Notes under the pieces: model-generated
Seen by the model: only the letters and a program-made list of their open reading frames with translations
Told to the model about the DNA's origin: nothing
Database searches by the model: none
Shown: positions 1 to 64,000 of the stretch, one piece after another
Layout of the letters: each line of letters begins with the position of its first letter
Position numbering within the stretch: the stretch's first letter is position 1
From: a virus
Virus record (IMG/VR): IMGVR_UViG_3300036851_000339
Coordinates: 1 to 64,000 of that record
Direction: 5' to 3' (one strand)
DNA: 64,000 nucleotides
Program-made: the position numbers and the translations under genes

Positions 1-7
1 CTCTTGG

Positions 8-1987
8 ATGAATGAGTGTATCCAGGAAGGGGAGTCCTTTCTTAAAAGCCAGACTGGATATAGATTCGTTGATACAAGTCATCGAATCATGGCTGACATT
101 GGCTTCGATGAACTCCCAAGAACCCTCTCAAAAGCATCAAAGAATTTTGTCAAGAGAGATGTTAGAGAGGTGGTAGGGACATTATCGAACCCTCGTCCCA
201 TCTCCTCATTCACCACGGATCACAAAGATTGGGCAGATCAGGCGGATATCCTCAATAAAGGCTATATCCACTGGTACATGAGTAAGTTCGCGGATCGACG
301 CTTAAGAGAGGCGTTGCAGTTCGCGTCAGTGGAAGGGACTGGATATCTCATCACTGAATGGGACCCTGGATACTGGACTCCAACTGATGGAGATATCACA
401 TCTCAAGCTCTGGGGGTTGATGCTGTTCTTCCAGTCCAGATCTCCCCAGAAGATTGGGATCTACAAAAGGCATACGCTGTTGTCATTCGTCGCCAGTATC
501 CCATCTTCCATGTAATGCGGCGCTTCCCCACTGCTGCCCATCTTATCGCTCCTGATGGTGAGGCAGTGAGTAAGTGGCGCAGATTGGTGAACAATCTCCT
601 TGATAGAGTCACTCCCACAGTCCAGAACACCTATGGCGCGCAGAGAGGATATAGAGGAGAAGATCCAGCAGGAAGAGCCTTGGTCACGGTCTATGATATC
701 TATATCCTGGATGGCCAGACCAACATGAGCCAATCCTCAACAAAGATGGGAGTCGAAGGATCACCTTGGGAGTATAGAGTCCCTCACTATGGAGAAGCTA
801 TCCCAATAGGGATGAATGACCCTTCAACCGGCCAACCAATAACAAGAACTGCAAACTATCACGATGCTAAGCTCTTCCCTTATAGAAGACACATCATCGC
901 AACTAGAACGGCAATCCTCTATGATGACACCTCTCGTTATTGGCATGGGCAGGTCCCTCTAGTTAAGTTCCGCCTCGATGATTGGCCATTTGAGTATTGT
1001 GGTATTCCTATCACCAAAGATTCCGCCAAACTACAGGCCCTATATACCAGTCTACTTCGAGCTTACGACGACTCCTCTAACGCGCGCCTGCGCCCACCCC
1101 TTGCCTATGACAAATCAAGATTCAGTGTGGGTTTGGAGAAGGCTATAGATCCTCGTGTTGGAGGACAGGTGGTGGGTGTGAACAATATGCTTGGGGAAGT
1201 CTTCAAGTTGTTAGTGGACCCTAGATATTACACGATGCAGCAAGACATCCTCGAATTCATGAATCAAGCTGAGGAAGGAGCTGCAAAGCTGATGGGCCTC
1301 CATGATCTCACTGCGATGGCCAAAGCTGCTCAGGTTCCAGGAGCTGATACGATTGAGAAGTTGGCTGAGATGGCGGGACCTGTAGCGACTGATATGAGTA
1401 GAAACATGGAATCCTCAATGAGAGATTGGGCGGAACAGTGGAAGGGTGACTTCTTTGAGTTCTATTCAGTGAGGAAGAGATTCCAGATACTGGGGAGAGA
1501 TGGAGTAACACAAGAGGACTTCGACTTTGACCCTTCTACGTTAGTCCCAAGTAACATAGACTTACCTGTTGTGGGGAGTGGGGGTACGAGGAGTGAGAGA
1601 GCGAGAGTACACATGAGGAATTTCCACTTCTCCATTGTGCCAAACTCAATCTATCAGATGACCCAATCCACCAGACGACTTCTTCTCCTGCAACTGGCAA
1701 GAATGGGTATGCCGATTCCTCCCAAGTATCTGATGGAGCAATTCGATATTCCGAATCCACAGAAGATGATTGATGAGTTCTGGGAGTATAAGTTGGAAGA
1801 GGCTCAGAAGATGACAGAAGTGCAGATCGCTACTATGGCCATGAATCCAATGGCTCAACTAGGTGGGATGGTACAAGAGGGACTTTTTGGAGGAAAGGGT
1901 CAGACTGGAAGACCTCCCTCTGGCCAAACTAATCCTCACGTCGAGTCAAAAGACGGTGGGCAAAGAACGACAATAAGTGAGAGTTGA
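8..1987 (+). CDS. Portal protein
   Basis: This 659-residue protein looks like the portal, the dodecameric ring at one capsid vertex through which DNA is packaged and ejected. The size fits podovirus portals (500-700 aa), as does the mostly helical, Trp/Tyr-rich N-terminal part and the helical C-terminus (residues 440-620) rich in Gln and Met. It lies just before scaffold and capsid genes, as portals do. The frame is open to the left edge, so the true start may lie upstream; the ATG at 8 is only the first one seen. The terminase expected upstream is outside the window. No frameshift was seen. Confidence 0.75.
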   Translation: MNECIQEGESFLKSQTGYRFVDTSHRIMADIGFDELPRTLSKASKNFVKRDVREVVGTLSNPRPISSFTTDHKDWADQADILNKGYIHWYMSKFADRRLREALQFASVEGTGYLITEWDPGYWTPTDGDITSQALGVDAVLPVQISPEDWDLQKAYAVVIRRQYPIFHVMRRFPTAAHLIAPDGEAVSKWRRLVNNLLDRVTPTVQNTYGAQRGYRGEDPAGRALVTVYDIYILDGQTNMSQSSTKMGVEGSPWEYRVPHYGEAIPIGMNDPSTGQPITRTANYHDAKLFPYRRHIIATRTAILYDDTSRYWHGQVPLVKFRLDDWPFEYCGIPITKDSAKLQALYTSLLRAYDDSSNARLRPPLAYDKSRFSVGLEKAIDPRVGGQVVGVNNMLGEVFKLLVDPRYYTMQQDILEFMNQAEEGAAKLMGLHDLTAMAKAAQVPGADTIEKLAEMAGPVATDMSRNMESSMRDWAEQWKGDFFEFYSVRKRFQILGRDGVTQEDFDFDPSTLVPSNIDLPVVGSGGTRSERARVHMRNFHFSIVPNSIYQMTQSTRRLLLLQLARMGMPIPPKYLMEQFDIPNPQKMIDEFWEYKLEEAQKMTEVQIATMAMNPMAQLGGMVQEGLFGGKGQTGRPPSGQTNPHVESKDGGQRTTISES

Positions 1988-2012
1988 CAATCATCTACTA
2001 ATTCTTTAATAT
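1984..2012 (+). promoter_or_regulatory. Sigma70-type promoter with embedded dyad operator
   Basis: TTGACA (1984-1989), a 17-nt spacer and TAATAT (2007-2012) form a near-consensus promoter pointing rightwards, overlapping the end of the portal gene. The 16-bp imperfect dyad TACTAATTCTTTAATA (1996-2011) lies inside it and covers most of the -10 box. The same dyad occurs in three other intergenic sites (4393, 54440 and 58561), so it is probably the binding site of a phage regulator. Which protein binds it is not known. Confidence 0.6.
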
Positions 2013-2018
2013 CTCAAT

Positions 2019-2107
2019 ACCGCATGACTATCAACACGTCTAAGGTATACGGGTGAACCTCCTGTTAAAGGGAGAGGGTGTTCAAGGCTCTCTCCCTTCT
2101 TTTTTTA
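2019..2107 (+). ncRNA. Putative short terminated RNA
   Basis: A strong promoter (1984-2012) is followed only about 90 nt later by an intrinsic terminator (2068-2107), with no convincing open reading frame between them. The predicted transcript of about 90 nt carries an exposed CCTCCT stretch (2059-2064) that could pair with Shine-Dalgarno sequences. Alternatively the promoter only makes terminated leader transcripts. Assigned from position and sequence signals alone. Confidence 0.4.
2068..2107 (+). terminator. Intrinsic terminator after the portal gene
   Basis: AAGGGAGAG (2068-2076) pairs perfectly with CTCTCCCTT (2090-2098) and is followed by a run of T. It would end plus-strand transcription from the portal operon and from the promoter at 1984, just before the convergent minus-strand genes. 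Confidence 0.8.
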
Positions 2108-2296
2108 GTCATCTATCTTTCCTCTCAATGCTTCTCGAATACAGTCTATACAAATCTTTCCAGGATTATATTCTCCTTCAGATTGATCAACGCATATTGT
2201 ATATTCTTGTTCTGATTTGCATTTATCACAATGTTCTTTTGTGACCCAAATTTCTCCCTCACGTCCATATTTGCCATCAAAATTGGCTATTATCAT
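2105..2296 (-). CDS. Small Cys-pair protein, unknown function
   Basis: A 63-residue acidic protein with two Cys-x2-Cys pairs (CDKC near residue 23, CIDC near residue 49) and an extra Cys near 35, which suggests a small zinc-binding fold. Its ATG follows immediately after the TAA of the upstream gene with no gap, so the two are probably translationally coupled. I do not recognise a family. Confidence 0.6.
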   Translation of the reverse strand: MIIANFDGKYGREGEIWVTKEHCDKCKSEQEYTICVDQSEGEYNPGKICIDCIREALRGKIDD

Positions 2297-2722
2297 TTAG
2301 TTCACCGAAATCTCTAACTTAGCCAACTTATCTAACAGTTCTGTCCTTTTTTCTTCGGCAGATTTCAGTTTATTAAGTTCAGCCTTGATGGATATGATTT
2401 CGTTCTTTCTGGACTCATTTAATTTCTGATCCAGATCCCTTTTCGACGCATCTCTAGCTGTGGTTAGTTCAGTGGGAACCTCATAGCCTGCATCCTGGAT
2501 GAACTTGACCACTGCTCCAAAGTATCCATAAGCCATCGTGAGCTGATCAATGGTCGCTCCAGATCCATATTGAATATCTTTGACTGATGTGATTGTTTGC
2601 TTCTCGTATGCCGTCATTTGTTTACTCCCCAATCCTCCTCCAATTACTTGACCCATTGGAGATGATTTAATAGCTCGGTTGAGCTCTTCCAAATACATAT
2701 CCGACCAATTAGTTGTTTGCAT
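2297..2722 (-). CDS. Coiled-coil hypothetical protein
   Basis: 141 residues if the first ATG is used. An internal ATG at 2617 (giving 106 residues) has a much better ribosome binding site, GGGGAG seven nt upstream, within the GTAAACAAATG start context shared by several other genes here, and is probably the true start. The C-terminal 60 residues are rich in Lys, Glu and Leu and look like a coiled coil. It is coupled to the small Cys-pair gene downstream and sits in the integrase region. Function unknown. Confidence 0.6.
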   Translation of the reverse strand: MQTTNWSDMYLEELNRAIKSSPMGQVIGGGLGSKQMTAYEKQTITSVKDIQYGSGATIDQLTMAYGYFGAVVKFIQDAGYEVPTELTTARDASKRDLDQKLNESRKNEIISIKAELNKLKSAEEKRTELLDKLAKLEISVN

Positions 2723-2904
2723 ATCATGTAAAAAGGGAGATCAGTAAATCGCCCGATTAACCTGACCTCCCCTACCTCGTATTCTGCTATAGGAATCTAA
2801 GTATAAGACTTACCTGGGGTTGAAGTCCCCCAGATCCCTATTATCAAGTCATACTCTCTAATGTTCCAGGAATGAGTTTATCGACTGCACTAATGTCTGT
2901 CAAC

Positions 2905-3780
2905 TCACTTTTTGAATTTTGCGAAAATCGAACTGCGAGAATGGGCCTCTTTAAGGTCATCCGAATCTGGATGGACATAGATCTGAGTGGTTCTCAACTC
3001 TGTATGGCCTAGGATATTTTTCAGGAAGAGCACATTCCCTCCACCCTTCAAGAAGTTGGTGGCAAATGTGTGACGTAGACGATGGAATCCGCCCATCTTT
3101 TTAATGCCCAAAGAAGAGCAGAGGTTGGCATAGTCTTTTCTCAGATTATCATATAGAAGTTTTCTTCCCATTCGAGTGCAAAAGACATATCTATCATTTG
3201 GCAACTTGCTTAGTTCCTTTGAATCCAGGAAGCGCATCAATATTCGACGGAGTTCAGGTGAGAATGGCACTATCCTCTCTTTCCTTCCCTTTCCGTAGAT
3301 TTTGAATCTCTCGTTATCAAGATCAAGATCACCAGTCTTCAATCCAAATGCCTCATTGATTCTTATCCCAGTATCAAGAAGAGTGAGAACAATGGCCTGA
3401 ACTCTCTTCTCCCCAAAGAAAGTTGGCTTGTAACTCAACAGCGCTTTAAGGTTCTCCTCTGGAAGAGTCTTCACCACCTCAATTGGAGTAGCCAACTTTT
3501 TGATCTTCAATTTCTCTGTGATATAGCCATTCTCCATGAGCCACCTGAAGAATGCATTGAGGGATCTCGCGTAGCAGTTGATAGAGGTTGGTCTAATTGA
3601 AGTTTTGTGTAGAGCCTCAAGCCAATCAATGATAGCGGCTTTATCCAGCTCTTGCACACTTTCCAGTTGACAGGTCTTTCTGAAAGAGGTATATGCCTGT
3701 CGATGAGCCTCCTCTGTCTTCTTAGTTATGTTCTTTTCGTATATTCTCTCTCTAATAAATCTCTCAAAGTGATTGTCCAT
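2905..3780 (-). CDS. int: Tyrosine recombinase / phage integrase
   Basis: This 291-residue XerC/XerD-like site-specific recombinase would join phage and host DNA at att sites. The N-terminal core-binding domain (residues 1-100) is followed by the catalytic domain with all expected residues: Arg140 (TGIRINEAFGL), a beta-hairpin Lys (GKGRKERIVP, 163-172), His233-x2-Arg236 (HRLRHTFAT), His259 (LGHTELRTT) and nucleophile Tyr268 (TQIYVH). The length is typical of compact integrases. A 42-nt copy of half a tRNA-Thr gene lies 145 nt upstream of the start, the arrangement of an attP site. No clear lysogeny repressor gene was identified, so whether lysogeny is functional is open. Confidence 0.92.
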   Translation of the reverse strand: MDNHFERFIRERIYEKNITKKTEEAHRQAYTSFRKTCQLESVQELDKAAIIDWLEALHKTSIRPTSINCYARSLNAFFRWLMENGYITEKLKIKKLATPIEVVKTLPEENLKALLSYKPTFFGEKRVQAIVLTLLDTGIRINEAFGLKTGDLDLDNERFKIYGKGRKERIVPFSPELRRILMRFLDSKELSKLPNDRYVFCTRMGRKLLYDNLRKDYANLCSSLGIKKMGGFHRLRHTFATNFLKGGGNVLFLKNILGHTELRTTQIYVHPDSDDLKEAHSRSSIFAKFKK

Positions 3781-3924
3781 AAACTACCTCCTATGTCAGA
3801 AATCATCCGATGTAGCCCTAGTTGTGGGGAGCTACAATCAGACGGTAAAACTTGACTTTTACTGGCACATGTGAGGTGTAAATTGTTCTATCTATTCGTC
3901 TTAATGGTGGCTCCTGGCCACCAC

Positions 3925-3968
<44 letters not shown>

Positions 3969-4069
3969 GAATGAACAACTTACAAACTCAATGTGGGGTT
4001 AAAAGTCGATCAATCAGGAGGTAATACTATCAATAAATTATGAGAGTGTCTAGTTGATATATTGACCAT

Positions 4070-4163
4070 CCCCGCCCATCCTGCTATAAAGTAAGACAGG
4101 CGGGGAGTGGTATCCCCGACATTTGTTTAATCACTAGGGGGTCAATTTGCTGGCCCCCTTTTT
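4070..4163 (+). terminator. Alternative hairpins ending in an intrinsic terminator
   Basis: CCCCGCC (4070-4076) can pair with GGCGGGG (4099-4105), but the latter can instead form the hairpin CGGGGA/TCCCCG (4101-4106 with 4113-4118). Next comes a terminator: GGGGG and CCCCC flanking a 12-nt loop region (4137-4158) followed by six T. The stacked, mutually exclusive stems resemble an attenuator. The transcript would run rightwards from the att region. No plus-strand gene of useful size precedes it. Confidence 0.55.
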
Positions 4164-4178
4164 TATTGCCAAATAAAT

Positions 4179-4304
4179 AGGACATGAAACAGCCCATGTC
4201 CTATCCCCAAATCCAAACTTATATCTAGACACAAAAATAGGAGGATCGCTCCTCCTAAACGCACACCTCCCCCTTTTATACTGCGACGGTGAGGTGTGGG
4301 GGAG
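4179..4304. repeat. Cluster of intergenic hairpins, including a second pair of competing stems
   Basis: Three structures in 126 nt: a perfect 10-bp stem ATAGGACATG/CATGTCCTAT (about 4179-4206); TAGGAG/CTCCTA around 4239-4257; and CACACCTC (4262-4269) pairing with GAGGTGTG (4291-4298), or alternatively CTCCCCC (4267-4273) with GGGGGAG (4298-4304). The last two pairings share bases and exclude each other. No gene is present between 3781 and 4523, so this stretch is regulatory or structural. Confidence 0.5.
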
Positions 4305-4386
4305 TCAACGTTACAACATTGGCAGAATAATACTAACCCCTTGACTTTACAAGAATATTATACATTAGACTTCACTAAGCCACGAT

Positions 4387-4415
4387 TTGACCTACTAATT
4401 CTTTAATAGTATATC
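4387..4415 (+). promoter_or_regulatory. Promoter of the structural operon with dyad operator in its spacer
   Basis: TTGACC (4387-4392), a spacer of exactly 17 nt and TATATC (4410-4415). The spacer is almost entirely the dyad TACTAATTCTTTAATA (4393-4408) seen also at 1996. The start site would be near 4422, giving a leader of about 100 nt with a GC-rich hairpin (4463-4496) before the first virion gene at 4524. Confidence 0.55.
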
Positions 4416-4523
4416 CCTCCTTGAGGAAGACTGATTCCTATTTCCTTACTTCTCAATCAGCTAGGGGTTTGGGGTCTATCTAAAGGCCCCTTCCCTGAGT
4501 TGATCCATTACAAGGACTAATGA

Positions 4524-4928
4524 ATGCCAGTACTACCACTAATACCTGGAAGCTCAGATCAAGTAGCCACACCAATGCCGGGAGGTCCTCCAGGTGGAGC
4601 ATATCCACCAGCGGGAATGAATCCTCCTATGGGAATGGGATCTGGAATGGGCGCAAGTCCAACTGGTCCTGGCCCAAGTGGTGATCTTGCCTCGCTATTC
4701 GGAGTAGGTGGTGGAGCCTCACCAATGGGGGGAATAGATCCACTTCAACAGGCTATGGGACAGTTCGATATGCTTGCACAACTCATATCGGATGTCGCTA
4801 GGACCTTTCCAGGGACTGAGCAGATGGCCTCTCAGATGATGGAAATTCTCGACCAATGGAGACAGCAGGCTCTCGTCTCGACTACACCTCAAAGTAGTTC
4901 GATGCCTGGAGCCGACATGATGATGTAG
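4524..4928 (+). CDS. Pro/Gly/Met-rich hypothetical protein of the virion operon
   Basis: 134 residues. The first half (residues 10-65) is low-complexity, made of Pro, Gly, Met and Ser; the second half is a predicted helix with many Met and Gln and ends in three Met. It is the first gene of the structural operon, before the scaffold, so a head-assembly or minor virion role is likely. I do not recognise a family. Confidence 0.6.
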   Translation: MPVLPLIPGSSDQVATPMPGGPPGGAYPPAGMNPPMGMGSGMGASPTGPGPSGDLASLFGVGGGASPMGGIDPLQQAMGQFDMLAQLISDVARTFPGTEQMASQMMEILDQWRQQALVSTTPQSSSMPGADMMM

Positions 4929-5076
4929 CAAAGCTACGCCATCCATTAAGAGGGTGGCTGTGCGGAGCGAGCGCGTTGTGTAGTTACCAACCTTAGAAAC
5001 CAACTCCTATCGGAAGTCGAGAGAGCCTAGCTAGTTTTCAAGACCAATCTTATGGAGAGTCCAAAGGAGTCTACAA

Positions 5077-6063
5077 ATGCCTAATGAAGCGATTGAAAGA
5101 ACGGTTGATGACCTGATTGCAAAGGGTCGGATACCGAAAGACATGAGAGATACCTATGTACGGGACCTTGAGAATGGCTTTGGAGCCGAACTTCTCAGAG
5201 GAGCCGACTACACCAAGAAGACCCAACAATTGGCTAATGAGAAACGCCAATATGAACAGTGGGTAGAGCAGGAAAGACAGAAAGTCCAGGCTGAGCGAGA
5301 AAGATTAAGTCAATGGCAGCAGAGAGCAGAAGGTGAGTTGGGGAGAATGCCTGAACTCACAGCAAGACTGGCAGCGGCGGAACAGGCTTTGAGAGATTAC
5401 AAGATCTATGAAGAGGTGAATCTTCCTCCGATTGGCGCTGCTCCTGCCCAATCCAGACAGACGTTCCAGCCTCAACAGACACAACAGATGAATGGTCTAT
5501 CGAGGGAAGAGGCTGCTTCCTATATCCGGGATCTCACAATCCTCCAGGGAAAGGTCAACAAGATAAACGCCCAGCATATGCGTCTCTTCGGAGAGCCATT
5601 GGATGACGATCTTGTCACTCACTACCTAACGACAGGTGAAGATCCAGAACAGCATTGGCGAGTGAAGTATGCGGTAGAGAATCGCCAGGCTGAGATGCAG
5701 ACCAAGAAGAGAGAGGCTGAGTATGCCTCGATGAAGGAGCAGATGAGATCAGAGCTGATGCAGGAAATGGCTCTTGATCCTTCCAGAATCACTGGAACAC
5801 CTTCTCCAACTTTTGGCAGACAGACTCCATTGATGGAGCAATACACTCACTCAAGAGCCACTGCCCATTCACAGAATCACGCTAACGACAACCCAGCGCC
5901 TAAAGCTGATGAGTACGTCCCTCCTGAGAAAAGACCAGAACTTCAAGCATCAAGGGATCGAATCGCGTCAGCCTCCAGGATGTATCTGGACAACTTCGAC
6001 CAAGTAGGTAATCCCACTTCCAATAGGGGCCAAGAGCTCTTTAAGAAGTATGGGTCTGCCTAA
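5077..6063 (+). CDS. Capsid scaffolding protein
   Basis: 328 residues, highly charged and helical. Residues 50-125 are a long coiled-coil rich in Glu, Gln, Arg and Lys; the C-terminal third is polar and probably disordered. Scaffolds guide coat assembly and leave the head before or during packaging. The call rests on composition and on its position between portal and major capsid protein. AAGGAG lies upstream of the ATG. There is no protease gene nearby, which suits a podovirus-type scaffold that is released intact. Confidence 0.65.
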   Translation: MPNEAIERTVDDLIAKGRIPKDMRDTYVRDLENGFGAELLRGADYTKKTQQLANEKRQYEQWVEQERQKVQAERERLSQWQQRAEGELGRMPELTARLAAAEQALRDYKIYEEVNLPPIGAAPAQSRQTFQPQQTQQMNGLSREEAASYIRDLTILQGKVNKINAQHMRLFGEPLDDDLVTHYLTTGEDPEQHWRVKYAVENRQAEMQTKKREAEYASMKEQMRSELMQEMALDPSRITGTPSPTFGRQTPLMEQYTHSRATAHSQNHANDNPAPKADEYVPPEKRPELQASRDRIASASRMYLDNFDQVGNPTSNRGQELFKKYGSA

Positions 6064-6123
6064 TCTAGCTTCGCGGGAGGCTATGTACTCCAGCGAGTAA
6101 CATAATAACAAAGGAGTACTAAA

Positions 6124-7278
6124 GTGCCCGATCCGATCGTGACCGCTTTGACCGCAGTAACAAAGGAGGAAATCTGGCCGAAACAAATCACAGATACCTT
6201 CTTCAGAGCAATTCCCTTCTTCTCATACCTTCGTGATAAGGCTCTGATCACATTCTCAGGTATGACCTACATGCAGTATGCCTTTCTGTTCAGACCTCTG
6301 ATTGGTGGTCCTTACGCTCCAGGACAAGCCTTCAACATCGACAAAGTGGATACGATGGCTGCTCTCCAGTTCCGTGAAAAGTATTATGAAGTGAACGTCA
6401 CAGAATATAAGGAAGAGATCCAGGTTCGTAACAGAGGAACCAATGCGGTGTTCTCCCTATTGGATGGCGATATGAAGACCGCCATGATGACCCTCTCCAC
6501 GATTATCGCTATTGACGCTTGGAGACATGGCCAGGCTGCGGGTGCGGGTGTTCTGGATGACAGATCTCTCAACATCAATGGTCTCTCAGAGGCGCTGAAT
6601 GATGGTTTCCTGCCAAGCTGGGATGGGAACATCTTCAACACCTATGGATCTCAGGCGAGAAATGGCGCAGTAGAAGCAGCCTTGAATAGCTCACCTTATT
6701 GGCTGGGTAACTCGAATGGATCTGCTGGGAAGATCACTTACGAGAAGATGGAAGATATGTACCAGATCGCTTCTCAGGGGAACCTCTCGCCAGATCTGGG
6801 TGTGACATCGAAGAGGGGTATGACTCTCATCAAGAACACCCTCCAGGTTCAGCAGAGATTCCAACAGGAGAGAGATCCCCGGTATGGGTTTGAGGGTGTC
6901 CTTCTGAACTCGATGAGAATCACGAAGGATGACTATGCTCCTTCTGCTGCTCCGTCCGCTGGTGGAAGTGGTGGGAGTAACCCGATCCTGGGGAACTGGA
7001 CCACAGGCACTATTGCTTATGTTCCTCCTGCTGCTGCCAATATTGGGACTTTTCCAACTGCTGGCACAACTCTCACAGTCGCTGAGGTCCTATTCATGTT
7101 GAATACCGATACCTGGATCTTGAGGGTCTCGGATGATGAAGAGTTCCAGTTTGGGTGGACAGGTTTTAAGCCTGGACAGGATAATACTAGAGTCTCAGGT
7201 CAGTCCTTGGCTGCTATCAACCTCGAAAATCCTGCTGCGAATCGTCTCAATATTCACGGCTACGGATTCAACTCCTAA
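6124..7278 (+). CDS. Major capsid protein
   Basis: 384 residues starting with GTG after a strong AAGGAG. It follows the scaffold gene and has the size and mixed alpha/beta character of an HK97-fold coat protein: a long helical N-terminal region, then a conserved-looking segment with many aromatic residues (about 40-110), and Gly/Ala/Pro-rich loops around residues 280-320. Hundreds of copies would form the shell. Identification rests on position, size and general resemblance to podoviral coat proteins. Confidence 0.75.
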   Translation: MPDPIVTALTAVTKEEIWPKQITDTFFRAIPFFSYLRDKALITFSGMTYMQYAFLFRPLIGGPYAPGQAFNIDKVDTMAALQFREKYYEVNVTEYKEEIQVRNRGTNAVFSLLDGDMKTAMMTLSTIIAIDAWRHGQAAGAGVLDDRSLNINGLSEALNDGFLPSWDGNIFNTYGSQARNGAVEAALNSSPYWLGNSNGSAGKITYEKMEDMYQIASQGNLSPDLGVTSKRGMTLIKNTLQVQQRFQQERDPRYGFEGVLLNSMRITKDDYAPSAAPSAGGSGGSNPILGNWTTGTIAYVPPAAANIGTFPTAGTTLTVAEVLFMLNTDTWILRVSDDEEFQFGWTGFKPGQDNTRVSGQSLAAINLENPAANRLNIHGYGFNS

Positions 7279-7379
7279 TCCGAGTACCAGAGGGAGAGCA
7301 GTCGTCTTAGGATTCCTGCAACCGTATCACTGCGGGGCTCTCCCTATAACTTTCATCTATACGGAAGGTCAAATAAGTT

Positions 7380-8051
7380 ATGTTTCGTAGAAGTACTAAC
7401 AACCCTTGGATTCCACCGGGTGGGATTAACTCTGGTTCCTTTCTCCAGATTGGTGGAGAAGATGTCGCTCCTGGTGTAGGAGCTAGATTCCCTGGTCAGA
7501 TTGGTCAGACAGTTGTTCACTCCAATAAGACTGCCCTTCAGGATTCCTTCAAATCTCCAATCACTGGATTGACAGTTCCTCTTTTTGAGGGAGTGTATCA
7601 GTTGGTGAAGTGGGCTCCAGGCGTTACTACTCCGGCTAGAGGATCTCTAGTGTTTTGGAATACTCTCGCACTTAATGGTGTTCCGAACTTTGAGGTTACT
7701 ACAGTTGCTTCATCGGTAGGCAACTTTCGAGCAGGTGTATGTCTGTTTACTGAAACAGTTGCCGCTGCTGGAAAGTTTACTTATATACAGGTCGCAGGTT
7801 TAGCTAGTATATTGTTTGGGGCAGCTCCTTCAGCGAATCCTGGTCAACTTATTATCCAAGCCACTGCCGCCAATACTCCTTTGTTGACAGCAGTCACCGT
7901 TAACACCTTTGCAGATGGTCAGGCCATTCCAGCGGATGGAGCTAATCTTTTGAAGGCCATAGTTGGTCGTGGGTATGAGACTACCAATACGGCCTCTGTC
8001 ACTAATAGAGTTCTTATGGATCTCAATGGATTTGTTCCTAACATTGGGTAA
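7380..8051 (+). CDS. Probable capsid decoration or minor head protein
   Basis: 223 residues, rich in Gly, Ala, Val and Thr with few charges, typical of beta-rich virion surface proteins. It lies directly downstream of the coat gene, where decoration proteins are usually found, and only 11 nt before the next structural gene. No signature motif was recognised. Confidence 0.5.
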   Translation: MFRRSTNNPWIPPGGINSGSFLQIGGEDVAPGVGARFPGQIGQTVVHSNKTALQDSFKSPITGLTVPLFEGVYQLVKWAPGVTTPARGSLVFWNTLALNGVPNFEVTTVASSVGNFRAGVCLFTETVAAAGKFTYIQVAGLASILFGAAPSANPGQLIIQATAANTPLLTAVTVNTFADGQAIPADGANLLKAIVGRGYETTNTASVTNRVLMDLNGFVPNIG

Positions 8052-8062
8052 GGAGTAACAAA

Positions 8063-8407
8063 ATGCCACTTACATTTACGCCAGTAAAAGGATCTGAATG
8101 GGAAGCTGGGAGACTGCGTGGCCGTACTTATGATGTCCAGTTTGATAATTCATATCTAACCACGGGTGAGCTATTGAATCCAGATGATGTTGGACTGCTA
8201 ACTGTTCTAGGATGTCAATGTCTAGGAGTTCGTGGGTCAGGTGGAGGATCAACTACTGCTTATGCGGTTCCAGTATTCAACTTAGCTAATGGTAATCTTC
8301 AAGCATTCGAAACAGGTCTTGCTGTCGATACATTGCTTAGTGAAGTTACTACTGCTCAAGATCTTTCAGGTAACATCTATAGAATTATGTTCTATGGAAT
8401 GGGTTAA
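8063..8407 (+). CDS. Small structural protein, unknown role
   Basis: 114 residues, beta-rich, with a Gly-rich loop (GVRGSGGGSTT, about 55-65). The start has AAGGAG seven nt upstream. It is embedded in the head gene cluster, and only 3 nt separate its stop from the next start. A small head or head-completion protein is the best guess. Confidence 0.55.
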   Translation: MPLTFTPVKGSEWEAGRLRGRTYDVQFDNSYLTTGELLNPDDVGLLTVLGCQCLGVRGSGGGSTTAYAVPVFNLANGNLQAFETGLAVDTLLSEVTTAQDLSGNIYRIMFYGMG

Positions 8408-8410
8408 TGG

Positions 8411-9616
8411 ATGTCCAACTTCCTGATCTACACCAATAAACTCCGTCAATGGGTTTCTTCTCTTGCGCCAGAGCAGGCAGAAGACTTCATCAATGACGCT
8501 TGGCGTGACATAAGAGAGGCCAATGATAGTTGGTCTTTCCTCTTAGGCACGGAGTATTGGCTTGCTCCAGGAAGTATTAACCTGACTAACATAGGAGTTA
8601 CTCAATTTAGTAACGTAGTAACATTAAATCATAGTGTTATCGTATCAATTGCTAACTTGAATAATCCTCCTATAACACAACGTCAACTCAGGTTTGGACT
8701 AAGTGGTGGACCTATATACGAAATAGCAGCCACTGATGTCCAGCAAGTGGGTGGAGGGACCATTAACTTAGGGACGGATGATCTAATCATCTTGAGTGGC
8801 CCCTTCGATCCATCTCACGTAAATAGGCTGATAGTGGTGGCGGGAGCAGGACCGGGGGGCTCTGATCTCAACACCACTATTCTTGCCTATGTGAGTCCTA
8901 CTCAAGTTCAGTTGGCTGTGAATGCCTCTACTAGTGTGGTAGCAGCGACCGTGACTTGGGGATCAACAATCACTCTTGCCAGAAACTTCAACGAGCAGAC
9001 GAACCTCAACGCTAATGCCCTGCTCTATAGGGTCTACTACTCTCCTCTCACTATAGACTTCCAGCGACTCGATCATCTGACGGACCCCATCACTGGATAT
9101 GAGTTTGGGTATGAGGTTTATTCGATTGATGATCTTGACAGAAAGGACCCTCAAAGATCTTCTGTCACTGAGCCATATGAGTTATACCTGCACCACTTCG
9201 ACTCTCTGACTGGCCTACCTGTCTATGAGTTGTGGCCGGGTCCAACTATTGAGAGAGCATATGTCGTTACTTTCTGGAAGTTGGGGATGCCCTTCTCCGC
9301 TGATAGCGACAGTTTACCTCCTCAGATCCCTGAAAAACTTCTCCTTCTAAGAGCAAGACTCCTCGCCTATGAGTGGGGAGAGGTGAATGATTCTGATCCA
9401 CGAAAGAGACAAAGCTACGCCAGCGCTAAAAACTATGTCAGGAACAAGTATTCCACTGAAGGCCAACCTGGAAGACCACTAGGCGAACTCGATCAGGCAA
9501 TGAGAAAAGATGAGAACATCTTGATCCAGGCGAGATTGAGACCAAGAAGACCCGGATCGGGATGGCCAGTTGATAGTAACTTCCTACAACGACACGCCTT
9601 CCCACAAGGATGGTAA
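8411..9616 (+). CDS. Head-tail connector / adaptor-type protein
   Basis: 401 residues. The N-terminus (residues 1-45) is a helical segment of the kind found in podoviral adaptor proteins (AEDFINDAWRDIREAND), the middle is beta-rich, and the C-terminal 80 residues are again helical with many Arg. The second adaptor-like gene at 12445 shares this layout (short helical start, long beta middle, helical end with ...WY/WR motifs). It would form the ring below the portal. Assigned from architecture and position. Confidence 0.5.
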   Translation: MSNFLIYTNKLRQWVSSLAPEQAEDFINDAWRDIREANDSWSFLLGTEYWLAPGSINLTNIGVTQFSNVVTLNHSVIVSIANLNNPPITQRQLRFGLSGGPIYEIAATDVQQVGGGTINLGTDDLIILSGPFDPSHVNRLIVVAGAGPGGSDLNTTILAYVSPTQVQLAVNASTSVVAATVTWGSTITLARNFNEQTNLNANALLYRVYYSPLTIDFQRLDHLTDPITGYEFGYEVYSIDDLDRKDPQRSSVTEPYELYLHHFDSLTGLPVYELWPGPTIERAYVVTFWKLGMPFSADSDSLPPQIPEKLLLLRARLLAYEWGEVNDSDPRKRQSYASAKNYVRNKYSTEGQPGRPLGELDQAMRKDENILIQARLRPRRPGSGWPVDSNFLQRHAFPQGW

Positions 9617-9647
9617 GAGTAACAAAAGTAACATAAGGAGTAACAAA

Positions 9648-10040
9648 ATGCCTAAAGGAAATGAATACGCATATGGAGCGGGACCTGGTGGAGGCACTGG
9701 TAATATGCATGGTCAGATAGCCTCTCCATTGCAACTCTGCAAACATGACATAACAGCAAATAGTGGAAGTGGGCAGAAGGGTGGTGAGCCTAATGGTCCC
9801 TTTGGGTCCTATAGCCAATCATCGAGTCCTCTTCCCATCACCACGAGAGATAGTCTTCCTGGAGCTCCTCAACAGGGCTTTGGGAATCTAGGTGGAGCTC
9901 AGGCGAGAGTGGTTACGCCAATGGACACTGCTCCAACTCTTCCAGGTGTGACTGGACAATCGAGTGGGACTGGTTCGACAGGTGGTGGAAAGATCAGCTC
10001 TCCATTCAGCTCGCCCTGGGGTGAATCAGTTGGTGGCTAA
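9648..10040 (+). CDS. Gly/Ser/Pro-rich hypothetical virion protein
   Basis: 130 residues from the ATG at 9648, chosen because AAGGAG stands right before it; an upstream ATG at 9570 lies inside the preceding gene and lacks a ribosome binding site. Low complexity, with Gly, Ser, Pro and Thr making up most of it, likely disordered. Lies between the adaptor and tail-fibre genes. Function unknown. Confidence 0.55.
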   Translation: MPKGNEYAYGAGPGGGTGNMHGQIASPLQLCKHDITANSGSGQKGGEPNGPFGSYSQSSSPLPITTRDSLPGAPQQGFGNLGGAQARVVTPMDTAPTLPGVTGQSSGTGSTGGGKISSPFSSPWGESVGG

Positions 10041-10050
10041 GAGGTAGACG

Positions 10051-11667
10051 ATGGCTAGAGGTAGGATTTCAGGATGGGTAGAACAGGGTGGTAATGAAGT
10101 CACAACAGATGGCCGTGACTCAACCACCCTCGTTCAAAAATCATTCCCAGGCGCAACAGTTACAGTCTTCAATGCTGGAACTGTTGTCCTGGCTACTATC
10201 TTCTCAACAGAGGGTGGTGTTCCTCTAGCCAATCCCTTTATAGCTGATGATGATGGATTCTGGGGATTCTGGACTGATGTCGGCAGATATGATGTTCAGT
10301 TCAGTGGGGCTGGCATCGAGACTCCATTTACGATCTTCGCTCTGGAAGCTGTTCTCTCTGGTGAGGGAATAGTTGATCCTGGAACGAATGGATATCTTGT
10401 TAGAACCGCTGTCAACACCGCAGTCACTCGAACCCTCACTGGAACCGCTAATAGAATAGTCATCGTTAATGGGGATGGGCAAGGTGGGAACTCGGTCTTT
10501 GACATAGGCTCGACTGTTGCTACGAGTGGGAATAACTTGAGTTTCTTCTCTGCCACGACCTCAGCACAACTGGCGGCAGTCATAACAAATGAGACTGGGA
10601 CTGGAGTGTTGGTCTTCAATGTGTCTCCTGCTCTCACGACTCCTGCCATAACAGGTGGAACTCATATTGCCATCACTTCCCTTGGGATAAGATCAACTGG
10701 AACTGGAGCCTTCGATCTCACTTTTGCCAATACTGAGAACCTGACTGCGGGGAGAACACTCACATTCACACTGAATAATGTTAATAGAACTATCAGTCTA
10801 AATGGCAATCTAACAACCGCCAACTCATTCACGACCGCTGGAAACAATGCCCTCACATTGACTACTACAGCCGGAACGAATGTCACCCTTCCAGTTACGG
10901 GAACTCTAGCGACTTTAGCTGGAACAGAGACTCTCACAAATAAAACTCTCACAAGTCCAAGAGTGGGAACAGCTATTCTCGACACGAATGGAAATGAGAT
11001 AGTAAGAACTCCAGCTACTGGATCTGCGGTTAATGATGTTACTGTAACTAACGCTATTACAGGTGGAACTCCATCTATAAGCGCTAGTGGTGATGATCCT
11101 AATGTCAATCTTAGAGTCGCTGGCAAGGGAACAGGCAGAGTCATAATTCCAGGTTATGCTTATGCTTTAGATGTCACTAGCAATGTTGTTGGGAATGTTA
11201 CAGGTGGGCTTGACGCTCTTAATTCATTCACCATTGTTGCTGATACTCTTGCGGCTAATAATGATTTTATAGAGTTTGCATATGGTGGGCGGTTTGCCAC
11301 TAACGACAATCAAAAACGAATAGTGCTTACAATTGATGGTCAGACTATATATGATAGTAGCCTTTTTGATTTTGATGGAGTAGGAGCAGCAAATCAATGG
11401 TCCCTTTATGGTAATATAATAAGAATTTCAGCTACTTCTGTAATCATAAGTGGTACTATCATGTTAGGTGAACTTTTTGTAGATGGCACCCCAAGTCTTG
11501 GTGGAAATGCCCTAATTAGAGGACTAAATGTTACACTGACTGTATCTAATTTGGATACTCTTCCGGTTATACTATTGCTGTCCGCAGAATCGGCAGGTCC
11601 TCCAGGACCAGTAGATAATGATATAACTAAGACTAACTCTGTAATTAAGGTTACGCAAAGAACATAA
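10051..11667 (+). CDS. Tail fibre / spike-like protein
   Basis: 538 residues. Residues 1-100 resemble an anchoring head domain. Residues 100-350 are repetitive beta structure rich in Thr, Gly and Asn and include the motif TETLTNKTLTSPRVGTA that is common in the shafts of tail fibres. The C-terminal part (about 365-538) is a separate beta domain and could bind receptor. Receptor binding at the host surface is the expected role. No intramolecular chaperone domain was recognised. Confidence 0.7.
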   Translation: MARGRISGWVEQGGNEVTTDGRDSTTLVQKSFPGATVTVFNAGTVVLATIFSTEGGVPLANPFIADDDGFWGFWTDVGRYDVQFSGAGIETPFTIFALEAVLSGEGIVDPGTNGYLVRTAVNTAVTRTLTGTANRIVIVNGDGQGGNSVFDIGSTVATSGNNLSFFSATTSAQLAAVITNETGTGVLVFNVSPALTTPAITGGTHIAITSLGIRSTGTGAFDLTFANTENLTAGRTLTFTLNNVNRTISLNGNLTTANSFTTAGNNALTLTTTAGTNVTLPVTGTLATLAGTETLTNKTLTSPRVGTAILDTNGNEIVRTPATGSAVNDVTVTNAITGGTPSISASGDDPNVNLRVAGKGTGRVIIPGYAYALDVTSNVVGNVTGGLDALNSFTIVADTLAANNDFIEFAYGGRFATNDNQKRIVLTIDGQTIYDSSLFDFDGVGAANQWSLYGNIIRISATSVIISGTIMLGELFVDGTPSLGGNALIRGLNVTLTVSNLDTLPVILLLSAESAGPPGPVDNDITKTNSVIKVTQRT

Positions 11668-11688
11668 CTTCCCCCTGAAAGGGTGGAC

Positions 11689-11919
11689 ATGAGTGTAAGG
11701 TCAATGATGGAACATAATAAAGACACGACAGCATGGGGAGGTGTAAGTGCAATGTTGGCTATTATGGGATCTGACATATTAAATGCGATCATGATCCCGA
11801 TGGCTGGATGGCTTGCTGTTTATTTACTTAAGAAGGCAGTTTTATACCTAGAAGGAATAGCTAAAAACTGGTGGAATAATAGGAAGACTAAAATAACAAC
11901 CAGTAACGAGAAGGAGTAA
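11689..11919 (+). CDS. Putative holin
   Basis: 76 residues from the ATG at 11689 (AAAGGG upstream); a GTG two codons earlier is possible. Charged N-terminus, two hydrophobic segments (about 13-32 and 34-50 in the ATG version) and a basic then acidic C-terminal tail: the layout of class II holins, which open the inner membrane for lysis. The endolysin is 19 kb away, so the assignment is by topology only; a small membrane structural protein is an alternative. Confidence 0.5.
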   Translation: MSVRSMMEHNKDTTAWGGVSAMLAIMGSDILNAIMIPMAGWLAVYLLKKAVLYLEGIAKNWWNNRKTKITTSNEKE

Positions 11920-11920
11920 C

Positions 11921-12433
11921 ATGAAGAGAGTATTTATATTTTTGGTTATGGCCCTGGCATCGACAGCGGTCTTTGCACAAGAGCAGAAATTCAAGGTAGG
12001 AGTGTTCGCCACGGCTAGCGAGATCCGAAGTCTATTCCCTGACAGCTTTGGGGCTGAAGCCACGAACTACAATCCCAACATTTCAGCGGAGTTGATGGGA
12101 ACTATTGCCAAAGCAGGTGATTTTAGGTTCTCCAGTGGCATCAACTATCGCCGAAACTTCAGCACGGATACTGACACCTATTTCCTGGCTGGTCAGATCT
12201 CTTATCACAAGAGCGTCTTTGAACCATTCGCCAGATTCAACGCGGGTGTGGATAGGATCAAGATTGGTGAGACCTCGACCAGGACAACCTTCTCACGAGA
12301 GATACTTCTAGGAGCTGATCTCAACTTCGGGAAGATCTATTTTCGTCCTGTCGCTGTTGGATTCAAAAGAACTGGTGAGTTCCTTGCTCCTGCTGAGAGG
12401 ACTTTTCAATCGGGTTTAGGGTTTAATTTCTAG
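11921..12433 (+). CDS. Secreted outer-membrane beta-barrel-like protein
   Basis: 170 residues. A clear signal peptide: Lys-Arg, a hydrophobic core, then a cleavage site after VFA (about residue 19). The mature part alternates polar and hydrophobic residues with aromatic ends and finishes in GLGFNF; a terminal Phe is the recognition signal for outer-membrane assembly by Bam. The gene lies between a holin-like gene and an adaptor gene, only 1 nt after the former, so it is made late. Such a protein could mask or alter the receptor (superinfection exclusion). This role is inferred. It is the main sign of a Gram-negative host. Confidence 0.65.
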   Translation: MKRVFIFLVMALASTAVFAQEQKFKVGVFATASEIRSLFPDSFGAEATNYNPNISAELMGTIAKAGDFRFSSGINYRRNFSTDTDTYFLAGQISYHKSVFEPFARFNAGVDRIKIGETSTRTTFSREILLGADLNFGKIYFRPVAVGFKRTGEFLAPAERTFQSGLGFNF

Positions 12434-12444
12434 AATGATAAATC

Positions 12445-13821
12445 ATGGCCTACAATTCCGTTACATTCTCAGAGGCCAAGCAACGTTTGGCGAACGAGTT
12501 GGGTGATCCCAACAAAGTTTTCTGGACCGATCAGGAACTTGGTCGGTACATTATAGAAGCTCTGCGTTTCTGGGGATTGTCGGCTCAATACTTTCGAGAG
12601 ACTGCTCAGTTAAAGACTATCGCTGGGCAGTCTTTCTATCATGTAGAGACAGATCTTTTTGACGGAACTGGCACAACACTTCTTCAAGGACTCACAGTCA
12701 CTGATCGAGAGCTGATCAATGACATGAATTATGCTCTGATGGAGCCGCAGATCTCTAACTGGCCTGGAGGTTGGGTTGGGACCGAGATGTTCTCCCTCAA
12801 TGAGATTACTCAAACTGTTCAAGAGTCAAGAGACGAGTTCCTCAAACTCACAGCCTGCATCGCTAGTGGGTATGACCTCATTACCACCCAATCAAGAGTC
12901 ACTCTCCCCTCTAACCACATCAGGATATTAAGAGCTGATATCAATGAGCAGGGATCGAATGGGCCTCTGCCTATGTGGGTTGTTGACCAGGTTCAACTTC
13001 AGACGACCACCAGATCCGCAATCGTTCCAGGTGGAGGAAGACCAAAAGCCTATGCCATCTCTTACTCTCCCCAACTAACGCTGGATCTCTGGCCGAAACC
13101 TTCAGTGAGTTCGACCTTGAATATTCAGGGGATCTTGACAGGAGCGACACTTGATCCAGTCAACACCTCCACTGTTCTTCTTGTACCAGATGACGCTTCC
13201 GTGATCCTAAAATATCGAAGCCTCATAGATCTCTTCTCCGGTGATGGTCTCGCTAGATGTCCGGCGATGGCTCAATATTGTGAGCAAAGATATATGGATG
13301 GACTGGAAGCAATGGCCAACTACCTCTCCATTATGTGGGTGGATGATGGGAGAAGAACACCAGTCACATCAGTAGCACAGTTCGATCAAGTTAGACCAGA
13401 GTGGAGAAGAGGAACACCTGGAGCTCCCAAGAGTGTGGCTCAATTGAATTGGAACACCATCGCCGTGAGACCTGTTCCAGACAAGCAGTACACGCTGACA
13501 TTTGAGAGTGTGAGAAAAGCCATTCTCCCTACCTCCGATGCCGACTTCATTCAGGTCGGAAGAGAATCAATGCCTGCCATCTATGATTATGCCCAACATG
13601 TAGCTCTGGTGAAAAGTCAAGGGCAAGAGTTCGAGGTGAGTATGGCTAGATACGCATCGGCTAAGCAGATGGCTCAAGAATATCGCCTACAGTTGGCCTC
13701 TCAGAGCTATCTTTATCAAGCCACTCAACTCCCCTCTCTCCAAGAGCGCTGGTATAGGCCCATTCGGAAAGCATCAGGTGTTCAGGCGTCTAGCGAAGAT
13801 CGCCAACAGGTGGAGGCTTAA
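12445..13821 (+). CDS. Tail/adaptor-type structural protein
   Basis: 458 residues with a helical N-terminus (SFSEAKQRLANELGDPN-like, residues 8-25), beta-rich centre, and a helical C-terminal region around residues 390-440. The layout resembles the 401-residue gene at 8411, so both may be connector proteins. Its stop is followed immediately by the ATG of the giant tail gene (no gap), which suggests stoichiometric coupling. Confidence 0.5.
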   Translation: MAYNSVTFSEAKQRLANELGDPNKVFWTDQELGRYIIEALRFWGLSAQYFRETAQLKTIAGQSFYHVETDLFDGTGTTLLQGLTVTDRELINDMNYALMEPQISNWPGGWVGTEMFSLNEITQTVQESRDEFLKLTACIASGYDLITTQSRVTLPSNHIRILRADINEQGSNGPLPMWVVDQVQLQTTTRSAIVPGGGRPKAYAISYSPQLTLDLWPKPSVSSTLNIQGILTGATLDPVNTSTVLLVPDDASVILKYRSLIDLFSGDGLARCPAMAQYCEQRYMDGLEAMANYLSIMWVDDGRRTPVTSVAQFDQVRPEWRRGTPGAPKSVAQLNWNTIAVRPVPDKQYTLTFESVRKAILPTSDADFIQVGRESMPAIYDYAQHVALVKSQGQEFEVSMARYASAKQMAQEYRLQLASQSYLYQATQLPSLQERWYRPIRKASGVQASSEDRQQVEA

Positions 13822-16800
13822 ATGGCTGAGTACAATGGAAAACCCCAAATCCTCACCAAAAGAGGGATGAACGTCACACTTCCAGGAGATAGGCTGACTC
13901 AGGAATGGTTCCAGTATCTCGAAAACATGAGAAGCTACCTCATCGGGGAGTGGAGACAGAGACCAGGAACGGAACAGTTATTCGATGTTGATGAGTCTAT
14001 CTATCACATTACTAGACTCAATAATAACAACAGCGGAACCTTTAGAAGGTTTGTTGGTACGACTAATGGAAATGTTTATGTAGATAATGCCGCTCATAAC
14101 AGCGCATCAATAGCCGACTCTGGCTATGGGGGCAAGGAGTACAGCTCTGTCATATCTAGACCTGATAGATCAACAGAGCCATACCTATTTATAGGTAGTG
14201 ATCTTAGGAATGGGAAGTTCGATACAGTTGGCGCTCGTACTGAGTGGGGCCTATCTGCTCCTATACAACCTTTGGAGGCTAATTTTCTTGGGGCTAACTA
14301 CAAAATAGCCTCTCATCTTTATTTTCCGCCTGGAGCTGTCGTTTTTGAGGGGACAACAACCTATACTCCAAGTTCTGGAGCAATAGGCACATCGTCCAGA
14401 ACTTCCAACATATTTCCACTGACTGCGTTCTATGATAATGGAGGAATCAATACTCCTCCAGGCATGGCCTCTATCACTTTGACCTCTCAAGTCTTCCCTC
14501 CCTGGACTGATCAGTTGCAGCCGGGGATGTTCATTGATTTTGTCTTTAGATTTGGTGGGCCTCCCGCAAGTCAAGTCTACTTTGGCCGCACTATTGTAGA
14601 GGAAGTTATCTTCCCTATAGCTAATACTGCTATAACTGCTATAGCTTATGATACTGGATCTACGGGACCATGCAGTATAACTCTGCAATCTCCCACTGAG
14701 GGATTGAAGAGGAACTGTCTGGTTAATGTTAATGGACAAACTACTAGAGTCCTTTCAGTTACTAGAGATCAAGATGGTATTCCATCCTTTAGGTGTGATC
14801 TTCCATTTACGGCTATAGTGGGTATGCCTGTGACTGGAGTGTACTGCTTCAGGGCTTATATAGATACTACTTGGATTGTCGGAAGCGCCCCTCTTACTAC
14901 CTATGCCACTTCCGGCGTATGGGACTGGACAGGCATTACGGCTGGTCTTCAGACTGCTACAGCCACTAGAAGCGATTTCAATTTAGCTGTAACAGAAGTA
15001 CCTCAAGGAGGAATCAACGAAATAAGATCCTTTCAGGCGGATGATATATTTCATATATCTATCAATGCTAATTATGGGGCAGTATCTGAGATACAAGTTC
15101 AGTTCGATGTAAATGATGGAACATTTACCCAGAACTATTATTTTCTAGCTATTCGTCCACCTGATCTGTTTGGGTCATACATCCAGAACCAAGTGGCGAT
15201 CATGTCTCAACAGAACCAAGTTACGATAGATCAGTTGGATAAATTTGTTCAAGATGAACTATTAAGAGCTGAGAAAATATATCCTCCACAGGATTACGAA
15301 GCTATAGGAGATATAGCTAGACAATTTCTTGATACTGTCAACATTGATGCTAGCACTGGACTAGTTGTGGGTAGTGGATCTGGAACTGTATCTGTGACCA
15401 ACAACTCCGGTACTGGTCAATGGGCTGAGATCTTTGTTCCAATAGGCCAATTCCAAAGAGTGGGAACTGGTATATTTGATTGGTCGAATGTTCAGGCTGT
15501 TAGAGTAACTGTCAATGCTACTACTACTACAAGTATCTCATTTGGTAGCCTCTACATCAGAGGAACCTATGGGCCTAACTCCAAAGATATTCCCCCTTAT
15601 ACTTATACTTACAGAGCTAGAAATACTCTGACTGGAGCTAGATCTAACCCATCTCCTCCTACTCGTTATACAACTGACATATATAGGGGATTGGTTGAGT
15701 TGACCATTCCACCCTATCCTGATCCACAAGCTGATGTTATAGATATATTCCGACAGGGAGGTGTTCTAACTACACCTCAACTAACAGCTACGATTCCATC
15801 TTCACAGGCCAGCGTCTTTGATATCTTGCCTGACTCTATAGCTATTCGTAACCCAACCATCGAGGTGGATAGATTCAAGCCTTGGATCTCTTCAGATTTC
15901 CCTCTCCAAGGAGTCTGCAACACAGCGGGGACCAGCGTTCTTCGCCAGAGTGGAGATGTATTCGATACTAGATGGATTCGTGGGACACAGATAATCATCG
16001 GAGATAGGGTTTATAGTATCTATACCAATCCAGCATCGACTGATTTTCTAACGCTGAATGAGTCTGCTGGAGCGCAAACCAATGTTCCCTTCTATGTTCC
16101 AGAGCCGATACTGGATGGGCAGACTTATCTTGCAGTCTTTGGTCCTTATGCTGGAGCCACTGGGGAGTTCATCTTCGCTGTAGGAGATCCTCGAAATCCT
16201 GGATATATATACTGGACTAATGGGAATGATATTGAGTCAACCTCTGATGTGAACTCCCTCGAACTCTGTAACCCCTCAGAGACCCTCATGAATGGATGTG
16301 TCCTTGATGGAATCGTCTACTGCTTCTCCGATAAGAGAGCTTGGAGAATCTTGCCATCATTCACTGGAGGACAGACTGGAGGGGGATCGGACTTCTACCC
16401 ACAGGAAACAGCAATAGGGAAAGGGCTTTGCTCAAGGTGGGGGCTTGCTGTTGGGGATGCGATCTACTTCGTCTCTTATGATGGAGTTTATAGATCGAGA
16501 GGAGATGCGATAGAGAGTTTGACTGATGAGAGCCTTGCTCCCTTATTCAGAAGAGATGGAGTCAATACCTCATTCCAGGTTCCAGTTTCTCCACTCGACC
16601 TCACCCAGCCTGATGAGATCTCCCTGATCTATTCCTATGATGGGCTCTATCTCCACTTCCTGGGAATAGATGGCGTTAGGTATGTTGGGTATATGTCTTT
16701 CCTCACTGGTGGATGGACCTTCGACACCATCATAGGAGACGCAATCATCAGGTCATCGAGAGAGATTCAGTCAACTACTCAAGATATTGTCCTGGTGGGG

Positions 16801-17817
16801 ACTGAGAGTGGGAGGGTTCTTCAGAGATCAACCTCAGCTCTCACCGATGCAGGAACTCCAATCAGTTGCAGAGTGTGGGATCGAGAAGAGATATGGGATT
16901 CTCTGAGAGCCACTAAGCAGGTTGGGGATACGATGGTGGATGTTGATCCTGCGAATGCTACCATCACTCCTACTTTGAGGTATGATAATAATACCTCTAA
17001 TGACGTACTGAGTAATATAACTGGAAATGGGAGGGATCAGTTTGTCAGAGATATCAATAACGGAGCTGGAAGAGTTGTACGAGGGGCAGCACTGGATCTG
17101 GCCTGGACTGATGGATCAACAGGAATTCCAAAGGTATATGCTTGGGAACCCTCAGCTCTCATCAAGCCTGAAGAGACTATCAATAGAGCCTCAGATTGGG
17201 ATGCGGGTGGGTATACTGGTACGAAGTGGCTGCAAGGATTCCGTCTTAGGGGGGATACTGCCGGATTAGCTAAGTCGTTCCAGGTGGAGATAGATGGTGG
17301 GGTCTTTGTTGAGAGTTTCACTTTCACCGCTAATGGAGAACAGGTCCAAACATTCTGGCTCAACACTCCAGTCGTCTGCCATGAGATGAGACTTCTAGGG
17401 ACCGATTCGGATTCCTGGAGATTCATGGGAGTGGAATGGATCTTCGAGCCTGAACCTGAGATGGCCGCTGTATGGGAGACTCAGGTGACGAATTTGGATC
17501 TGCCCTTCTTCTCACATATCCGGGAGATGATGATAGCTCATCGTTCTACTACTGATATAACGATGACTGTCACGACTGATGGAGTTAGTAATACATATAC
17601 TATCACTAATGGAAGTGGTGAGAGAGTTAGAACCTATCTACCACTTCTGGCCATTAAGGCGAAGTACCACAAGTTTCGATTTACCTCATCTCAGCCTTTT
17701 GGATTATGGATTGTAGATCTGGAGACTAAGGCGGGTAATTGGGGAAGGGTTGAGGCGTATGCTACAATAAAGCCTTTTGGAGATATATCTAGGAGTAATG
17801 GTGGAGCAAGAATCTAA
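13822..17817 (+). CDS. Large tail nozzle / tail tubular-type protein
   Basis: 1331 residues, overwhelmingly beta. The N-terminal 60 residues contain a segment with Trp-Phe-Gln-Tyr and an Arg-Pro-Gly motif that starts many podoviral nozzle proteins. Residues 770-960 carry repeated Gly-Asp-Pro and Trp-Thr-Asn motifs typical of beta-propeller blades around the tail tube. The protein is larger than usual nozzles (about 750-1000 aa), with additional beta domains at the C-terminus (1050-1331). It would form the distal tail. Its stop overlaps the next start (TAATG). Confidence 0.6.
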   Translation: MAEYNGKPQILTKRGMNVTLPGDRLTQEWFQYLENMRSYLIGEWRQRPGTEQLFDVDESIYHITRLNNNNSGTFRRFVGTTNGNVYVDNAAHNSASIADSGYGGKEYSSVISRPDRSTEPYLFIGSDLRNGKFDTVGARTEWGLSAPIQPLEANFLGANYKIASHLYFPPGAVVFEGTTTYTPSSGAIGTSSRTSNIFPLTAFYDNGGINTPPGMASITLTSQVFPPWTDQLQPGMFIDFVFRFGGPPASQVYFGRTIVEEVIFPIANTAITAIAYDTGSTGPCSITLQSPTEGLKRNCLVNVNGQTTRVLSVTRDQDGIPSFRCDLPFTAIVGMPVTGVYCFRAYIDTTWIVGSAPLTTYATSGVWDWTGITAGLQTATATRSDFNLAVTEVPQGGINEIRSFQADDIFHISINANYGAVSEIQVQFDVNDGTFTQNYYFLAIRPPDLFGSYIQNQVAIMSQQNQVTIDQLDKFVQDELLRAEKIYPPQDYEAIGDIARQFLDTVNIDASTGLVVGSGSGTVSVTNNSGTGQWAEIFVPIGQFQRVGTGIFDWSNVQAVRVTVNATTTTSISFGSLYIRGTYGPNSKDIPPYTYTYRARNTLTGARSNPSPPTRYTTDIYRGLVELTIPPYPDPQADVIDIFRQGGVLTTPQLTATIPSSQASVFDILPDSIAIRNPTIEVDRFKPWISSDFPLQGVCNTAGTSVLRQSGDVFDTRWIRGTQIIIGDRVYSIYTNPASTDFLTLNESAGAQTNVPFYVPEPILDGQTYLAVFGPYAGATGEFIFAVGDPRNPGYIYWTNGNDIESTSDVNSLELCNPSETLMNGCVLDGIVYCFSDKRAWRILPSFTGGQTGGGSDFYPQETAIGKGLCSRWGLAVGDAIYFVSYDGVYRSRGDAIESLTDESLAPLFRRDGVNTSFQVPVSPLDLTQPDEISLIYSYDGLYLHFLGIDGVRYVGYMSFLTGGWTFDTIIGDAIIRSSREIQSTTQDIVLVGTESGRVLQRSTSALTDAGTPISCRVWDREEIWDSLRATKQVGDTMVDVDPANATITPTLRYDNNTSNDVLSNITGNGRDQFVRDINNGAGRVVRGAALDLAWTDGSTGIPKVYAWEPSALIKPEETINRASDWDAGGYTGTKWLQGFRLRGDTAGLAKSFQVEIDGGVFVESFTFTANGEQVQTFWLNTPVVCHEMRLLGTDSDSWRFMGVEWIFEPEPEMAAVWETQVTNLDLPFFSHIREMMIAHRSTTDITMTVTTDGVSNTYTITNGSGERVRTYLPLLAIKAKYHKFRFTSSQPFGLWIVDLETKAGNWGRVEAYATIKPFGDISRSNGGARI

Positions 17818-18485
17818 TGGCCACAGAGTTCATATCCCAGAGCACAGTCAACTATGCTACTAGAACCAATACTCTAATACCTGCTCCCATCAATATTCAA
17901 GATGGCGATCAGTTGGGGATGATCTTTGTTATATTTAGTAACTCTCCCGCCGCTCCAACTCCCACCTTCCCTACTGGGTTTAACTCTGTGGGAGGTGTGT
18001 ATCCTCTGATATTGTTAGGAGATGATCTTGCTGTCCATGCTGTTACTAAAGAGGCTGCTTCCGAGGTTGGAGATTATGAGGTAGTACACACAGAAGCCAA
18101 CACGACAGTCTTTATGGTAGTTGTGAGAGGGTCTTCTGGGTTGGGAGCTATAAGTGGAATCATTTCAGCGACTGAGGTAGTTGATATAGATAGTGTAACA
18201 ACTATCAATAATGAATCGTTTGTTTTGTTATTCGCTCAGTCGAGTAACTTCCTAGGAGCTGTCACTCCTCCAGGCGCGCCACCTACATTTGATGAGAGAT
18301 TTGATTCTGCATTGAGCATACTCTATGCGGCTACTGGAATAATGGCCACGGCTGGAGCTACTGGAAATAAGATAATGACTATGACTGAGGGTCCTTCATC
18401 TGGAGGGATGATAGTTTTTGAAGCTGCAATTGCCCCTCCATCAGGTGGAGGTGGTGTGGGATATAGATTCGATGATTGGTATTAA
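17817..18485 (+). CDS. Tail-associated hypothetical protein
   Basis: 222 residues, beta-rich with many Pro, Thr and Val, ending in a Gly-rich stretch and an aromatic tail. The ATG overlaps the stop of the nozzle gene by one base, so the two are translationally coupled. Probably a minor tail or fibre-attachment protein. No family recognised. Confidence 0.55.
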   Translation: MATEFISQSTVNYATRTNTLIPAPINIQDGDQLGMIFVIFSNSPAAPTPTFPTGFNSVGGVYPLILLGDDLAVHAVTKEAASEVGDYEVVHTEANTTVFMVVVRGSSGLGAISGIISATEVVDIDSVTTINNESFVLLFAQSSNFLGAVTPPGAPPTFDERFDSALSILYAATGIMATAGATGNKIMTMTEGPSSGGMIVFEAAIAPPSGGGGVGYRFDDWY

Positions 18486-18494
18486 AGGAGAAAT

Positions 18495-18842
18495 ATGATA
18501 GCGGCAACGGTAACACTTTCAACTACAGCTCAATCACTTAGAGCTTTGATTGACGCTGCGACTCCAGGTCAACTCACTCCCCTCTTTACTAATAGGGTGT
18601 GTGAAGTGCAGATTCAGGTAGTAGGACTTACAGATCAATTCTTTCTGGTCTACAAGCCAGGGATAGTGAGTCTTGCAACTGACGCAGGGTTCTTCTTTCA
18701 AGGATTGACAGACGATGCAACAGGTTCTAGAAGTCGCTGTGTGATGCGAACCCCAACAGGCAATCAACTTTCACTCGCCGATATTTATCTGGTTGGCGCA
18801 GTAGGTGGAGAACAGGCAGCGATCTTAGCTAATACAATTTAG
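18495..18842 (+). CDS. Hypothetical tail-cluster protein
   Basis: 115 residues, beta-rich, few charges. AAAGGAG sits upstream of the ATG, and the stop TAG shares bases with the GTG start of the next gene. The position suggests a small tail or fibre component. Confidence 0.55.
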   Translation: MIAATVTLSTTAQSLRALIDAATPGQLTPLFTNRVCEVQIQVVGLTDQFFLVYKPGIVSLATDAGFFFQGLTDDATGSRSRCVMRTPTGNQLSLADIYLVGAVGGEQAAILANTI

Positions 18843-19618
18843 TGCCAAGAAGCAACACTTCAAATAGATATGTTATTCCGACTCTGCCAAATACAGATCC
18901 CAGAGTAACAAGAGTTATTCAAGATCTGGCGGATAGGGTGAACTATCTCACTGATGAGATTGGTAGGGTGAGAGCTGTCGCTAATGATGTGACTGAGTTG
19001 GCCAAGAAAGAAAGACCAGTACAGGGAGTACTAAACCTTCCTGGCCAAGCGGGAGCAGGTGATGGATTCATTCGTATTAGTAAGGATGGAGTTATAATTA
19101 GCTATGCTAGCCCAATCAGGAATGCATATACACTGCCTCTAGATTTATCTTCTGGCGAAACTTCGATAACGGTAAATACAGAGACGATTTTGAGACAGAC
19201 TTCTATTCCAGCTAACTTTCTGAAACGGGGAGATCATCTTCGTGTCCAAGCTGGAGGATTTATTCTCTCTGATACTGGAGTTGTTACTTCTGTTACTTGG
19301 AGAGGTAGATTTGGCAGCACCGGATTAGCTAGTCCTGAATGGATGAATCCTGTTACGTTTGCGCCTGGAGTAGCTCTTGTTCCTTGGTACATGGAATATG
19401 TGTTGACACATGATGCCGATAATCCAGACTTTATGGGCATAGGTGGACAATTCAACTTTAATAATGGAGCAATATTTCCGAGGGTTGATAGAGGAGAGAT
19501 AGTAGCAGACTTTACTGTGGATAATACCCTCTATCTAACTGCACAGATCGCCGGAACCGGGGCTAATCAATTCGTAGTTAGTGAGACATACGAAGTGTTA
19601 AAACACTCACTGGGGTAA
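18842..19618 (+). CDS. Tail-cluster protein with helical N-terminus
   Basis: 258 residues starting with GTG that overlaps the previous stop (TAGTG). Residues 20-60 form a predicted coiled coil, likely a trimerisation stem; the rest is beta-rich. This stem-plus-head layout fits a short fibre or fibre-associated protein. No specific family recognised. Confidence 0.55.
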   Translation: MPRSNTSNRYVIPTLPNTDPRVTRVIQDLADRVNYLTDEIGRVRAVANDVTELAKKERPVQGVLNLPGQAGAGDGFIRISKDGVIISYASPIRNAYTLPLDLSSGETSITVNTETILRQTSIPANFLKRGDHLRVQAGGFILSDTGVVTSVTWRGRFGSTGLASPEWMNPVTFAPGVALVPWYMEYVLTHDADNPDFMGIGGQFNFNNGAIFPRVDRGEIVADFTVDNTLYLTAQIAGTGANQFVVSETYEVLKHSLG

Positions 19619-19620
19619 AC

Positions 19621-20052
19621 ATGAATAATATAATTATCAGGATGTTAGACCCAGAACAATATTATCTCTTGGAGGAGTTCTGCCAGAGAGAAGGAATTGA
19701 CGCTCCATCCCCAGAGTTCAGTTGGGTTGTCGCTGCGATTGATACTGAGATTGGAAAGATTGTGGGGATTGTAGTGGCGCAGATGTTGATCCATTGTGAA
19801 CCGATCTGGCTACAGAAGGATGTCCAGGGCAAAGGTTTAAAAGAGAAGATGATGGATATGCTGGAGTTGAAGTTGGATGAGGCATCTGTATTGAAGAATG
19901 TTCCTATTCATACTTATGTTGAACCAACAAATCCGGCAGCGGAGAAGATATGCAAGAAGAGAGGTTTCGTTCAGAGTGAGAGAAAATTTTGGACAAAATT
20001 TTACACTGGCGAGAGTTTTATAAAATTACTTAACAGCAGCAATGGCTCGTAA
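19621..20052 (+). CDS. GNAT-family acetyltransferase-like protein
   Basis: 143 residues with the acetyl-CoA binding loop QGKGLKEKM (about residues 76-84, the Q/R-x2-G-x-G/A pattern) and the downstream AAEKICKKRGF segment characteristic of GNAT folds. It would transfer an acetyl group to an amine; the substrate cannot be told. It sits in the virion gene cluster, between a tail protein and the internal virion proteins, an unusual place for an enzyme. Confidence 0.75.
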   Translation: MNNIIIRMLDPEQYYLLEEFCQREGIDAPSPEFSWVVAAIDTEIGKIVGIVVAQMLIHCEPIWLQKDVQGKGLKEKMMDMLELKLDEASVLKNVPIHTYVEPTNPAAEKICKKRGFVQSERKFWTKFYTGESFIKLLNSSNGS

Positions 20053-20073
20053 GTCGTTGAAAGGAGAGAACTT

Positions 20074-21204
20074 ATGGCGGCAGCTATACCGATGGCCATA
20101 GGGCTAGGCACCAGCGCAGTACAGGGGGTGCAAGGGAAGGGAGCAGCTAAGGAGCAGCGTAAACAGGCTGATCAGCAAATGGCTCTACAGAGACAGCTAT
20201 TAGATATGCAGAGGCCATTCCTCCAGAATCAACTGGATGTGAGTAACTACTCTGTTGATGCCCTATCTAGAAATCTCAATCCCCTCCTCTCCGCTTATAT
20301 GAGCTCATCTCAAGATGCCGATAAGCTGGGAGACCAGATGATTGGCCGATATGATGAGCTGATGGGTGATGCTCTTGGGAGAGAGAACCAACTCTATGGC
20401 CAGGGGCAGAACCTGATGAACTCTTCTCTTGGATATCTCGACGCGGCAGGAAGAGGACTTGGTGATGTTCAGAACTTCTATCGCAGCTTTATGGATAGTG
20501 GACAGAGGGCGATAGATAGATTCCTTCCATCGGCGCAGAGGACTTTTGAGAATATAGCTCCAGAGATTGGCAATATCAATCAGGGGTATCAGTCTGCGAA
20601 TGAGAATATAGCCAGGTTTGCTCCGAGAGGTGGAGGGAGAGTCTCTTCGATGGCAAAGGCCAACACTGATAGACAGAAGCAGATCAGTGATCAGTTCTTT
20701 CAGAGCAGACAGAATACGCAGAATCAGGGACTCCAAGCTGCATTCCAGGGAGCAGCTGGTCAAGGTCAGACATCCAACTCCCTAGCAAACCTATACCAGT
20801 CTGCGCTTAGTGGGGGTCTTAATACAATCGGGACCGGCTCCAACTACCTCACATCGAGGGGAGGATTGGCGCAGAATGCTTTTGCTCAGGGACTGAATGC
20901 AAAGAATCTATCGCTCAATAATAAACAAGGGATGTCAGGAGTGCTCCAATCTCTTATGGGTGTTCCAGGCTCCTCTGGACAGAGTATCCCAAGTCTCTAT
21001 GGCACCCAGGCGAACCTTAGCAATGCCGCTGCGAATAGGGCTTATGGATCAGACGCGAATCAGAAGCAGGGATCAGGGCTTGGTGGCTACCTTGTGGACT
21101 TGTTTAATAACAAAGGAGTGCAAGGTAAGATTGATGGTTTGTTAGGTGGGCTGTTTGGTAAGGGTAGTAGTGGAATGACACTTGGTGACTTCAACATGGA
21201 TTAA
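20074..21204 (+). CDS. Internal virion protein (ejection protein)
   Basis: 376 residues, Ala/Gln/Gly/Ser-rich and helical, beginning with a hydrophobic stretch (AAAIPMAIGLGTSAVQG) and continuing with long Gln-rich helices. This composition and its place at the head of three internal-protein genes match T7 gp14-like ejection proteins that enter the cell envelope first. Assigned by composition and gene order. Confidence 0.6.
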   Translation: MAAAIPMAIGLGTSAVQGVQGKGAAKEQRKQADQQMALQRQLLDMQRPFLQNQLDVSNYSVDALSRNLNPLLSAYMSSSQDADKLGDQMIGRYDELMGDALGRENQLYGQGQNLMNSSLGYLDAAGRGLGDVQNFYRSFMDSGQRAIDRFLPSAQRTFENIAPEIGNINQGYQSANENIARFAPRGGGRVSSMAKANTDRQKQISDQFFQSRQNTQNQGLQAAFQGAAGQGQTSNSLANLYQSALSGGLNTIGTGSNYLTSRGGLAQNAFAQGLNAKNLSLNNKQGMSGVLQSLMGVPGSSGQSIPSLYGTQANLSNAAANRAYGSDANQKQGSGLGGYLVDLFNNKGVQGKIDGLLGGLFGKGSSGMTLGDFNMD

Positions 21205-21213
21205 GGAGTAACT

Positions 21214-22692
21214 ATGCCAGGAGATATAGCATCGGAAATTTTTGGTCGTTTGAGACAACTCAATGATGAGCAGAGAGGTAAGGACTACGATAAGCAGAAT
21301 CAGTTGGTGAAGCTCTATGGGAGTCTGGCGGAACAGATCGAGCCAGATAGCATGGGGACATATCTTCAGGGGTTTGAGAAATTGATGTTCCCATCGAATA
21401 TGACTCCCAAGGGATTCGATAAGAAGGGCTTTATGAATTTCGTGAGATCCGTCTCTGGTATGCCGAGTGATGACTATGGGACGAGACTGGGAAGTGAGTT
21501 CAGAAATCTCACTTCGAAGTTCATGGGTCCTGAGAGGGCCGCAAAGGCTAAGCAGAGTTGGACCGCTCAGATGGCTACTCCCAATAATGAGATGGAGATG
21601 GCCAATCGAGAGCAGGTATTCCAGGATGAGCGTAATCTCCCTGACTCCATTGTGTTGAGAGACCCAAGGCAGGAAGCTCTACAGAAGATCCAAACTCAAT
21701 ATGGTCTTCAGTATCAGCAGAAGATGAATGAGCTCGCCACCAGGGAACAGAACATGAGGGAGAGGCAGAGACTCAATGATGAGAGGGACTTTGGGAATAG
21801 GTGGGAACTTGCTCAGCACAACTCTACTCTCAAATCTCGTCAGGACATCTTCAATGAAGCTATGAAGGTGGCAGGGAAATATCAGAGAAGATATCCAACT
21901 GACACAGATTATGACGAGGCCATTGGTAATATATCAAGAAGAGATAATCTCAATGAAGAGATCTTGAGGAATAGATCAGGATATCTAAAAGCTCAAGCGA
22001 ATAAGGCTGAGATGGAAACAGGAGTCATGAGAGAGTCTGGCGGAATGAAGCCTGCTGATCTAAGAGCTGAGAGACAGTTTGCACAGGGGCAATACTCAGA
22101 TGCCAGAAAGGTCTATGACACCTGGGCTCAATCGAGAGAGAAGGCGAGGGGATATATGCCCAATATCTCTGCGATGGAATCTAGACTGGAAGGGATAGCT
22201 AAGAAGATTCCTTCCGCTCCTGGGAGCCAAGGCGCATACTTTGATAAGACTAAAAGGACTATCGTGACTCCGGAGGGACTTGGTTTGCTGAGGGCTGATC
22301 AGGCTGTTCTTGATGACTATCTCAAGATGCTGAAGGAAGAGGCTGCTGTAAAGGCTGAGATGAGAGGGGCGTTTGAGCAGCTTCAGGGGATGCCGGACTA
22401 TATCGAGAATATTGGTGGTAGTGAATGGGATGATATAAGGTTGAAGAAAGGAATAGCTCCCCGTCCTGGGATAAAGAGACAAGGAGATAGACAACCTCAA
22501 CAACCTGAGACACCTTCAAGACCTCTTCCCAGAGCTGGCCTCACTACTAGCGCTCCAAGGCCAGTTATCAAGATTCCATCGAGAGTTGATAGGACATACC
22601 AGCCTAACGAGATCATCAATATGAGTGGGATCAGATATCGAATAATGGACATAGCCCCAGATGGAACAGCCACGGCAAGAATAGTAAGGTAG
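21214..22692 (+). CDS. Internal virion protein
   Basis: 492 residues, highly charged and helical with extended coiled-coil regions (about 120-260), followed by a Pro-rich linker (430-460) and a small beta C-terminal segment. Positioned like T7 gp15 between the small and the giant internal virion proteins, so probably part of the ejection channel. No enzyme motif seen. Confidence 0.6.
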   Translation: MPGDIASEIFGRLRQLNDEQRGKDYDKQNQLVKLYGSLAEQIEPDSMGTYLQGFEKLMFPSNMTPKGFDKKGFMNFVRSVSGMPSDDYGTRLGSEFRNLTSKFMGPERAAKAKQSWTAQMATPNNEMEMANREQVFQDERNLPDSIVLRDPRQEALQKIQTQYGLQYQQKMNELATREQNMRERQRLNDERDFGNRWELAQHNSTLKSRQDIFNEAMKVAGKYQRRYPTDTDYDEAIGNISRRDNLNEEILRNRSGYLKAQANKAEMETGVMRESGGMKPADLRAERQFAQGQYSDARKVYDTWAQSREKARGYMPNISAMESRLEGIAKKIPSAPGSQGAYFDKTKRTIVTPEGLGLLRADQAVLDDYLKMLKEEAAVKAEMRGAFEQLQGMPDYIENIGGSEWDDIRLKKGIAPRPGIKRQGDRQPQQPETPSRPLPRAGLTTSAPRPVIKIPSRVDRTYQPNEIINMSGIRYRIMDIAPDGTATARIVR

Positions 22693-22697
22693 TAACT

Positions 22698-22719
22698 AAA
22701 GTAACATCCATGTTACTTT
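22698..22719. repeat. Perfect AAAGTAACAT palindrome upstream of the giant gene
   Basis: AAAGTAACAT and ATGTTACTTT are separated by CC only and are followed by one more T. Two further AGTAAC copies flank it (22691 and 22723). It could act as a weak terminator or a processing site between the second and third internal-protein genes. The AGTAACA unit recurs throughout the intergenic regions. Confidence 0.5.
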
Positions 22720-22731
22720 TGGAGTAACATA

Positions 22732-25700
22732 ATGGCCTCAGAGATTCCTATCGTTGATCCTTACGAGATCGAGTTCGATCAGGATACAGACATCACCTAT
22801 AAAGATCCTGTCACTGGAAAGAGGATAGCGGTTCGCCCGCCGAAGCCTAAAGCCCCAGATGTCTATAAGAAGATAGGCACCGAGCTGATTGAGGATATCA
22901 AGAAGGGCATCGAAGTAGAAAGGCCCATCAAGAGAGCTCTCACTCGACCTCAACGGAAAGACATCAAGATAGAACCCCAGTTCGATACAGTGGTAGCTCC
23001 TCCTTATATAGATTCATCTGGGAAGTGGGCTCCATCTTTTGAGTCTGCCTATCCTGGATTGACGAGAGGTCAGAGCGTAATGGCGGATGCCTTAGCTCGA
23101 CCAGATGAAGAGAATGAGTTCCAGCGAAAGGTGACGCTTGCTGAATTCGACAGGGAGATGCAGAAGAAGAACGCTCCTGGATATGTGGAACAGCTAGGGA
23201 ATAGGTTTGCCAGAGGGTATATGAGTTCAGGGGAGAGTATGCTTAAAGGGGTTTCTCTTCTGAATAAGGAATCAGCCACAGATCCCACGACCCAATTCCT
23301 ATATGAGACTCCTCAAGAGAAGAGGGCCACCTATCAAAGGCTTATGCCTATTGATGAATATGATAATAGTCTGCCAATGCTGGCGGCTCAAGGATTGGGG
23401 TCATCTGTCCCATTCATGATGGGTGGAATCGCTGCGGGGCCTCTCTCTACTTATTCTACTGCTCTTCTGGGAGCTGCATCCAACGCGGGTTCTACCTATG
23501 ATGATGCTATCGCTAGAGGAGCTGATGACTCATCCGCGAGATATGCAGCAGTGGTTGGGGCTGTGATCGGATTGGGTGAGGCTGCTGGGATTGGAAGAAT
23601 CAAGGGATCATCGAAGTTGCCCTTCCAGATGAATCCACTGGCGAGAGTTGGGCAGTATGCGTTGCAGACAGGACAGGAGGGAGCTGAGGAATGGATTCAG
23701 GAGACGGCTTCTCAGATTCTAAACAATGTCAATGCTAAAGTGATTAGTGGATATGATCCGAATAGAGCCATCCAGGAAGAGGTTTGGGAGAATGGGCTGA
23801 GTGGATTCCTAACTGGTGTGCTGGCTGGTGGAGCATCTAGTGGCGCATCTCGACTGGCTCTTCAAGCTGATCCCCAATATCAGAAGTTGAAGGCTTTCGA
23901 TCAGGAGTTCAAGTTATATCTTAACAGCCCGGTTGATGAGAGGATTGCCGATCTTAAGACATTCACTCCATCAGAGGTTGGAGATCTCCCAGCCGCTAAG
24001 CCACTCGACTCTGCCTCGAAGAGAATATCTTTCTTGAATGAGAGGATTGAATATCTCAAGCAGAAGTCAGGAGCAGCCCAGGCAAGTGGAGACAGCCAAC
24101 TAGCAGAGTCAATCAATCAGAGAATGGTAGAGATGGAGAGTGAGATGTCTGCTCTTCAAGAGAACAGAGATCTCGATATGACCTTTGACCTCCTCCCCTC
24201 ACTCAAATCAGGTCAGAGTCCAGCGATGGTAGTTCCTAATTGGGTGATCGCAGCGGCTGAGAATAGGGATTACTCTCCAACTTTGGGCGTTACAGTTCCC
24301 ACGAAGTTATTTGGTAGAACTCTGGGACGAGTTATGCAGAGAAGTCCCTCAAGAGAGCACATGGAGGCTGTTGTCGATGCTCTGTGGGAGATCAAGAATG
24401 CTGCGAGTGATGAGGGTCTATCTTCAATTGCGCTCGTCAGTAGGGATGCTCTCACTCAAGGATATAGCCAGGTCCCATCTCACGAGTCTCTCCATGTTGG
24501 GCAGATAGCGGCTGCTGAAAAGGCCGGAATAGGAGAATCACTTTGGGAGTTGCACGATAAAGAATGGGCCAAGACAAACCCCTTTATTCAAAAGGTCATA
24601 GCCTCTGGAAAAGGAAGTGAGGTTCTCACTCCCGGAAGAGCTCCAGAGGACCTCCTCGCTGTCGAGCTTCCAGTCTACGTGATGACGAATGAGGCCACTA
24701 GATTTTTCGATACTGATGAGGAAGGTGATGACTTTGTGATGGACTATTTCACCCACATCCTTCACAATAGAGGAGTTGAAGCCCTCAATGAGATCGAGAG
24801 GGCTCATCGAGCTCTTCCTGGAAGAGAAGAGATAATTCCACAAGTAAGGAGCATATATGAATCCCATATCAGAGAACTCATTGACGCAGGGACCGTCCCA
24901 AGAGAAGCGGGAGATAGGTTCCTTGAATCTTTCATTGCTGGCCGCACATCTGAAGTCCCTCCTGGAATCGGGAGTCCCAGAAGCAGAGGCGTTGGCGGAT
25001 ACAAAACTGCTGATGAGGAAGCTCAGATTGGCAGTCTCCCAGCCAGTGAGCCTCCCAGAGGAATCGCTCCAGACCTCAGAGAGTCAAATCTAAATAGATT
25101 CCTAGAGAAATCCTCAGTCAAGGTTCCTCTTTATCATGGGACATCATCTCCCAGTGAGATAGTAGGAATTGATCCGTCCAAGTTTGCTCCTAATGCGCTC
25201 TACGGACCTGGGTTTTATATGACCCAGAGTAGTGAGATTGCTGCGGGAGATGAGGGTTACGCTACAACAACTGTAGATAGATATCAGCAGCCAGTTAAGA
25301 TGGAAGGGCCATTTGGCGATGAGATAGAAGTCCTGGAAAGTATTGGAAAACCTCGTGCCTATCAACTCTACACCAACATCCAGAAGCCCCTCAATGTTGA
25401 ACAAGTTAGTGACGTGGAGCTAGGAAAGAAACTAGATCAGTTGGTCGGGTTTGATTATCCAGTCTTACAAGACGGAGTAACTCCTGATGCGGATAACCAA
25501 GAAATATATCAATTACTAACTCGATATTTTGGAACTAAAGAAGAGGTTAATGATTGGTTACAGGCTCAGGGGTATGATGGGATTACTCATATAGGGGGAA
25601 TTACTAATTCTCCTAAATGGTTCCAGTCGGAAGAGGAAGCTAGAATCTATGCAGATCAGACTGGAGGAGATCTTCTCGGTCCTGAAAATATTCCATTTCA

Positions 25701-28700
25701 AGCAACTGGACCTATGGGTGAGCCTTGGATGGTCAAGGGACATAGAGTCTGGATCGCATTCCCTAACGCTCAGGTGAAATCAGCGACAGGCAACATAGGA
25801 GCCTTCGATCCCAGCAATGAAGAGTTGTCTGCTGCTATACCTCCTCCACTCAAAACTGTCTCTGACCCAAATGAGAGAGAAGATAATCTTCTTGAGTTTC
25901 TTAGGGATTCACAAACATTCTATAAGAGTGGTGATCCCATAAAATTGTATATTCCTTCCATAGCTAGGACTGCTCCAAATGTTCTAAATATAAATGACTA
26001 TGTAAAGAACAAATATGCTGGCCTTGAGCTATATCAAAGTCCTGAAGCTGCTGAACAAGATTTAGAGACTAACTATAAATATGGAACTCCAACAGACAGC
26101 GAGTTAGAAGCAGATCCAGATTTTGAGGCGATCTATAATCAACAGTTGCCTTTTGTTATTGGAGATTGGAAAAGACAACAAGGACTTCTACCCAGCAGAA
26201 AATTTGATGACCCCATTCCAGATTATGTAATGCCATATCTTGAGGAAAGAGCTCGCATTAAAGCTTTTGAGATTCTCAAGAATCGTTATCCAAATGTTCC
26301 TCCAGGAGATGTTCTACCTACTAACAGATCTCGGCAGCTACAGTCTTTCTATGCCAATATAACAAACCCTTTTGATTTGGAGAAAGGTTTTACTCCAGAA
26401 GAAATCGAGAGGATACGAGAGGGAATGATAAAAGAGCTGGCTGAAAGACGAGATAAAAAACAGTTAGTATCAAGCCAGAACTATGAGGATATACGATTTA
26501 ATGTAGAGGATTCAGCTCTACGGATTCTGGAGGAAGAGGCAGAGAATGAGATTGACAGAGTTCAAGTGACAGGCCAAAGGATCTTCGAGGAGATGGGTAA
26601 GTATCTAACCAACTCTAGAGGAGGCCCAATGTGGACAAGTATTAATAGAGCTCTTCAGTTGGCTGGATATGATGGATATAAATATTTATATCAAGAGGGA
26701 TATCCTAAAGAATTTAATTCGCTGAAGGAAGCTAGAGATTACGCGGATAAAGTTGGTGGCATTCTTCGGGAAGAGGGCGGGTTTATAGTTGGACCTGATA
26801 GATGGATTACATATGAAGTAGTTGACCCTACCACTGGGCAGAAGTCAATAAATAGAAGATTAGATCCACATGTTAGCGTAGGGCCAACAGTTTATGGTTC
26901 TACAGTATGGGGTATATGGAATAGAAGCCAAATCAAGTCTGCTACTGGGAACATAGGAGCTTATGATCCTTCCAATGAAGAGCTGTCGGCATCTACTCTA
27001 CCTCCTCTGAAAGTAGGAGATAAAGTCAAGAAGAAGATTCTCTCAGGTGTTGGTAAAGAGGTGGGCGAGATCACCAGCCTTGGACAGGATGAGGATGGTG
27101 AGTTCGCAGTTGTCACATTCCCAAGTGGGTCAGAGGAGATCTATCTTGATAGACTGGTAAAGGATGTCCCGAAAACCCCATCTCCATCTACTCCACCAAG
27201 TAAAACTCCACCTGCCCCACCAACTAAGGTAGCCCTGGTTGGGGATAAAGTAAAGCTGAAGGATGTCCCCGATCCAGTCGAGGTCAAGTATCGAGCTATA
27301 GATGGCATTGTGGTTGTGATGCCCGATGGAACTGTTAAGCCTTTTGATTTCAAAGATATAGAGTTCGTTGCAGAACATGGAGCCACGAAGCCTAGATCTG
27401 CGGCTCCAAGATATACAATCAGACAGAAGGCCATCCTCGATAGCCCAATCATAGAAGAGGTCAACCCTTCCCAACAATCTCTCCCAGGGATAGAAGCTCC
27501 TAAGAGGGTGCAGGCTGTTCCTGAATTGGAGAAGCCAGCTCAACCTCGTCTACCTGGTGTCGAAGAGTCACCCATTCTCTTCCAACGCCATATCACCCCA
27601 GAAGTAGTAAGAGCTGTAACGGAGGGGTTCAAGGCTCTACTCGATGCGGGGGCTATAAAGCGTGACCCAACTCAGAGAGTCTTCCTCCAGGTCTATGATG
27701 CCGTGATGACTGGGAAGATCAACCCAAGGAAATTCTCCGATCTCCTCGATGAGAACAACCTCTCTATTGAGGACTTCGCATCGGAGCTAGAGGAGACAGC
27801 ATCTGAGGCGGGGCGCATTCTGGGAGAGTTCTCTAGATTGTCTAGGTATACCGTGAAGTTCATGAGGGAGAACCCAGATCTAGCGAAGAAGGTCATCCCG
27901 AATAAGGTAATGATGGATGCAATCCTGAGAGAGATCGAGACAGATGTGCTTGGGAGGAACTTCCTGGATAGAGCCAGTGGATTAGGAGTTGGACTCATTC
28001 TCTCTGATCAGTTCATAGCAATCCGGAATATTGTCACAACCCTTAAGCGAATCCCTATTCTGGGAGGAACTCATGCGATTGCTGCTTGGGTTAAGTATGT
28101 GAATGAGGGATCTCCAAAAGGGATGAATTATCCTGATACTATCGCAGAGGCCAATCATCAAGCCCTTATGGCATTCGAGCCAATGGCGGAGGTCCTCGCC
28201 CACATGACTCCTCCTCAACTAAGGAGATTCCTCAACTTCAAAGGGATGGGTGAGAGTGAGAAATACACAGAGGCCATCATCCAACTCTCAAAACACTTTC
28301 CCCATTTAGAGAAGGAGTTGGCTGTTCCGGGGTTCGGGCCTGATAAGAAGAGTGATGATGCAATGGTGGAGATGGAGGGCAATGTAGAGACGGCTAGGCA
28401 GATCCTTAATGATATGAGGATAGATATTAAGGATCGGGATAGACTGGAGAGAAGGTTCAAGATCGCTGAGAGGAGATTAGAAAGTAACACAAAGGGAATT
28501 GGGAGAGTGCTCAGAGGAATAGAGTGGCCCATCCAGCAGATGATGAGACCTGCTAACTTTGCTGAGAAGTTCTTTCGGCATCCAGTCTTCTATGGACATC
28601 TCGCAATGACGATGAAGGAGAAGGGGTGGGATCTGGCAGATGCTATTAGATTTGAGAAGGGGCAAGAGAAGGATCTCACCACAGAACAGAGAGCACTGAG

Positions 28701-30057
28701 ATTTAGGAATATTCCAGAGGAGGATCTCAAGTCAGCGATAGATGAGGCTCTCTACTTCACTCATGCCTATATGCCGAGAGCTGAGAATGGCCCATTGGAA
28801 GCGGCTGGAAGAATGATGATCCAGGCCCTCAATGTGACTCGTCCTGTTACTGGCCCTGCTCTTAACCTCTGGTTCGCCAAGGCTATGTTCAACTCAATGA
28901 AGTTCACTTGGGAGTATGTTCCTCTGATTCCTCTTCTGGGTGGAGGTGTGCCATCTCTTCTAGCTCTTCCATTGGGGATGATTGGTCCAGCGAGTAGGAT
29001 AATGTTCCCTCGAATCTTCACTCCAGTAAAAGGTGATCCTATTCCCATCAACCCAATCAGACCCAATGATTATAAGAGATTCGCAGCGGGCATTGTTGGC
29101 ACCATCATGTACACGATGGCCAATGCTCTTCTCGATGCAGGGGGAGGGGGTGATGAGTGGTGGCAGATAGATACTGGGAGGAAGGGAAAGAAGGGGCAAC
29201 CTTTATACGTGGATATCAGATCCGACATGCCCCTCGCTAATTGGTTTAGGGTTGCAGATCTGAACAGAAGAGTAAAGGATGGCAGGCTCAACGACCTCAA
29301 GTTCAGCCAAGAGATGCTCGAACTCTACACAGGTATGCAGAGAGGAGCTCCTGATATGGCTGAAGCTCTTGATGGACTGATGGAGATGTGGGCGGATGGA
29401 GATGAGCCAAGGGAGAGTGCTTATACTAATGTCGGGAGGAGATTCTCTTTTGTCACTAAACCCTTCGCAAATATAAGAAACTTATGGGCCATATTCTCTG
29501 AGGAGGAGAATAAAAGAAAAGATTTAAAGGGTACTAGATTTTTAGGCCCACTTATTGATAACCTACCATACTTCAGAAGGAGTTTGCCGGATGTTAACCC
29601 CCCGACTCAGGAACCTCCAGTTCTAGCATCCGAGTATCCAGCGACTCAGTGGGTCCCTGGAATTAAGTTGGTGGAGGGTGAGAGTTTTGCCGGTAGGGAG
29701 TGGAAGAGGATGGGCTTTTATAATCGGAGATTTCTACAACCCGATCCGAATCCACTTATCAATAGGGCGCAGAATGATTATTTCAGAAAGCAGATCACAG
29801 GTCTTGGAGACACACTTGAGAAGAGTGAGTATTATAAGTCTCTGGATGATTCTGGAAAGGCTGCTCTCTGGGAGTATTACATATCGGGTGATGGTGGGAT
29901 AGCCTCAGAGGCGAGAGAGGCTGGAGCTCAGGCTGACTATCTTGAGCAGTACAAGAGGCAGTTGAGAGAAGAGGCAGGAGGAGAGCTCCAGAGGAAGGCA
30001 TCTGGGATGGAGGAGAGGATCAGGAATATCAAAGCGCCATCGCCTGCAACGAAATGA
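22732..30057 (+). CDS. Giant polyvalent internal virion protein with protease and ADP-ribosyltransferase-like modules
   Basis: 2441 residues, probably packaged and ejected with DNA. Order by eye: residues 150-290 carry a hydrophobic Gly/Ala region that may span a membrane; 540-700 include SHESLHVGQ (about 583-591), an HExxH zinc-protease motif of the kind in polyvalent-protein metallopeptidases; 797-1030 look like an ART-PolyVal ADP-ribosyltransferase, with LYHGTS near 800, a GPGFYMT motif near 825 and the closing KSATGNIGAFDPSN near 1015; 1060-1410 look like a second, degenerate copy that lacks the HGT box but ends in the same KSATGNIGA motif near 1401; 1425-1550 hold two SH3-like segments; the last 900 residues are mostly helical with hydrophobic stretches at 2050-2140. 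It occupies the T7 gp16 position. Enzyme activity is inferred from motifs. Confidence 0.7.
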   Translation: MASEIPIVDPYEIEFDQDTDITYKDPVTGKRIAVRPPKPKAPDVYKKIGTELIEDIKKGIEVERPIKRALTRPQRKDIKIEPQFDTVVAPPYIDSSGKWAPSFESAYPGLTRGQSVMADALARPDEENEFQRKVTLAEFDREMQKKNAPGYVEQLGNRFARGYMSSGESMLKGVSLLNKESATDPTTQFLYETPQEKRATYQRLMPIDEYDNSLPMLAAQGLGSSVPFMMGGIAAGPLSTYSTALLGAASNAGSTYDDAIARGADDSSARYAAVVGAVIGLGEAAGIGRIKGSSKLPFQMNPLARVGQYALQTGQEGAEEWIQETASQILNNVNAKVISGYDPNRAIQEEVWENGLSGFLTGVLAGGASSGASRLALQADPQYQKLKAFDQEFKLYLNSPVDERIADLKTFTPSEVGDLPAAKPLDSASKRISFLNERIEYLKQKSGAAQASGDSQLAESINQRMVEMESEMSALQENRDLDMTFDLLPSLKSGQSPAMVVPNWVIAAAENRDYSPTLGVTVPTKLFGRTLGRVMQRSPSREHMEAVVDALWEIKNAASDEGLSSIALVSRDALTQGYSQVPSHESLHVGQIAAAEKAGIGESLWELHDKEWAKTNPFIQKVIASGKGSEVLTPGRAPEDLLAVELPVYVMTNEATRFFDTDEEGDDFVMDYFTHILHNRGVEALNEIERAHRALPGREEIIPQVRSIYESHIRELIDAGTVPREAGDRFLESFIAGRTSEVPPGIGSPRSRGVGGYKTADEEAQIGSLPASEPPRGIAPDLRESNLNRFLEKSSVKVPLYHGTSSPSEIVGIDPSKFAPNALYGPGFYMTQSSEIAAGDEGYATTTVDRYQQPVKMEGPFGDEIEVLESIGKPRAYQLYTNIQKPLNVEQVSDVELGKKLDQLVGFDYPVLQDGVTPDADNQEIYQLLTRYFGTKEEVNDWLQAQGYDGITHIGGITNSPKWFQSEEEARIYADQTGGDLLGPENIPFQATGPMGEPWMVKGHRVWIAFPNAQVKSATGNIGAFDPSNEELSAAIPPPLKTVSDPNEREDNLLEFLRDSQTFYKSGDPIKLYIPSIARTAPNVLNINDYVKNKYAGLELYQSPEAAEQDLETNYKYGTPTDSELEADPDFEAIYNQQLPFVIGDWKRQQGLLPSRKFDDPIPDYVMPYLEERARIKAFEILKNRYPNVPPGDVLPTNRSRQLQSFYANITNPFDLEKGFTPEEIERIREGMIKELAERRDKKQLVSSQNYEDIRFNVEDSALRILEEEAENEIDRVQVTGQRIFEEMGKYLTNSRGGPMWTSINRALQLAGYDGYKYLYQEGYPKEFNSLKEARDYADKVGGILREEGGFIVGPDRWITYEVVDPTTGQKSINRRLDPHVSVGPTVYGSTVWGIWNRSQIKSATGNIGAYDPSNEELSASTLPPLKVGDKVKKKILSGVGKEVGEITSLGQDEDGEFAVVTFPSGSEEIYLDRLVKDVPKTPSPSTPPSKTPPAPPTKVALVGDKVKLKDVPDPVEVKYRAIDGIVVVMPDGTVKPFDFKDIEFVAEHGATKPRSAAPRYTIRQKAILDSPIIEEVNPSQQSLPGIEAPKRVQAVPELEKPAQPRLPGVEESPILFQRHITPEVVRAVTEGFKALLDAGAIKRDPTQRVFLQVYDAVMTGKINPRKFSDLLDENNLSIEDFASELEETASEAGRILGEFSRLSRYTVKFMRENPDLAKKVIPNKVMMDAILREIETDVLGRNFLDRASGLGVGLILSDQFIAIRNIVTTLKRIPILGGTHAIAAWVKYVNEGSPKGMNYPDTIAEANHQALMAFEPMAEVLAHMTPPQLRRFLNFKGMGESEKYTEAIIQLSKHFPHLEKELAVPGFGPDKKSDDAMVEMEGNVETARQILNDMRIDIKDRDRLERRFKIAERRLESNTKGIGRVLRGIEWPIQQMMRPANFAEKFFRHPVFYGHLAMTMKEKGWDLADAIRFEKGQEKDLTTEQRALRFRNIPEEDLKSAIDEALYFTHAYMPRAENGPLEAAGRMMIQALNVTRPVTGPALNLWFAKAMFNSMKFTWEYVPLIPLLGGGVPSLLALPLGMIGPASRIMFPRIFTPVKGDPIPINPIRPNDYKRFAAGIVGTIMYTMANALLDAGGGGDEWWQIDTGRKGKKGQPLYVDIRSDMPLANWFRVADLNRRVKDGRLNDLKFSQEMLELYTGMQRGAPDMAEALDGLMEMWADGDEPRESAYTNVGRRFSFVTKPFANIRNLWAIFSEEENKRKDLKGTRFLGPLIDNLPYFRRSLPDVNPPTQEPPVLASEYPATQWVPGIKLVEGESFAGREWKRMGFYNRRFLQPDPNPLINRAQNDYFRKQITGLGDTLEKSEYYKSLDDSGKAALWEYYISGDGGIASEAREAGAQADYLEQYKRQLREEAGGELQRKASGMEERIRNIKAPSPATK

Positions 30058-30058
30058 T

Positions 30059-30607
30059 TTATGTTACTGATTGCCATCTTACTCCAGTTTTTATAAAATA
30101 TATAGTTGTCGGGGATAGCCCAAGTAAGTTCGCAATAGAATGACTTGTTACACCTTTTCGTAACATGCTACGAATTATCCTTACTTGTTTTGAGGTAAGT
30201 TTAGCTGAGGAAGATCTTTCACCACTGGTATCAGTAAGACCAGTCTCCCGCGCGTGTTTGTTGTTTTCAGCTAAGGTTATCCATTCAAGATTTTCGGCAC
30301 GATTATCAGTTTTGCGCCCATTTATATGGTTGATGCAAAGCCCATCTTTATAGCCTGGAACAAAGGCCCATCCAACAAGACGATGGATAAAGATCTTTCT
30401 TCTTTTTCTATTGATTACAGGATGAATATACCAGTATCCTTCTTTAGACTTGACTGGAGAGTATTCTTTGGATGGATATGCCTGTCTATATGGAGTTTGT
30501 TTCTTTCTATTTACTATTATGGAAAAAGCTTTTCGTCTAACTTTGCCGTCACTCGTTACTTGAAGATAATCTTCGTAGCTGGGTACATCTTTCCAATCGT
30601 TTCTCAT
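30059..30607 (-). CDS. HNH homing endonuclease-like protein (NUMOD4 + HNH + HTH)
   Basis: 182 residues from the ATG at 30607, chosen for AAAGGA eight nt upstream; a longer frame to 30673 has no good ribosome binding site. N-terminal NUMOD4-like segment (WKDVPSYEDY...), then an HNH nuclease core (HRLVGWAF..., INHINGRKTDNRAENLEW) and a C-terminal helix-turn-helix (about 125-175) likely used for DNA recognition. Such free-standing enzymes spread by cutting alleles that lack them. It lies on the opposite strand between the giant virion gene and the endolysin. Confidence 0.85.
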   Translation of the reverse strand: MRNDWKDVPSYEDYLQVTSDGKVRRKAFSIIVNRKKQTPYRQAYPSKEYSPVKSKEGYWYIHPVINRKRRKIFIHRLVGWAFVPGYKDGLCINHINGRKTDNRAENLEWITLAENNKHARETGLTDTSGERSSSAKLTSKQVRIIRSMLRKGVTSHSIANLLGLSPTTIYFIKTGVRWQSVT

Positions 30608-30673
30608 GCAAATTCCTTTCAACAAATTGGTCATAATATTAGTAATATGAGTAACAATATCACAAGGACACAT

Positions 30674-31150
30674 ATGATTACAAGTAGCACAGGCATAGAA
30701 CTTATAAGGCGATTTGAGGGTCTACGTAAAGATGTTTATCGCTGTTCAGCAAATGTCCTAACTGTGGGTTGGGGCCATGCCCTAACAACAAAAGAAAAGA
30801 ACATCTACAAGTTCGGACATGAAGTAGCCCAAATTCAGATAGATAAGTGGTTCAGCGAGGATGTAGCGAAGGCTGAGAAGATTGTGAACAACTGGGTCGC
30901 AGTCCCACTCACTCAAGGACAGTTCGATGCGCTTGTCTCTTTTGTGTTTAATCTAGGAGCGGACAACTTTAAGCGATCTACTCTGCTGAAAGAGTTGAAT
31001 AAGGGCAATCACCTAGAAGCGGCTGAGGAACTTCTCCGCTGGAATAAAACGCGGTCAAAGGGTCGTATGCGGATACTTCCAGGTCTTGTGGCTAGGAGGA
31101 AAGCGGAGCAGAACTTATTCCTTGGGGAAATAGCTCCAGTTGTTGCTTAG
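30674..31150 (+). CDS. Endolysin, GH24 lysozyme of the P1 Lyz type
   Basis: 158 residues from the ATG at 30674 with AAGGA before it; the open frame continues upstream but overlaps the HNH gene and has no start signal. The catalytic pattern is Glu15 - 8 residues - Cys24 - 5 residues - Thr30 (RRFEGL ... RCS ... LTVGWGH), the E/C/T triad of P1 Lyz rather than the E/D/T of T4 lysozyme. No signal-anchor segment is visible, so export would need a holin. It cleaves peptidoglycan glycan strands at lysis. Confidence 0.9.
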   Translation: MITSSTGIELIRRFEGLRKDVYRCSANVLTVGWGHALTTKEKNIYKFGHEVAQIQIDKWFSEDVAKAEKIVNNWVAVPLTQGQFDALVSFVFNLGADNFKRSTLLKELNKGNHLEAAEELLRWNKTRSKGRMRILPGLVARRKAEQNLFLGEIAPVVA

Positions 31151-31361
31151 TGACTGCTCTAAATGCCCTTCTTGACTTTAGGACGTTGAGATTTTCATGG
31201 ATGTCACATAGTTTTAAGATGCGTCCCTCCAATGTCCAATAATCGTTTATACATTTATCGCAAGCCAAATCCAGCACCCTCACTTGTACAGCCTCGCCAG
31301 GGAGAGGGTCTTCTGGAGAAGGTGGCTCGATGATTGTCATGATTACATATTCGTTTATCAT
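31092..31361 (-). CDS. Small hypothetical protein
   Basis: 89 residues with CDKC and a later CDIH, suggestive of a small metal site. GGAG lies six nt before the ATG, which overlaps the stop of the upstream 33-residue membrane peptide gene (ATGA). Its 3' end overlaps the endolysin gene by 59 nt on the opposite strand, which is unusual but consistent with convergent compact genes. Function unknown. Confidence 0.6.
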   Translation of the reverse strand: MINEYVIMTIIEPPSPEDPLPGEAVQVRVLDLACDKCINDYWTLEGRILKLCDIHENLNVLKSRRAFRAVTKQQLELFPQGISSAPLSS

Positions 31362-31459
31362 ATAACTCCAAATAATATCTGGATTAATATTGCAGTTAAC
31401 ATGATGCAGCCTATTCCTACTATAGTTAGAATGAATATTCTTTTTTCTGTCTCAGTCAT
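31358..31459 (-). CDS. 33-residue single-pass membrane peptide
   Basis: Below the usual ORF cut-off but with a very strong AAGGAGGAGAG before its ATG, and overlapping both neighbours. Charged N-terminus (MTETEKR) followed by about 24 hydrophobic residues. Stop and next start overlap (ATGA). Its function is unknown; a membrane regulator or accessory lysis peptide is possible. Confidence 0.65.
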   Translation of the reverse strand: MTETEKRIFILTIVGIGCIMLTAILIQILFGVI

Positions 31460-31778
31460 CTCTCCTCCTTGATGCTTCTTCTGAGAAGCCTTGTGGGTAT
31501 CTAGCTCTCAATTTCTGGATGTTATATTCTAGTATATCATTCAGATCTATCATATTGAGAGTAGCTATTGCGCTCAGATACCAGATACAATCACCGATTT
31601 CAGCTTTTAGCTTTAGTTCATCTAAGTCATGCCCATGAAATACATGTTTCTTAATTGGTTCAAGAATCTCTCCAACCTCTCCACCTAAGCCTATAGCATA
31701 GTTGAGAAGTTCCATGTGATGTTCCATAGTGTCGTTCATGGTTTGAGATGCGAGATTTTGGTATTCACTTGGGGTCAT
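31452..31778 (-). CDS. MazG-like nucleotide pyrophosphohydrolase
   Basis: 108 residues. The helical core contains GLGGEVGEILEPIKK (about 30-44) followed by LKAEIGDCIWYLSAIA (about 56-71), the E-x2-E ... E-x2-D metal-binding pattern of all-alpha NTP pyrophosphohydrolases. It would hydrolyse (d)NTPs or alarmone-type nucleotides to monophosphates; phage MazG proteins are thought to influence host nucleotide signalling. The start overlaps the upstream stop (ATGA). Confidence 0.8.
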   Translation of the reverse strand: MTPSEYQNLASQTMNDTMEHHMELLNYAIGLGGEVGEILEPIKKHVFHGHDLDELKLKAEIGDCIWYLSAIATLNMIDLNDILEYNIQKLRARYPQGFSEEASRRRDD

Positions 31779-32140
31779 TTTTCAAACTCCTTCTTTAACT
31801 GTTCATACTGTCTAAGTCTTAAATCTTTTAGTCTTCGTGTCTCATTCTCCTTTTTCCCTTTCTCAACTCTCTGCCTCTCCTCTTCTTGCTTTATCTTGTG
31901 TGCAATGAGAAAGGCCCTAAAAGATTCATTATCCATCTCTAGCCAGTCAAGTGGGATACTATAGCTCTCAGTTCCACAACATCCGCTGCTACAAGCAGCA
32001 CACTCAAATGTTGCTCCTTCATCAACAGAAATTCCAGTTGACCATCCTCGACCATATGGATGACCAAGAATTTCTTTTGCAATTTGGGCATGACATTCGA
32101 CAATGTATTCTAACTCTTGCACTATCGCACGAATGTTCAT
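31775..32140 (-). CDS. Hypothetical protein with Cys-rich centre and coiled-coil tail
   Basis: 121 residues. Residues 46-56 hold CAACSSGCC, a compact Cys cluster; the last 40 residues are a charged helix, likely a coiled coil. Coupled by overlapping start/stop to both neighbours. No family recognised. Confidence 0.65.
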   Translation of the reverse strand: MNIRAIVQELEYIVECHAQIAKEILGHPYGRGWSTGISVDEGATFECAACSSGCCGTESYSIPLDWLEMDNESFRAFLIAHKIKQEEERQRVEKGKKENETRRLKDLRLRQYEQLKKEFEK

Positions 32141-32328
32141 AACTCAATAACCTCGCTCTCCGATCTTCCCTCAATTATGCTATCGAGCGCCATTGATAGT
32201 TTTTCCAGACTATTAATATCAGTCCAAGCATGAGTGGCAATATGATTCTCGCCTTCTCCATCTGTTATAAATACCCAAAACTCATTTGGATCGTTTAGAC
32301 TGTCACTTTTCTCAATCTCAACCTTCAT
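32137..32328 (-). CDS. Small acidic hypothetical protein
   Basis: 63 residues from the ATG at 32328 (GGAGGAGGG upstream). Acidic with a beta-like N-terminal half and a helical C-terminus. Its stop overlaps the next start. Function unknown. Confidence 0.6.
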   Translation of the reverse strand: MKVEIEKSDSLNDPNEFWVFITDGEGENHIATHAWTDINSLEKLSMALDSIIEGRSESEVIEL

Positions 32329-32509
32329 CACCCTCCTCCTTCTCGTTCTCCATTAGGATTCTTCTGATTGCTGCTTTTATCTCTTTATCTTTATACAATC
32401 CTTTTATCTTATTATACCTATTAAAGGCTACACTTCTCTCAATCAGACCTTCATCCATTAGCTTCTCAACAATCCACCACGCGAAGTCTTCATTGTCTTT
32501 TGGTATCAT
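32318..32509 (-). CDS. Small hypothetical protein
   Basis: 63 residues. The ATG at 32509 is preferred because it overlaps the upstream TGA (ATGA) and has GGAG in front. Helical, charged; the tail is strongly acidic. Function unknown. Confidence 0.6.
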   Translation of the reverse strand: MIPKDNEDFAWWIVEKLMDEGLIERSVAFNRYNKIKGLYKDKEIKAAIRRILMENEKEEGDEG

Positions 32510-32691
32510 CGTGTCTCCATTACTACACACTCAGCTCCACCAATCTGGATAGCGTGACATAATTCTGTGAATTTCTTAAACTCCCTTTCAGTAAAGGTGA
32601 AGCAGAAATATTCTTCGTCGTTGTTATTGGGCGTTATCTCAAGTCGGATATCGCCATCATGTTCTTTAGACAGCTCTATATAATCATTCAA
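32506..32691 (-). CDS. Small hypothetical protein
   Basis: 61 residues, acidic, with a beta-like FCFTFTEREF segment in the middle. Coupled to neighbours on both sides by overlapping stop and start codons. Function unknown. Confidence 0.6.
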   Translation of the reverse strand: MNDYIELSKEHDGDIRLEITPNNNDEEYFCFTFTEREFKKFTELCHAIQIGGAECVVMETR

Positions 32692-33125
32692 GATATTACC
32701 TCCTTTATCAATTCACATATTAAGTAACCTAAGATTGAAGCAACTATTATAAATCTCCACTCTACTGGGACCTTTTTAGGTTTCGATCTTTCTCTCTCCA
32801 TCTCAGAATGGAACTTATAAAAACTATCTTCCTTCATCGTGTATGGTTTATAGTCTCCATCTCTAAAATCCATTGGGAGTGTCGTATCAAGACCGAATAG
32901 ATCATCATGTATAAAAGTTCTACTGGCCTGCTGTTGGAGGAGTGCGTAGTGAGCTGTTTCTCTCTGTCGATTCTGGGCCTGGGCCAGTTGTTGGCCTGTT
33001 GCGGTTTTATATTGTTGACACTGTTGCTGTAGAAGCTCGCCACGATTGACCTGTAATAGGAAATCGCCTAAAGATTGTGGAGCGTCTTGGAAGAATGAGT
33101 TAGGCAGTGGTTTTACGTTTCCCAT
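32688..33125 (-). CDS. Gln-rich protein with C-terminal membrane segment
   Basis: 145 residues from the ATG at 33125, which overlaps the polymerase stop codon (TAATG); an extension to 33266 lies inside the polymerase gene and is rejected. Residues 30-75 are Gln-rich and helical, and the last 20 residues form one membrane segment, giving a tail-anchored protein. Translational coupling to DNA polymerase hints at a replication-linked role, perhaps membrane tethering; this is inference. Confidence 0.6.
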   Translation of the reverse strand: MGNVKPLPNSFFQDAPQSLGDFLLQVNRGELLQQQCQQYKTATGQQLAQAQNRQRETAHYALLQQQASRTFIHDDLFGLDTTLPMDFRDGDYKPYTMKEDSFYKFHSEMERERSKPKKVPVEWRFIIVASILGYLICELIKEVIS

Positions 33126-36058
33126 TAGAACTTTATCTCCTCCATTTCTGCCATCGAATCTCCGATAGATACATCTACTGAACACGAAAAACCCGAAGGA
33201 CATAACATGGGATTGGCTAACTCCATGACAGGAGATTCCAGATGTCTTTTTATATTCTCTATACACTCATCAGCTAATTCTTTTGGAGGATGAAGAATCC
33301 AGGCATCATGCGGAAAAAGTATTAGTTCGTATTTTTCTAGCCATCCCCACTCAGCGGCTTCACGCATCTTCTTTCTAAATAGGCCATGCGCATTCGAAGC
33401 TGGAAGATATGCTAAAGCTTTCTCTGAGTCTTGCCCTTTCGTTTTGTACCAACGTCCATCTTCAGCTCTGCGCCATGTCCAGCAATCCCATAGCCACCTT
33501 CTGAATCCCCATGCGTTTTGTAGGTACGGGACGCGACCTCCTCCTATATCTAGAGACTTAAGAAGATTCTCTTGCCAAGCCACAGTGGCAGGATAGATTC
33601 TACCCAGCATCTTATGCATCTGCTTTGCCTGCTCTAAGCTATCGAAGAACTCTTCGTTCTCGTAGTAAAGACGATTGGGAGATTCGCCAAAGTTAAAGCC
33701 GTGATTCAAGGGCTTTGCTTGTTCATCTCTGATCTTCTTATGTTTCTTTTTGATCTCTTCTAGGTATAGCTTGAGATCTGAGTCACTCATATCAAGAGCT
33801 TTTTCAATCCCTGGATATTTGACAAGCCAACCCGCCACATAACTATGTGGATCAATCTTTGCTGTCCGCCATTTACGCTCATCATTTGCCAAGACCGCAG
33901 TTGTCAGATCATGAAATGCCTTAAAATCCGCCTCTATAATCACATGCCCAGGTTCTGCCGCTACACATCTACGGAAGCGATCAGCTAACTCCTTTCTTCT
34001 TTTTGGAAGAGTGAACACATTGGGAGCCTTACTGGAATACTGTAGAGTTGAATTGGTATGGGCTCCTGTTCTCAATCTCCCATCAGCATCGGGAATCCAT
34101 CCACCCTTGATCACTCCATCCTCTCCCCTCTTCCCAGCGTAACTATCCCTCATCTTCTCAAGAGCCCTGATCTCCCTGCTGAGTTTGATGACTGGATCTT
34201 TCGTCTTCTCTTCTAGCCTCCTCATCACTTTATCCGCAGTGGTCTCTTTCCCCTCTCGGAAGGTCTTCGGCACCTCCATCTTCATGAACTTGAGATACTC
34301 GATCATCTGCTTGCTGCTTCGAGGGTTGAAGGGGACGAATCTGAATAGCCTCTTCCCGTCTTGAGTGACACGGATATCAGGGAAGTTGCTCAACACGTCA
34401 TCAAGAGTACCATTTAGCTCTTTACCAAGTAACATATCATACACCTGAGTTACTTTTAAGTTACTCTTTTTATACTTTATGTTACCCTCTTTATCCAATT
34501 TAGGATTCCCATCTTTATCAACCTGTGGGATGGGATCGAATAGCGTTGGATGCTTCTCATAGACGAATGGCTTTATCTCTCCTGGCAGATTGCTGAATCC
34601 TTTGGGAGGATCCATCTTGTGGAGTTCAGGTGGGACTATTGAGATGATCTCTTTCACCTTTGCAGTCACTTCTACTTCGAGCCATTCTCTCAAGTCATCT
34701 AGTCTCTCTTTGTTGATCGGAATGCCTCTTCTCTCCCAAGGGATCTCACTCTTCTCTCGCTGCTCTCTGATATAGCGTTGATAGCCATCCCACATTCCGA
34801 GTTTATCCATCTCGTTTGGGAGTTTGGAGGCTATACGGATAAGAGAGCAGACATCACAAATTCCATAGAACTCAGCGTCAGTTCCAGAGAAATGCTTCCA
34901 GGGAAAAGACCATCCATAATCAACCGCGACCTGTTGAAGTTTGGCTGGGAGATCTGGCTGGAGAGCTTTTCTCATTGAGAGAGAATCATATTTTTCTCCA
35001 TTGATTCTGATCCCCTCCTGTTCCAGGCGAGGTTGATCGAAGTGGTCTCCATTGTGAGCTATCTTTGGGTTGGGCGTTGCAAGAATCTTCTGAGCCAATT
35101 CCCTGATTTTGGGGTCCCTCCAGTCTCCATAGATCCCCCAAGTGTCTGAGATGGCAAACTGGATTGATATAATTCCAAGATCTTCACTGAAAGGCTGTCC
35201 ACTGCTGTCAATAACTCTGCTCTCGTCACTGGGGAGTTCATCATATCTTCCTGATACCATGTCTCCACCATCTTCTTCATCCTCTCCAGCGCATTCTCCA
35301 TCAGTTGTTCTTTCGACAAGTTCATCCTCATCTCCTTTTTGTGAGTATGGTGTCTCTATGTCATACGCGATCCACGCATCCGACTCAGCCTCTACTTCTG
35401 CGAGGAAGTCCTCGAACGCCTTGACTCCCTCTCTGCACTCGATCTCCTCCTTCGGGTTGATGGTGTAGGTGATGCGCCCTGCTGCTGCTGATCGAGCGGT
35501 GTTGATGTCTTTGATGAGGGTTCCGATGAGGGCTGTGTGTTTTCGTGTAATGAAACTAGGGTGGAAAGTTGGCACGACAGGAATTCCATTTGGGCCGGAT
35601 AGCACAAACCCTCGAAGGTAACTAATAGAAGCCCGGTCTCCCAGTCTTCCCGTAAGTTCTCTAAGAGGGATGGAACCAAGAGCAAGAATTGCTCTGGGCT
35701 TAAGTTCGGCGATAGCTCGATTGAGATATTGACTGCAATGATTGATTGACTCTCGTTCATATGGGGCTCCTGATAGGTAGTTGTTAGGTGGGCGACATCT
35801 TATGATGTTAGTGATCCAGAAGTCTTCTCTGGTATAGCCCGCAGTTCTTATAGCTTTTTCTAGAATAGATCCTGCTGGCGCGTGTGGTCGAAATGGAAGA
35901 GAGTCTTCATTTTCGTGGGCTCCGCTCGCCTCACCAATCATCAAAACTCCAGACCTTCCCTTACCCTCTATTTTAGTGAGTCTAGATAGATGACTAACGC
36001 CATGATCATATAAAGGGCAGCCAATACACGTATCTGGTAATAACTTAAGAGGACCCAT
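33125..36058 (-). CDS. DNA polymerase family A fused to an N-terminal uracil-DNA glycosylase domain
   Basis: 977 residues. Residues 1-190 look like a family 4/5 uracil-DNA glycosylase: CIGCPL near 11-16, GEASGAHENEDSLPF (about 42-56), TNIIRCRPPNN (about 83-93) and HPSF near 165. Next is a 3'-5' exonuclease domain with DIETP near 227 and AHNGDHFD near 345. The polymerase part has degenerate but recognisable motifs: A (EADFKAFHDL, about 708-717), B (KPLNHGFNFGESPNRLYY) and C (LFPHDAW near 925) with both catalytic Asp kept. Motif A lacks the usual QIELR. It would replicate the phage genome while removing or sensing uracil. Confidence 0.85.
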   Translation of the reverse strand: MGPLKLLPDTCIGCPLYDHGVSHLSRLTKIEGKGRSGVLMIGEASGAHENEDSLPFRPHAPAGSILEKAIRTAGYTREDFWITNIIRCRPPNNYLSGAPYERESINHCSQYLNRAIAELKPRAILALGSIPLRELTGRLGDRASISYLRGFVLSGPNGIPVVPTFHPSFITRKHTALIGTLIKDINTARSAAAGRITYTINPKEEIECREGVKAFEDFLAEVEAESDAWIAYDIETPYSQKGDEDELVERTTDGECAGEDEEDGGDMVSGRYDELPSDESRVIDSSGQPFSEDLGIISIQFAISDTWGIYGDWRDPKIRELAQKILATPNPKIAHNGDHFDQPRLEQEGIRINGEKYDSLSMRKALQPDLPAKLQQVAVDYGWSFPWKHFSGTDAEFYGICDVCSLIRIASKLPNEMDKLGMWDGYQRYIREQREKSEIPWERRGIPINKERLDDLREWLEVEVTAKVKEIISIVPPELHKMDPPKGFSNLPGEIKPFVYEKHPTLFDPIPQVDKDGNPKLDKEGNIKYKKSNLKVTQVYDMLLGKELNGTLDDVLSNFPDIRVTQDGKRLFRFVPFNPRSSKQMIEYLKFMKMEVPKTFREGKETTADKVMRRLEEKTKDPVIKLSREIRALEKMRDSYAGKRGEDGVIKGGWIPDADGRLRTGAHTNSTLQYSSKAPNVFTLPKRRKELADRFRRCVAAEPGHVIIEADFKAFHDLTTAVLANDERKWRTAKIDPHSYVAGWLVKYPGIEKALDMSDSDLKLYLEEIKKKHKKIRDEQAKPLNHGFNFGESPNRLYYENEEFFDSLEQAKQMHKMLGRIYPATVAWQENLLKSLDIGGGRVPYLQNAWGFRRWLWDCWTWRRAEDGRWYKTKGQDSEKALAYLPASNAHGLFRKKMREAAEWGWLEKYELILFPHDAWILHPPKELADECIENIKRHLESPVMELANPMLCPSGFSCSVDVSIGDSMAEMEEIKF

Positions 36059-36070
36059 TATAATTCCTCC

Positions 36071-36181
36071 TTACTTCTTTTTTAATGCATTAAATATTAA
36101 ACCTATAATGGCTAGAAATATAACAATCGCCACAAAAGCGGCTGCTTTGTCTGTTATATATGCAACATTGGGGTCAACCAT
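36071..36181 (-). CDS. 36-residue single-pass membrane peptide
   Basis: Start at the ATG at 36181 with GGAG 13 nt upstream; a longer in-frame version would overlap the previous gene heavily. About 20 hydrophobic residues (AAAFVAIVIFLAIIGLIF) followed by three Lys at the C-terminus. Directly upstream of the polymerase gene. Function unknown. Confidence 0.55.
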   Translation of the reverse strand: MVDPNVAYITDKAAAFVAIVIFLAIIGLIFNALKKK

Positions 36182-36440
36182 GCTGTCTCTTCTTCTCCAG
36201 GTAGAGTCTGTCTTGAAGTGAGAATCCCAGGAAGGCCCAGAGTTTGTTGATCGCATCCTCTCTTGCAATCTTTCTTCCTATCTCATGATCATAGTTGGCA
36301 GGATCTACACAGGCTGAACTTCCTAATATCTCGAAACCATTATGGAGAACTAGTACAACCACTGCTGTTTTATGCCCCACCTTATAGTGGCCTTCTTCAG
36401 CTATGGCTGCTTCTATGTCTTCAATTGTAACGGAATTCAT
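36174..36440 (-). CDS. Phage gp49-like family protein
   Basis: 88 residues resembling the Phage_gp49_66 family, recognisable by VVVLVLHNGFEILGSSACVD (about 28-47) and the following DHEIGRKIA..DAINKLW. These are widespread in temperate and virulent phages and of unknown function. Overlaps the next small membrane peptide gene by 8 nt. Confidence 0.75.
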   Translation of the reverse strand: MNSVTIEDIEAAIAEEGHYKVGHKTAVVVLVLHNGFEILGSSACVDPANYDHEIGRKIAREDAINKLWAFLGFSLQDRLYLEKKRQHG

Positions 36441-36448
36441 TAGTCTCC

Positions 36449-36997
36449 TTAGTTATTTCTACTTTTAAATTGCCTAACTTCACCTTCAACTATTACATCG
36501 AAGTAGTTCACTTGTCTGTCAGTTATCAGTTCTGGTGAATTAGTTACCAAGTCATACATCTCAGTAATATATTTTAAAGGACTTTTCATTCCGTTCTGGG
36601 TTTCCACTTCATACTCTAATGGCGGCAATGTATATCCTTGGTCCATAATTTCTTGTATTCTATTTAGTTGAATTCTTGTTCTCTGAACTGCCGTAAGAGT
36701 TATTGATTTAGGCTCCGCTTTTAGTAGACTTCCCAGATGACTAAGATTGATTGAGTTAGCTCTATCCACCAATGTATTACTGGCATCATCGTCTATTGAA
36801 ATATTTCTACCTTCTAGTACACTTAGTATTTCTTCTGTTATTCCATCTTCAGTCTTTTCGGCTTCCTTAAATACATCACTAACTACATTATTTAAAAGCT
36901 GCCTTACTACATCTGATGTTGTACCTCCGGTTTTCATATGTTGAATATGAGTTCTTATCGGACCCTCTGCTCTATCCTCTGCGCTTAACTTTGGCAT
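36449..36997 (-). CDS. Hypothetical protein
   Basis: 182 residues, mostly helical, with an acidic middle and many Asn/Thr. AGAGG lies upstream of the ATG. It overlaps the 3' end of the HNH gene by 26 nt. It has no motif that I recognise; lying between an HNH nuclease gene and a gp49-like gene, it may take part in DNA metabolism. Confidence 0.6.
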   Translation of the reverse strand: MPKLSAEDRAEGPIRTHIQHMKTGGTTSDVVRQLLNNVVSDVFKEAEKTEDGITEEILSVLEGRNISIDDDASNTLVDRANSINLSHLGSLLKAEPKSITLTAVQRTRIQLNRIQEIMDQGYTLPPLEYEVETQNGMKSPLKYITEMYDLVTNSPELITDRQVNYFDVIVEGEVRQFKSRNN

Positions 36998-37202
36998 TCT
37001 TTACCTCTTTTCTTAACTTCTCTTTTCTCTTCTGCAAAATGGAAATCACTGCGTGACAATCTCTACAAAGAGTTGTTAGATCTTCCAGCGGCTCCTTTCC
37101 ATACCCATACATATTACAATTCTTATAATGTCTATGATGTACTTGCAGATTCCATGTTGAGTCACAAGTCCTACATTCATAGTTATCTCTTTGAAGAGCC
37201 AA
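36972..37202 (-). CDS. HNH endonuclease
   Basis: 76 residues from a TTG. The HNH core is clear: YECRTC (about 8-13), QVHHRHY (about 20-26) and LCRDCH (about 45-50), with both CxxC pairs of a zinc-stabilised HNH. The frame stays open upstream and encodes a segment (DYKSYIKSDLWKAKRK) that belongs to the same domain, so translation probably begins at a CTG at 37253, where GGGAG is suitably placed; there is no ATG or GTG. It could be a homing or packaging-type nuclease. Confidence 0.8.
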   Translation of the reverse strand: MALQRDNYECRTCDSTWNLQVHHRHYKNCNMYGYGKEPLEDLTTLCRDCHAVISILQKRKEKLRKEVKNAKVKRRG

Positions 37203-37254
37203 CTTTCTCTTGGCTTTCCATAGATCAGACTTAATGTAGGACTTGTAATCCAGA

Positions 37255-38067
37255 CTACTTCACTCCCAATTTTCTAGGATCTAAAAGCTCAGCAATCTCC
37301 GCCGACACTCTCAACTCTCTCTGAGCAACCGGATCATAAAAGAGATGGGCTCGGAGTGGAGCCGACTCAACATGATATGCCTTGCGAATTTCAAACTCCG
37401 CAAAACTCTCATCGTCATCTCTCTTCCAAGTCGAGACCTCAGCCTGGGCCTCTCCAATAGAGAGAGCCTTGATCTTGGCCTCACCCTTCACCTCGTCGTA
37501 GATCTTGAAGCCCTTCTCATCGAACTGATACAGCCAGACACCTTCTTGAACTTCAGCTACTCTCGGAGCAGACTTAACCCAACGAGTCCTGGCATAAAGG
37601 AGGATTCCATCTTCCTCATTCATCGCTAAAGCCTCATCAATTGCATTCTTGATAACCGGCAAAGCAGAACCATCATTAACCCTCTGTCCCGCCTGCTTAG
37701 CAATGAAGGTCAAGGAAGACCCCTTCTCAGGACCAAACGCTACTGAGCTGGCATAATAGTCCTTCAAGAAAGCCCCTTCTTTGTTCTCCTCAACATCAAA
37801 GGTTCTAGCGACCAGGGCCGCAATGACCTTGCCTCCAACGATCTTTCCAGTCCTGGGATCTTTTACGAGATCCTTGTAATAGACCGGATCTCCCTGCCTT
37901 CTCCGATTTGGTCTCACCTTAATGGCATAGACTCCATCAGAGGGAGGAGCTGGAGCAGTCATCGCCTCTGGAGCAGCGTCCATATTGATGTCTGGGACGT
38001 ACTCATTGAGGGATGCCAGAAAGTCTGGATCGGTCATGTCTATGTCTACTGGGACATATTCTTCCAT
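37255..38067 (-). CDS. Hypothetical protein of the replication cluster, possible ssDNA-binding role
   Basis: 270 residues with AGGAGG before the ATG. The acidic N-terminus (1-45) is probably disordered; residues 45-250 are mixed alpha/beta with a basic patch (KVRPNRRRQ). Its place between HNH, recombinase-type ATPase and polymerase genes suggests a single-strand binding or annealing protein, but there is no decisive motif. Confidence 0.5.
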   Translation of the reverse strand: MEEYVPVDIDMTDPDFLASLNEYVPDINMDAAPEAMTAPAPPSDGVYAIKVRPNRRRQGDPVYYKDLVKDPRTGKIVGGKVIAALVARTFDVEENKEGAFLKDYYASSVAFGPEKGSSLTFIAKQAGQRVNDGSALPVIKNAIDEALAMNEEDGILLYARTRWVKSAPRVAEVQEGVWLYQFDEKGFKIYDEVKGEAKIKALSIGEAQAEVSTWKRDDDESFAEFEIRKAYHVESAPLRAHLFYDPVAQRELRVSAEIAELLDPRKLGVK

Positions 38068-38328
38068 TTATGCAACCTCCTGAGCCGCTTTGGCTCTTGC
38101 TTTGTCGCGAAGTTTGAATTCCTTGAGCAACTCATTGCCCAAAATAGTGCGTTTATAATTGCCATTCTCTTTCCGGAAGAGACCCTTCCTCAAAAAGCCG
38201 TCCATTCTCTGCTCTGCTTGCCAGGTGAGAGTCTCTTTGGCTTTGACGGTTGACTTTAGAAGCATCTGGTATTGATCTTCTGAGAGTGCATATTTCACGC
38301 TCTTGAATGTGAGGACGTGTTTTTTCAT
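38068..38328 (-). CDS. Small helical hypothetical protein
   Basis: 86 residues, basic and helical. Its stop directly precedes the next gene's start (one base apart). A possible winged-helix-like DNA-binding protein judged by the helix-rich basic sequence; not certain. Confidence 0.55.
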   Translation of the reverse strand: MKKHVLTFKSVKYALSEDQYQMLLKSTVKAKETLTWQAEQRMDGFLRKGLFRKENGNYKRTILGNELLKEFKLRDKARAKAAQEVA

Positions 38329-38336
38329 AGCTGTTA

Positions 38337-38483
38337 TTATTTCTCCTTCTTATTTACTGTTATTAGCGTTTTGCAAACTGTACATCTAACTCTAGTAGGG
38401 TCCTTTGTCTCATTGGCTACTCTGTTTTGCTCACCATGGATCTTGTCTTGCGCTTCGTGTTTACATATACACTTAACTACCAT
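38337..38483 (-). CDS. 48-residue zinc-ribbon-like protein
   Basis: Short gene whose ATG overlaps the stop of the upstream ATPase gene (TGATG) and is preceded by GGGGAGAG. It contains CIC near residue 5 and CTVC near residue 34, consistent with a tiny zinc ribbon. Function unknown. Confidence 0.65.
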   Translation of the reverse strand: MVVKCICKHEAQDKIHGEQNRVANETKDPTRVRCTVCKTLITVNKKEK

Positions 38484-39490
38484 CACTCACTCTCCCCTCC
38501 AGTCATACCCAGTTTTTCCTGTAAAGCCACCATCTCTCTCATTAGATAAAGCTGTTCATTCCCGAAAGTGGGTGTAAATGGTGAAAGTTCCAATGGGGTG
38601 ACTAATTCTCCTGGCTTTGGCTCACTCAACTTCCAAGGCTCATCCAGATATTTATAGATCTCTTGTGGAGTGGCCTTTGGGATAGCTGGAGGTATACGAC
38701 GGATCTGAGTGAACTCTTTCTTCTCCCTATCCCACTTCTTCTGGGAGTATGCCTCCTTCATCACGATGGCCCTCGGATTAGGGAAGTGCTGCACTATTGG
38801 GTCCACCATGACAAGTGTGAGTTTGGAGAGTTCATGCCAAGTCGTGAGTTCAGTCGTTCGGAACTTATTAAAAGCAGGTTGATTATTCGCCCATGCTGCT
38901 CGAAGTTGGAAGGTCACAATGAAGCATTTCACTTTACTCATCACAGTCTGATAGAGATTGTTGATGAGGTGTTTAGCTCCACTCTGGGTGGCCCCAAACT
39001 TGTTCTCAGCCACATTCTGCGCCACCAGACCATACTTCCTCGCCACATCTGGGTTGTTCTGGATGAATCGCTTGGCCCCTTCGACCAATTCCTGGGCGTT
39101 GTCGATGGCAAATACAGTGAATCTATATTTCGGCATGGAGTTGGCTATCTGGAGGATTCGGTCGTAAACACTCTGGATGTCATAGTCTGATCCATAAGCA
39201 GTTGCCAGCTCTTTCATCACCGGGAAGTATCCACCCACTTCGAGCTGTTTCGTCGCATCCTCTTCCTCTTTGCTCTCCAGATCCACCATCACTAGATTAG
39301 CTGGATCATCGAACTTCTCCAGGAGAGAGCTCTTCCCTTTCCCTCGAAATCCCGTTATGAATGTTAGTCCTGAAAATTCTGGATGGATAATGCTCTCCTG
39401 TTTTTCACCCGTCCAGATTGGGTCATGCAACTTTTGGATAATAGCATTCGGTCGAGGAATAGCAACACCTCTAGGCACTGGTTTGTTCAT
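38483..39490 (-). CDS. P-loop ATPase, Sak4/AAA_24-like
   Basis: 335 residues. Walker A GFRGKGKSS near residues 47-55 and Walker B FAIDNAQE near 125-132, the arrangement of RecA-fold phage ATPases such as Sak4 that help single-strand annealing recombination. It lies next to a putative PD-(D/E)XK exonuclease gene, with which it overlaps, a pairing typical of phage recombination modules. The C-terminal region (260-335) is Pro-rich. Whether it acts in recombination or in replication restart is not settled by sequence. Confidence 0.7.
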   Translation of the reverse strand: MNKPVPRGVAIPRPNAIIQKLHDPIWTGEKQESIIHPEFSGLTFITGFRGKGKSSLLEKFDDPANLVMVDLESKEEEDATKQLEVGGYFPVMKELATAYGSDYDIQSVYDRILQIANSMPKYRFTVFAIDNAQELVEGAKRFIQNNPDVARKYGLVAQNVAENKFGATQSGAKHLINNLYQTVMSKVKCFIVTFQLRAAWANNQPAFNKFRTTELTTWHELSKLTLVMVDPIVQHFPNPRAIVMKEAYSQKKWDREKKEFTQIRRIPPAIPKATPQEIYKYLDEPWKLSEPKPGELVTPLELSPFTPTFGNEQLYLMREMVALQEKLGMTGGESE

Positions 39491-40784
39491 TTACACTTCC
39501 TTCCTGTTCTTGTCCAATTACTCGTATTACTTTAAAGTTCTCAATGTCGTGATTTGGCACACGCTCTGTTAATTTCCCCTGCTCCACAAGAGACTCGATT
39601 GTGTCATTGCCCCAGCAAATGGTGTGGAATTGGCAGATGTTGTTGTAGCGGTCCACGCATTGGGAGGGCTCGACTGGAATAGACTCATCAAAAGCATCCT
39701 GCCAATCAATCTCTGGAAAGCGAACCTCCTCTAAATGCCTAAGAGAGTCTGCCCATCTCCATTCTTTAGCAGAGAATCCTCTAAGCCACATCATTGCGTC
39801 CCCCTGGATAAAAGGTTCATCTCTGAGAGGGATGATCGTATCTGAGAGGAAGTTCTCTGAGTGTTGAGGAATCTCATCCTTCAACCACTCAAGCCACTCC
39901 ATGAAGTTCATCTCGTCCCAGATATCACACTTAGCCCAAGTCGTTCCTAGCTGGCGCTTTCTCATCTGTCCCCCATCCAAGTCGTACCATCCATATCTAG
40001 GACTGAAACTCTCTGGTTGGATGTCTCCTCCGATTGTCTTCTTTTGTTGATATGGGTGGATGAGCCCAGATCCGAACCTCTTGATATTCAAGTCTTTATC
40101 CCAATACTGCTCCCCTTTTAGGAAGTAGGTATAGAGTGTCCCTTCTGGAGCCTCACCGTACTTAGCCCAGATCGCATATGACTCCATCCATCTTTGGATA
40201 TCCGTCTTGAGCTTCACATTCATGATTTCTGGGAATGTTTGGGCCGTCTTATAAGAGCCATGCCAGAGTTTGCCCGTCGTGCGATGGCGGAAGGTGGTGT
40301 CTGGACGGCTCATCACAACCAGATATCTTCCGTCTCTCTCATCCAGGACCCAATTGATCTCTTCCTCTGCGTTCACTATCACGAATTCATTCAACATCCT
40401 CTCCAACACTAGATGCTCAAAGACATAAGCGAAGGCTGTTACTATGTGAGTTGCGTCGTTTGTGAGAGCCTGGATTTGCTCTTCGACATAGAAGTCTGGG
40501 AAGGAGAGATTCTCATCGAGATAGTCTCCTGCGATCAGGAGTGATGTCTCAAATGGAACACCTTGAGTCCTCGCATCCAAGAACTCATGAATCCCTCCTC
40601 CGGTTGTTAGGTGGATGGAGTGGCCAGAAGAGACATAGCCGAATCCTCCATATTCAGTTGTGTAGTAGCGGTCCCGAAGGCAGAGCTTTTCCGCATTCGA
40701 TCTATCCAGGAAGACACACCTCTCAGGATCTACCTCGATTGGATCTGCTCCGATTCTGTAGAGTATGATTTTCTCGCTGTCCAT
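39471..40784 (-). CDS. Putative PD-(D/E)XK exonuclease
   Basis: 437 residues with AAAGGAG before the ATG. Residues 150-205 resemble a RecB/Cas4-like nuclease core: a Glu-rich strand (EEINWVLDERDG), RPDT near 168 and HGSYKTA near 187, followed by a helix with many Thr. The expected acidic residue before the Lys (D/E-x-K) is Ser here, so activity is uncertain. It overlaps the ATPase gene by 20 nt. Likely provides DNA resection for recombination. Confidence 0.55.
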   Translation of the reverse strand: MDSEKIILYRIGADPIEVDPERCVFLDRSNAEKLCLRDRYYTTEYGGFGYVSSGHSIHLTTGGGIHEFLDARTQGVPFETSLLIAGDYLDENLSFPDFYVEEQIQALTNDATHIVTAFAYVFEHLVLERMLNEFVIVNAEEEINWVLDERDGRYLVVMSRPDTTFRHRTTGKLWHGSYKTAQTFPEIMNVKLKTDIQRWMESYAIWAKYGEAPEGTLYTYFLKGEQYWDKDLNIKRFGSGLIHPYQQKKTIGGDIQPESFSPRYGWYDLDGGQMRKRQLGTTWAKCDIWDEMNFMEWLEWLKDEIPQHSENFLSDTIIPLRDEPFIQGDAMMWLRGFSAKEWRWADSLRHLEEVRFPEIDWQDAFDESIPVEPSQCVDRYNNICQFHTICWGNDTIESLVEQGKLTERVPNHDIENFKVIRVIGQEQEGSVNEQTSA

Positions 40785-40965
40785 CTTTATTCTCCTTTGT
40801 CTGCATCTCTATTGTATTGAGGGCTTTTGAATGGCTGGATAACATATTGTCTGTTCTATAAATGAAGCTATCTAGTCTTATGTTTATTTTTTTAAGTTCG
40901 GCCTCAATAATAGAAAGCATTTCAATTATCCTCATTCTCTCTACGTGCGCTTCATCTTCACTCAT
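40723..40965 (-). CDS. Small coiled-coil protein
   Basis: 80 residues with AGGAGG before its ATG, following the membrane peptide stop with no gap. Residues 8-30 form a heptad-like helix; the C-terminus is polar with many Arg and Asn. It overlaps the nuclease gene start by 62 nt in another frame. Function unknown. Confidence 0.6.
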   Translation of the reverse strand: MSEDEAHVERMRIIEMLSIIEAELKKINIRLDSFIYRTDNMLSSHSKALNTIEMQTKENKDGQRENHTLQNRSRSNRGRS

Positions 40966-41067
40966 TTATCCTCCTATGAAGTAGCCACCTAGAAATAGTA
41001 ACCCTAGTATGACAAAAATGAATCCAAGGAATAACAACGTTCCCGATATAACTCTTTCGTTTTTCAC
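40966..41067 (-). CDS. 33-residue membrane peptide
   Basis: GTG start at 41067 with AAAGGAG five nt upstream. After MKNERVISG comes a 20-residue stretch of Leu, Phe, Ile and Gly, then GGYFIGG. The stop is directly followed by the next ATG (TAAATG). Below the usual size cut-off but well supported by its ribosome binding site and coupling. Confidence 0.6.
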   Translation of the reverse strand: MKNERVISGTLLFLGFIFVILGLLFLGGYFIGG

Positions 41068-41082
41068 ACATCTCCTTTATTG

Positions 41083-41154
41083 TTAGTCAAAAACATACCT
41101 TATTAGTAACCCAAAAGCTACTGCGCTAATAATTAACCGTATTAACCTCGGCAT
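41083..41154 (-). CDS. Possible 23-residue membrane peptide
   Basis: ATG at 41154 inside the end of the upstream gene, preceded by a weak GATGAGG. Mostly hydrophobic with two Arg near each end. It stops 15 nt before the start of the next membrane peptide gene. Only modest support. Confidence 0.35.
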   Translation of the reverse strand: MPRLIRLIISAVAFGLLIRYVFD

Positions 41155-41332
41155 CCTCATCTAGCAACCTCACTGTTTTATTCGTGAAGCCATAAGTCTC
41201 AGCTTCGAAGAGTGGAAGGTCTTCAGCGTCCGCTTCTGCAAACTCAATGGCCTCAGTCTCGCTACTGGCACAGACACTAATTCTATATTTGAAGGTCCCT
41301 TCGAGGACCACTAGATAACGGCTATCGCTCAT
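41126..41332 (-). CDS. Small acidic hypothetical protein
   Basis: 68 residues, beta-alpha-beta-like with an acidic C-terminal half. The start overlaps the upstream gene's stop (ATGA). Function unknown. Confidence 0.6.
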   Translation of the reverse strand: MSDSRYLVVLEGTFKYRISVCASSETEAIEFAEADAEDLPLFEAETYGFTNKTVRLLDEDAEVNTVNY

Positions 41333-41529
41333 ATTTGATTGAATCTCCTTTTATTCATAGCTATATCAACAATTGTTAGTTTACGACTGGTTAAGTGATA
41401 CACGTCTTGACACCTGCTACACTTATAGACAGTCAGTTTGTTACCATATTTGCGTGAGAGTTTCTTCGCTGTGATCTGGGCTGAGACTTTAGTTGGGAAT
41501 CTCTTCTTCCGGCATCTCTTCTTCTTCAT
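41329..41529 (-). CDS. Basic zinc-finger-like protein
   Basis: 66 residues, very basic N-terminus (MKKKRCRKKR) and CSRCQDVYH (about 37-45), a CxxC...H pattern of a small zinc finger similar to those in phage DNA-binding proteins. It overlaps the upstream DUF2958-like gene by 41 nt. Probably binds nucleic acid. Confidence 0.6.
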   Translation of the reverse strand: MKKKRCRKKRFPTKVSAQITAKKLSRKYGNKLTVYKCSRCQDVYHLTSRKLTIVDIAMNKRRFNQI

Positions 41530-41836
41530 ACCCCCTCCCTCTTATCCTGGATAAGGGTGTTGGGGTGAAGTGGATGTCTCTTTCGATTGATAGACCCCAA
41601 GGGCCTTTGGCTGATTCGAGTTCTGACAGCAAGAAATAACCAAGCTCTTCCTCGAAGCCTTGGACGAGACCGAAGAATTTCCAGTCTCCGTTTTCTATCT
41701 CCTGTCCCTCTATGCAAAACCAAGTCCAGTTGCTGTCTGGGGTGAAGAACTTCACTACTGCCTTTGGATCGTCTATATTCTCTTGGGAGTAGAAAGGAGG
41801 GATTTTCTTCTTGAGTGCTTCTGTCAGGAGTTTCAT
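41489..41836 (-). CDS. DUF2958-family protein
   Basis: 115 residues. The sequence KFFTPDSNWTWFCIEG (about 29-44) and the later ELGYFLLSELESAKGPWGL and ERDIHFTP are the signature of DUF2958, a family common in phages and integrative elements but without a known activity. The tail is very acidic. Good AAGGAGG upstream. Confidence 0.8.
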   Translation of the reverse strand: MKLLTEALKKKIPPFYSQENIDDPKAVVKFFTPDSNWTWFCIEGQEIENGDWKFFGLVQGFEEELGYFLLSELESAKGPWGLSIERDIHFTPTPLSRIRGRGYEEEEMPEEEIPN

Positions 41837-42186
41837 CAGAAGTGCCTCCTTATGAGTTCAGCTATGTCGTTGAAGGTTGATCCTTCGTCGTTGCGGGTGG
41901 CGAGATCGCTGCATACTCCCTGATCTTCAATCTCATAAGCGCCATTAGTAGACCTTATTTTAGCCCATTCCCGAACCTGAGTTGGTAAGAATCCTCCTGC
42001 GCCTAAGAATATATAGTTCCCACCGCCATCAGATTCCCACTCAACTTCAGGATGTTTGCGCTTGTATTGCTCACACAAAACCCCAAGACAACAATAGCCA
42101 TCTCCTTTTCTGAGGGCTCCTGTGGCCTGGGTATAATCCCCTGATTCAAGATCCTTGATCCACTCTTCCTTTATCTCTTGGTTCAT
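41836..42186 (-). CDS. CCLGVLC-family protein, copy 1
   Basis: 116 residues. Begins MNQEIKEEWIKDLESGDY and contains CCLGVLCEQY (about 32-41) and a C-terminal FNDIAELIRRHF. The gene immediately upstream encodes a clear paralogue (same start, same CCLGVLC motif, same C-terminal pattern), so the pair arose by tandem duplication. Function unknown. The start and the upstream stop overlap by one base. Confidence 0.75.
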   Translation of the reverse strand: MNQEIKEEWIKDLESGDYTQATGALRKGDGYCCLGVLCEQYKRKHPEVEWESDGGGNYIFLGAGGFLPTQVREWAKIRSTNGAYEIEDQGVCSDLATRNDEGSTFNDIAELIRRHF

Positions 42187-42542
42187 CAGAAGTTCTCCCT
42201 TATTATATTGGCTATCTCCAGAAAAGATTTGCCATTATCGTTATCAGCCATCAATGAACTACCTTCAACATAACTTCCATAACGGCTATCCATGTCTGCC
42301 CATGTCACTACCTCATCAGGTAAGTGAGTTCTAGCTCTATCGGTTTCTGTACAAAGAGTGTAGTACCCTTGACTCCCTTCTATAGGGGCTGTCCACTTTA
42401 GGCCCTTCTCCTTGATATATAAGTCACATAGGACTCCAAGACAGCAAAAGGTGTCATCGTAATTCTTTAAGGCCAACTTTCCTTGCCTGTACTCATCAGA
42501 CTTAAGAGCTTCTATCCATTTTTGCTTGATTTCCTGATTCAT
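42186..42542 (-). CDS. CCLGVLC-family protein, copy 2
   Basis: 118 residues, paralogue of the following gene: MNQEIKQKWIEALKSDEY at the start, CCLGVLCDLY near residue 33 and SFLEIANIIRENF at the end. AAGGAG precedes the ATG. A more distant relative with CCVGFYLES lies at 48620. Function unknown. Confidence 0.75.
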   Translation of the reverse strand: MNQEIKQKWIEALKSDEYRQGKLALKNYDDTFCCLGVLCDLYIKEKGLKWTAPIEGSQGYYTLCTETDRARTHLPDEVVTWADMDSRYGSYVEGSSLMADNDNGKSFLEIANIIRENF

Positions 42543-42560
42543 GTTACTCCTTAAATGAAA

Positions 42561-42583
42561 ATGGGCAGCAATAAGCCACCCAT
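42561..42583 (-). terminator. Weak intrinsic terminator
   Basis: On the minus strand ATGGGTGGC pairs with GCTGCCCAT (with two G-U pairs that exist only on this strand) and is followed by TTTTCATTT. It would end the transcript carrying the small membrane peptide gene at 42609 before the CCLGVLC pair. Confidence 0.5.
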
Positions 42584-42608
42584 TGTGTTACTTGTTTGTT
42601 ACTTTATA

Positions 42609-42716
42609 TTACTTTTTACTGTTTAATATATTAGCTATTCTCACAAGAGCGGCTTCTATAAACACTAAGATTGTAAAGATAAGTAAACCAATAATCCATA
42701 ATGTAAGTACCATCAT
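42609..42716 (-). CDS. 35-residue membrane peptide
   Basis: Starts at ATG ATG overlapping the upstream stop (GATG), with GGAGAG about 10 nt before. About 25 hydrophobic residues (LTLWIIGLLIFTILVFIEAA) and a basic tail ending in two Lys. Function unknown; one of several such peptides in this phage. Confidence 0.6.
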   Translation of the reverse strand: MMVLTLWIIGLLIFTILVFIEAALVRIANILNSKK

Positions 42717-43036
42717 GATGTAATCTCTCCTCTTATCCATCTCGCAATGGTCTTCTCCATCAACCTCAAAAGGTCATCAACCTCCTCAATACTAGACACA
42801 AGAAGATCCAGTCCCTTTCCTGGGAGTCTTTCTTCCTTTTGATTCATGGCATTGTAGAGGCTGAGCTTTATCTTGATGTTGACATAGCCTGGATGGGAGC
42901 TAAAGCGCTCTGCTCGAAGGGCATCAGCAAATATTCCCCTCGATATGGTTCTCTCGATAGACCGTTTCTCTTTCTCTGTTTTGGCTTTCGCTAATTGCGA
43001 ACTCGATTTGGAAGTCTTCTTCTTTTTGGGTCTCAT
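42713..43036 (-). CDS. Basic hypothetical protein
   Basis: 107 residues. The first 35 are strongly basic (Lys/Ser-rich), the rest mixed helical with a beta-like YVNIKIKLSLYN. The start overlaps the upstream stop (ATGA). A competing reading frame (42924-43271)overlaps the 5' third. Function unknown. Confidence 0.6.
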   Translation of the reverse strand: MRPKKKKTSKSSSQLAKAKTEKEKRSIERTISRGIFADALRAERFSSHPGYVNIKIKLSLYNAMNQKEERLPGKGLDLLVSSIEEVDDLLRLMEKTIARWIRGEITS

Positions 43037-43452
43037 TCATCCTCAATACCTCCTGTTTCACTTTCTCCCTCTCTATCCTCTCCTCCAGTCTCCTTCTGAT
43101 TCTCAAGAGCATCTCGTATTCTCTGTCTGATTTCGGAAAGATAAGTCCCTTCTCCCTCGATTGAATCAAGGCCCTCAAAAGGAGTTGACATTCCTCCGTG
43201 TTGAATCTCGCCACTGTCTCTCTGACTTTCGTTAGTTGGGGATTTTTTCTTTTTTCTTTTTTCTTTCGCAAGTTGTTCCTCTCCTATATCCTTTAACTGT
43301 ATGTATAGTTTAGAGCTTATTATTTCAGGATGCCATACAGTAAGTAATTGGGGGAGGTCCATTCTTCGGGTGTTGAGCTCGAATGGGATTAACTCATCCG
43401 CCAACACTCTGAATTCAACATCTAGCTTAACAGTTACATACCTCCTCTTCAT
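43033..43452 (-). CDS. Hypothetical protein
   Basis: 139 residues. Residues 1-65 look like a folded beta-rich domain; after a Lys run (about 66-73, encoded by an A-rich repeat of AAAAAAG type) the rest is polar and acidic, likely disordered. Start and stop overlap both neighbours. A second frame beginning at the A-rich run encodes a more globular-looking 115-residue sequence. Confidence 0.6.
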   Translation of the reverse strand: MKRRYVTVKLDVEFRVLADELIPFELNTRRMDLPQLLTVWHPEIISSKLYIQLKDIGEEQLAKEKRKKKKSPTNESQRDSGEIQHGGMSTPFEGLDSIEGEGTYLSEIRQRIRDALENQKETGGEDREGESETGGIEDE

Positions 43453-43757
43453 AGATTGAGCCTCTTTATCTCTGCCTTGTATGACTTACGTAGATATCTA
43501 ATATGGCAGCTTTTACAGTGGCTTGCGCCATTTTCAAAAGGTGTATCGCCACAGTTCAAGCAAACTCCCAATCGCAATCTCTCACGCCGCTTTCTTTTCT
43601 CTGCCTTTATTTCCTTCTTCGCAGATCTTCGGCGATACTCCAATTCGGCTTGGTGTCTTTCCTCCAGGGACATAGGCACGCGTTCCACGTGGTGGGGGCG
43701 CTTGCTTCTTGATATCACTTTTTGGAGGATCTTCTTTTTTGGTAGACTGTCTCCCAT
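43449..43757 (-). CDS. Zinc-finger protein
   Basis: Up to 102 residues. CLNC near 66 and CKSCH near 81 form a zinc finger preceded by a strongly basic helix (KKEIKAEKRKRRERLRL), so nucleic-acid binding is likely. The upstream ATG at 43757 has GGAAG; an internal ATG at 43673 would reduce the overlap with the preceding gene from 176 to 92 nt. Both versions overlap that gene out of frame. Confidence 0.6.
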   Translation of the reverse strand: MGDSLPKKKILQKVISRSKRPHHVERVPMSLEERHQAELEYRRRSAKKEIKAEKRKRRERLRLGVCLNCGDTPFENGASHCKSCHIRYLRKSYKAEIKRLNL

Positions 43758-44133
43758 ATTTCTTCCACTCCTTTACTCCCTGATTATAGTCACTCTTCCA
43801 GATTAAATATTCGCACAGTTCCTCCGTAGAGAGTTTTAAGATCTCAGGAGGTAGATCGGGAAGAGGTCGAGAGTCCTCTATCGTTTTTACATATTTAGTA
43901 AGAGGGTGATCTTCCCTCTCCTGTCTTATTGAGGGAGTGATCCATTTCATATCGGGATGCTTTTTACGAATGTCCTTCCAGACTTCTATCCCTGCGAGAA
44001 AGGTATCTCTGTAGTCCCCATATTCATTGAGTTTTAGAAGGATATGCTCTTCCAGTAATCGGCAGAGCTTTACTATCTCTAGTTTAAGCTGTTGTCTTTG
44101 AGTAAATGCCATGCTCCCTGGTAGCTCCACCAA
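43582..44133 (-). CDS. Hypothetical protein
   Basis: 183 residues from a GTG at 44133; an ATG at 44112 is an alternative. Residues 10-135 are helical; the last 55 are Lys/Pro-rich and overlap the zinc-finger gene, so the C-terminus may be disordered. No family recognised. Confidence 0.55.
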   Translation of the reverse strand: MVELPGSMAFTQRQQLKLEIVKLCRLLEEHILLKLNEYGDYRDTFLAGIEVWKDIRKKHPDMKWITPSIRQEREDHPLTKYVKTIEDSRPLPDLPPEILKLSTEELCEYLIWKSDYNQGVKEWKKYGRQSTKKEDPPKSDIKKQAPPPRGTRAYVPGGKTPSRIGVSPKICEEGNKGREKKAA

Positions 44134-44984
44134 TCCATCACAGGAGAGATTTTACGATCCTTCCCCTGATTGTCGGTTGGAAGGTAGAAAGACTTTCGAT
44201 CTTCCTTCCCGAATTTCTCTTTTAGGTCAATAGAAGGGATAATGAAGATCCTTCTTTCGTTTTCTCCAGCCTCCCTTATTTCTCCCGCTATGGCGATTAT
44301 GAATTCATATTCATTGAGGATAGATTTTATAACTTGGATTCTGTTATAGGTTTTGTATCTTTCCCCATTACGTGTTGAGAGTGGTGAGAAAGTGGCCTTT
44401 TTAGATAGGTAGATCCTACAGGAGTGACCATTGATTATCGCCATGTTTTGGTAGCATCTATTCAGGTCTTTGCTTTGGACGATCTCCATCGAAAGTCCCA
44501 TTTCAGCGAGAGCATCTGATAGATAAGAGAGTTTCTCACTATCCTCAACAGATATGATGGCGTTCTCTCTCATTCTCTCACAAACAAAAGAGTGTCTGCG
44601 CTCGCGTCCAGTGACATTGAATCCGAAGTAAGTTGTGTATATCTGCTGGATTCTCTGCTTCGACACTCCGGCCAGATCCGCTATCTCCATGATAGTCCTG
44701 CCCTGGTCCAACATCCCCTTCATCTCATCGTAGTCAAAAATGATCTTCCGTCGGTGGTCACTGCTTATGTTGTTATATTGAAGCCTAGCCTCCTCTATTG
44801 TCTGAGGAGGCTTGACTCTTTTCTTTCTTACTCTTAGCTCAAGCGAGAGGTTCTCTTCTGGAATCAGAAAAGTTCTACCTCTTTTTATAATGCCTTTTAT
44901 ACGGCCCTCTTTGATCCACTTCCTTATAGTGGCTACATGGAGGCCCTTCTCTTTCGCAAATTCCTGTATCGTGAATAATTTCAT
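44079..44984 (-). CDS. DNA-binding protein with two HTH motifs
   Basis: 301 residues from the ATG at 44984 (AGGAG six nt upstream). The N-terminus is an excisionase/MerR-type HTH (FTIQEFAKEKGLHVATIRKW then GRIKG, about 4-30). A second HTH of the sigma-region-4 type lies near residues 97-125 (RTIMEIADLAGVSKQRIQQI). The C-terminal half is alpha/beta and could be a nuclease- or ligand-binding domain. It lies next to an inverted-repeat regulatory region and is a candidate regulator for the phage operators. Confidence 0.65.
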   Translation of the reverse strand: MKLFTIQEFAKEKGLHVATIRKWIKEGRIKGIIKRGRTFLIPEENLSLELRVRKKRVKPPQTIEEARLQYNNISSDHRRKIIFDYDEMKGMLDQGRTIMEIADLAGVSKQRIQQIYTTYFGFNVTGRERRHSFVCERMRENAIISVEDSEKLSYLSDALAEMGLSMEIVQSKDLNRCYQNMAIINGHSCRIYLSKKATFSPLSTRNGERYKTYNRIQVIKSILNEYEFIIAIAGEIREAGENERRIFIIPSIDLKEKFGKEDRKSFYLPTDNQGKDRKISPVMDWWSYQGAWHLLKDNSLN

Positions 44985-45036
44985 GAGCGCTCCTAACGTC
45001 CTGTTTATGGCCGCTGTCAGCCTCATTATTAAAATA

Positions 45037-45102
45037 ATAGCCTGTTACAGCAATGTCATATATGCATAATATAGTATAAGTTGAGCAATGGTAACAGGCT
45101 AT
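45037..45102. promoter_or_regulatory. 12-bp perfect inverted repeat flanking an AT-rich promoter region
   Basis: ATAGCCTGTTAC (45037-45048) and GTAACAGGCTAT (45091-45102) form a perfect inverted repeat 42 nt apart; inside it the heptamer AGCAATG is repeated directly. On the minus strand TTACCA, 17 nt, TATTAT gives a usable promoter between the arms for the HTH gene that starts at 44984. A looped or bivalent operator is likely, possibly for autoregulation. Confidence 0.5.
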
Positions 45103-45115
45103 TGTATGCAAACGC

Positions 45116-46021
45116 TCAAGCAGCCTTCTTTATTAGCTTCGCTGGGTGGGCTTTGACTGGGGTTACGATTTCGAGATGCGCCTTAGCAGGCGTTTTCACA
45201 CTGTCTGGGAATGGGAAGAGCTCTTCCTTGGTGGGGACTAGCTTCGTTAGACCTATTCCAGAAAGATATGCATCGAGAGCTGCTTCTGTGAGTCCGTAGA
45301 TCTCGCTATGAACCTGACTCCCTGTTACTACCACTCTCTCAATGAGATGGTCTCTTAAGGCGATGATCGAGGCTTCACCTTTTCTGTTCTTGTAGGCCAT
45401 TCCAGTGTAGAGGACCTCAGCAAACCTGGGCAGTCTGTAGCGATTCTCCGTATACCAGACCCTTGCCATTGGAGCGAGAACGGGAGAGATGGTGATGTGC
45501 TTTCTCCTTGATGGGAAGTATGAGAGGACCTCTTTCACTGCCTCTTCATGTTTCTCATATGCCTCGACCACCTCTGGGACGGTTGCTTTGCCTCTTAAGC
45601 CATTCATCAGGGATCTCACCACCGCCACCTCGTTGAATCCCGCGTCCTTATAGCCGAGGAGTTTAAGAACATCAGATGCGTTTCTCGCCGCTCCAGTATC
45701 AACCACCATCCTCACTTGGGGATCGAGTCCTTTCACGACGAGCGTTTTGGTTGCTAGTCCAGTGCTGATGATGCTGGTTAGTCTGTGTTGGCCATCGACA
45801 AGATTATCATCCCAATCGAACGCCACAGCTTCATGTGTGATGAACCACTTCCCATTGGTTTTATCTCTCCCATATTTCTCAACGAGGCGTGGTCTCAACT
45901 TACGATTGTGGGGATTGTTGTTCTCCATCCATTGCTGGGCCAACTCTGGGGTGATTTCTACGAATTCGGCTGAGAGGGCCTCCTTTGTGGGTTTTGACTG
46001 TTTATTGTTGTTTGGTTTCAT
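45116..46021 (-). CDS. ParB-like / DGQHR-domain protein
   Basis: 301 residues with AAAGGA before the ATG. Contains DGQHRLTSI (about 75-83), the core of the ParB/sulfiredoxin-like fold found in DGQHR proteins and ParB-type nucleases, followed by a helical middle and a basic C-terminus. In phages such proteins may act in regulation, methylation-linked processes or DNA binding; the exact role is unknown. It has the operator-like dyad at 46087 in its leader. Confidence 0.7.
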   Translation of the reverse strand: MKPNNNKQSKPTKEALSAEFVEITPELAQQWMENNNPHNRKLRPRLVEKYGRDKTNGKWFITHEAVAFDWDDNLVDGQHRLTSIISTGLATKTLVVKGLDPQVRMVVDTGAARNASDVLKLLGYKDAGFNEVAVVRSLMNGLRGKATVPEVVEAYEKHEEAVKEVLSYFPSRRKHITISPVLAPMARVWYTENRYRLPRFAEVLYTGMAYKNRKGEASIIALRDHLIERVVVTGSQVHSEIYGLTEAALDAYLSGIGLTKLVPTKEELFPFPDSVKTPAKAHLEIVTPVKAHPAKLIKKAA

Positions 46022-46086
46022 GTTTCTTATTTCCTTTGTTAACTGTTGATTTATAAACTATGTAGATCTCTACCTAAATATGCGAA

Positions 46087-46116
46087 GTCTACATGTATCT
46101 ATTAATACATGTAGAC
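46087..46116 (-). promoter_or_regulatory. Operator-like palindrome upstream of the ParB-like gene
   Basis: GTCTACATGTAT and ATACATGTAGAC are perfect 12-bp arms around a 6-nt spacer. A closely related sequence lies at 60709-60736. Both carry the core ATGTATTAATA on the minus strand and both follow a GAGAAA/TTTCTC hairpin at the end of the upstream gene, so this is a repeated control module, probably promoter plus operator (a -35-like TTGAAC is adjacent). Confidence 0.55.
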
Positions 46117-46189
46117 GTTCAACCATTTTAGCGACTAACTAAGAACCACATCTTTGGTAGTCATCACTACAATTTTGGATTTATTGAGG

Positions 46190-46218
46190 TTCTCAGGGAG
46201 AAAGTTTCTCTCTGAGAA
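46190..46218 (-). terminator. Long hairpin after the 239-residue gene
   Basis: TTCTCAG (46190-46196) pairs with CTGAGAA (46212-46218), and GAGAAA with TTTCTC inside, giving a stem of about 13 bp with one mismatch and almost no loop. There is no T run, so it may slow or process transcripts rather than terminate. A related structure is at 60754-60795. Confidence 0.4.
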
Positions 46219-46224
46219 TTCTTG

Positions 46225-46944
46225 TTATTCCTTGATTTTGTTGGGGTTGTGGGAGATTTTTGTCTTTTCGTTCTCCCTGAGAAATCTGCTGGCCGCTTCC
46301 ACGAATGGGCCTATCATATCACATCCAGGATTAGCTTCAATAGCATAAAGCGCAGAAGCATCAAAAGATCCTGTTGATTCTTCTAGATTACTGATACATT
46401 TAATAAGGGTTACTGCATCAGTCTCTGGCCTCTTACGTTTCTTTTTCTTGGGAACTGATGGAACTACTGGAATGTCGGCAAAAACTCTCTCAATAGCCTC
46501 TCGGATCTTCTTAAGTGGCATCTCTTGCGGGAGATTAATTAGGTAGATAATCTTATTGTAAAGGAGGAAGTCATATTGGGCCTTTGTTTTATACTTTTGA
46601 GCTCTCTCAACAAGTATCTCACGAGCTACAATCCTAAAGGTTTGCATATCCTGCCATTCAAATGCTTTAGGTACTGACTTTTTCAGCCTGTTATATGCTC
46701 TATCTTCATCATCTTTGTTGATACTTGTCAGATTTTTGGCCATATACCGGATAGTTATAGGTACAAAACCATTGACATCCTCCCAGTTTACTGATACAAA
46801 GATGGCTAGAAATGGTTCGTGTAATCCTTCTGGAACTCCTAGCCTATTTAGGCACATATTCCAGATTTGGAGAGTTCTTCTTGAAGTCAATTGAGTTTCG
46901 TGGGCCAGCTTGAAGTTCGAATCGGAATAGGTATAATTACTCAC
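46225..46944 (-). CDS. Hypothetical protein of the replication/regulation block
   Basis: 239 residues from a GTG with AAAGG upstream. Largely helical; a Lys/Arg-rich segment (VPKKKKRKRPE, about 165-175) separates an N-terminal domain from a short C-terminal one. The N-terminal half resembles winged-helix replication or plasmid proteins only in general character. It precedes the ParB-like gene. Function unknown. Confidence 0.6.
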   Translation of the reverse strand: MSNYTYSDSNFKLAHETQLTSRRTLQIWNMCLNRLGVPEGLHEPFLAIFVSVNWEDVNGFVPITIRYMAKNLTSINKDDEDRAYNRLKKSVPKAFEWQDMQTFRIVAREILVERAQKYKTKAQYDFLLYNKIIYLINLPQEMPLKKIREAIERVFADIPVVPSVPKKKKRKRPETDAVTLIKCISNLEESTGSFDASALYAIEANPGCDMIGPFVEAASRFLRENEKTKISHNPNKIKE

Positions 46945-47028
46945 GGTATTAGCCTTTCAATTTGGGAATAGATATAGGGGGTACACGACATACCCCCTTA
47001 ACTTTTATCGCCGGCATTATATACCACT

Positions 47029-47403
47029 TCACCCAACCTCATTCAATTCTATCTCCTTTAGCTCTCTGAAGAAATCTTCCTCCTCCTTTGTAGGGCCGAT
47101 GGGCGGAAGTCCACCTTTAAGCTCCCCCATCGCTATTCTCAATCCCTCAAGAACCCTATCAGCTACATCAGGTATGTTGTAGTAGTTATCAAGGGCATCT
47201 CTCATCGTGTCTATGCTCTCTGGCCCTATCGTTGCCTCCTTCACTCGATCCGCACCTGGTTCCAGCCTCTCATAGATCTCCCTTATCACTTCCATATCAG
47301 CATCGGATGTGGCTGAGAGGGAGATGCTGAAGGTTTCACCTTTTGGACCAACGCATTCAGGATGCCCACAGTCACAGGTTATTGTCAGCTTATGTATTAC
47401 CAT
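47029..47403 (-). CDS. Hypothetical protein with Cys/His cluster
   Basis: 124 residues from the ATG at 47403 (AAAGGA seven nt before). Begins with a strand followed by CDCGHPEC (about 10-17), possibly a metal site, then acidic helices. It overlaps the end of the preceding 56-residue gene. Function unknown. Confidence 0.6.
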   Translation of the reverse strand: MVIHKLTITCDCGHPECVGPKGETFSISLSATSDADMEVIREIYERLEPGADRVKEATIGPESIDTMRDALDNYYNIPDVADRVLEGLRIAMGELKGGLPPIGPTKEEEDFFRELKEIELNEVG

Positions 47404-47560
47404 CTGTAGTCCTTTCTTCAAGCCATTCTTCCACTATCTTTACCATCTCATTTATGCATCTCTCGTCATATACTGGAAGGGAGCAGTCATCATATGGAAG
47501 GCTAGTCGCATACTCATCCAGTTTATCCAGCAGAATCCAGATCTCGTCCTTTTGTGTCAT
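47390..47560 (-). CDS. 56-residue acidic protein
   Basis: Short gene with AAGGAG directly before the ATG and overlapping both neighbours. Sequence is helical and acidic (MTQKDEIWILLDKLDEYA...). Function unknown. Confidence 0.6.
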   Translation of the reverse strand: MTQKDEIWILLDKLDEYATSLPYDDCSLPVYDERCINEMVKIVEEWLEERTTDGNT

Positions 47561-47756
47561 CTCCTTCCTCCTCTCTGAACTCTAGTATCAGCTCCTTACA
47601 ATCAATGCAGGTTATCTCAATCGTTCTATTCTGACCCTCAACATACTCTCTCATCTCTAAATTATGAGGAGAGCCAAACCCAAACTCGATATCAGGATAG
47701 TCAGGGAGGTGGTCTCTGAGTTGGAGGTAGTCATCCTTTGATATCATCAGAATCAT
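47523..47756 (-). CDS. Small acidic hypothetical protein
   Basis: 77 residues. Alpha/beta, with CIDC near residue 50 in a strand-like region. GGGGAGAG precedes the ATG. It overlaps both neighbours, so it is probably translated from the same mRNA. Function unknown. Confidence 0.6.
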   Translation of the reverse strand: MILMISKDDYLQLRDHLPDYPDIEFGFGSPHNLEMREYVEGQNRTIEITCIDCKELILEFREEEGDDTKGRDLDSAG

Positions 47757-47994
47757 CTTCTCTCCCCAATCTCGTCCAAGCCTCAGTTATCTTCTCTTCC
47801 AACTCCAATATCTCCATCATCACTGCCCATTTCTCCTCTGAGATCCTTTGCTTGCTCACGTCATCTGACAGTGTTTGCGCTCCTCCATATTCTTTATCAT
47901 CTGAATCATCTAAAAAGATGACCATTTCCTCTGGGTCGTCTGGAGTTGATATTCCAGTACAAACTCCACCGCTTATATGGATTACCAGTCTCAT
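47731..47994 (-). CDS. Small acidic hypothetical protein
   Basis: 87 residues; starts with a beta strand and GGVCTGI motif, then acidic helices. AGGAG precedes the ATG by 9 nt. Function unknown. Confidence 0.6.
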   Translation of the reverse strand: MRLVIHISGGVCTGISTPDDPEEMVIFLDDSDDKEYGGAQTLSDDVSKQRISEEKWAVMMEILELEEKITEAWTRLGREDDSDDIKG

Positions 47995-48021
47995 TTATGT
48001 TACTCCTTTGTTACTCTGATG

Positions 48022-48429
48022 TTACTTATTAAGTACCTTACTAGCTAGAATATAACCATTATGCAATACTCCATCCTCGTTTCCATCCTCATTCCCAATG
48101 AATATAGAGTGGGTGAATTTCCCATCCCTCTCATACACGACCCATAAAGAAGGGTTGGAGTAGCATCTGAGGGCCTCTTCCAACTCCTTGATTCTCTCAT
48201 CTCTAGCCTCAATCTCCTCATCCAACTTCTCAATCAACTCATTCGACTTCTCCACCTCTTGGATAGCCATCTCGTTCTGTTCATATAGCTGTTCCAACTC
48301 ATCAGCTAAATTCTGGGCCTCTTTTATAAGCTCCTCTTTCTCTGTGTTGAGTTCATTGATCCTCTGATTCTTCTCACTCACCTGCTGTCGTAACGAGTCC
48401 ACTTCCTTCTCTGTCATCTTGTCGCACAC
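48022..48429 (-). CDS. Coiled-coil protein
   Basis: 135 residues from a GTG with AGGAGG upstream. Residues 8-90 are an uninterrupted Glu/Leu/Lys heptad coiled coil; the last 45 residues form a small beta-like domain (WVVYERDGKFTHSIFIG). Probably a dimer or trimer. Function unknown. Confidence 0.65.
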   Translation of the reverse strand: MCDKMTEKEVDSLRQQVSEKNQRINELNTEKEELIKEAQNLADELEQLYEQNEMAIQEVEKSNELIEKLDEEIEARDERIKELEEALRCYSNPSLWVVYERDGKFTHSIFIGNEDGNEDGVLHNGYILASKVLNK

Positions 48430-48610
48430 TTTCTACCTCCTTTGGTTTGAGTTGTTGATAAAACTCCATCGTCGTTCCCTTTTCAGACTCGGAAAAGCTC
48501 CTCCAATTCCTCAAAGAGACCCACTCTGGTTCTTTATCACCAGTTAGGGAGAGAAGGAATTGAACGGCCTCCACTCCCTCTTTCTCTTCTTTAGTCATTT
48601 CTGTGTTCAT
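48374..48610 (-). CDS. Small hypothetical protein
   Basis: 78 residues, acidic start and a middle with Trp residues (PEWVSLRNWRSFSE). GAGGGAGAG precedes the ATG. Overlaps the coiled-coil gene by 56 nt. Function unknown. Confidence 0.55.
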   Translation of the reverse strand: MNTEMTKEEKEGVEAVQFLLSLTGDKEPEWVSLRNWRSFSESEKGTTMEFYQQLKPKEVESVRQDDREGSGLVTTAGE

Positions 48611-48619
48611 ATCTCTCCC

Positions 48620-49003
48620 TCAGTTGATGAACTCAACCTCCACCCCTTGTTGTGAGAACAGCTCCATGACCCGATTCTCCCGTTCTAACTCATCCATAGT
48701 TGGGGTTAATGAATTAAGTATTATTATCCTGTCGTTGATAGCGTATAACTCTCTACCGATTGGGGAAGAGTTAGGTAAATACAGATCACCATTATTTAAC
48801 CACTTAGCCTCATCTGGAAGAATCAGAGCTACCTCTGGAGAATGAGCCGCTGCGTTACCCAATAACGTTTCTCTTGGCACTCCACATGACTCCAGATAGA
48901 AACCAACACAACACATTTTTTCATCTTCTCTACGCAGGAGCTTTGATAACTCAGCCCCTTGTCCCCTCAACCATTTCTCTCTATCAATCACTAACTTTCT
49001 CAC
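48620..49003 (-). CDS. Distant CCLGVLC-family protein
   Basis: 127 residues from a GTG that overlaps the upstream stop (GTGA). CCVGFYLESCG (about 31-41), a following region with LPDEAKWLNNGD and a helical end resemble the tandem pair at 41836 and 42186, so this is probably a third, diverged member. Function unknown. Confidence 0.6.
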   Translation of the reverse strand: MRKLVIDREKWLRGQGAELSKLLRREDEKMCCVGFYLESCGVPRETLLGNAAAHSPEVALILPDEAKWLNNGDLYLPNSSPIGRELYAINDRIIILNSLTPTMDELERENRVMELFSQQGVEVEFIN

Positions 49004-49587
49004 TTAAACACCTCCATCCACACACTACAGGTTATTACCCTATCCAGCCTCGTCCTACAGTAGAGATGCTGGATAATTGAAAGAGCTTCAGCAGTAGTAG
49101 CTTCTGATGTGACTCCACTCTCGATCCCGACCATCACCCTTATGGATTGCTTCTGTTGGCCTGGTGTCTTCAGCAACTCATGAGCAAACTTTGTCATTGC
49201 TATCACATTCAAATAACGATCCCGCTGGAAGGCCCATACCCCAAGGGTTTCACGGGCATCGTTGATATAAGGGATGAAGTTTGTGATGCTCATCAACTTC
49301 CAATTCTGCCTCTTCACCCTCCCTATCAGTCCCCCAGCTAGGATGAACTCCCCTCTATCTCCCACACCCAGGGAGAGGGATGCCGCCCACTTCTTCCCCT
49401 CCCTCCACATCAAGGCCCTCACGTCCTCCATCCCAAAGAGGGCCATCGAATAGATAGGGATATGTCCATCATCTCTTCGGAACCATCTTCCCGCGTAGGG
49501 GTAGTCTTTCTCTCTTAGCATTCTGAGGAGTCGCATCTGGGCTTCCTCAAGAGTTATATCAGGGCTATCTTTCATAGTAGCTCCCAT
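49000..49587 (-). CDS. Hypothetical protein downstream of the JAB gene
   Basis: 195 residues, alpha/beta. Either of two nearby ATGs (49587 or 49575) could be used; both have a ribosome binding site and both overlap the JAB gene end. It is the last gene tightly linked to the E1/E2/JAB set, so a role in that system is possible. No motif recognised. Confidence 0.6.
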   Translation of the reverse strand: MGATMKDSPDITLEEAQMRLLRMLREKDYPYAGRWFRRDDGHIPIYSMALFGMEDVRALMWREGKKWAASLSLGVGDRGEFILAGGLIGRVKRQNWKLMSITNFIPYINDARETLGVWAFQRDRYLNVIAMTKFAHELLKTPGQQKQSIRVMVGIESGVTSEATTAEALSIIQHLYCRTRLDRVITCSVWMEVFK

Positions 49588-50491
49588 ATAATTCTCTCCA
49601 ATAATCCTCTATCTGTCCCGTCTCCTCCAGGAACTCTCTATACACCTCTTCCTTCTCCTTGTTGTTGTTACCCCAATATCCTGGCATCCCTACTCTATTT
49701 TTGTTACTCCCCTTACCTCCATTATATGTAACAACATAAGCCTTCTCAGGTTCAGGGAGTTCTGAGAGAATAGCCCCGCCATCTGACCCAAAGGCTGCTC
49801 TATTATAATTCGAGGTAGTCTCCACTCCACAAGACGCCTTGTCCTTGTGAGAGTATGATCCAGCCCTATAACGCAGTATATTAGGGCAATCTCCCAAAGA
49901 CTCAACCTTCGAAGTGATTGAAGGTCTCTCGATTTTATGGCTGAATGGCCAATCTTCTACCCCAAGAGGCATCAGATTCGCATATGACACCCCCATCTCT
50001 CCACACTCTAGATCATAATTAAGGATGGCCTCATAGCTGAAGCCTAATAATTTCGACTCAACTTTAGAATCTGGAGTGGCCACCACGATAGAGCTGGCGA
50101 AGTTGGAACAAATCCCTCCATCCGATAGATCTCCCCCATCTCCTTTCGCCTTGAGTGATCCAGAGAATCTCGCAGACATCATATGATGAGAGTGAATCCC
50201 ACAAACCATCCTCTCCCTCACCCACTCAGGGAACATCTCATCGAGAGTGGGCTCATCTCCTTTATATGGCCTAACGTGGGACCCTCTACGGATCTGGTTG
50301 GGTGGGGTCCAGAGCTCAGTAATAATGACATGAAGACCATTTTCATTTCGTTCACCCAACCCAACTGTCATCCACTCATCCTTATCCCAGATAGCTCCTG
50401 CAAGTTGGGCTATCAACTCTGGAGCGATCTCGATGAGCCCCTTTGTGGCTTTGACGACTGGGCAACTTACAACTTTCTCAATCTCAATCAT
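49565..50491 (-). CDS. JAB/MPN-domain protein (putative isopeptidase)
   Basis: 308 residues. The N-terminal 130 residues form a JAB/MPN metalloprotease: probable catalytic Glu39, then a strand and VIITELWTPPNQIRRGS (about 55-71), and His100-Ser-His102 followed by seven residues and Ser110; the Asp that normally comes three residues later is displaced to 118 or 121 by an insert. JAB enzymes of this kind cleave bonds after a Gly-Gly C-terminus. The C-terminal half is of unknown fold. The start overlaps the E1 stop. Together with E1- and E2-like genes this indicates a ubiquitin-like system. Confidence 0.75.
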   Translation of the reverse strand: MIEIEKVVSCPVVKATKGLIEIAPELIAQLAGAIWDKDEWMTVGLGERNENGLHVIITELWTPPNQIRRGSHVRPYKGDEPTLDEMFPEWVRERMVCGIHSHHMMSARFSGSLKAKGDGGDLSDGGICSNFASSIVVATPDSKVESKLLGFSYEAILNYDLECGEMGVSYANLMPLGVEDWPFSHKIERPSITSKVESLGDCPNILRYRAGSYSHKDKASCGVETTSNYNRAAFGSDGGAILSELPEPEKAYVVTYNGGKGSNKNRVGMPGYWGNNNKEKEEVYREFLEETGQIEDYWRELYGSYYER

Positions 50492-51104
50492 TACTCCTCC
50501 TTATCTCATTTACTGGATTCGCCGCAGTAGGCATAAAGTGTTGAGTCTCTATTATCTTCCCTGTATAGAGGAGATAAAGGATCGCTTCTGCTCCCATCCC
50601 CACTGATCGGAAGACTTGCCCCAGCCAGGGCTTGATGGTGTAGTCATCGTGTTGTTCTAACTCATCTCCCATGTAGATAGGTGGGCCTGGGGAGACTGTG
50701 GCGATGCCTGTTCCATCGAGGGCCAGACGGATGCCTTTTATATCTAGCATATCAATAGTATCCCACATCAACTCTCTCTCCGATCTACCCATATCAGTAG
50801 CATCTACAAAGATAGTCTTACTCCAGTCTCCCTCTCCAAGGTCATCAGGATAAAATCTTCTGGTATGGATAATAGGTGGAGTGTTCCCCATCACATACTT
50901 TATGAAGGTATGGAGGTATTCCACTTTTGGTTGAGTTGGATCGAGAGGCATCGGGAGACGTTTAGCCCCTCCTCCACCTACAAAGTTGTCATCATCGTAG
51001 ACTTCTATTGGGACAATATCCTCAAGCTCACGGCATAAAGCTACTGTAAGCCAGAAGGCTGATCCCGCTCCTGCTATCACGATTCTGTTATACAAAGGCT
51101 TCAT
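50484..51104 (-). CDS. ThiF/E1-like adenylating protein
   Basis: 206 residues from the ATG at 51104 (GAGGAAGAAG before it, overlapping the E2-like gene by 17 nt). A Rossmann ATP-binding start RIVIAGAGSAFW (about 7-18), an acidic strand end EVYDDDN (about 34-40) followed by an Arg (about 48) in the position of the ThiF N-x2-R motif, and FVDATDM near 103 fit the E1/ThiF superfamily. It has no separate catalytic-Cys domain, like minimal bacterial E1s. It would adenylate the C-terminal Gly of a small modifier protein. Confidence 0.65.
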   Translation of the reverse strand: MKPLYNRIVIAGAGSAFWLTVALCRELEDIVPIEVYDDDNFVGGGGAKRLPMPLDPTQPKVEYLHTFIKYVMGNTPPIIHTRRFYPDDLGEGDWSKTIFVDATDMGRSERELMWDTIDMLDIKGIRLALDGTGIATVSPGPPIYMGDELEQHDDYTIKPWLGQVFRSVGMGAEAILYLLYTGKIIETQHFMPTAANPVNEIRRSND

Positions 51105-52020
51105 CTTCTTCCTCCTCTTCCTCTTCCATCTCAAAAGAAGGCTCACACTGACAGGGTGAGCTTCCACAATCCCCACAGTAGTTCTCACAACGTTCACATA
51201 TATTATCGCCGTTTAGCTCCTCATTACTGCTGAATGACTCGCCACATGCATCACATATAAAGGCTGGATGCTCTACGCAATATGTGCAGACCCTTCTATC
51301 ATTCAACTCACTCCTCAGCTCCATATATCCACAGGTGTTACAGCCTCTCAGTATGTTATAACAATCATAACAACATCTCAGCTCTCTCCTTGAGTAGTAC
51401 CTTGACTCAGGCTCAAAGAGTGTCTTTGAACATATGTTACATTCTATGTACAACCCGATCCGACATTCAGCGCAGAACCTCCTTTGATCCATGTCCAATA
51501 CCTTCATGCAGTTCTCGCATCTGAACATCTGCGCTATCTCAAGACACTTAGCTGAGCATAGTTTGGTGTCTTTAAACCCAAAATAGAACTCAACGTCCAC
51601 AAAGAACTTTCCACTACAAGCTGGGCAGTTTTTATATGGAAGCCTCTCACAATCATGCCCTATCTCAACCAACCATCGAGGGACACAGTAGACGTGCTTC
51701 CCTTTGGCGACCCCTGCAAATAGGGCCTCTGAGGCTGTTTTGGCCTCCCCAAGACAAACCTCTCCACTCATCCTCCATGAATGGGGGTGGACTATCTTAC
51801 CCTCGCTGATTGGAGAGCCATCCAGATTCCAACATCCCTTTATATAGTGTGATTGGTCATTGATTAACCACACTCTGTTAGTAGGAAACCACCCATCACA
51901 GTAGGGACAACGAGCCTCTGGGTTGATGAAGAGTTTCGTTTTTGTTCTGAGATCCCATCCACTTTTAGACTTATCTATAGCAGCATCGAGACTTTTCCTC
52001 AGCTTATACCCAATACTCAT
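51088..52020 (-). CDS. E2-like protein with zinc-rich C-terminus
   Basis: 310 residues from the ATG at 52020, which overlaps the upstream stop (TGATG); an extension to 52053 is rejected. Residues 70-95 contain HPHSWRMSGEVCLGEA, matching the HPx-xxxx-G-x-CL pattern around the active Cys of ubiquitin-conjugating (E2) enzymes. After it come at least eight CxxC pairs (residues 130-300, e.g. CPACSGKFF, CENC, CNIC, CNTC, CDACGESF), like a string of treble-clef or RING-like zinc knuckles, and an acidic tail. It could combine E2 and E3-like functions. The E2 fold is inferred from one motif and gene context. Confidence 0.55.
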   Translation of the reverse strand: MSIGYKLRKSLDAAIDKSKSGWDLRTKTKLFINPEARCPYCDGWFPTNRVWLINDQSHYIKGCWNLDGSPISEGKIVHPHSWRMSGEVCLGEAKTASEALFAGVAKGKHVYCVPRWLVEIGHDCERLPYKNCPACSGKFFVDVEFYFGFKDTKLCSAKCLEIAQMFRCENCMKVLDMDQRRFCAECRIGLYIECNICSKTLFEPESRYYSRRELRCCYDCYNILRGCNTCGYMELRSELNDRRVCTYCVEHPAFICDACGESFSSNEELNGDNICERCENYCGDCGSSPCQCEPSFEMEEEEEEEDEAFV

Positions 52021-52703
52021 CACATCCCTCCATGGATAGAGAGCGACACCCATCCATCCTCAGTGGTGGGATAGACGATCTCTCCTGTCTCTCTTAGCCT
52101 CCACACCTTCGCCTCACCTTCCTTCTCAGGTGGACACAACCCCGCGACGAGATTTGATCCTCTCTTGATAGCGATATCCGTTATCTCAACGCCTGAGAAT
52201 GTCGAAGCGAGATATGCTCCTGGGACCGAGGAGAATTGATTGATTGCTGCTGATGTCGCTATTTTGATAAGGGCATCAATGATTTCCTGCTCGTGGTCGA
52301 TTCCATAGAACTGCGCAACACCTGACAACACTCCCGTCAGCCAATCTGGCCTTGTTCCTCCGGATGCGTGGGCGAGATAGATGATGGGATCTATCAGACT
52401 TTCTCTCTTCTCATAAACTGTTCCACTTACGATGCGATAAACAACCTGATTGATCTGCACAATGGCAAGTTTCCCTCTCCATTGAACACTCTCATCTCTG
52501 CTCACTTTAAGGATGAACTCCCTCACATACGGAATAATCTGAGGGTCCATATGTTCATGGTCGATTCTGCCTCGATAGATATTCACTTTTAGCTCCTTTA
52601 CGCGACAAGGAGTCGCGGTTCGCAAAAGATTTTCATAAACAGAAAGAGGGAGGGATCTTTCGATCTCCTCCCATCTGAATGGCCATATAAATGGCGCTGG
52701 CAT
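52020..52703 (-). CDS. Hypothetical protein ending in Gly-Gly-Met
   Basis: 227 residues. The C-terminus is WVSLSIHGGM, a Gly-Gly followed by one residue. N-terminal part mixed alpha/beta, centre helical (residues 110-160), C-terminal 70 residues beta-rich. It is coupled to the E2-like gene by stop/start overlap. It may be a modifier precursor or a substrate of the E1/E2/JAB set; no family was recognised, so this is inference. Confidence 0.55.
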   Translation of the reverse strand: MPAPFIWPFRWEEIERSLPLSVYENLLRTATPCRVKELKVNIYRGRIDHEHMDPQIIPYVREFILKVSRDESVQWRGKLAIVQINQVVYRIVSGTVYEKRESLIDPIIYLAHASGGTRPDWLTGVLSGVAQFYGIDHEQEIIDALIKIATSAAINQFSSVPGAYLASTFSGVEITDIAIKRGSNLVAGLCPPEKEGEAKVWRLRETGEIVYPTTEDGWVSLSIHGGM

Positions 52704-52705
52704 CC

Positions 52706-53017
52706 TTAGTAAGCCTTCCCACCAGGGACAGGTCGATAAGTGGTTCCTTCAGGTTCCACTCGATCACTCCCATCAGCGTTCTTGAGATAATCCGAGTTAA
52801 GGGAGTTCACCTGATACTCAGCCTTCCCAGGTTCCTTGATCTCAACTCCAACCACCTGGCTCACACCAGAAGAGCGCATGATCTGTTTGATCTTCCCCTT
52901 GATGGTGATAGTCTCACCTCCACAATCAAGAGTGATCTCTTTGAACTTACCATCGGTGACTTCGACGTTAGTGATATCTTTGATCTCACCAGTGACTTCG
53001 ATATTCTGAAATGACAT
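52706..53017 (-). CDS. Small beta-rich protein ending in Gly-Gly-Lys-Ala-Tyr, candidate ubiquitin-like modifier
   Basis: 103 residues, mainly alternating beta strands with short loops, and a C-terminal tail YRPVPGGKAY. If trimmed after Gly-Gly by the JAB protein it would expose the C-terminus used by ubiquitin-like modifiers. It lies two genes upstream of the E2-like gene in one transcription unit. The start has AAAGGA and the AAACAAATG context. Whether it has a beta-grasp fold has to be tested. Confidence 0.55.
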   Translation of the reverse strand: MSFQNIEVTGEIKDITNVEVTDGKFKEITLDCGGETITIKGKIKQIMRSSGVSQVVGVEIKEPGKAEYQVNSLNSDYLKNADGSDRVEPEGTTYRPVPGGKAY

Positions 53018-53139
53018 TTGTTTTCCTTTTATGCCTTTCGGCAGTTTTGAGTTGATTGTTTGAAATAGAAAAAGACCGCCAGTATTGACAGTCTTCGTTG
53101 ATTGCTGATTTTTGTTACTCTATGTTACTCAAATAGTAA

Positions 53140-53358
53140 CTAGAGAGTTGAGATTGTTACCCTTTTGAGGAACTTTCTAGAGATTAACAACGTTCTCATC
53201 TTTCCTAAAAGATCTTTATAGACTATATCAATGCCCGTGGATTCATCCTCTGACATGACTTCTCTGATTCGCTGGATTGCATTGTTTAATGTATCCTCGT
53301 TCTGGAAAGCATGAACGATCTCTCTCCCCTTCTTCGTCGTTAGTATTAGTTGCGGCAT
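53140..53358 (-). CDS. Small hypothetical protein
   Basis: 72 residues: two strands, a helix and further strands (MPQLILTTKKG..., helix near 20-38), so a small beta-grasp-like order is possible, but there is no C-terminal Gly-Gly. It lies at the head of the E1/E2/JAB gene run. GGGAG is 14 nt from the ATG, a weak fit. Confidence 0.5.
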   Translation of the reverse strand: MPQLILTTKKGREIVHAFQNEDTLNNAIQRIREVMSEDESTGIDIVYKDLLGKMRTLLISRKFLKRVTISTL

Positions 53359-53359
53359 A

Positions 53360-53638
53360 TTACCAATATTTCTCCCTGTAAACTCTGATGTGGGTTACTC
53401 CAATCGGGAGCATGTTCTTCCCTATTGCAATATCAACCCCTTTCTGAGCCACATTATCCCACTCCATCACGTTCGTAAGATGAACCTCACGAGCCTCATT
53501 TGGGCCAACTGAGCCATGTTTGTTGATGTAGTCCTGGATCTCTTGAGGAATGGCTATTCCCCACTCTTTCAGAGTATGATAGATGTTACGAACTTTATCC
53601 GTGTGTTCATTGCCTGGGATTATTCCTACGACTTTCAT
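53360..53638 (-). CDS. Hypothetical protein
   Basis: 92 residues with GGAGGG upstream of an ATG that overlaps the previous stop (ATGA). Alpha/beta; a KVVGIIPGNEHTDKVR start and a MEWDNVAQKGVDIAIG segment. Function unknown. Confidence 0.6.
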   Translation of the reverse strand: MKVVGIIPGNEHTDKVRNIYHTLKEWGIAIPQEIQDYINKHGSVGPNEAREVHLTNVMEWDNVAQKGVDIAIGKNMLPIGVTHIRVYREKYW

Positions 53639-53913
53639 CTGTAGTTGCCCTCCAGTTTCTTTTTGAGATTGTTGATATCTCTCTGAACCATTAGGATCTT
53701 ATGCGTGGCCAGCGTCATGCATATTTCTTTGTTGGTTCTGGTCTTCTGTGTAACTATTGCATAAACCTGAGCGCCTTCTACAAACTCCAGGTCAGAATTG
53801 CTCATCGGAGTTGGCATAAGATTGGTAGAGCCATCTTTAACAGCTCTCCAAAACTGTTCCCTCTCCTCAGCTCGCTCAAGCGCCTCCATCTGTCTCTGTC
53901 TTTTTGACTTCAT
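53635..53913 (-). CDS. Hypothetical protein
   Basis: 92 residues. Basic coiled-coil start (about 1-30), beta middle, helical basic end. GGGAGG precedes the ATG. Function unknown. Confidence 0.6.
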   Translation of the reverse strand: MKSKRQRQMEALERAEEREQFWRAVKDGSTNLMPTPMSNSDLEFVEGAQVYAIVTQKTRTNKEICMTLATHKILMVQRDINNLKKKLEGNYR

Positions 53914-53929
53914 CGACTTTCCTCCCGTG

Positions 53930-54094
53930 TTAATTGTCTATCCTAAAAATAAAATAGAAGTAGAAGATTCCTTCAAAACTCAAAACTGTTATGAATCTCC
54001 ACCCCTCTTTGCCCAGTTCATTTATTTCAGCCTCTTCTAAAGGCTTTGAGCTTTTTACAATTTTGACTTCTCCATCCACATGGAAAACATACAT
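53930..54094 (-). CDS. 54-residue DUF4177-like protein
   Basis: Short gene with GGGAG before the ATG. The sequence runs strand, helix with LNELGKEGWRFITVL-like text (about 26-40: INELGKEGWRFITVL) and a final strand of Phe/Tyr, the pattern of the small DUF4177 fold found in many bacteria and phages. Function unknown. Confidence 0.65.
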   Translation of the reverse strand: MYVFHVDGEVKIVKSSKPLEEAEINELGKEGWRFITVLSFEGIFYFYFIFRIDN

Positions 54095-54150
54095 CTTTTC
54101 TCCCTTCTACTCATTGGGTGATCCTGGTCTTACTATTCTCATTCTTGCCA

Positions 54151-54426
54151 TCAATCCTCCAATACATACTCTTCCACCGTTTTTGTTATCTCTTTTGTTA
54201 CCTTTTTGGGAACATAGATAGCTCCATCTCTGAGAATCAATACACCATTCTTTGGCCATCTCTCCCATAGGTTAAAGGCGTGATCTGCGGATGGACAAGG
54301 AAGTCCGCTCATGATGACTTTTGAGATCTTGGTATCATTGATGGTAGCCATGAGATCCTCTGCTGTTATATTTTGAACGTACATTCCATCTTCATCGTCA
54401 TCATAGAGAATTTGGTATTTGGACAC
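54151..54426 (-). CDS. Hypothetical protein preceded by the dyad operator
   Basis: 91 residues from a GTG with AAGGAG 6 nt upstream. Begins with strands and an acidic DDDEDG loop; a Pro/Cys segment in the middle. The dyad operator copy at 54440-54455 lies directly upstream of the ribosome binding site, so this gene is probably controlled by the same regulator as the structural operon. Function unknown. Confidence 0.6.
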   Translation of the reverse strand: MSKYQILYDDDEDGMYVQNITAEDLMATINDTKISKVIMSGLPCPSADHAFNLWERWPKNGVLILRDGAIYVPKKVTKEITKTVEEYVLED

Positions 54427-54439
54427 TGTTACTCCTTTC

Positions 54440-54455
54440 TACTAATTCCTTAATA
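54440..54455. promoter_or_regulatory. Dyad operator, copy 3
   Basis: TACTAATTCCTTAATA, one base different from the copies at 1996, 4393 and 58561. It lies 5 nt upstream of the ribosome binding site of the GTG-started gene at 54426. A weak -35/-10 pair can be drawn on either strand, so its direction of action is uncertain. Confidence 0.55.
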
Positions 54456-54469
54456 TTTGCTGGCGCAAT

Positions 54470-54593
54470 AGCCTCCTCTTATAAGAGGAGGCTTACGCAA
54501 AGTGGAGGCCCACCCTCCTCCCCAAGTATCCAGGTTTGTCCCCATTTCAGACCGCGAATCTTCTGAAGACTGGATACAGAGACAGGGAGGAGG
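54470..54593 (-). ncRNA. Structured non-coding segment with long nested stems
   Basis: A perfect 10-bp hairpin AGCCTCCTCT/AGAGGAGGCT (54470-54493) is followed by one long nested stem: CCTCCTCCC/GGGAGGAGG (54514-54522 with 54585-54593), GTATCCAG/CTGGATAC (54526-54533 with 54570-54577) and TTCAGA/TCTGAA (54546-54551 with 54562-54567). All three pairings are perfect. No gene lies between 54427 and 55289, so 54470-55282 holds only tRNA-like genes and these structures. Confidence 0.45.
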
Positions 54594-54608
54594 TGAGTCA
54601 AAAAAGAA

Positions 54609-54710
54609 AGACCAGACAGCCTCTCATGACATGAAACGTCCCTAGGGTTGGACACGACCAACGTTTCATACTGTCCTCACGGATACAGCGACATGTAATC
54701 TGTCTGGTCT
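54609..54710 (-). ncRNA. Stem-loop unit directly behind tRNA-like gene 1
   Basis: AGACCAGACAG (54700-54710 on the minus strand) pairs with CTGTCTGGTCT (54609-54619), 11 bp, and is followed by TTTCTTTTTT, so it may also terminate transcription. Inside are a 9-bp stem ATGAAACGT/ACGTTTCAT, a small GTTGG/CCAAC hairpin and the 13-mer TATCCGTGAGGAC that recurs near 55175. It starts one base after the tRNA-like gene. Confidence 0.5.
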
Positions 54711-54711
54711 A

Positions 54712-54787
54712 TCGCTCTAGATGGAGTTGCACCATCATCTCTCTTCCAAACTCACCGGAAGTCGCTCTCCTATTAAGCTACAGAGCA
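54712..54787 (-). tRNA. tRNA-like gene, possible anticodon GAG
   Basis: 76 nt with acceptor TGCTCTG/TAGAGCG (wobble at the ends), D-stem GCTT/GAGC, T-arm GATGG/CCATC with loop TGCAACT, and an anticodon arm TTCCG/TGGAA around GTGAGTT, giving GAG (Leu). The variable region is short for tRNA-Leu and the linker before the anticodon stem is too long, so decoding identity is uncertain. No encoded CCA. Confidence 0.5.
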
Positions 54788-54835
54788 GGAGGGATCGATC
54801 TGGCCTGCCTTAAAGGCAGGCGGTCACGAAGTGAA

Positions 54836-54900
54836 AGACCAAAACCTACTCTCTACTTCCATCCTCCCCCAGAAAATGGTTGTATTTTCAGTTTTGGTCT
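54836..54900 (-). ncRNA. Stem-loop unit directly behind tRNA-like gene 2
   Basis: AGACCAAAAC (minus strand 54900-54891) pairs perfectly with GTTTTGGTCT (54845-54836), with an inner GAAAAT/ATTTTC hairpin. The first base follows the tRNA-like gene at once. It shares AGACCA...TGGTCTTTC with the unit at 54609. A GCCTGCC/GGCAGGC hairpin (54802-54822) lies between it and tRNA-like gene 1. Confidence 0.5.
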
Positions 54901-54958
54901 ATTGCTCGTATGGGAATCGAACCCATCTGGATGCATCACAGGGGCCTTCCACGAGCAA
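54901..54958 (-). tRNA. Shortened tRNA-like gene with intact acceptor and T-arm
   Basis: Acceptor TTGCTCG/CGAGCAA pairs over seven bases and the T-arm ATGGG-TTCGATT-CCCAT is canonical, but only 25 nt lie between them, too few for both a D-arm and an anticodon arm (normally about 45). No 7-nt anticodon loop can be drawn. It is either a decayed tRNA or a tRNA mimic. Confidence 0.45.
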
Positions 54959-55135
54959 CCTAAACCCGATCCCATTCAGAGACCGGGGCCACCATCCAAG
55001 CAGGGTGGGTGGTGGGAGTTAAGGAGCTTCATGACTTCTCCCAGTGTACACCTTTAATAACTCCACTAATGAGATGGAATCTCCCTGCCATAAACTAGCG
55101 GGAGTCGTTGAAAGCAGAGCAATAAAAGGAGGCTG

Positions 55136-55210
55136 TTTTGATTGGAAAAGCAAATCCTCTTATATCTCCTAGAAGTCCTCACGGATATTCCCGACTCCCA
55201 TAAATCAAAA
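55136..55210 (-). ncRNA. Stem-loop unit directly behind tRNA-Asn
   Basis: TTTTGATT (minus strand 55210-55203) pairs with AATCAAAA (55143-55136), 8 bp. It begins at the base after the tRNA 3' end, as in the two other units, and encloses the 13-mer TATCCGTGAGGAC shared with the unit at 54609. No open reading frame of note. Confidence 0.45.
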
Positions 55211-55282
55211 GGTCCACGATTAGACTCGAACTAATGACCTCTCCCTTAACTGGGAGCGCTCTGTCCTCTGAGCTACGTGGGC
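55211..55282 (-). tRNA. tRNA-Asn-like gene (anticodon GTT)
   Basis: 72 nt. Acceptor GCCCACG/CGTGGAC with one mismatch, D-arm GCTC/GAGC, anticodon stem CTCCC/GGGAG, T-arm ATTAG-TTCGAGT-CTAAT. The anticodon loop reads AGTTAA, only 6 nt, matching tRNA-Asn (..TGTTAA) with one base missing, so the anticodon is probably GTT. No encoded CCA. The shortened loop may impair decoding or be specially processed. Confidence 0.7.
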
Positions 55283-55289
55283 CAGAACT

Positions 55290-55469
55290 CTATCTCACGT
55301 TCCTATTTATAATTTTAGCCTTGACCCAATCCCACAACCTCAACACTCCAGCCCCTATAAAGACAGGAGTCATCAACACAGCCCAGGGCGTAACTATGTA
55401 GATGATCGTGAAGATGATGGGTTTTCTGAATGGGTCGAGATTGTCTAACCAGTTAAGCAGGGATTCCAT
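55290..55469 (-). CDS. 59-residue membrane protein
   Basis: GAGG before the ATG. Residues 18-47 contain a hydrophobic region with a Pro kink (IIFTIIYIVTPWAVLM), enough for one or two membrane passes, then a basic tail. It ends 7 nt before tRNA-Asn. Function unknown. Confidence 0.55.
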   Translation of the reverse strand: MESLLNWLDNLDPFRKPIIFTIIYIVTPWAVLMTPVFIGAGVLRLWDWVKAKIINRNVR

Positions 55470-55474
55470 TGTTT

Positions 55475-55684
55475 CTACCTCAACTTATAAACAGGTTTGT
55501 TGTTGTAAGGAATTATTCCCTTTATACCATAGATATCTAAATAATCCCCATCTTGTATACTCACAAAGAAGGAGTCGAACTCATCTGCTCCCGGAATGTC
55601 TGACTTGATCTGCTCGACATCTTGTGAGTCGCTTAAGAATTGGAAATTATCTGGAATGTCTTTTACATATTCGATGTCTGCCAT
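55475..55684 (-). CDS. Small acidic hypothetical protein
   Basis: 69 residues from the ATG at 55684 (AAGGAG about ten nt before); the longer frame would run into tRNA-Arg. Acidic, beta-rich C-terminal half. Function unknown. Confidence 0.6.
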   Translation of the reverse strand: MADIEYVKDIPDNFQFLSDSQDVEQIKSDIPGADEFDSFFVSIQDGDYLDIYGIKGIIPYNNKPVYKLR

Positions 55685-55714
55685 TTCGTTTTTTACTCCT
55701 TCTAGAAAATGTGA

Positions 55715-55789
55715 TGACCCAGGTTGGAATTGAACCAACGACCCTCGCTTTAGAAGAGCGATGCTCTAAATCCGCTGAGCTACTGGACC
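55715..55789 (-). tRNA. tRNA-Arg (anticodon TCT)
   Basis: 75 nt, all arms present: acceptor GGTCCAG/CTGGGTC (G-U pairs), D-arm GCTC/GAGC, anticodon stem TCGCT/AGCGA with loop CTTCTAA, T-arm GTTGG-TTCAATT-CCAAC. Reads AGA codons, which are visibly abundant in the phage genes, so it likely supplements the host pool. No encoded CCA. It starts 6 nt after the RNA ligase stop. Confidence 0.85.
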
Positions 55790-55795
55790 AAAAAA

Positions 55796-56809
55796 CTACT
55801 CCTCATCCTCCCTAAACGGTCTCGACGCTTCTGGATAGATCATCTTCCAGATTAACTTGGAGTAGTCTTTCTTGTCTAACATGTTAAAGAGAATCGCTGG
55901 GTACTCGCAAGCGCTAGTGAAATATTGAGCGGTTGCTTTTCTATTTCCAAAATCAGCGAATTGGAGCCAGCATAGATCCTCAATAGTTTTATACCTTGAT
56001 CTGAGATCGTTCTCTGTAGAACGAACCCAATTATAGAACTCATCTGGCACTCTCTCAACTATTTCTTTCAATCCATCAGGAGTCTGGAGAGCTTCCCAGA
56101 TGTGCCTCGCGCTCAGCCCTGTCAATAGGCTATGAAGGCGTTTGTATTCCGCGAATTTCATTTTCACCCGTTCACCAGATTCTGTGAATCGAAGAACGAA
56201 TCCTTCTTTGTTGGGCTCTTCTAGGGCTGAGAGTTCGTCAAAGCCCTTTATACCCTCATATCGTTTAGCGATAGGAAAGCCTATATCCTCAAGGGGTAGT
56301 TCTTTGCCTGTTGAGGTCTCTATGATCGCCAATAGAATGAGGTCTTCCATCTCGCCATAATCCACAACTATCCTATTAAGAGGGTGAATGATCTCGAAGA
56401 GATATGTGAGATCATGTCGGAACTCCACCTTCTTGTATTTCCTATCCAAGATATCGTTAGCAAACTCAGACTGCTCACTAGTGAAGCTCCCTCTTGTAGC
56501 TATGAATGGACGCTCACCTATAAAGTATAGAACTCCAAGTGACCCATCCAGCTTCTCATATACCTCAAAAGGGCCATTTGGCAAATTCCCCTTGAGCTGT
56601 TCTATGTTGAAGAATTTAGGGAATGGACGCGCTACTATATGTCCATCATCAGCTACAATCAACCCTCTACAGGCCATCGTCTCCTCTGTCCATCGCCAAT
56701 CATATTGACATTTGTTTGAGTAATTGTAGATTGTGAGAGGAGCGGTGGGATGGCGGTGCTTATTTATGTAGCCAGCCTGGACCTCCTCTTCTATCTTAAG
56801 CCAGTTCAA
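55796..56809 (-). CDS. T4 Rnl1-type RNA ligase
   Basis: 337 residues. The nucleotidyl-transfer Lys is K86 in YEKLDGSLGV, with RGLIV (about 48-52), FEII (about 135-138), EGFVLRF (about 200-206) and KMKF (about 213-216) as the other ligase motifs. T4 Rnl1 reseals host tRNA cut in the anticodon loop by defence nucleases. Here the gene directly precedes phage tRNA genes, some with odd anticodon loops, which supports a tRNA repair or processing role. Confidence 0.85.
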   Translation of the reverse strand: MNWLKIEEEVQAGYINKHRHPTAPLTIYNYSNKCQYDWRWTEETMACRGLIVADDGHIVARPFPKFFNIEQLKGNLPNGPFEVYEKLDGSLGVLYFIGERPFIATRGSFTSEQSEFANDILDRKYKKVEFRHDLTYLFEIIHPLNRIVVDYGEMEDLILLAIIETSTGKELPLEDIGFPIAKRYEGIKGFDELSALEEPNKEGFVLRFTESGERVKMKFAEYKRLHSLLTGLSARHIWEALQTPDGLKEIVERVPDEFYNWVRSTENDLRSRYKTIEDLCWLQFADFGNRKATAQYFTSACEYPAILFNMLDKKDYSKLIWKMIYPEASRPFREDEE

Positions 56810-56835
56810 GATGAGTCTCCTTTCTGAATTATAAA

Positions 56836-57126
56836 CTAAGAAACAATCGCCAATCCAGCAGTCTTCCTCAAATATTCAATCTCTTCCAACTCCCCTTCAT
56901 CCAGATCAGCGGTGGGCTCCAGAGTGGGAGGAATAGCGTTAGGGAACATCAGCGGTCCTGCGTGAATCTGGACGATCTCTCTTCCTCCCCATATCACTGG
57001 ACCAAAGGCGGTGTCGCGGGCATCAGTGAGGATTGCTCCGAATCGGACATCCGCGAGAATCTGATTATCTCCAAGTCCCTCCTCTTTCAGGCGTTGGACT
57101 ATAAAATCAAGGTCATCTACTGTCAT
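56836..57126 (-). CDS. Hypothetical protein
   Basis: 96 residues from the ATG at 57126, which has GAGG and the ATTAAACAAATG context; the longer frame to 57183 lacks a ribosome binding site. Alpha/beta; residues 30-60 contain a GAILTDARDTAFGPVIWGG-like loop. Function unknown. Confidence 0.6.
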   Translation of the reverse strand: MTVDDLDFIVQRLKEEGLGDNQILADVRFGAILTDARDTAFGPVIWGGREIVQIHAGPLMFPNAIPPTLEPTADLDEGELEEIEYLRKTAGLAIVS

Positions 57127-57209
57127 TTGTTTAATCCTCGTGGCAAGGAGCCACGGTTCGGAAGTTTTATTTGTGGTATTCATGTTACTAATGAAAGTAA
57201 CAAAAGTAA

Positions 57210-57497
57210 CTAACAGGAGCAGCTAAAATAAGTGTTCTCTACTATATCCTGAGTCACCTTCTTACCTGTGTAGATTTGGTAATGACGCCAGAATTCCTCT
57301 CTATCGCAGTCATACATCTCGGTTCCAAAGTAGAGATTACTCTCAAACCCATTGACCACGGCATCAGCTTGTTCTAGGAGCTCGTCTAATTCCATATATC
57401 CATGCACTGCTATTTCCCTTAAATACTCAAGGGATTCCTTCTGCGCATTGGTGGTTGCCCTCTCTTCAGGAGTCTTAGGGAATCCTTGTGGACCCAC
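57210..57497 (-). CDS. Hypothetical protein
   Basis: 95 residues, helical and acidic, ending in FSCSC. Overlaps the upstream gene by 79 nt in a different frame. Function unknown. Confidence 0.55.
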   Translation of the reverse strand: MGPQGFPKTPEERATTNAQKESLEYLREIAVHGYMELDELLEQADAVVNGFESNLYFGTEMYDCDREEFWRHYQIYTGKKVTQDIVENTYFSCSC

Positions 57498-57757
57498 TCA
57501 TGCCTTAGACTCTCGATTGTGTATGGGAAGGGAAGGGCGTAGAATTTCTGACCGGGATAGATCTGAGATCGGAGGAATGGATCAGCCACTGCGTTTATTT
57601 CTCTAACAGTATCAGCCATTCCATCAGGTGTGACATGAATGCGCTGACCTGCTGCTATATATCCCAATGATGTTACTGGGAGAATGGCAATATGGATGGC
57701 ATCCCTCTCCTCACCACCTTTTAGCAGCTCACCTAATATTGGTTTGTTTTCCGCCAT
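57419..57757 (-). CDS. Conserved phage protein of unknown function
   Basis: 112 residues. HIAILPVTSLGYIAAGQRIHV (positions about 22-42, shown in part) and the C-terminal IESLRHEWVHKDSL resemble a family common in metagenomic phages (HxxVAPV...LxPGQ...SLRHEWxHP). No activity known. It overlaps the next gene. Confidence 0.65.
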   Translation of the reverse strand: MAENKPILGELLKGGEERDAIHIAILPVTSLGYIAAGQRIHVTPDGMADTVREINAVADPFLRSQIYPGQKFYALPFPYTIESLRHEWVHKDSLRLLKRGQPPMRRRNPLSI

Positions 57758-57795
57758 CTATTCTCCTCCCGGAAACAAGAACTCTTCCAATTTTT

Positions 57796-58311
57796 CTAAA
57801 AATTCAGCCATGCAAATTCTCCAAACAGTTTTTTGGCCTCTTTATCGTAAGCCTTAGCTGCATCAATTTCAGTGTCATATACGCCAATATGTTTTTGATT
57901 CCCGCTTATGCAAATAGTGGCTACCCATCCATCTCTGCCCTTCGGTTTAGGTCCTCTAGAGCCTCCTCCCTTACTTCTAACTAGTCTAGATACTCCCTTA
58001 TATTTGGAAGAGGTATTCTTTCTTGGTCTACGATTTTGACAATTCTGTTTTTGGGTAGAGAATCTAAGATTAGCTCTCCTATTATCCAGGCCATCTCCGT
58101 TTATATGATCTACCTGCTGACCCGGTTTGGCGTCCATGATAAGTCTATGCATCGTCAGGCCGGATCTACGTCCAGAGCTATTTGTTATGTTAGCCCTTGC
58201 ATAGATAGTTTGGTTGTCCTTTTTGGGAAACCAGTTATATTTGTTGACTAGTTGATAATATCTATCATCTACTAGAGCTACTAAATCATTTGTTAGGTAT
58301 ATCTTTTTCAT
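57796..58311 (-). CDS. HNH-AP2 homing endonuclease
   Basis: 171 residues from the ATG at 58311 (no strong ribosome binding site; an ATG at 58329 is an alternative). HNH core VDHINGDGLDNRRANLRF (about 66-83) followed by an AP2 DNA-binding domain with YKGVS, WVATICISGNQKHIGVYDTE and AAKAYDKEAKKLFGEFAW. Typical free-standing phage homing endonuclease. Second such enzyme in the window. Confidence 0.85.
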   Translation of the reverse strand: MKKIYLTNDLVALVDDRYYQLVNKYNWFPKKDNQTIYARANITNSSGRRSGLTMHRLIMDAKPGQQVDHINGDGLDNRRANLRFSTQKQNCQNRRPRKNTSSKYKGVSRLVRSKGGGSRGPKPKGRDGWVATICISGNQKHIGVYDTEIDAAKAYDKEAKKLFGEFAWLNF

Positions 58312-58349
58312 GCTGAAATAATAACTCATTTAAGTAGATGACCCAATAT

Positions 58350-58544
58350 TTAGATTAGAAATTCCTCTAAATATTCTGGCTCAAGACCGAAATACTCCTG
58401 AACTAACTCACAAGCCTGATCATAGGTTCCACTATTTAGGTGGACTAGGCCATCCAAATCTTCCATGAATTCTTTGATAACCTCATCGGCCTCTTCTGGA
58501 GAGAGGTTATCTCTCTTCATCAGAACTTCTTTCACTGTTTCCAC
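58350..58544 (-). CDS. Small acidic protein under the dyad operator
   Basis: 64 residues from a GTG with AAAGGAG nine nt before. Strongly acidic and helical. The dyad operator (58561-58576) lies just upstream of its ribosome binding site. Function unknown. Confidence 0.6.
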   Translation of the reverse strand: METVKEVLMKRDNLSPEEADEVIKEFMEDLDGLVHLNSGTYDQACELVQEYFGLEPEYLEEFLI

Positions 58545-58560
58545 GTATTCTCCTTTCTAC

Positions 58561-58576
58561 TACTAATTCTTTAATA
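58561..58576. promoter_or_regulatory. Dyad operator, copy 4
   Basis: TACTAATTCTTTAATA, identical to copies 1 and 2. It separates the terminator of the upstream non-coding region (58586-58628) from the gene that starts at 58544, so it probably belongs to that gene's promoter on the minus strand. Confidence 0.55.
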
Positions 58577-58585
58577 GTTAAAGAC

Positions 58586-58628
58586 AAAAAATGGGGACTG
58601 GTCATACAAGCCATTGCTAACCAGTCCC
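58586..58628 (-). terminator. Intrinsic terminator at the end of the non-coding region
   Basis: On the minus strand GGGACTGGT pairs perfectly over nine bases with ACCAGTCCC and is followed by CATTTTTTG. This ends minus-strand transcription through the 58.6-59.3 kb region. Confidence 0.75.
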
Positions 58629-59319
58629 TCCGAGCCAAGTGCTAATACATTCCATCCATCTTATTGAGTAAATAAGTAAGTAGATGGATCGAGGAGTGGA
58701 TCGACACTCCTCACTAGAGTCATAAACTCCACTGAGCAATGTAGATTACCTTTTGATACTTGAAAAACGGTAATGGCTAAGGTATAAAAGAAATGGCGAT
58801 GATCTCAAGGTAGAAACCACCGCCATTGTTAATGAAGTATTTCCAGGAGCATTATCCTACAAATGATTCTGAATAACAAGCGCCATTCCTTCATTTGTAT
58901 GATTAGCTATAGACCTTCCTTCTGGTCTTCCCTATGTTCCAATGCTACAGAGATAAGGGCTGTAGTAGTTCCACCTAGTGAAATAAGGCTCTCTTCGGAG
59001 TTTCCAGGCAACGGGCTGGTAGTAGATCCAGTTTTAACGCGGGGCAACGTCCTGGTCCACAAGTCACTGCAAATAAAAGCCTTAGCATAAGCTAAAAGCG
59101 TGGAAACATAGTATTAGCCATATCTGGAAATAACAAATAGAACCGCAGATCTCTCTTGTGTAATAGGTGACAAGGGATGGCCCCAGTCTACCTATAGATG
59201 TAAGAAGCTATACTTTAATAGGGCCACACCTTTCGATGTGGACTAATTAAAAGATAGCCCTTTTATGATGACTATAAAATTATGATTGGGCTTTCGTCGC
59301 AGGAACGACGGTGGGGATC
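58586..59319 (-). ncRNA. Putative large structured non-coding RNA
   Basis: About 730 nt with no supported gene on either strand but many hairpins: GAGGAGTG/CACTCCTC (58691-58712), AATGGCG/CGCCATT (58792-58798 with 58821-58827), CTACAG/CTGTAG near 58945-58965, TTAGC/GCTAA near 59082-59096, CCACA/TGTGG near 59223-59241 and CGTCG/CGACG near 59296-59310. It lies between a 40-residue gene and an intrinsic terminator on the minus strand. Size and proximity to tRNA genes recall phage GOLLD and ROOL RNAs, but no specific family was recognised. Confidence 0.45.
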
Positions 59320-59442
59320 TTATTTCAGATCTTTTAGCTGAGTCGCTAGATTGAGAATTAGATCCAAATTCATCTTGCGGATCTCTCTTATGGAGAAGAG
59401 ACCACTATCCATGATTAGGTCAATCGCGTCTGAGAGAGCCAT
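59320..59442 (-). CDS. 40-residue hypothetical protein
   Basis: Short gene with GGAG six nt before the ATG. Amphipathic helical sequence (MALSDAIDLIMDSGLF...). It precedes the non-coding region. A 31-codon frame just upstream (starting near 59511) has only a weak ribosome binding site and is not called. Function unknown. Confidence 0.55.
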   Translation of the reverse strand: MALSDAIDLIMDSGLFSIREIRKMNLDLILNLATQLKDLK

Positions 59443-59573
59443 ATAGTTCTCCAAATCTTCCCTCTATATGGAAGGAGTCTGCCTCTTGTTGTGAGTGTTC
59501 TCCAGAGATATTCATATCTATCTCTGGAGGAAATGATGGAGATATAGACTATCATATCTGATCCTCCATAAAT

Positions 59574-59610
59574 AAAAAAAAGTAACACCCGATGTTACTC
59601 ACGTGTTACT
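59574..59610 (-). terminator. Intrinsic terminator built from AGTAACAC
   Basis: AGTAACAC (minus strand) pairs with GTGTTACT, followed by a run of eight T. It ends the operon whose last gene is at 59635. Its stem is made of the AGTAACA unit that is repeated in many intergenic sites. Confidence 0.8.
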
Positions 59611-59634
59611 CTCCATGTTACTTCTTGTTACTAT

Positions 59635-60060
59635 CTATCTCCCCTTTAAATAAGGGAGAGTAGGAACAACTCTAAACAGACACTTAGACTCATAAGCCTT
59701 AAATGGCTTTCCATCTTTTAGAAGCCATACTGAGAATACACACTCTCTGCCAGCGTTATCTTCTGATGGGAGCCTATCTATCTGATTCATCCCTAGATGG
59801 ATGGAGTAAGGCTCATCTGTGCCGTCATCGAATAGGATCTCAATGGCATCACCAAGTCCAGCCGCAGGCCAGGGACCTCTGCTAACTATCACATCCTCTG
59901 AGGTCTCAAACTCCTTTACCTCATCCTTGTGCATATATGGGATGAGGAGTCTGAAAGCCCCTGCGTTGGTGGAGAGGAAGAAGGCTCCCTTTTTGGCTTG
60001 ATCTGTCTGCCAGAAGTTGGTCTTGATGATATCAGGTCCATCATTTTCTATTATCACCAT
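59635..60060 (-). CDS. Hypothetical protein
   Basis: 141 residues with GGAGG before the ATG. Beta-rich with an acidic surface; Trp-containing motif SRGPWPAAGLGDAIEILFD in the middle (about 60-78). Last gene before a terminator. No family recognised. Confidence 0.6.
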   Translation of the reverse strand: MVIIENDGPDIIKTNFWQTDQAKKGAFFLSTNAGAFRLLIPYMHKDEVKEFETSEDVIVSRGPWPAAGLGDAIEILFDDGTDEPYSIHLGMNQIDRLPSEDNAGRECVFSVWLLKDGKPFKAYESKCLFRVVPTLPYLKGR

Positions 60061-60083
60061 TTCGAGCCTCCGACTTTAAGTAA

Positions 60084-60167
60084 CTAAATATCTCTCCTGA
60101 TATTCTCCATCCCCCAATGAAGAAGAGGATTGACAGGAGAGCGGCTATCAACCACGTTTGGGTCATA
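60084..60167 (-). CDS. 27-residue membrane peptide
   Basis: AAGGAGG lies before the ATG. Hydrophobic core (WLIAALLSILFF) followed by a charged tail. Function unknown. Confidence 0.45.
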   Translation of the reverse strand, partial: YDPNVVDSRSPVNPLLHWGMENIRRDI

Positions 60168-60216
60168 GAAAAGACCTCCTTGGCCACCTTATATCATAGA
60201 GGGCCAGCGATGTCAT

Positions 60217-60390
60217 CTATTCCCCACCTTTATCCTCTTCGTCCTCATCCTCCATCTCTCTCGCTCCTCTCTCATATAGCCTGCCTCTTTTGTCATCCTC
60301 AATCTCAGTCTGGACCCCTTTTGACAGTCCTATGCTGATGATGATGAAGAAGAGAGCGGCTATGACGGCTCCTATGATCAGCCAGATCAT
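60217..60390 (-). CDS. 57-residue single-pass membrane protein
   Basis: Starts at the ATG at 60390, which has GGAGGTG seven nt upstream; the longer frame begins inside the terminator. N-terminal membrane segment (about 2-22) and a long charged, acidic tail. Might be a spanin-like or accessory membrane protein; not identified. Confidence 0.55.
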   Translation of the reverse strand: MIWLIIGAVIAALFFIIISIGLSKGVQTEIEDDKRGRLYERGAREMEDEDEEDKGGE

Positions 60391-60408
60391 ATATTCACCT
60401 CCAGACAT

Positions 60409-60440
60409 AAAAATAGGCCCTCAGCGGAAGCCAAGGGCCT
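60409..60440 (-). terminator. Intrinsic terminator
   Basis: AGGCCCT and AGGGCCT pair over seven bases, followed on the minus strand by ATTTTT. It ends the transcript of the 55-residue gene at 60520. Confidence 0.7.
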
Positions 60441-60519
60441 TTGAGTCAATGTTCCTGATGCAAGCGGAGACTCTAACGCCTCCAGGAAGCCCATCCATCA
60501 GATGAGCAACCTGGAACTG

Positions 60520-60687
60520 TTAAGCCTTAAAAGTGGGCAGGTTGTAAGACTGCTCTGAGGAAAACCAAAGGATGATGTTCTGCTTTCTTGTAAGCTCGAA
60601 CCTCATCCTTTTGATGTTAACGCCATGAACCTTAAGGAAATGGCCTAATTCTTCGACGCTCTTCATTTGCTTAATATAGCCTTTCAT
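60520..60687 (-). CDS. 55-residue hypothetical protein
   Basis: GGAGG lies four nt before the ATG. Basic, with a helix (SVEELGHFLKVHGVNIKR) followed by a beta-like RFELTRKQNIILWF. Directly downstream of the operator-like palindrome at 60709. Function unknown. Confidence 0.6.
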   Translation of the reverse strand: MKGYIKQMKSVEELGHFLKVHGVNIKRMRFELTRKQNIILWFSSEQSYNLPTFKA

Positions 60688-60708
60688 CTGACCTCCATAA
60701 ATAGTGAA

Positions 60709-60736
60709 GTCCGCATATATATTAATACATGCAGAC
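60709..60736 (-). promoter_or_regulatory. Operator-like palindrome, second copy
   Basis: GTCCGCATATATATTAATAC then ATGCAGAC: an imperfect copy of the palindrome at 46087-46116, with the same ATGTATTAATA core on the minus strand. It precedes the 55-residue gene and follows a GAGAAA/TTTCTC hairpin region (60754-60795), as at the first copy. Confidence 0.5.
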
Positions 60737-60798
60737 TTGAGTGATTATTAGAGTCTCAAAGAGAAAATTTCTCCCTGAAAAGAGAAAGCTTCTCCAAA

Positions 60799-61236
60799 TT
60801 ATGATGCTAACCTCTTGAGGATAAAAGCCTTAGACGGCTTCGACCCCCCTTCTCTTTTAGGTCCCGGCCTGATCCTATATCCTCCAGCCTTAGCCTTTAA
60901 CTCAGATTTCCCTTTTCTAGACAAATCACTTTGTCTTACAAAGTTAATATCCGAATCCTGACACCTATTCGAGTTGAGGCTTCTCTCATATCGCTGATAC
61001 TCCTCTGAGTCTTCGATATCAGATAGCCTTGTCTCCAGATCCCTTCGTCTCTTCTTCATAGCCCTAAGCGCTGACTTGGAGTAGAAGAGAGGAGAAGAGA
61101 TCTTTTGATAGAGATCATCGAGTATGGACTCTATCTCAGCTTTGGATAAGTCCAGGATTCTCGATCTGTATTTAGGTTTTGGCTTTTGGGTTGAGGCTGG
61201 ATCAGGCGAGATGAATACTTGTGGTATTTCTCGCAT
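60799..61236 (-). CDS. Basic hypothetical protein
   Basis: 145 residues, strongly basic, with a helical middle (ALRAMKKRRRDLETRLSDIE) and a C-terminal basic tail. The start uses GGGATTAAACAAATG. DNA or RNA binding is plausible; no family recognised. Confidence 0.6.
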   Translation of the reverse strand: MREIPQVFISPDPASTQKPKPKYRSRILDLSKAEIESILDDLYQKISSPLFYSKSALRAMKKRRRDLETRLSDIEDSEEYQRYERSLNSNRCQDSDINFVRQSDLSRKGKSELKAKAGGYRIRPGPKREGGSKPSKAFILKRLAS

Positions 61237-61343
61237 TTGTTTAATCCCTTGTTGTTACTTCTGTTACTCCATATCTAAGCTGAGGCTTTGATAGTAGGTA
61301 ATCTGAGTAACGTAAATCCGACTTAGAGTAGTTACTTAAAAAC

Positions 61344-61380
61344 TAAAAAAAGTAACATAGTGGTAAGCTATGTTACTCTC
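61344..61380 (-). terminator. Strong intrinsic terminator
   Basis: AGTAACATAG pairs perfectly over ten bases with CTATGTTACT, followed on the minus strand by a T run. A CT dinucleotide repeat (61377-61391) borders it. It ends the transcript from the gene at 61394. Confidence 0.85.
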
Positions 61381-61393
61381 TCTCTCTCTCTTG

Positions 61394-61624
61394 TCAATAC
61401 GAGCCATATACTATCAATGTCATATGGCCCGCTTTGCCGTGGTAATCTATCAAGCGATTATTGCAGTTAAGCAGGGTAACGACATACGCTACAGTGCCAA
61501 CCTTTTCATCTATCCAGCGAATATGATTTTCTAAACTCTTTTCGTCAACCGCTCCCTCTATCAAACTTCTGTTCAGTTTAGTGGAAGCGGGAACATACTT
61601 TGGATGAAGGTCATCTAACAGCAT
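61394..61624 (-). CDS. Hypothetical protein
   Basis: 76 residues from the ATG at 61624 (AAAGGG plus TTAAACAAATG context). Alpha/beta; ends HMTLIVYGSY. Followed by a strong terminator. Function unknown. Confidence 0.6.
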   Translation of the reverse strand: MLLDDLHPKYVPASTKLNRSLIEGAVDEKSLENHIRWIDEKVGTVAYVVTLLNCNNRLIDYHGKAGHMTLIVYGSY

Positions 61625-61710
61625 TTGTTTAACCCTTTCTATAGTTAACTTCAAATTCTTCAGTGTAGGCTCAATGAGTAGCTTTTCCCATAAATGGGCG
61701 TAGCCCTAAG

Positions 61711-62658
61711 TTAATCGTTGGATGATGTGGCAGCCATACTCAATTGAGCAATGGCTTTTGTAACGTTGGCCAATGGAGCGGTAAATTCCATTGGGAGAGC
61801 TGACTTTTCGGATTCGATGAAGGCATTAAGTTTGGCCTGATCGGTCAGATCATTCTTGACCTTAGCCAGCAACTCTCTGATGCCTGCATAGAGAAGACCT
61901 CGGAAGCGAACAGTACACAGAGCTTGGACAAATTCGACAGGCCATTCAAAACGTGAATCGCCTGCCTCGCCTGTTAGAGCACTCTTGATACTCTCACGGC
62001 TTTGGGAATCACCTGTGACAATCGCCTGTGTTAGTGACGCTACTAACTCGATTCCCTTGTAGAGCCGTTCCCCCGCCTTGCCGTGTTGGACAAGGTAAGT
62101 GGGCTGGATGCGAATGCCCCAGTTCTTTGCTTCGTCTGTCCCAATGGCAGTTGCGCCCTGAAAGCCCTTACCTCCATTTTCCGAGAGAGCGGCTGACCGT
62201 CTCTCTACGCCCTTTTTACTCTTTTTGACCTGTCCAAAGAACAGGACATTCGGAAGAGTGTAAAGGCACTCAAGCAGGTATTTGGCGGAGTTGGTAACTG
62301 CAACGTGAGCTGGAATGGAATACCTAATCCCATCCTCATCTTTCGCATTTATCTCAATTGGGGTGTCTCTATCGCCCATTGGAGCGAGCCCGCCAACCCA
62401 ACTGAGAAATGATGGCTCTAACTCTTCAGCCAGTACCTCACCTATCTCTTTGTGTGATCGCTGAATTGACTTTAACTCAGTGATAAGGTGATCTCGGTCA
62501 GCCCCAAAGGCAGTCAGGTACTCAATCAGTTTCGCCCGTGTATAGGATACTTCGGAAAGCGTCGTGATTGAGGTTGACTGTGTGGAGACCTTTTTGGCCG
62601 GAGTTCGTTTTAAAGACTCAAGCAGTGCAATCGCGTCTCTCTGAGTTTCATTTTCCAT
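61711..62658 (-). CDS. Hypothetical protein
   Basis: 315 residues from the ATG at 62658, preceded by GGAG and the ATTAAACAAATG context; an extension to 62691 is rejected. N-terminal helical region (1-100), Lys/Gly-rich loop near 150-165 and a helical C-terminus. It is the first gene of the minus-strand block and may be expressed early. Its base use (more C and G at third positions) differs slightly from its neighbours. Function unknown. Confidence 0.65.
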   Translation of the reverse strand: MENETQRDAIALLESLKRTPAKKVSTQSTSITTLSEVSYTRAKLIEYLTAFGADRDHLITELKSIQRSHKEIGEVLAEELEPSFLSWVGGLAPMGDRDTPIEINAKDEDGIRYSIPAHVAVTNSAKYLLECLYTLPNVLFFGQVKKSKKGVERRSAALSENGGKGFQGATAIGTDEAKNWGIRIQPTYLVQHGKAGERLYKGIELVASLTQAIVTGDSQSRESIKSALTGEAGDSRFEWPVEFVQALCTVRFRGLLYAGIRELLAKVKNDLTDQAKLNAFIESEKSALPMEFTAPLANVTKAIAQLSMAATSSND

Positions 62659-62689
62659 TTGTTTAATCTCCAAAATGGAAAAGCCACTC

Positions 62690-63290
62690 ATTCAACCTAC
62701 ACTTATACTATAGCTTTATGGTAGTATCGGACTGGAGCTGCGTCCCGCCTGCCCTATAGTGATGAGGTAGCTAGTGAAGTAGCGACCGGGCAGATGCTAA
62801 CCCTACACTCTCCCAAAGGCAGAGAGTCTACAAGGTAGCTGACGAAAGGCGTTTCCATCTGACGCCGGTCTCGAATTGAGATATGCAAATTGCTGGCATC
62901 AGGTGGCGCTCCACATTGTTGGGTTCAATCTGCCCTTGCATCAGGCAATCCCCCGAACCCGTCTAAAGAGGGGACATCGCACACGTGAAACAGGTGTGCA
63001 ATCTCGCGCGTCAGTTGCGCGCAGACCGGAGACTACCACCTTTTTCCCCACAGTCAAGACTTTTCTTTTCTACACTATAAATAAAGTACTTTGTATTATA
63101 AAGTATAGATTTTAAAGGACTTACAACTGACCGATCGGTAGGTAAATTCCCCCCATCTCCTCAAAACTCATACTAAAGACCGATAGTCCAAAACACCGAA
63201 TAATCTGATCAATTACGCACCTGGGCAGCGCCCCCAGTAGACAATCTACAGGAATCATACGGAAGACCTAAACACCTATCCACCCATCCA
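62690..63290. other. Non-coding region between divergent gene blocks
   Basis: About 600 nt without a supported gene. It contains hairpins: CTGCCC/GGGCAG (62748-62793), GGCGT/ACGCC (62848-62866), GCACAC/GTGTGC (62979-62998) and CGCGC/GCGCG (63004-63020), an AT-rich stretch (63070-63115) and the palindrome ACCGATCGGT (63130-63139), a half-site pair typical of TetR-type operators. Being the divide between the minus-strand operons and the plus-strand genes to the right, it is the likely place of early promoters or an origin. Confidence 0.4.
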
Positions 63291-63294
63291 CCTG

Positions 63295-63702
63295 TTATCC
63301 TATATACATATAGATATATAGATATAATAATATATAGATAGATAGACCTGTCTTCCAGGGGACTTGTCCCAAGGGGTATATAGGATGGGGGTTGGATGCG
63401 TTACCAACATCAGAGATATTTTTTTTTTGGTTTTCCTCTATATACGCAACTAGACATACTTCGATGTTTGAGTTACTACACCTAATATAACAGAGGAAAT
63501 AAATGGACAGGACCGGCAGGGCATAAAATGGCTCAATCACACTTCCTTTAAGGAATTCCCTTTTCTTGCTTGGCCTAAAGCCAGAATAGCATGGATTTTC
63601 CAATCTGTCAAAATAAACCCCACCTCCCTCAACAAAATCGTTAAAATCCCTTGTAACTTCCCTAACTTGTGCTATAACACAATCCTGAACTACTAATTTC
63701 AT
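63295..63702 (-). CDS. Doubtful hypothetical protein
   Basis: Up to 135 residues. The N-terminal 90 residues look protein-like, but the C-terminal part is a translated AT-rich repeat (Tyr/Ile), and no clear ribosome binding site precedes the ATG. May be a degraded or shortened gene. Confidence 0.35.
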   Translation of the reverse strand: MKLVVQDCVIAQVREVTRDFNDFVEGGGVYFDRLENPCYSGFRPSKKREFLKGSVIEPFYALPVLSIYFLCYIRCSNSNIEVCLVAYIEENQKKNISDVGNASNPHPIYPLGQVPWKTGLSIYILLYLYIYMYIG

Positions 63703-63741
63703 AATAGTTCGCCAGTAATAACACAGAAGTAAGGAGAAGTA

Positions 63742-63954
63742 ATGTCACATAATCAAGATCGTTTACTACAATTTTTCGAATATTCCCATCTTCCAGAGCG
63801 TCTTCAGAGAATCTCGATGTCATTCCATAATTTGGCTAGATGGATGTGCGATGAATTACCACAAAATCCAGAAAGAACAGTAGCTCTTCGAAAATTACTA
63901 GAAGCCAAGGATTGTGCAGTTCGAGCATCTCTCTACAAAGAGGAGACGAAATGA
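63742..63954 (+). CDS. Acb2-like anti-CBASS cyclic-nucleotide sponge
   Basis: 70 residues with AAGGAG before the ATG. It matches the Acb2/Tad1-hairpin family in length and pattern: an aromatic start (LLQFFEYSHLPERLQRIS), a central LARW helix, then PERTVALRKLLEAKDCAVRA near the C-terminus, where family members have xx(Q/E)RTxALRKLxEAxxxAxxA. Acb2 sequesters the cyclic di- and trinucleotides made by CBASS and so blocks abortive infection. It is the first plus-strand gene after the non-coding divide, fitting early expression. Its stop overlaps the next start (ATGA). Confidence 0.75.
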   Translation: MSHNQDRLLQFFEYSHLPERLQRISMSFHNLARWMCDELPQNPERTVALRKLLEAKDCAVRASLYKEETK

Positions 63955-64000
63955 GTGTAACAGTCCCAACTAGACAACTATCAGATTCTATCGCCAACCG
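63951..64000 (+). CDS. Start of a gene cut off by the window edge
   Basis: ATG overlapping the Acb2 stop (ATGA); 16 codons are visible (MSVTVPTRQLSDSIAN). Too short to identify. Probably coupled to the anti-CBASS gene and part of the same operon. Confidence 0.5.
   Translation, partial: MSVTVPTRQLSDSIAN

Follow-up and report, generated by a model that had tools for sequence, protein, structure and literature searches.

A divergent phage cassette of E2-, E1- and JAB-like genes related to putative ubiquitin-like conjugation cassettes of other phages

In a 64,000-nucleotide stretch of phage DNA (the window), we find three adjacent, overlapping minus-strand genes that encode, in order, relatives of the ubiquitin-conjugating (UBC/E2) enzymes (310 amino acids, 51088–52020), of the E1/ThiF enzymes (206 amino acids, 50484–51104) and of the JAB/JAMM proteases (308 amino acids, 49565–50491). 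The set varies among phages in both gene order and motifs. We consider the chances somewhat better than even that it forms a phage-borne, horizontally variable cassette for conjugation and deconjugation of a ubiquitin-like modifier (Ubl), and that it is related to, but divergent from, the Ubl-E2-JAB-E1 cassettes of other phages. An earlier note on this DNA had assigned the three genes to these families and had treated them as one tightly overlapping phage unit, and both proposals are borne out by the profile comparisons and gene layout described here.

When the proteins of the cassette were used singly as queries, there was no usable match in Pfam, PHROGs, NCBIfam, PADLOC, the PDB, INPHARED, PLSDB, IMG/VR or GTDB contigs. 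Profiles derived from the E2, E1 and JAB proteins of other phages each placed the predicted gene first among the 271 window open reading frames of at least 50 amino acids, and the three genes so placed adjoin one another. Comparison by hhalign gave a score of 34.5 for the E2-like protein against the HPH-type phage E2 family (probability 55%, E = 1e-4), 44.5 for the E1-like protein against 77 phage E1s (probability 90%, E = 1.4e-6) and 50.9 for the JAB-like protein against 81 phage JABs (probability 92.6%, E = 5e-7), whereas the best controls, drawn from shuffles and window proteins, reached 22.4, 24.6 and 22.6, respectively. (Note that an alignment headed by the window E1 was too diverse for searching.)

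The cassette sits in the leftward, replication-side region; its reading frames are all open, and GGAGG-like sites precede the E2, E1 and JAB genes. The E2-like gene overlaps the E1-like gene by 17 nt, and the latter overlaps the JAB-like gene by 8 nt. On the upstream side, the minus-strand gene X227 (227 amino acids, 52020–52703) overlaps the E2-like gene by 1 nt in a TGATG junction and is itself preceded, across a gap of 2 nt, by U103 (103 amino acids, 52706–53017, minus strand). On the downstream side, a gene for a 195-amino-acid protein (49000–49587, minus strand) overlaps the JAB-like gene by 23 nt; it is probably a flanking gene that lies outside the cassette, because a homologue (30% identity) is found in the relative G002 (L009:13717–14295), which is devoid of the cassette. 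Indeed, the closest relatives of the window phage do not carry the cassette, and we therefore regard it as an accessory module.

The earlier note knew of no described system of this make-up in a podovirus-like phage. A lack of precedent is not supported as stated: E2-JAB-E1 runs occur in crAss-like phages (Steigviridae, which are short-tailed), in Flavobacterium phages and in many metagenomic phages, and the window copy is a divergent, unusual variant of a phage cassette rather than a first. Co-occurrence of the three genes in phage genomes, which the note had put forward as a check, is evident from 77 phage E1 loci, in 71 of which E1 adjoins JAB (the other six are truncated) and in 61 of which there is an upstream E2 motif. 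The genes of crAss-like and Flavobacterium phages are annotated in part as 'ThiF' or 'metalloprotease', and the matching PHROGs, namely 15310 (E2-like), 16107 and 21448 (JAB) and 15670 (E1), are all listed as 'unknown function'; a direct PHROG search with the window proteins hits none of these families. The runs in these phages resemble the window cassette in that the same three enzyme families form one unit near replication genes, but they differ from it in their order (E2-JAB-E1), in having an E1 with a Cys and a canonical JAMM motif, and in an E2 that has no Cys-rich region. Metagenomic Ubl-E2-JAB-E1 cassettes share with the window the JAB and E1 families and a similar E2 motif (HP[HY]...C.G); unlike the window cassette, whose order is E2-E1-JAB, they run E2-JAB-E1 and have a ThiS/SAMP-like modifier before E2. 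Such a protein, ending in KGG or KAG, precedes E2 in seven phage cassettes (L026, L027, L118, L120 and L122, together with L025 and L115, which have the KAG ends); these modifiers are about 63–80 amino acids long and weakly ThiS/SAMP2-like. In L027, ParB adjoins E1. Literature searches returned no description of a phage E2-JAB-E1 set, which is weak evidence given thin coverage of subscription papers and preprints.

The JAB-like protein contains Glu39 (50375–50377), His100, Ser101, His102, Ser110 and the sequence TPPNQ, so that the His-x-His pair, the Ser and the PPNQ strand described in the earlier note can be read directly from the sequence. The position three residues after Ser110, where the JAMM Asp would be expected, is occupied by Leu113, and it is Asp118 that aligns, after a five-residue insertion. 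The resulting core (H100-S-H102-x7-S110-x7-D118, 50138–50194) thus has all the JAMM residues but a Ser-Asp spacing of 7 rather than 2, whereas the arrangement HxHx7Sx2D is found in 81 of 81 relatives. The phage JAB family as a whole matches COP9 subunit 5, Rpn11 and JAMM1. A match between the JAB and a Microbacterium phage (E = 0.02) was rejected because it falls on the strand opposite the annotated gene.

Membership of the E1-like protein in the E1/ThiF superfamily is indicated by profile similarity together with the nucleotide-binding GxG, DxD, Lys and Asp: the protein retains GAGS12–15, DDD37–39, Lys60 and Asp101/Asp104, and G12, G14, D37, D39, K60 and D104 are invariant in the E1 alignment (numbered without the Met). 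The phage E1 family matches UBA5, MoeB, ThiF and Cap2 chains with E values down to 2e-15. Missing from the window E1 are the N...Q motif, the third glycine of GxGxxG and the conserved Cys (C[TS]xK) that is present in all full-length members of the phage E1 family; by hand alignment, outside the region covered by hhalign, Lys158 stands in its place, and the sole Cys of the protein is Cys24.

The E1 has neither the Cys, the N...Q motif nor the third glycine, and residues are inserted between Ser and Asp of the JAB, so that catalysis by these proteins may be altered or lost. In a derelict or repurposed cassette the two would serve as scaffolds or decoys, for example by binding a host Ubl or the E1, E2 and JAB parts of host defence systems such as type II CBASS (Cap2/Cap3) or Bil, and the restriction of the altered JAB spacing to the window copy fits such a history. 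We nevertheless consider it unlikely, though the most serious of the rival readings, given that all JAMM residues and Cys89 of the E2-like protein are intact, that the genes keep open frames, ribosome sites and close overlaps, and that MoeB/ThiF-type E1s carry out adenylation without a thioester-forming Cys. That same likeness to MoeB/ThiF-type adenylation, and the weakly ThiS/SAMP2-like modifiers of related phages, would also suit a sulfur-carrier route, in which a thiocarboxylate made by the E1 with a ThiS/MoaD-type partner would go into modification of tRNA, nucleotides or a cofactor, the JAB trims the carrier and the 'E2' is a zinc protein. This route appears improbable, however, since we saw no enzyme of sulfur transfer in the vicinity of the cassette and since E1 and JAB, both here and in many other phages, have an HP..C.G motif of the E2 type beside them.

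The 310-amino-acid protein carries the E2 motif HPHSWRMSGEVCLGE. The E2 active-Cys pattern that the earlier note had pointed out lies within HPHSWRMSGEVCLG (51748–51789), which spans residues 78–91 and includes the candidate catalytic Cys89 (51754–51756); the phage E2 profile ranks the protein first in the window at E = 0.0005, and the E2 match extends over 38 columns around the motif. Across phage E2s, H-P and C.G are invariant, and the motif columns line up with HPNINSNGSICL of ubiquitin-conjugating enzymes; ten of the 11 weak matches to the phage E2 family profile are UBC enzymes, and the displayed alignments have the Cys in register. Residues of the helix downstream of the motif agree in part. 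The HP[NH]...xxC active-site motif and this family similarity place the protein among the UBC/E2 relatives. An AF2 model of the E2 domain (10-sequence alignment) was uninformative (pLDDT 40). A Cys-rich C-terminal region (51140–51627), a candidate zinc array or set of treble clefs, holds ten of the 11 CxxC motifs of the protein, whereas other phage E2s have 0–2 such motifs and no Cys-rich region; a weak FYVE match in the region (E = 0.0095) is under the Pfam cut-off. A scan of IMG/VR for the HPH motif yielded one real E2 (L016) among ten, and from a scan of GTDB contigs we rejected both a Cas5-like protein of a cyanobacterial genome, in which HPHLIDRFGGVCLGE is a chance match, and a second locus with the motif in none of its listed open reading frames. 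The abundance of CxxC motifs, the short alignment and this chance match could suggest that the 310-amino-acid protein is a multi-zinc protein only, with HPH...CLG arising by chance in a unit of E1 and JAB without an E2, but its profile rank, an hhalign score above the controls, its place beside E1 and JAB and the partial agreement of the downstream helix make this reading highly doubtful.

If the genes do form a Ubl conjugation and deconjugation cassette, the JAB protease would trim a small modifier to a Gly-Gly end and later remove it from targets, and the ThiF-like protein would adenylate the modifier. Because the ThiF-like protein is without the conserved Cys, Cys89 of the E2-like protein may receive the adenylate directly; the Cys-rich region of the E2-like protein may hold the substrate, as an E3 would, the target being one met during infection. 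Counter-defence, mimicry of host defence and virion modification, as raised in the earlier note, would be possible roles. Judging from their C-terminal sequences, U103 (ending RPVPGGKAY), as a putative Ubl precursor, and X227 (ending SLSIHGGM), as a second modifier or an accessory factor, are candidates, and a host ThiS/MoaD-type protein could also serve. Neither U103 nor X227 matches the phage Ubl profile, X227 gave no convincing homologue in profile and sequence searches, and an AF2 model of U103 from its single sequence was uninformative (pLDDT 43). The X227 tail EDGWVSLSIHGGM resembles the phage Ubl tails GGDFVSFSRKVKGGN by eye only. We raise more tentatively, as a possibility that falls short of even odds, that the cassette amounts to a viral pathway of protein modification that is self-contained, down to its own modifier, in which a Cys-less E1 passes adenylate straight to an E2 with a zinc array as built-in E3 and host or phage proteins are tagged during infection, and that it belongs to an unrecognised class of phage Ubl cassettes found across crAss-like and many environmental phages.

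Bacterial Ubl conjugation is mainly associated with defence (CBASS, Bil) or with plasmid-borne operons of unknown role (PRTRC); phage-owned conjugation, if true, would mean that viruses of bacteria tag proteins too. E2-JAB-E1 runs, which in some cases include a ThiS-like modifier, are frequent among phages, although their PHROGs have no assigned function; the idea can thus be put to a direct test in cultured phages of the crAss-like and Flavobacterium groups. The window variant stands apart by the Cys-rich region built into its E2 and by its Cys-less E1, which may offer a short way from adenylate to E2.

Among named cellular systems, PRTRC comes closest; it is found on plasmids such as pMOL28 (ParB-E-C-F-B-A-ThiF) and likewise unites a modifier-like protein (C), an E2-like protein (B, generally regarded as such), a JAB (A) and a ThiF in one operon. 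Phage E1s match PRTRC_ThiF with E values down to 1.4e-20, under that model's cut-off score, while PRTRC A scores 37.6 with the phage JAB profile (versus 50.9 for the window JAB) and PRTRC B scores 17.6 with the phage E2 profile (versus 34.5). The window cassette differs in that no PRTRC E, F, C or ParB adjoins it and in its E2 motif; with no NCBIfam PRTRC match for the cassette genes and their upstream neighbours, we did not accept membership. Type II CBASS (Cap2, an E1-E2 protein, and Cap3, a JAB) and Bil/BUB operons share the logic of E1, E2 and JAB, and related phage E1s match PADLOC E1-E2 models. Here, by contrast, E1 and E2 are separate proteins, and no CD-NTase or effector is recognised beside the cassette (no Pfam match to either among the neighbours tested); assignment to type II CBASS or Bil was likewise not accepted, there being no PADLOC match for the window E2, E1 or JAB. 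A JAB is also paired with a Ubl-like protein in the lambda-type tail assembly genes K and I (Iyer 2006, PMC1779556), but these have neither E1 nor E2 and belong to the tail region, whereas the window cassette lies on the replication side.

The candidate modifier genes and the cassette form a tight run on the minus strand. In transcription order, the genes for the small-modifier candidates U103 (103 residues; 53017–52706) and X227 (227 residues; 52703–52020) are followed by the E2-like gene (52020–51088), the E1-like gene (51104–50484) and the JAB-like gene (50491–49565), directly after which comes a gene for a 195-aa protein (49587–49000). U103 and X227 are 2 nt apart, X227 and E2 share 1 nt (TGATG), and overlaps of 17, 8 and 23 nt join E2 to E1, E1 to JAB, and JAB to the 195-aa gene, respectively. 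Searched singly, no cassette protein scored over the cut-off of any curated family, and none had convincing relatives in IMG/VR, INPHARED, PLSDB, PDB or GTDB contigs.

A single pattern scan with HPH…CLG yielded a phage contig, L016, encoding an E2-type motif protein, then a Prok-JAB match, then a ThiF protein (PF00899, 5e-17). With the L016 E1 as starting point we reached L025–L027 together with crAss-like, Flavobacterium and other phages, in which the order is E2-like–JAB–E1. A JAB-alignment scan matched at least 600 stretches; 320 of the matches listed proved to be relatives, and we retained 80 of these. E1 adjoins JAB in 71 of the 77 retained stretches with a JAB ORF (the other 6 are cut off by the contig end), and 61 of the 77 have an upstream E2-like motif. 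The small protein preceding E2 in seven cassettes ends in KGG or KAG, ±1–2 residues, and one of the seven matches ThiS (4e-4) slightly short of the cut-off. Seemingly full Ubl–E2–JAB–E1 runs occur in L026, L027, L118, L120 and L122 (also L025 and L115); in L027 a ParB_N gene lies immediately 3' of E1, recalling PRTRC. The earlier note had taken the overlapping JAB, E1-like and E2-like genes at 49565–52703 for a new phage ubiquitin-like system: the genes are present, but the newness is not supported, since such cassettes are common in phages. We found no description of the phage cassette as a system in the openly accessible literature. The E1 gene is split in L105 and L106 (6203–7452) and in L064 (6130–8067), with pieces several hundred to ~1,000 bases apart, possibly through insertion of an intron or homing endonuclease. 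In L040 (6179–7945) and L102 (4940–6015) the E1 match starts far downstream of JAB; the L040 match is a short ORF of 166 aa.

Against the PDB, the phage E1 profile matched UBA5, NEDD8-E1, ThiF, MoeB and Cap2, and the JAB profile matched CSN5, JAMM1 and Rpn11. The E2 profile gave weak matches only, 10 of 11 being ubiquitin-conjugating enzymes, and in the printed alignments HPH…GxxC of the phage E2s superposes on HPNINSNGSIC. Judged by these profile matches, the three families are what their names say.

Compared with these profiles by hhalign, the window JAB (P 92.6%, E 5e-7, score 50.9; best control 22.6, best shuffle 19.6), E1 (P 90%, E 1.4e-6, 44.5; 24.6 and 23.2) and E2 (P 55%, E 1e-4, 34.5; 22.4 and 20.3) all outscored controls and shuffles. 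Each also ranked first with HMMER among 271 window ORFs (E2 0.0005, JAB 0.002, E1 0.055); as positive controls against the same phage profiles, PRTRC ThiF, A and B scored 107, 37.6 and 17.6. L016 is not independent for E2, because the window's own motif found it; the other members of the E2 profile were reached via E1. A Cas5-like protein in L126 (3231–3860) carries a chance copy of HPHLIDRFGGVCLGE, and the E2 motif by itself is therefore no proof.

The window cassette is real, divergent and accessory. Its order is E2–E1–JAB, whereas that of its phage relatives is E2–JAB–E1. The Ser110–Asp spacing of its JAB is 7, versus the canonical 2 in 81 of 81 relatives, which we interpret as a five-residue insertion because D118–…–NF–S-I-V-V aligns with the relatives column by column. 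C[STA]x[KR] is found in 72 of 77 E1 relatives, and PCTF, PCGF or ACGF in 3 more (the last 2 are fragments); the window E1 has Lys158 at this Cys position (aligned by eye), Cys24 as its sole Cys, and no N…Q motif. The window E2 contains 11 CxxC motifs, versus 0–2 in the phage E2s counted; they may form a zinc array, and FYVE matches weakly. The nearest relatives, which share 79% identity in the portal protein, also have the 195-aa gene (30% identical) but carry other genes at the cassette position; neither the E1 profile, the JAB profile nor motifs detected a cassette elsewhere in their stretches examined.

On the favoured reading, JAB would trim the modifier, E1 would adenylate it, and the modifier would pass to Cys89 of E2 and then to a target bound by the Cys-rich region. 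U103 and X227 are candidate modifiers: both have GG close to the C-terminal end, a feature few window genes share, and neither matched the phage Ubl profile. AF2 models of U103 (single sequence, pLDDT 43) and the E2 domain (10-sequence alignment, pLDDT 40) were discarded. In crAss-like relatives the neighbours of the run encode primase, uracil-DNA glycosylase, resolvase and exonuclease, and the window cassette shares the leftward region with the polymerase gene. These positions suggest that the cassette acts during takeover or replication instead of in the virion.

The 70,482-bp IMG/VR record that contains the window encodes portal, terminase, head protein, endolysin, integrase, RNA ligase and a DNA polymerase weakly similar to phage DNA polymerase I. 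A 2441-aa protein (22732–30057) has a weak virion RNA polymerase match (4e-5 over ~170 residues), a hint of N4-like character, and a tyrosine integrase (2905–3780; 1.9e-34) close to the portal gene suggests that the phage is, or once was, temperate. Two HNH_3 endonucleases (30059–30673, also NUMOD4, and 57796–58329) are likely homing endonucleases. A T4-type RNA ligase gene (55796–56809) adjoins a tRNA-like gene with no anticodon assigned (55210–55283) and tRNA-Arg(tct) (55713–55790).
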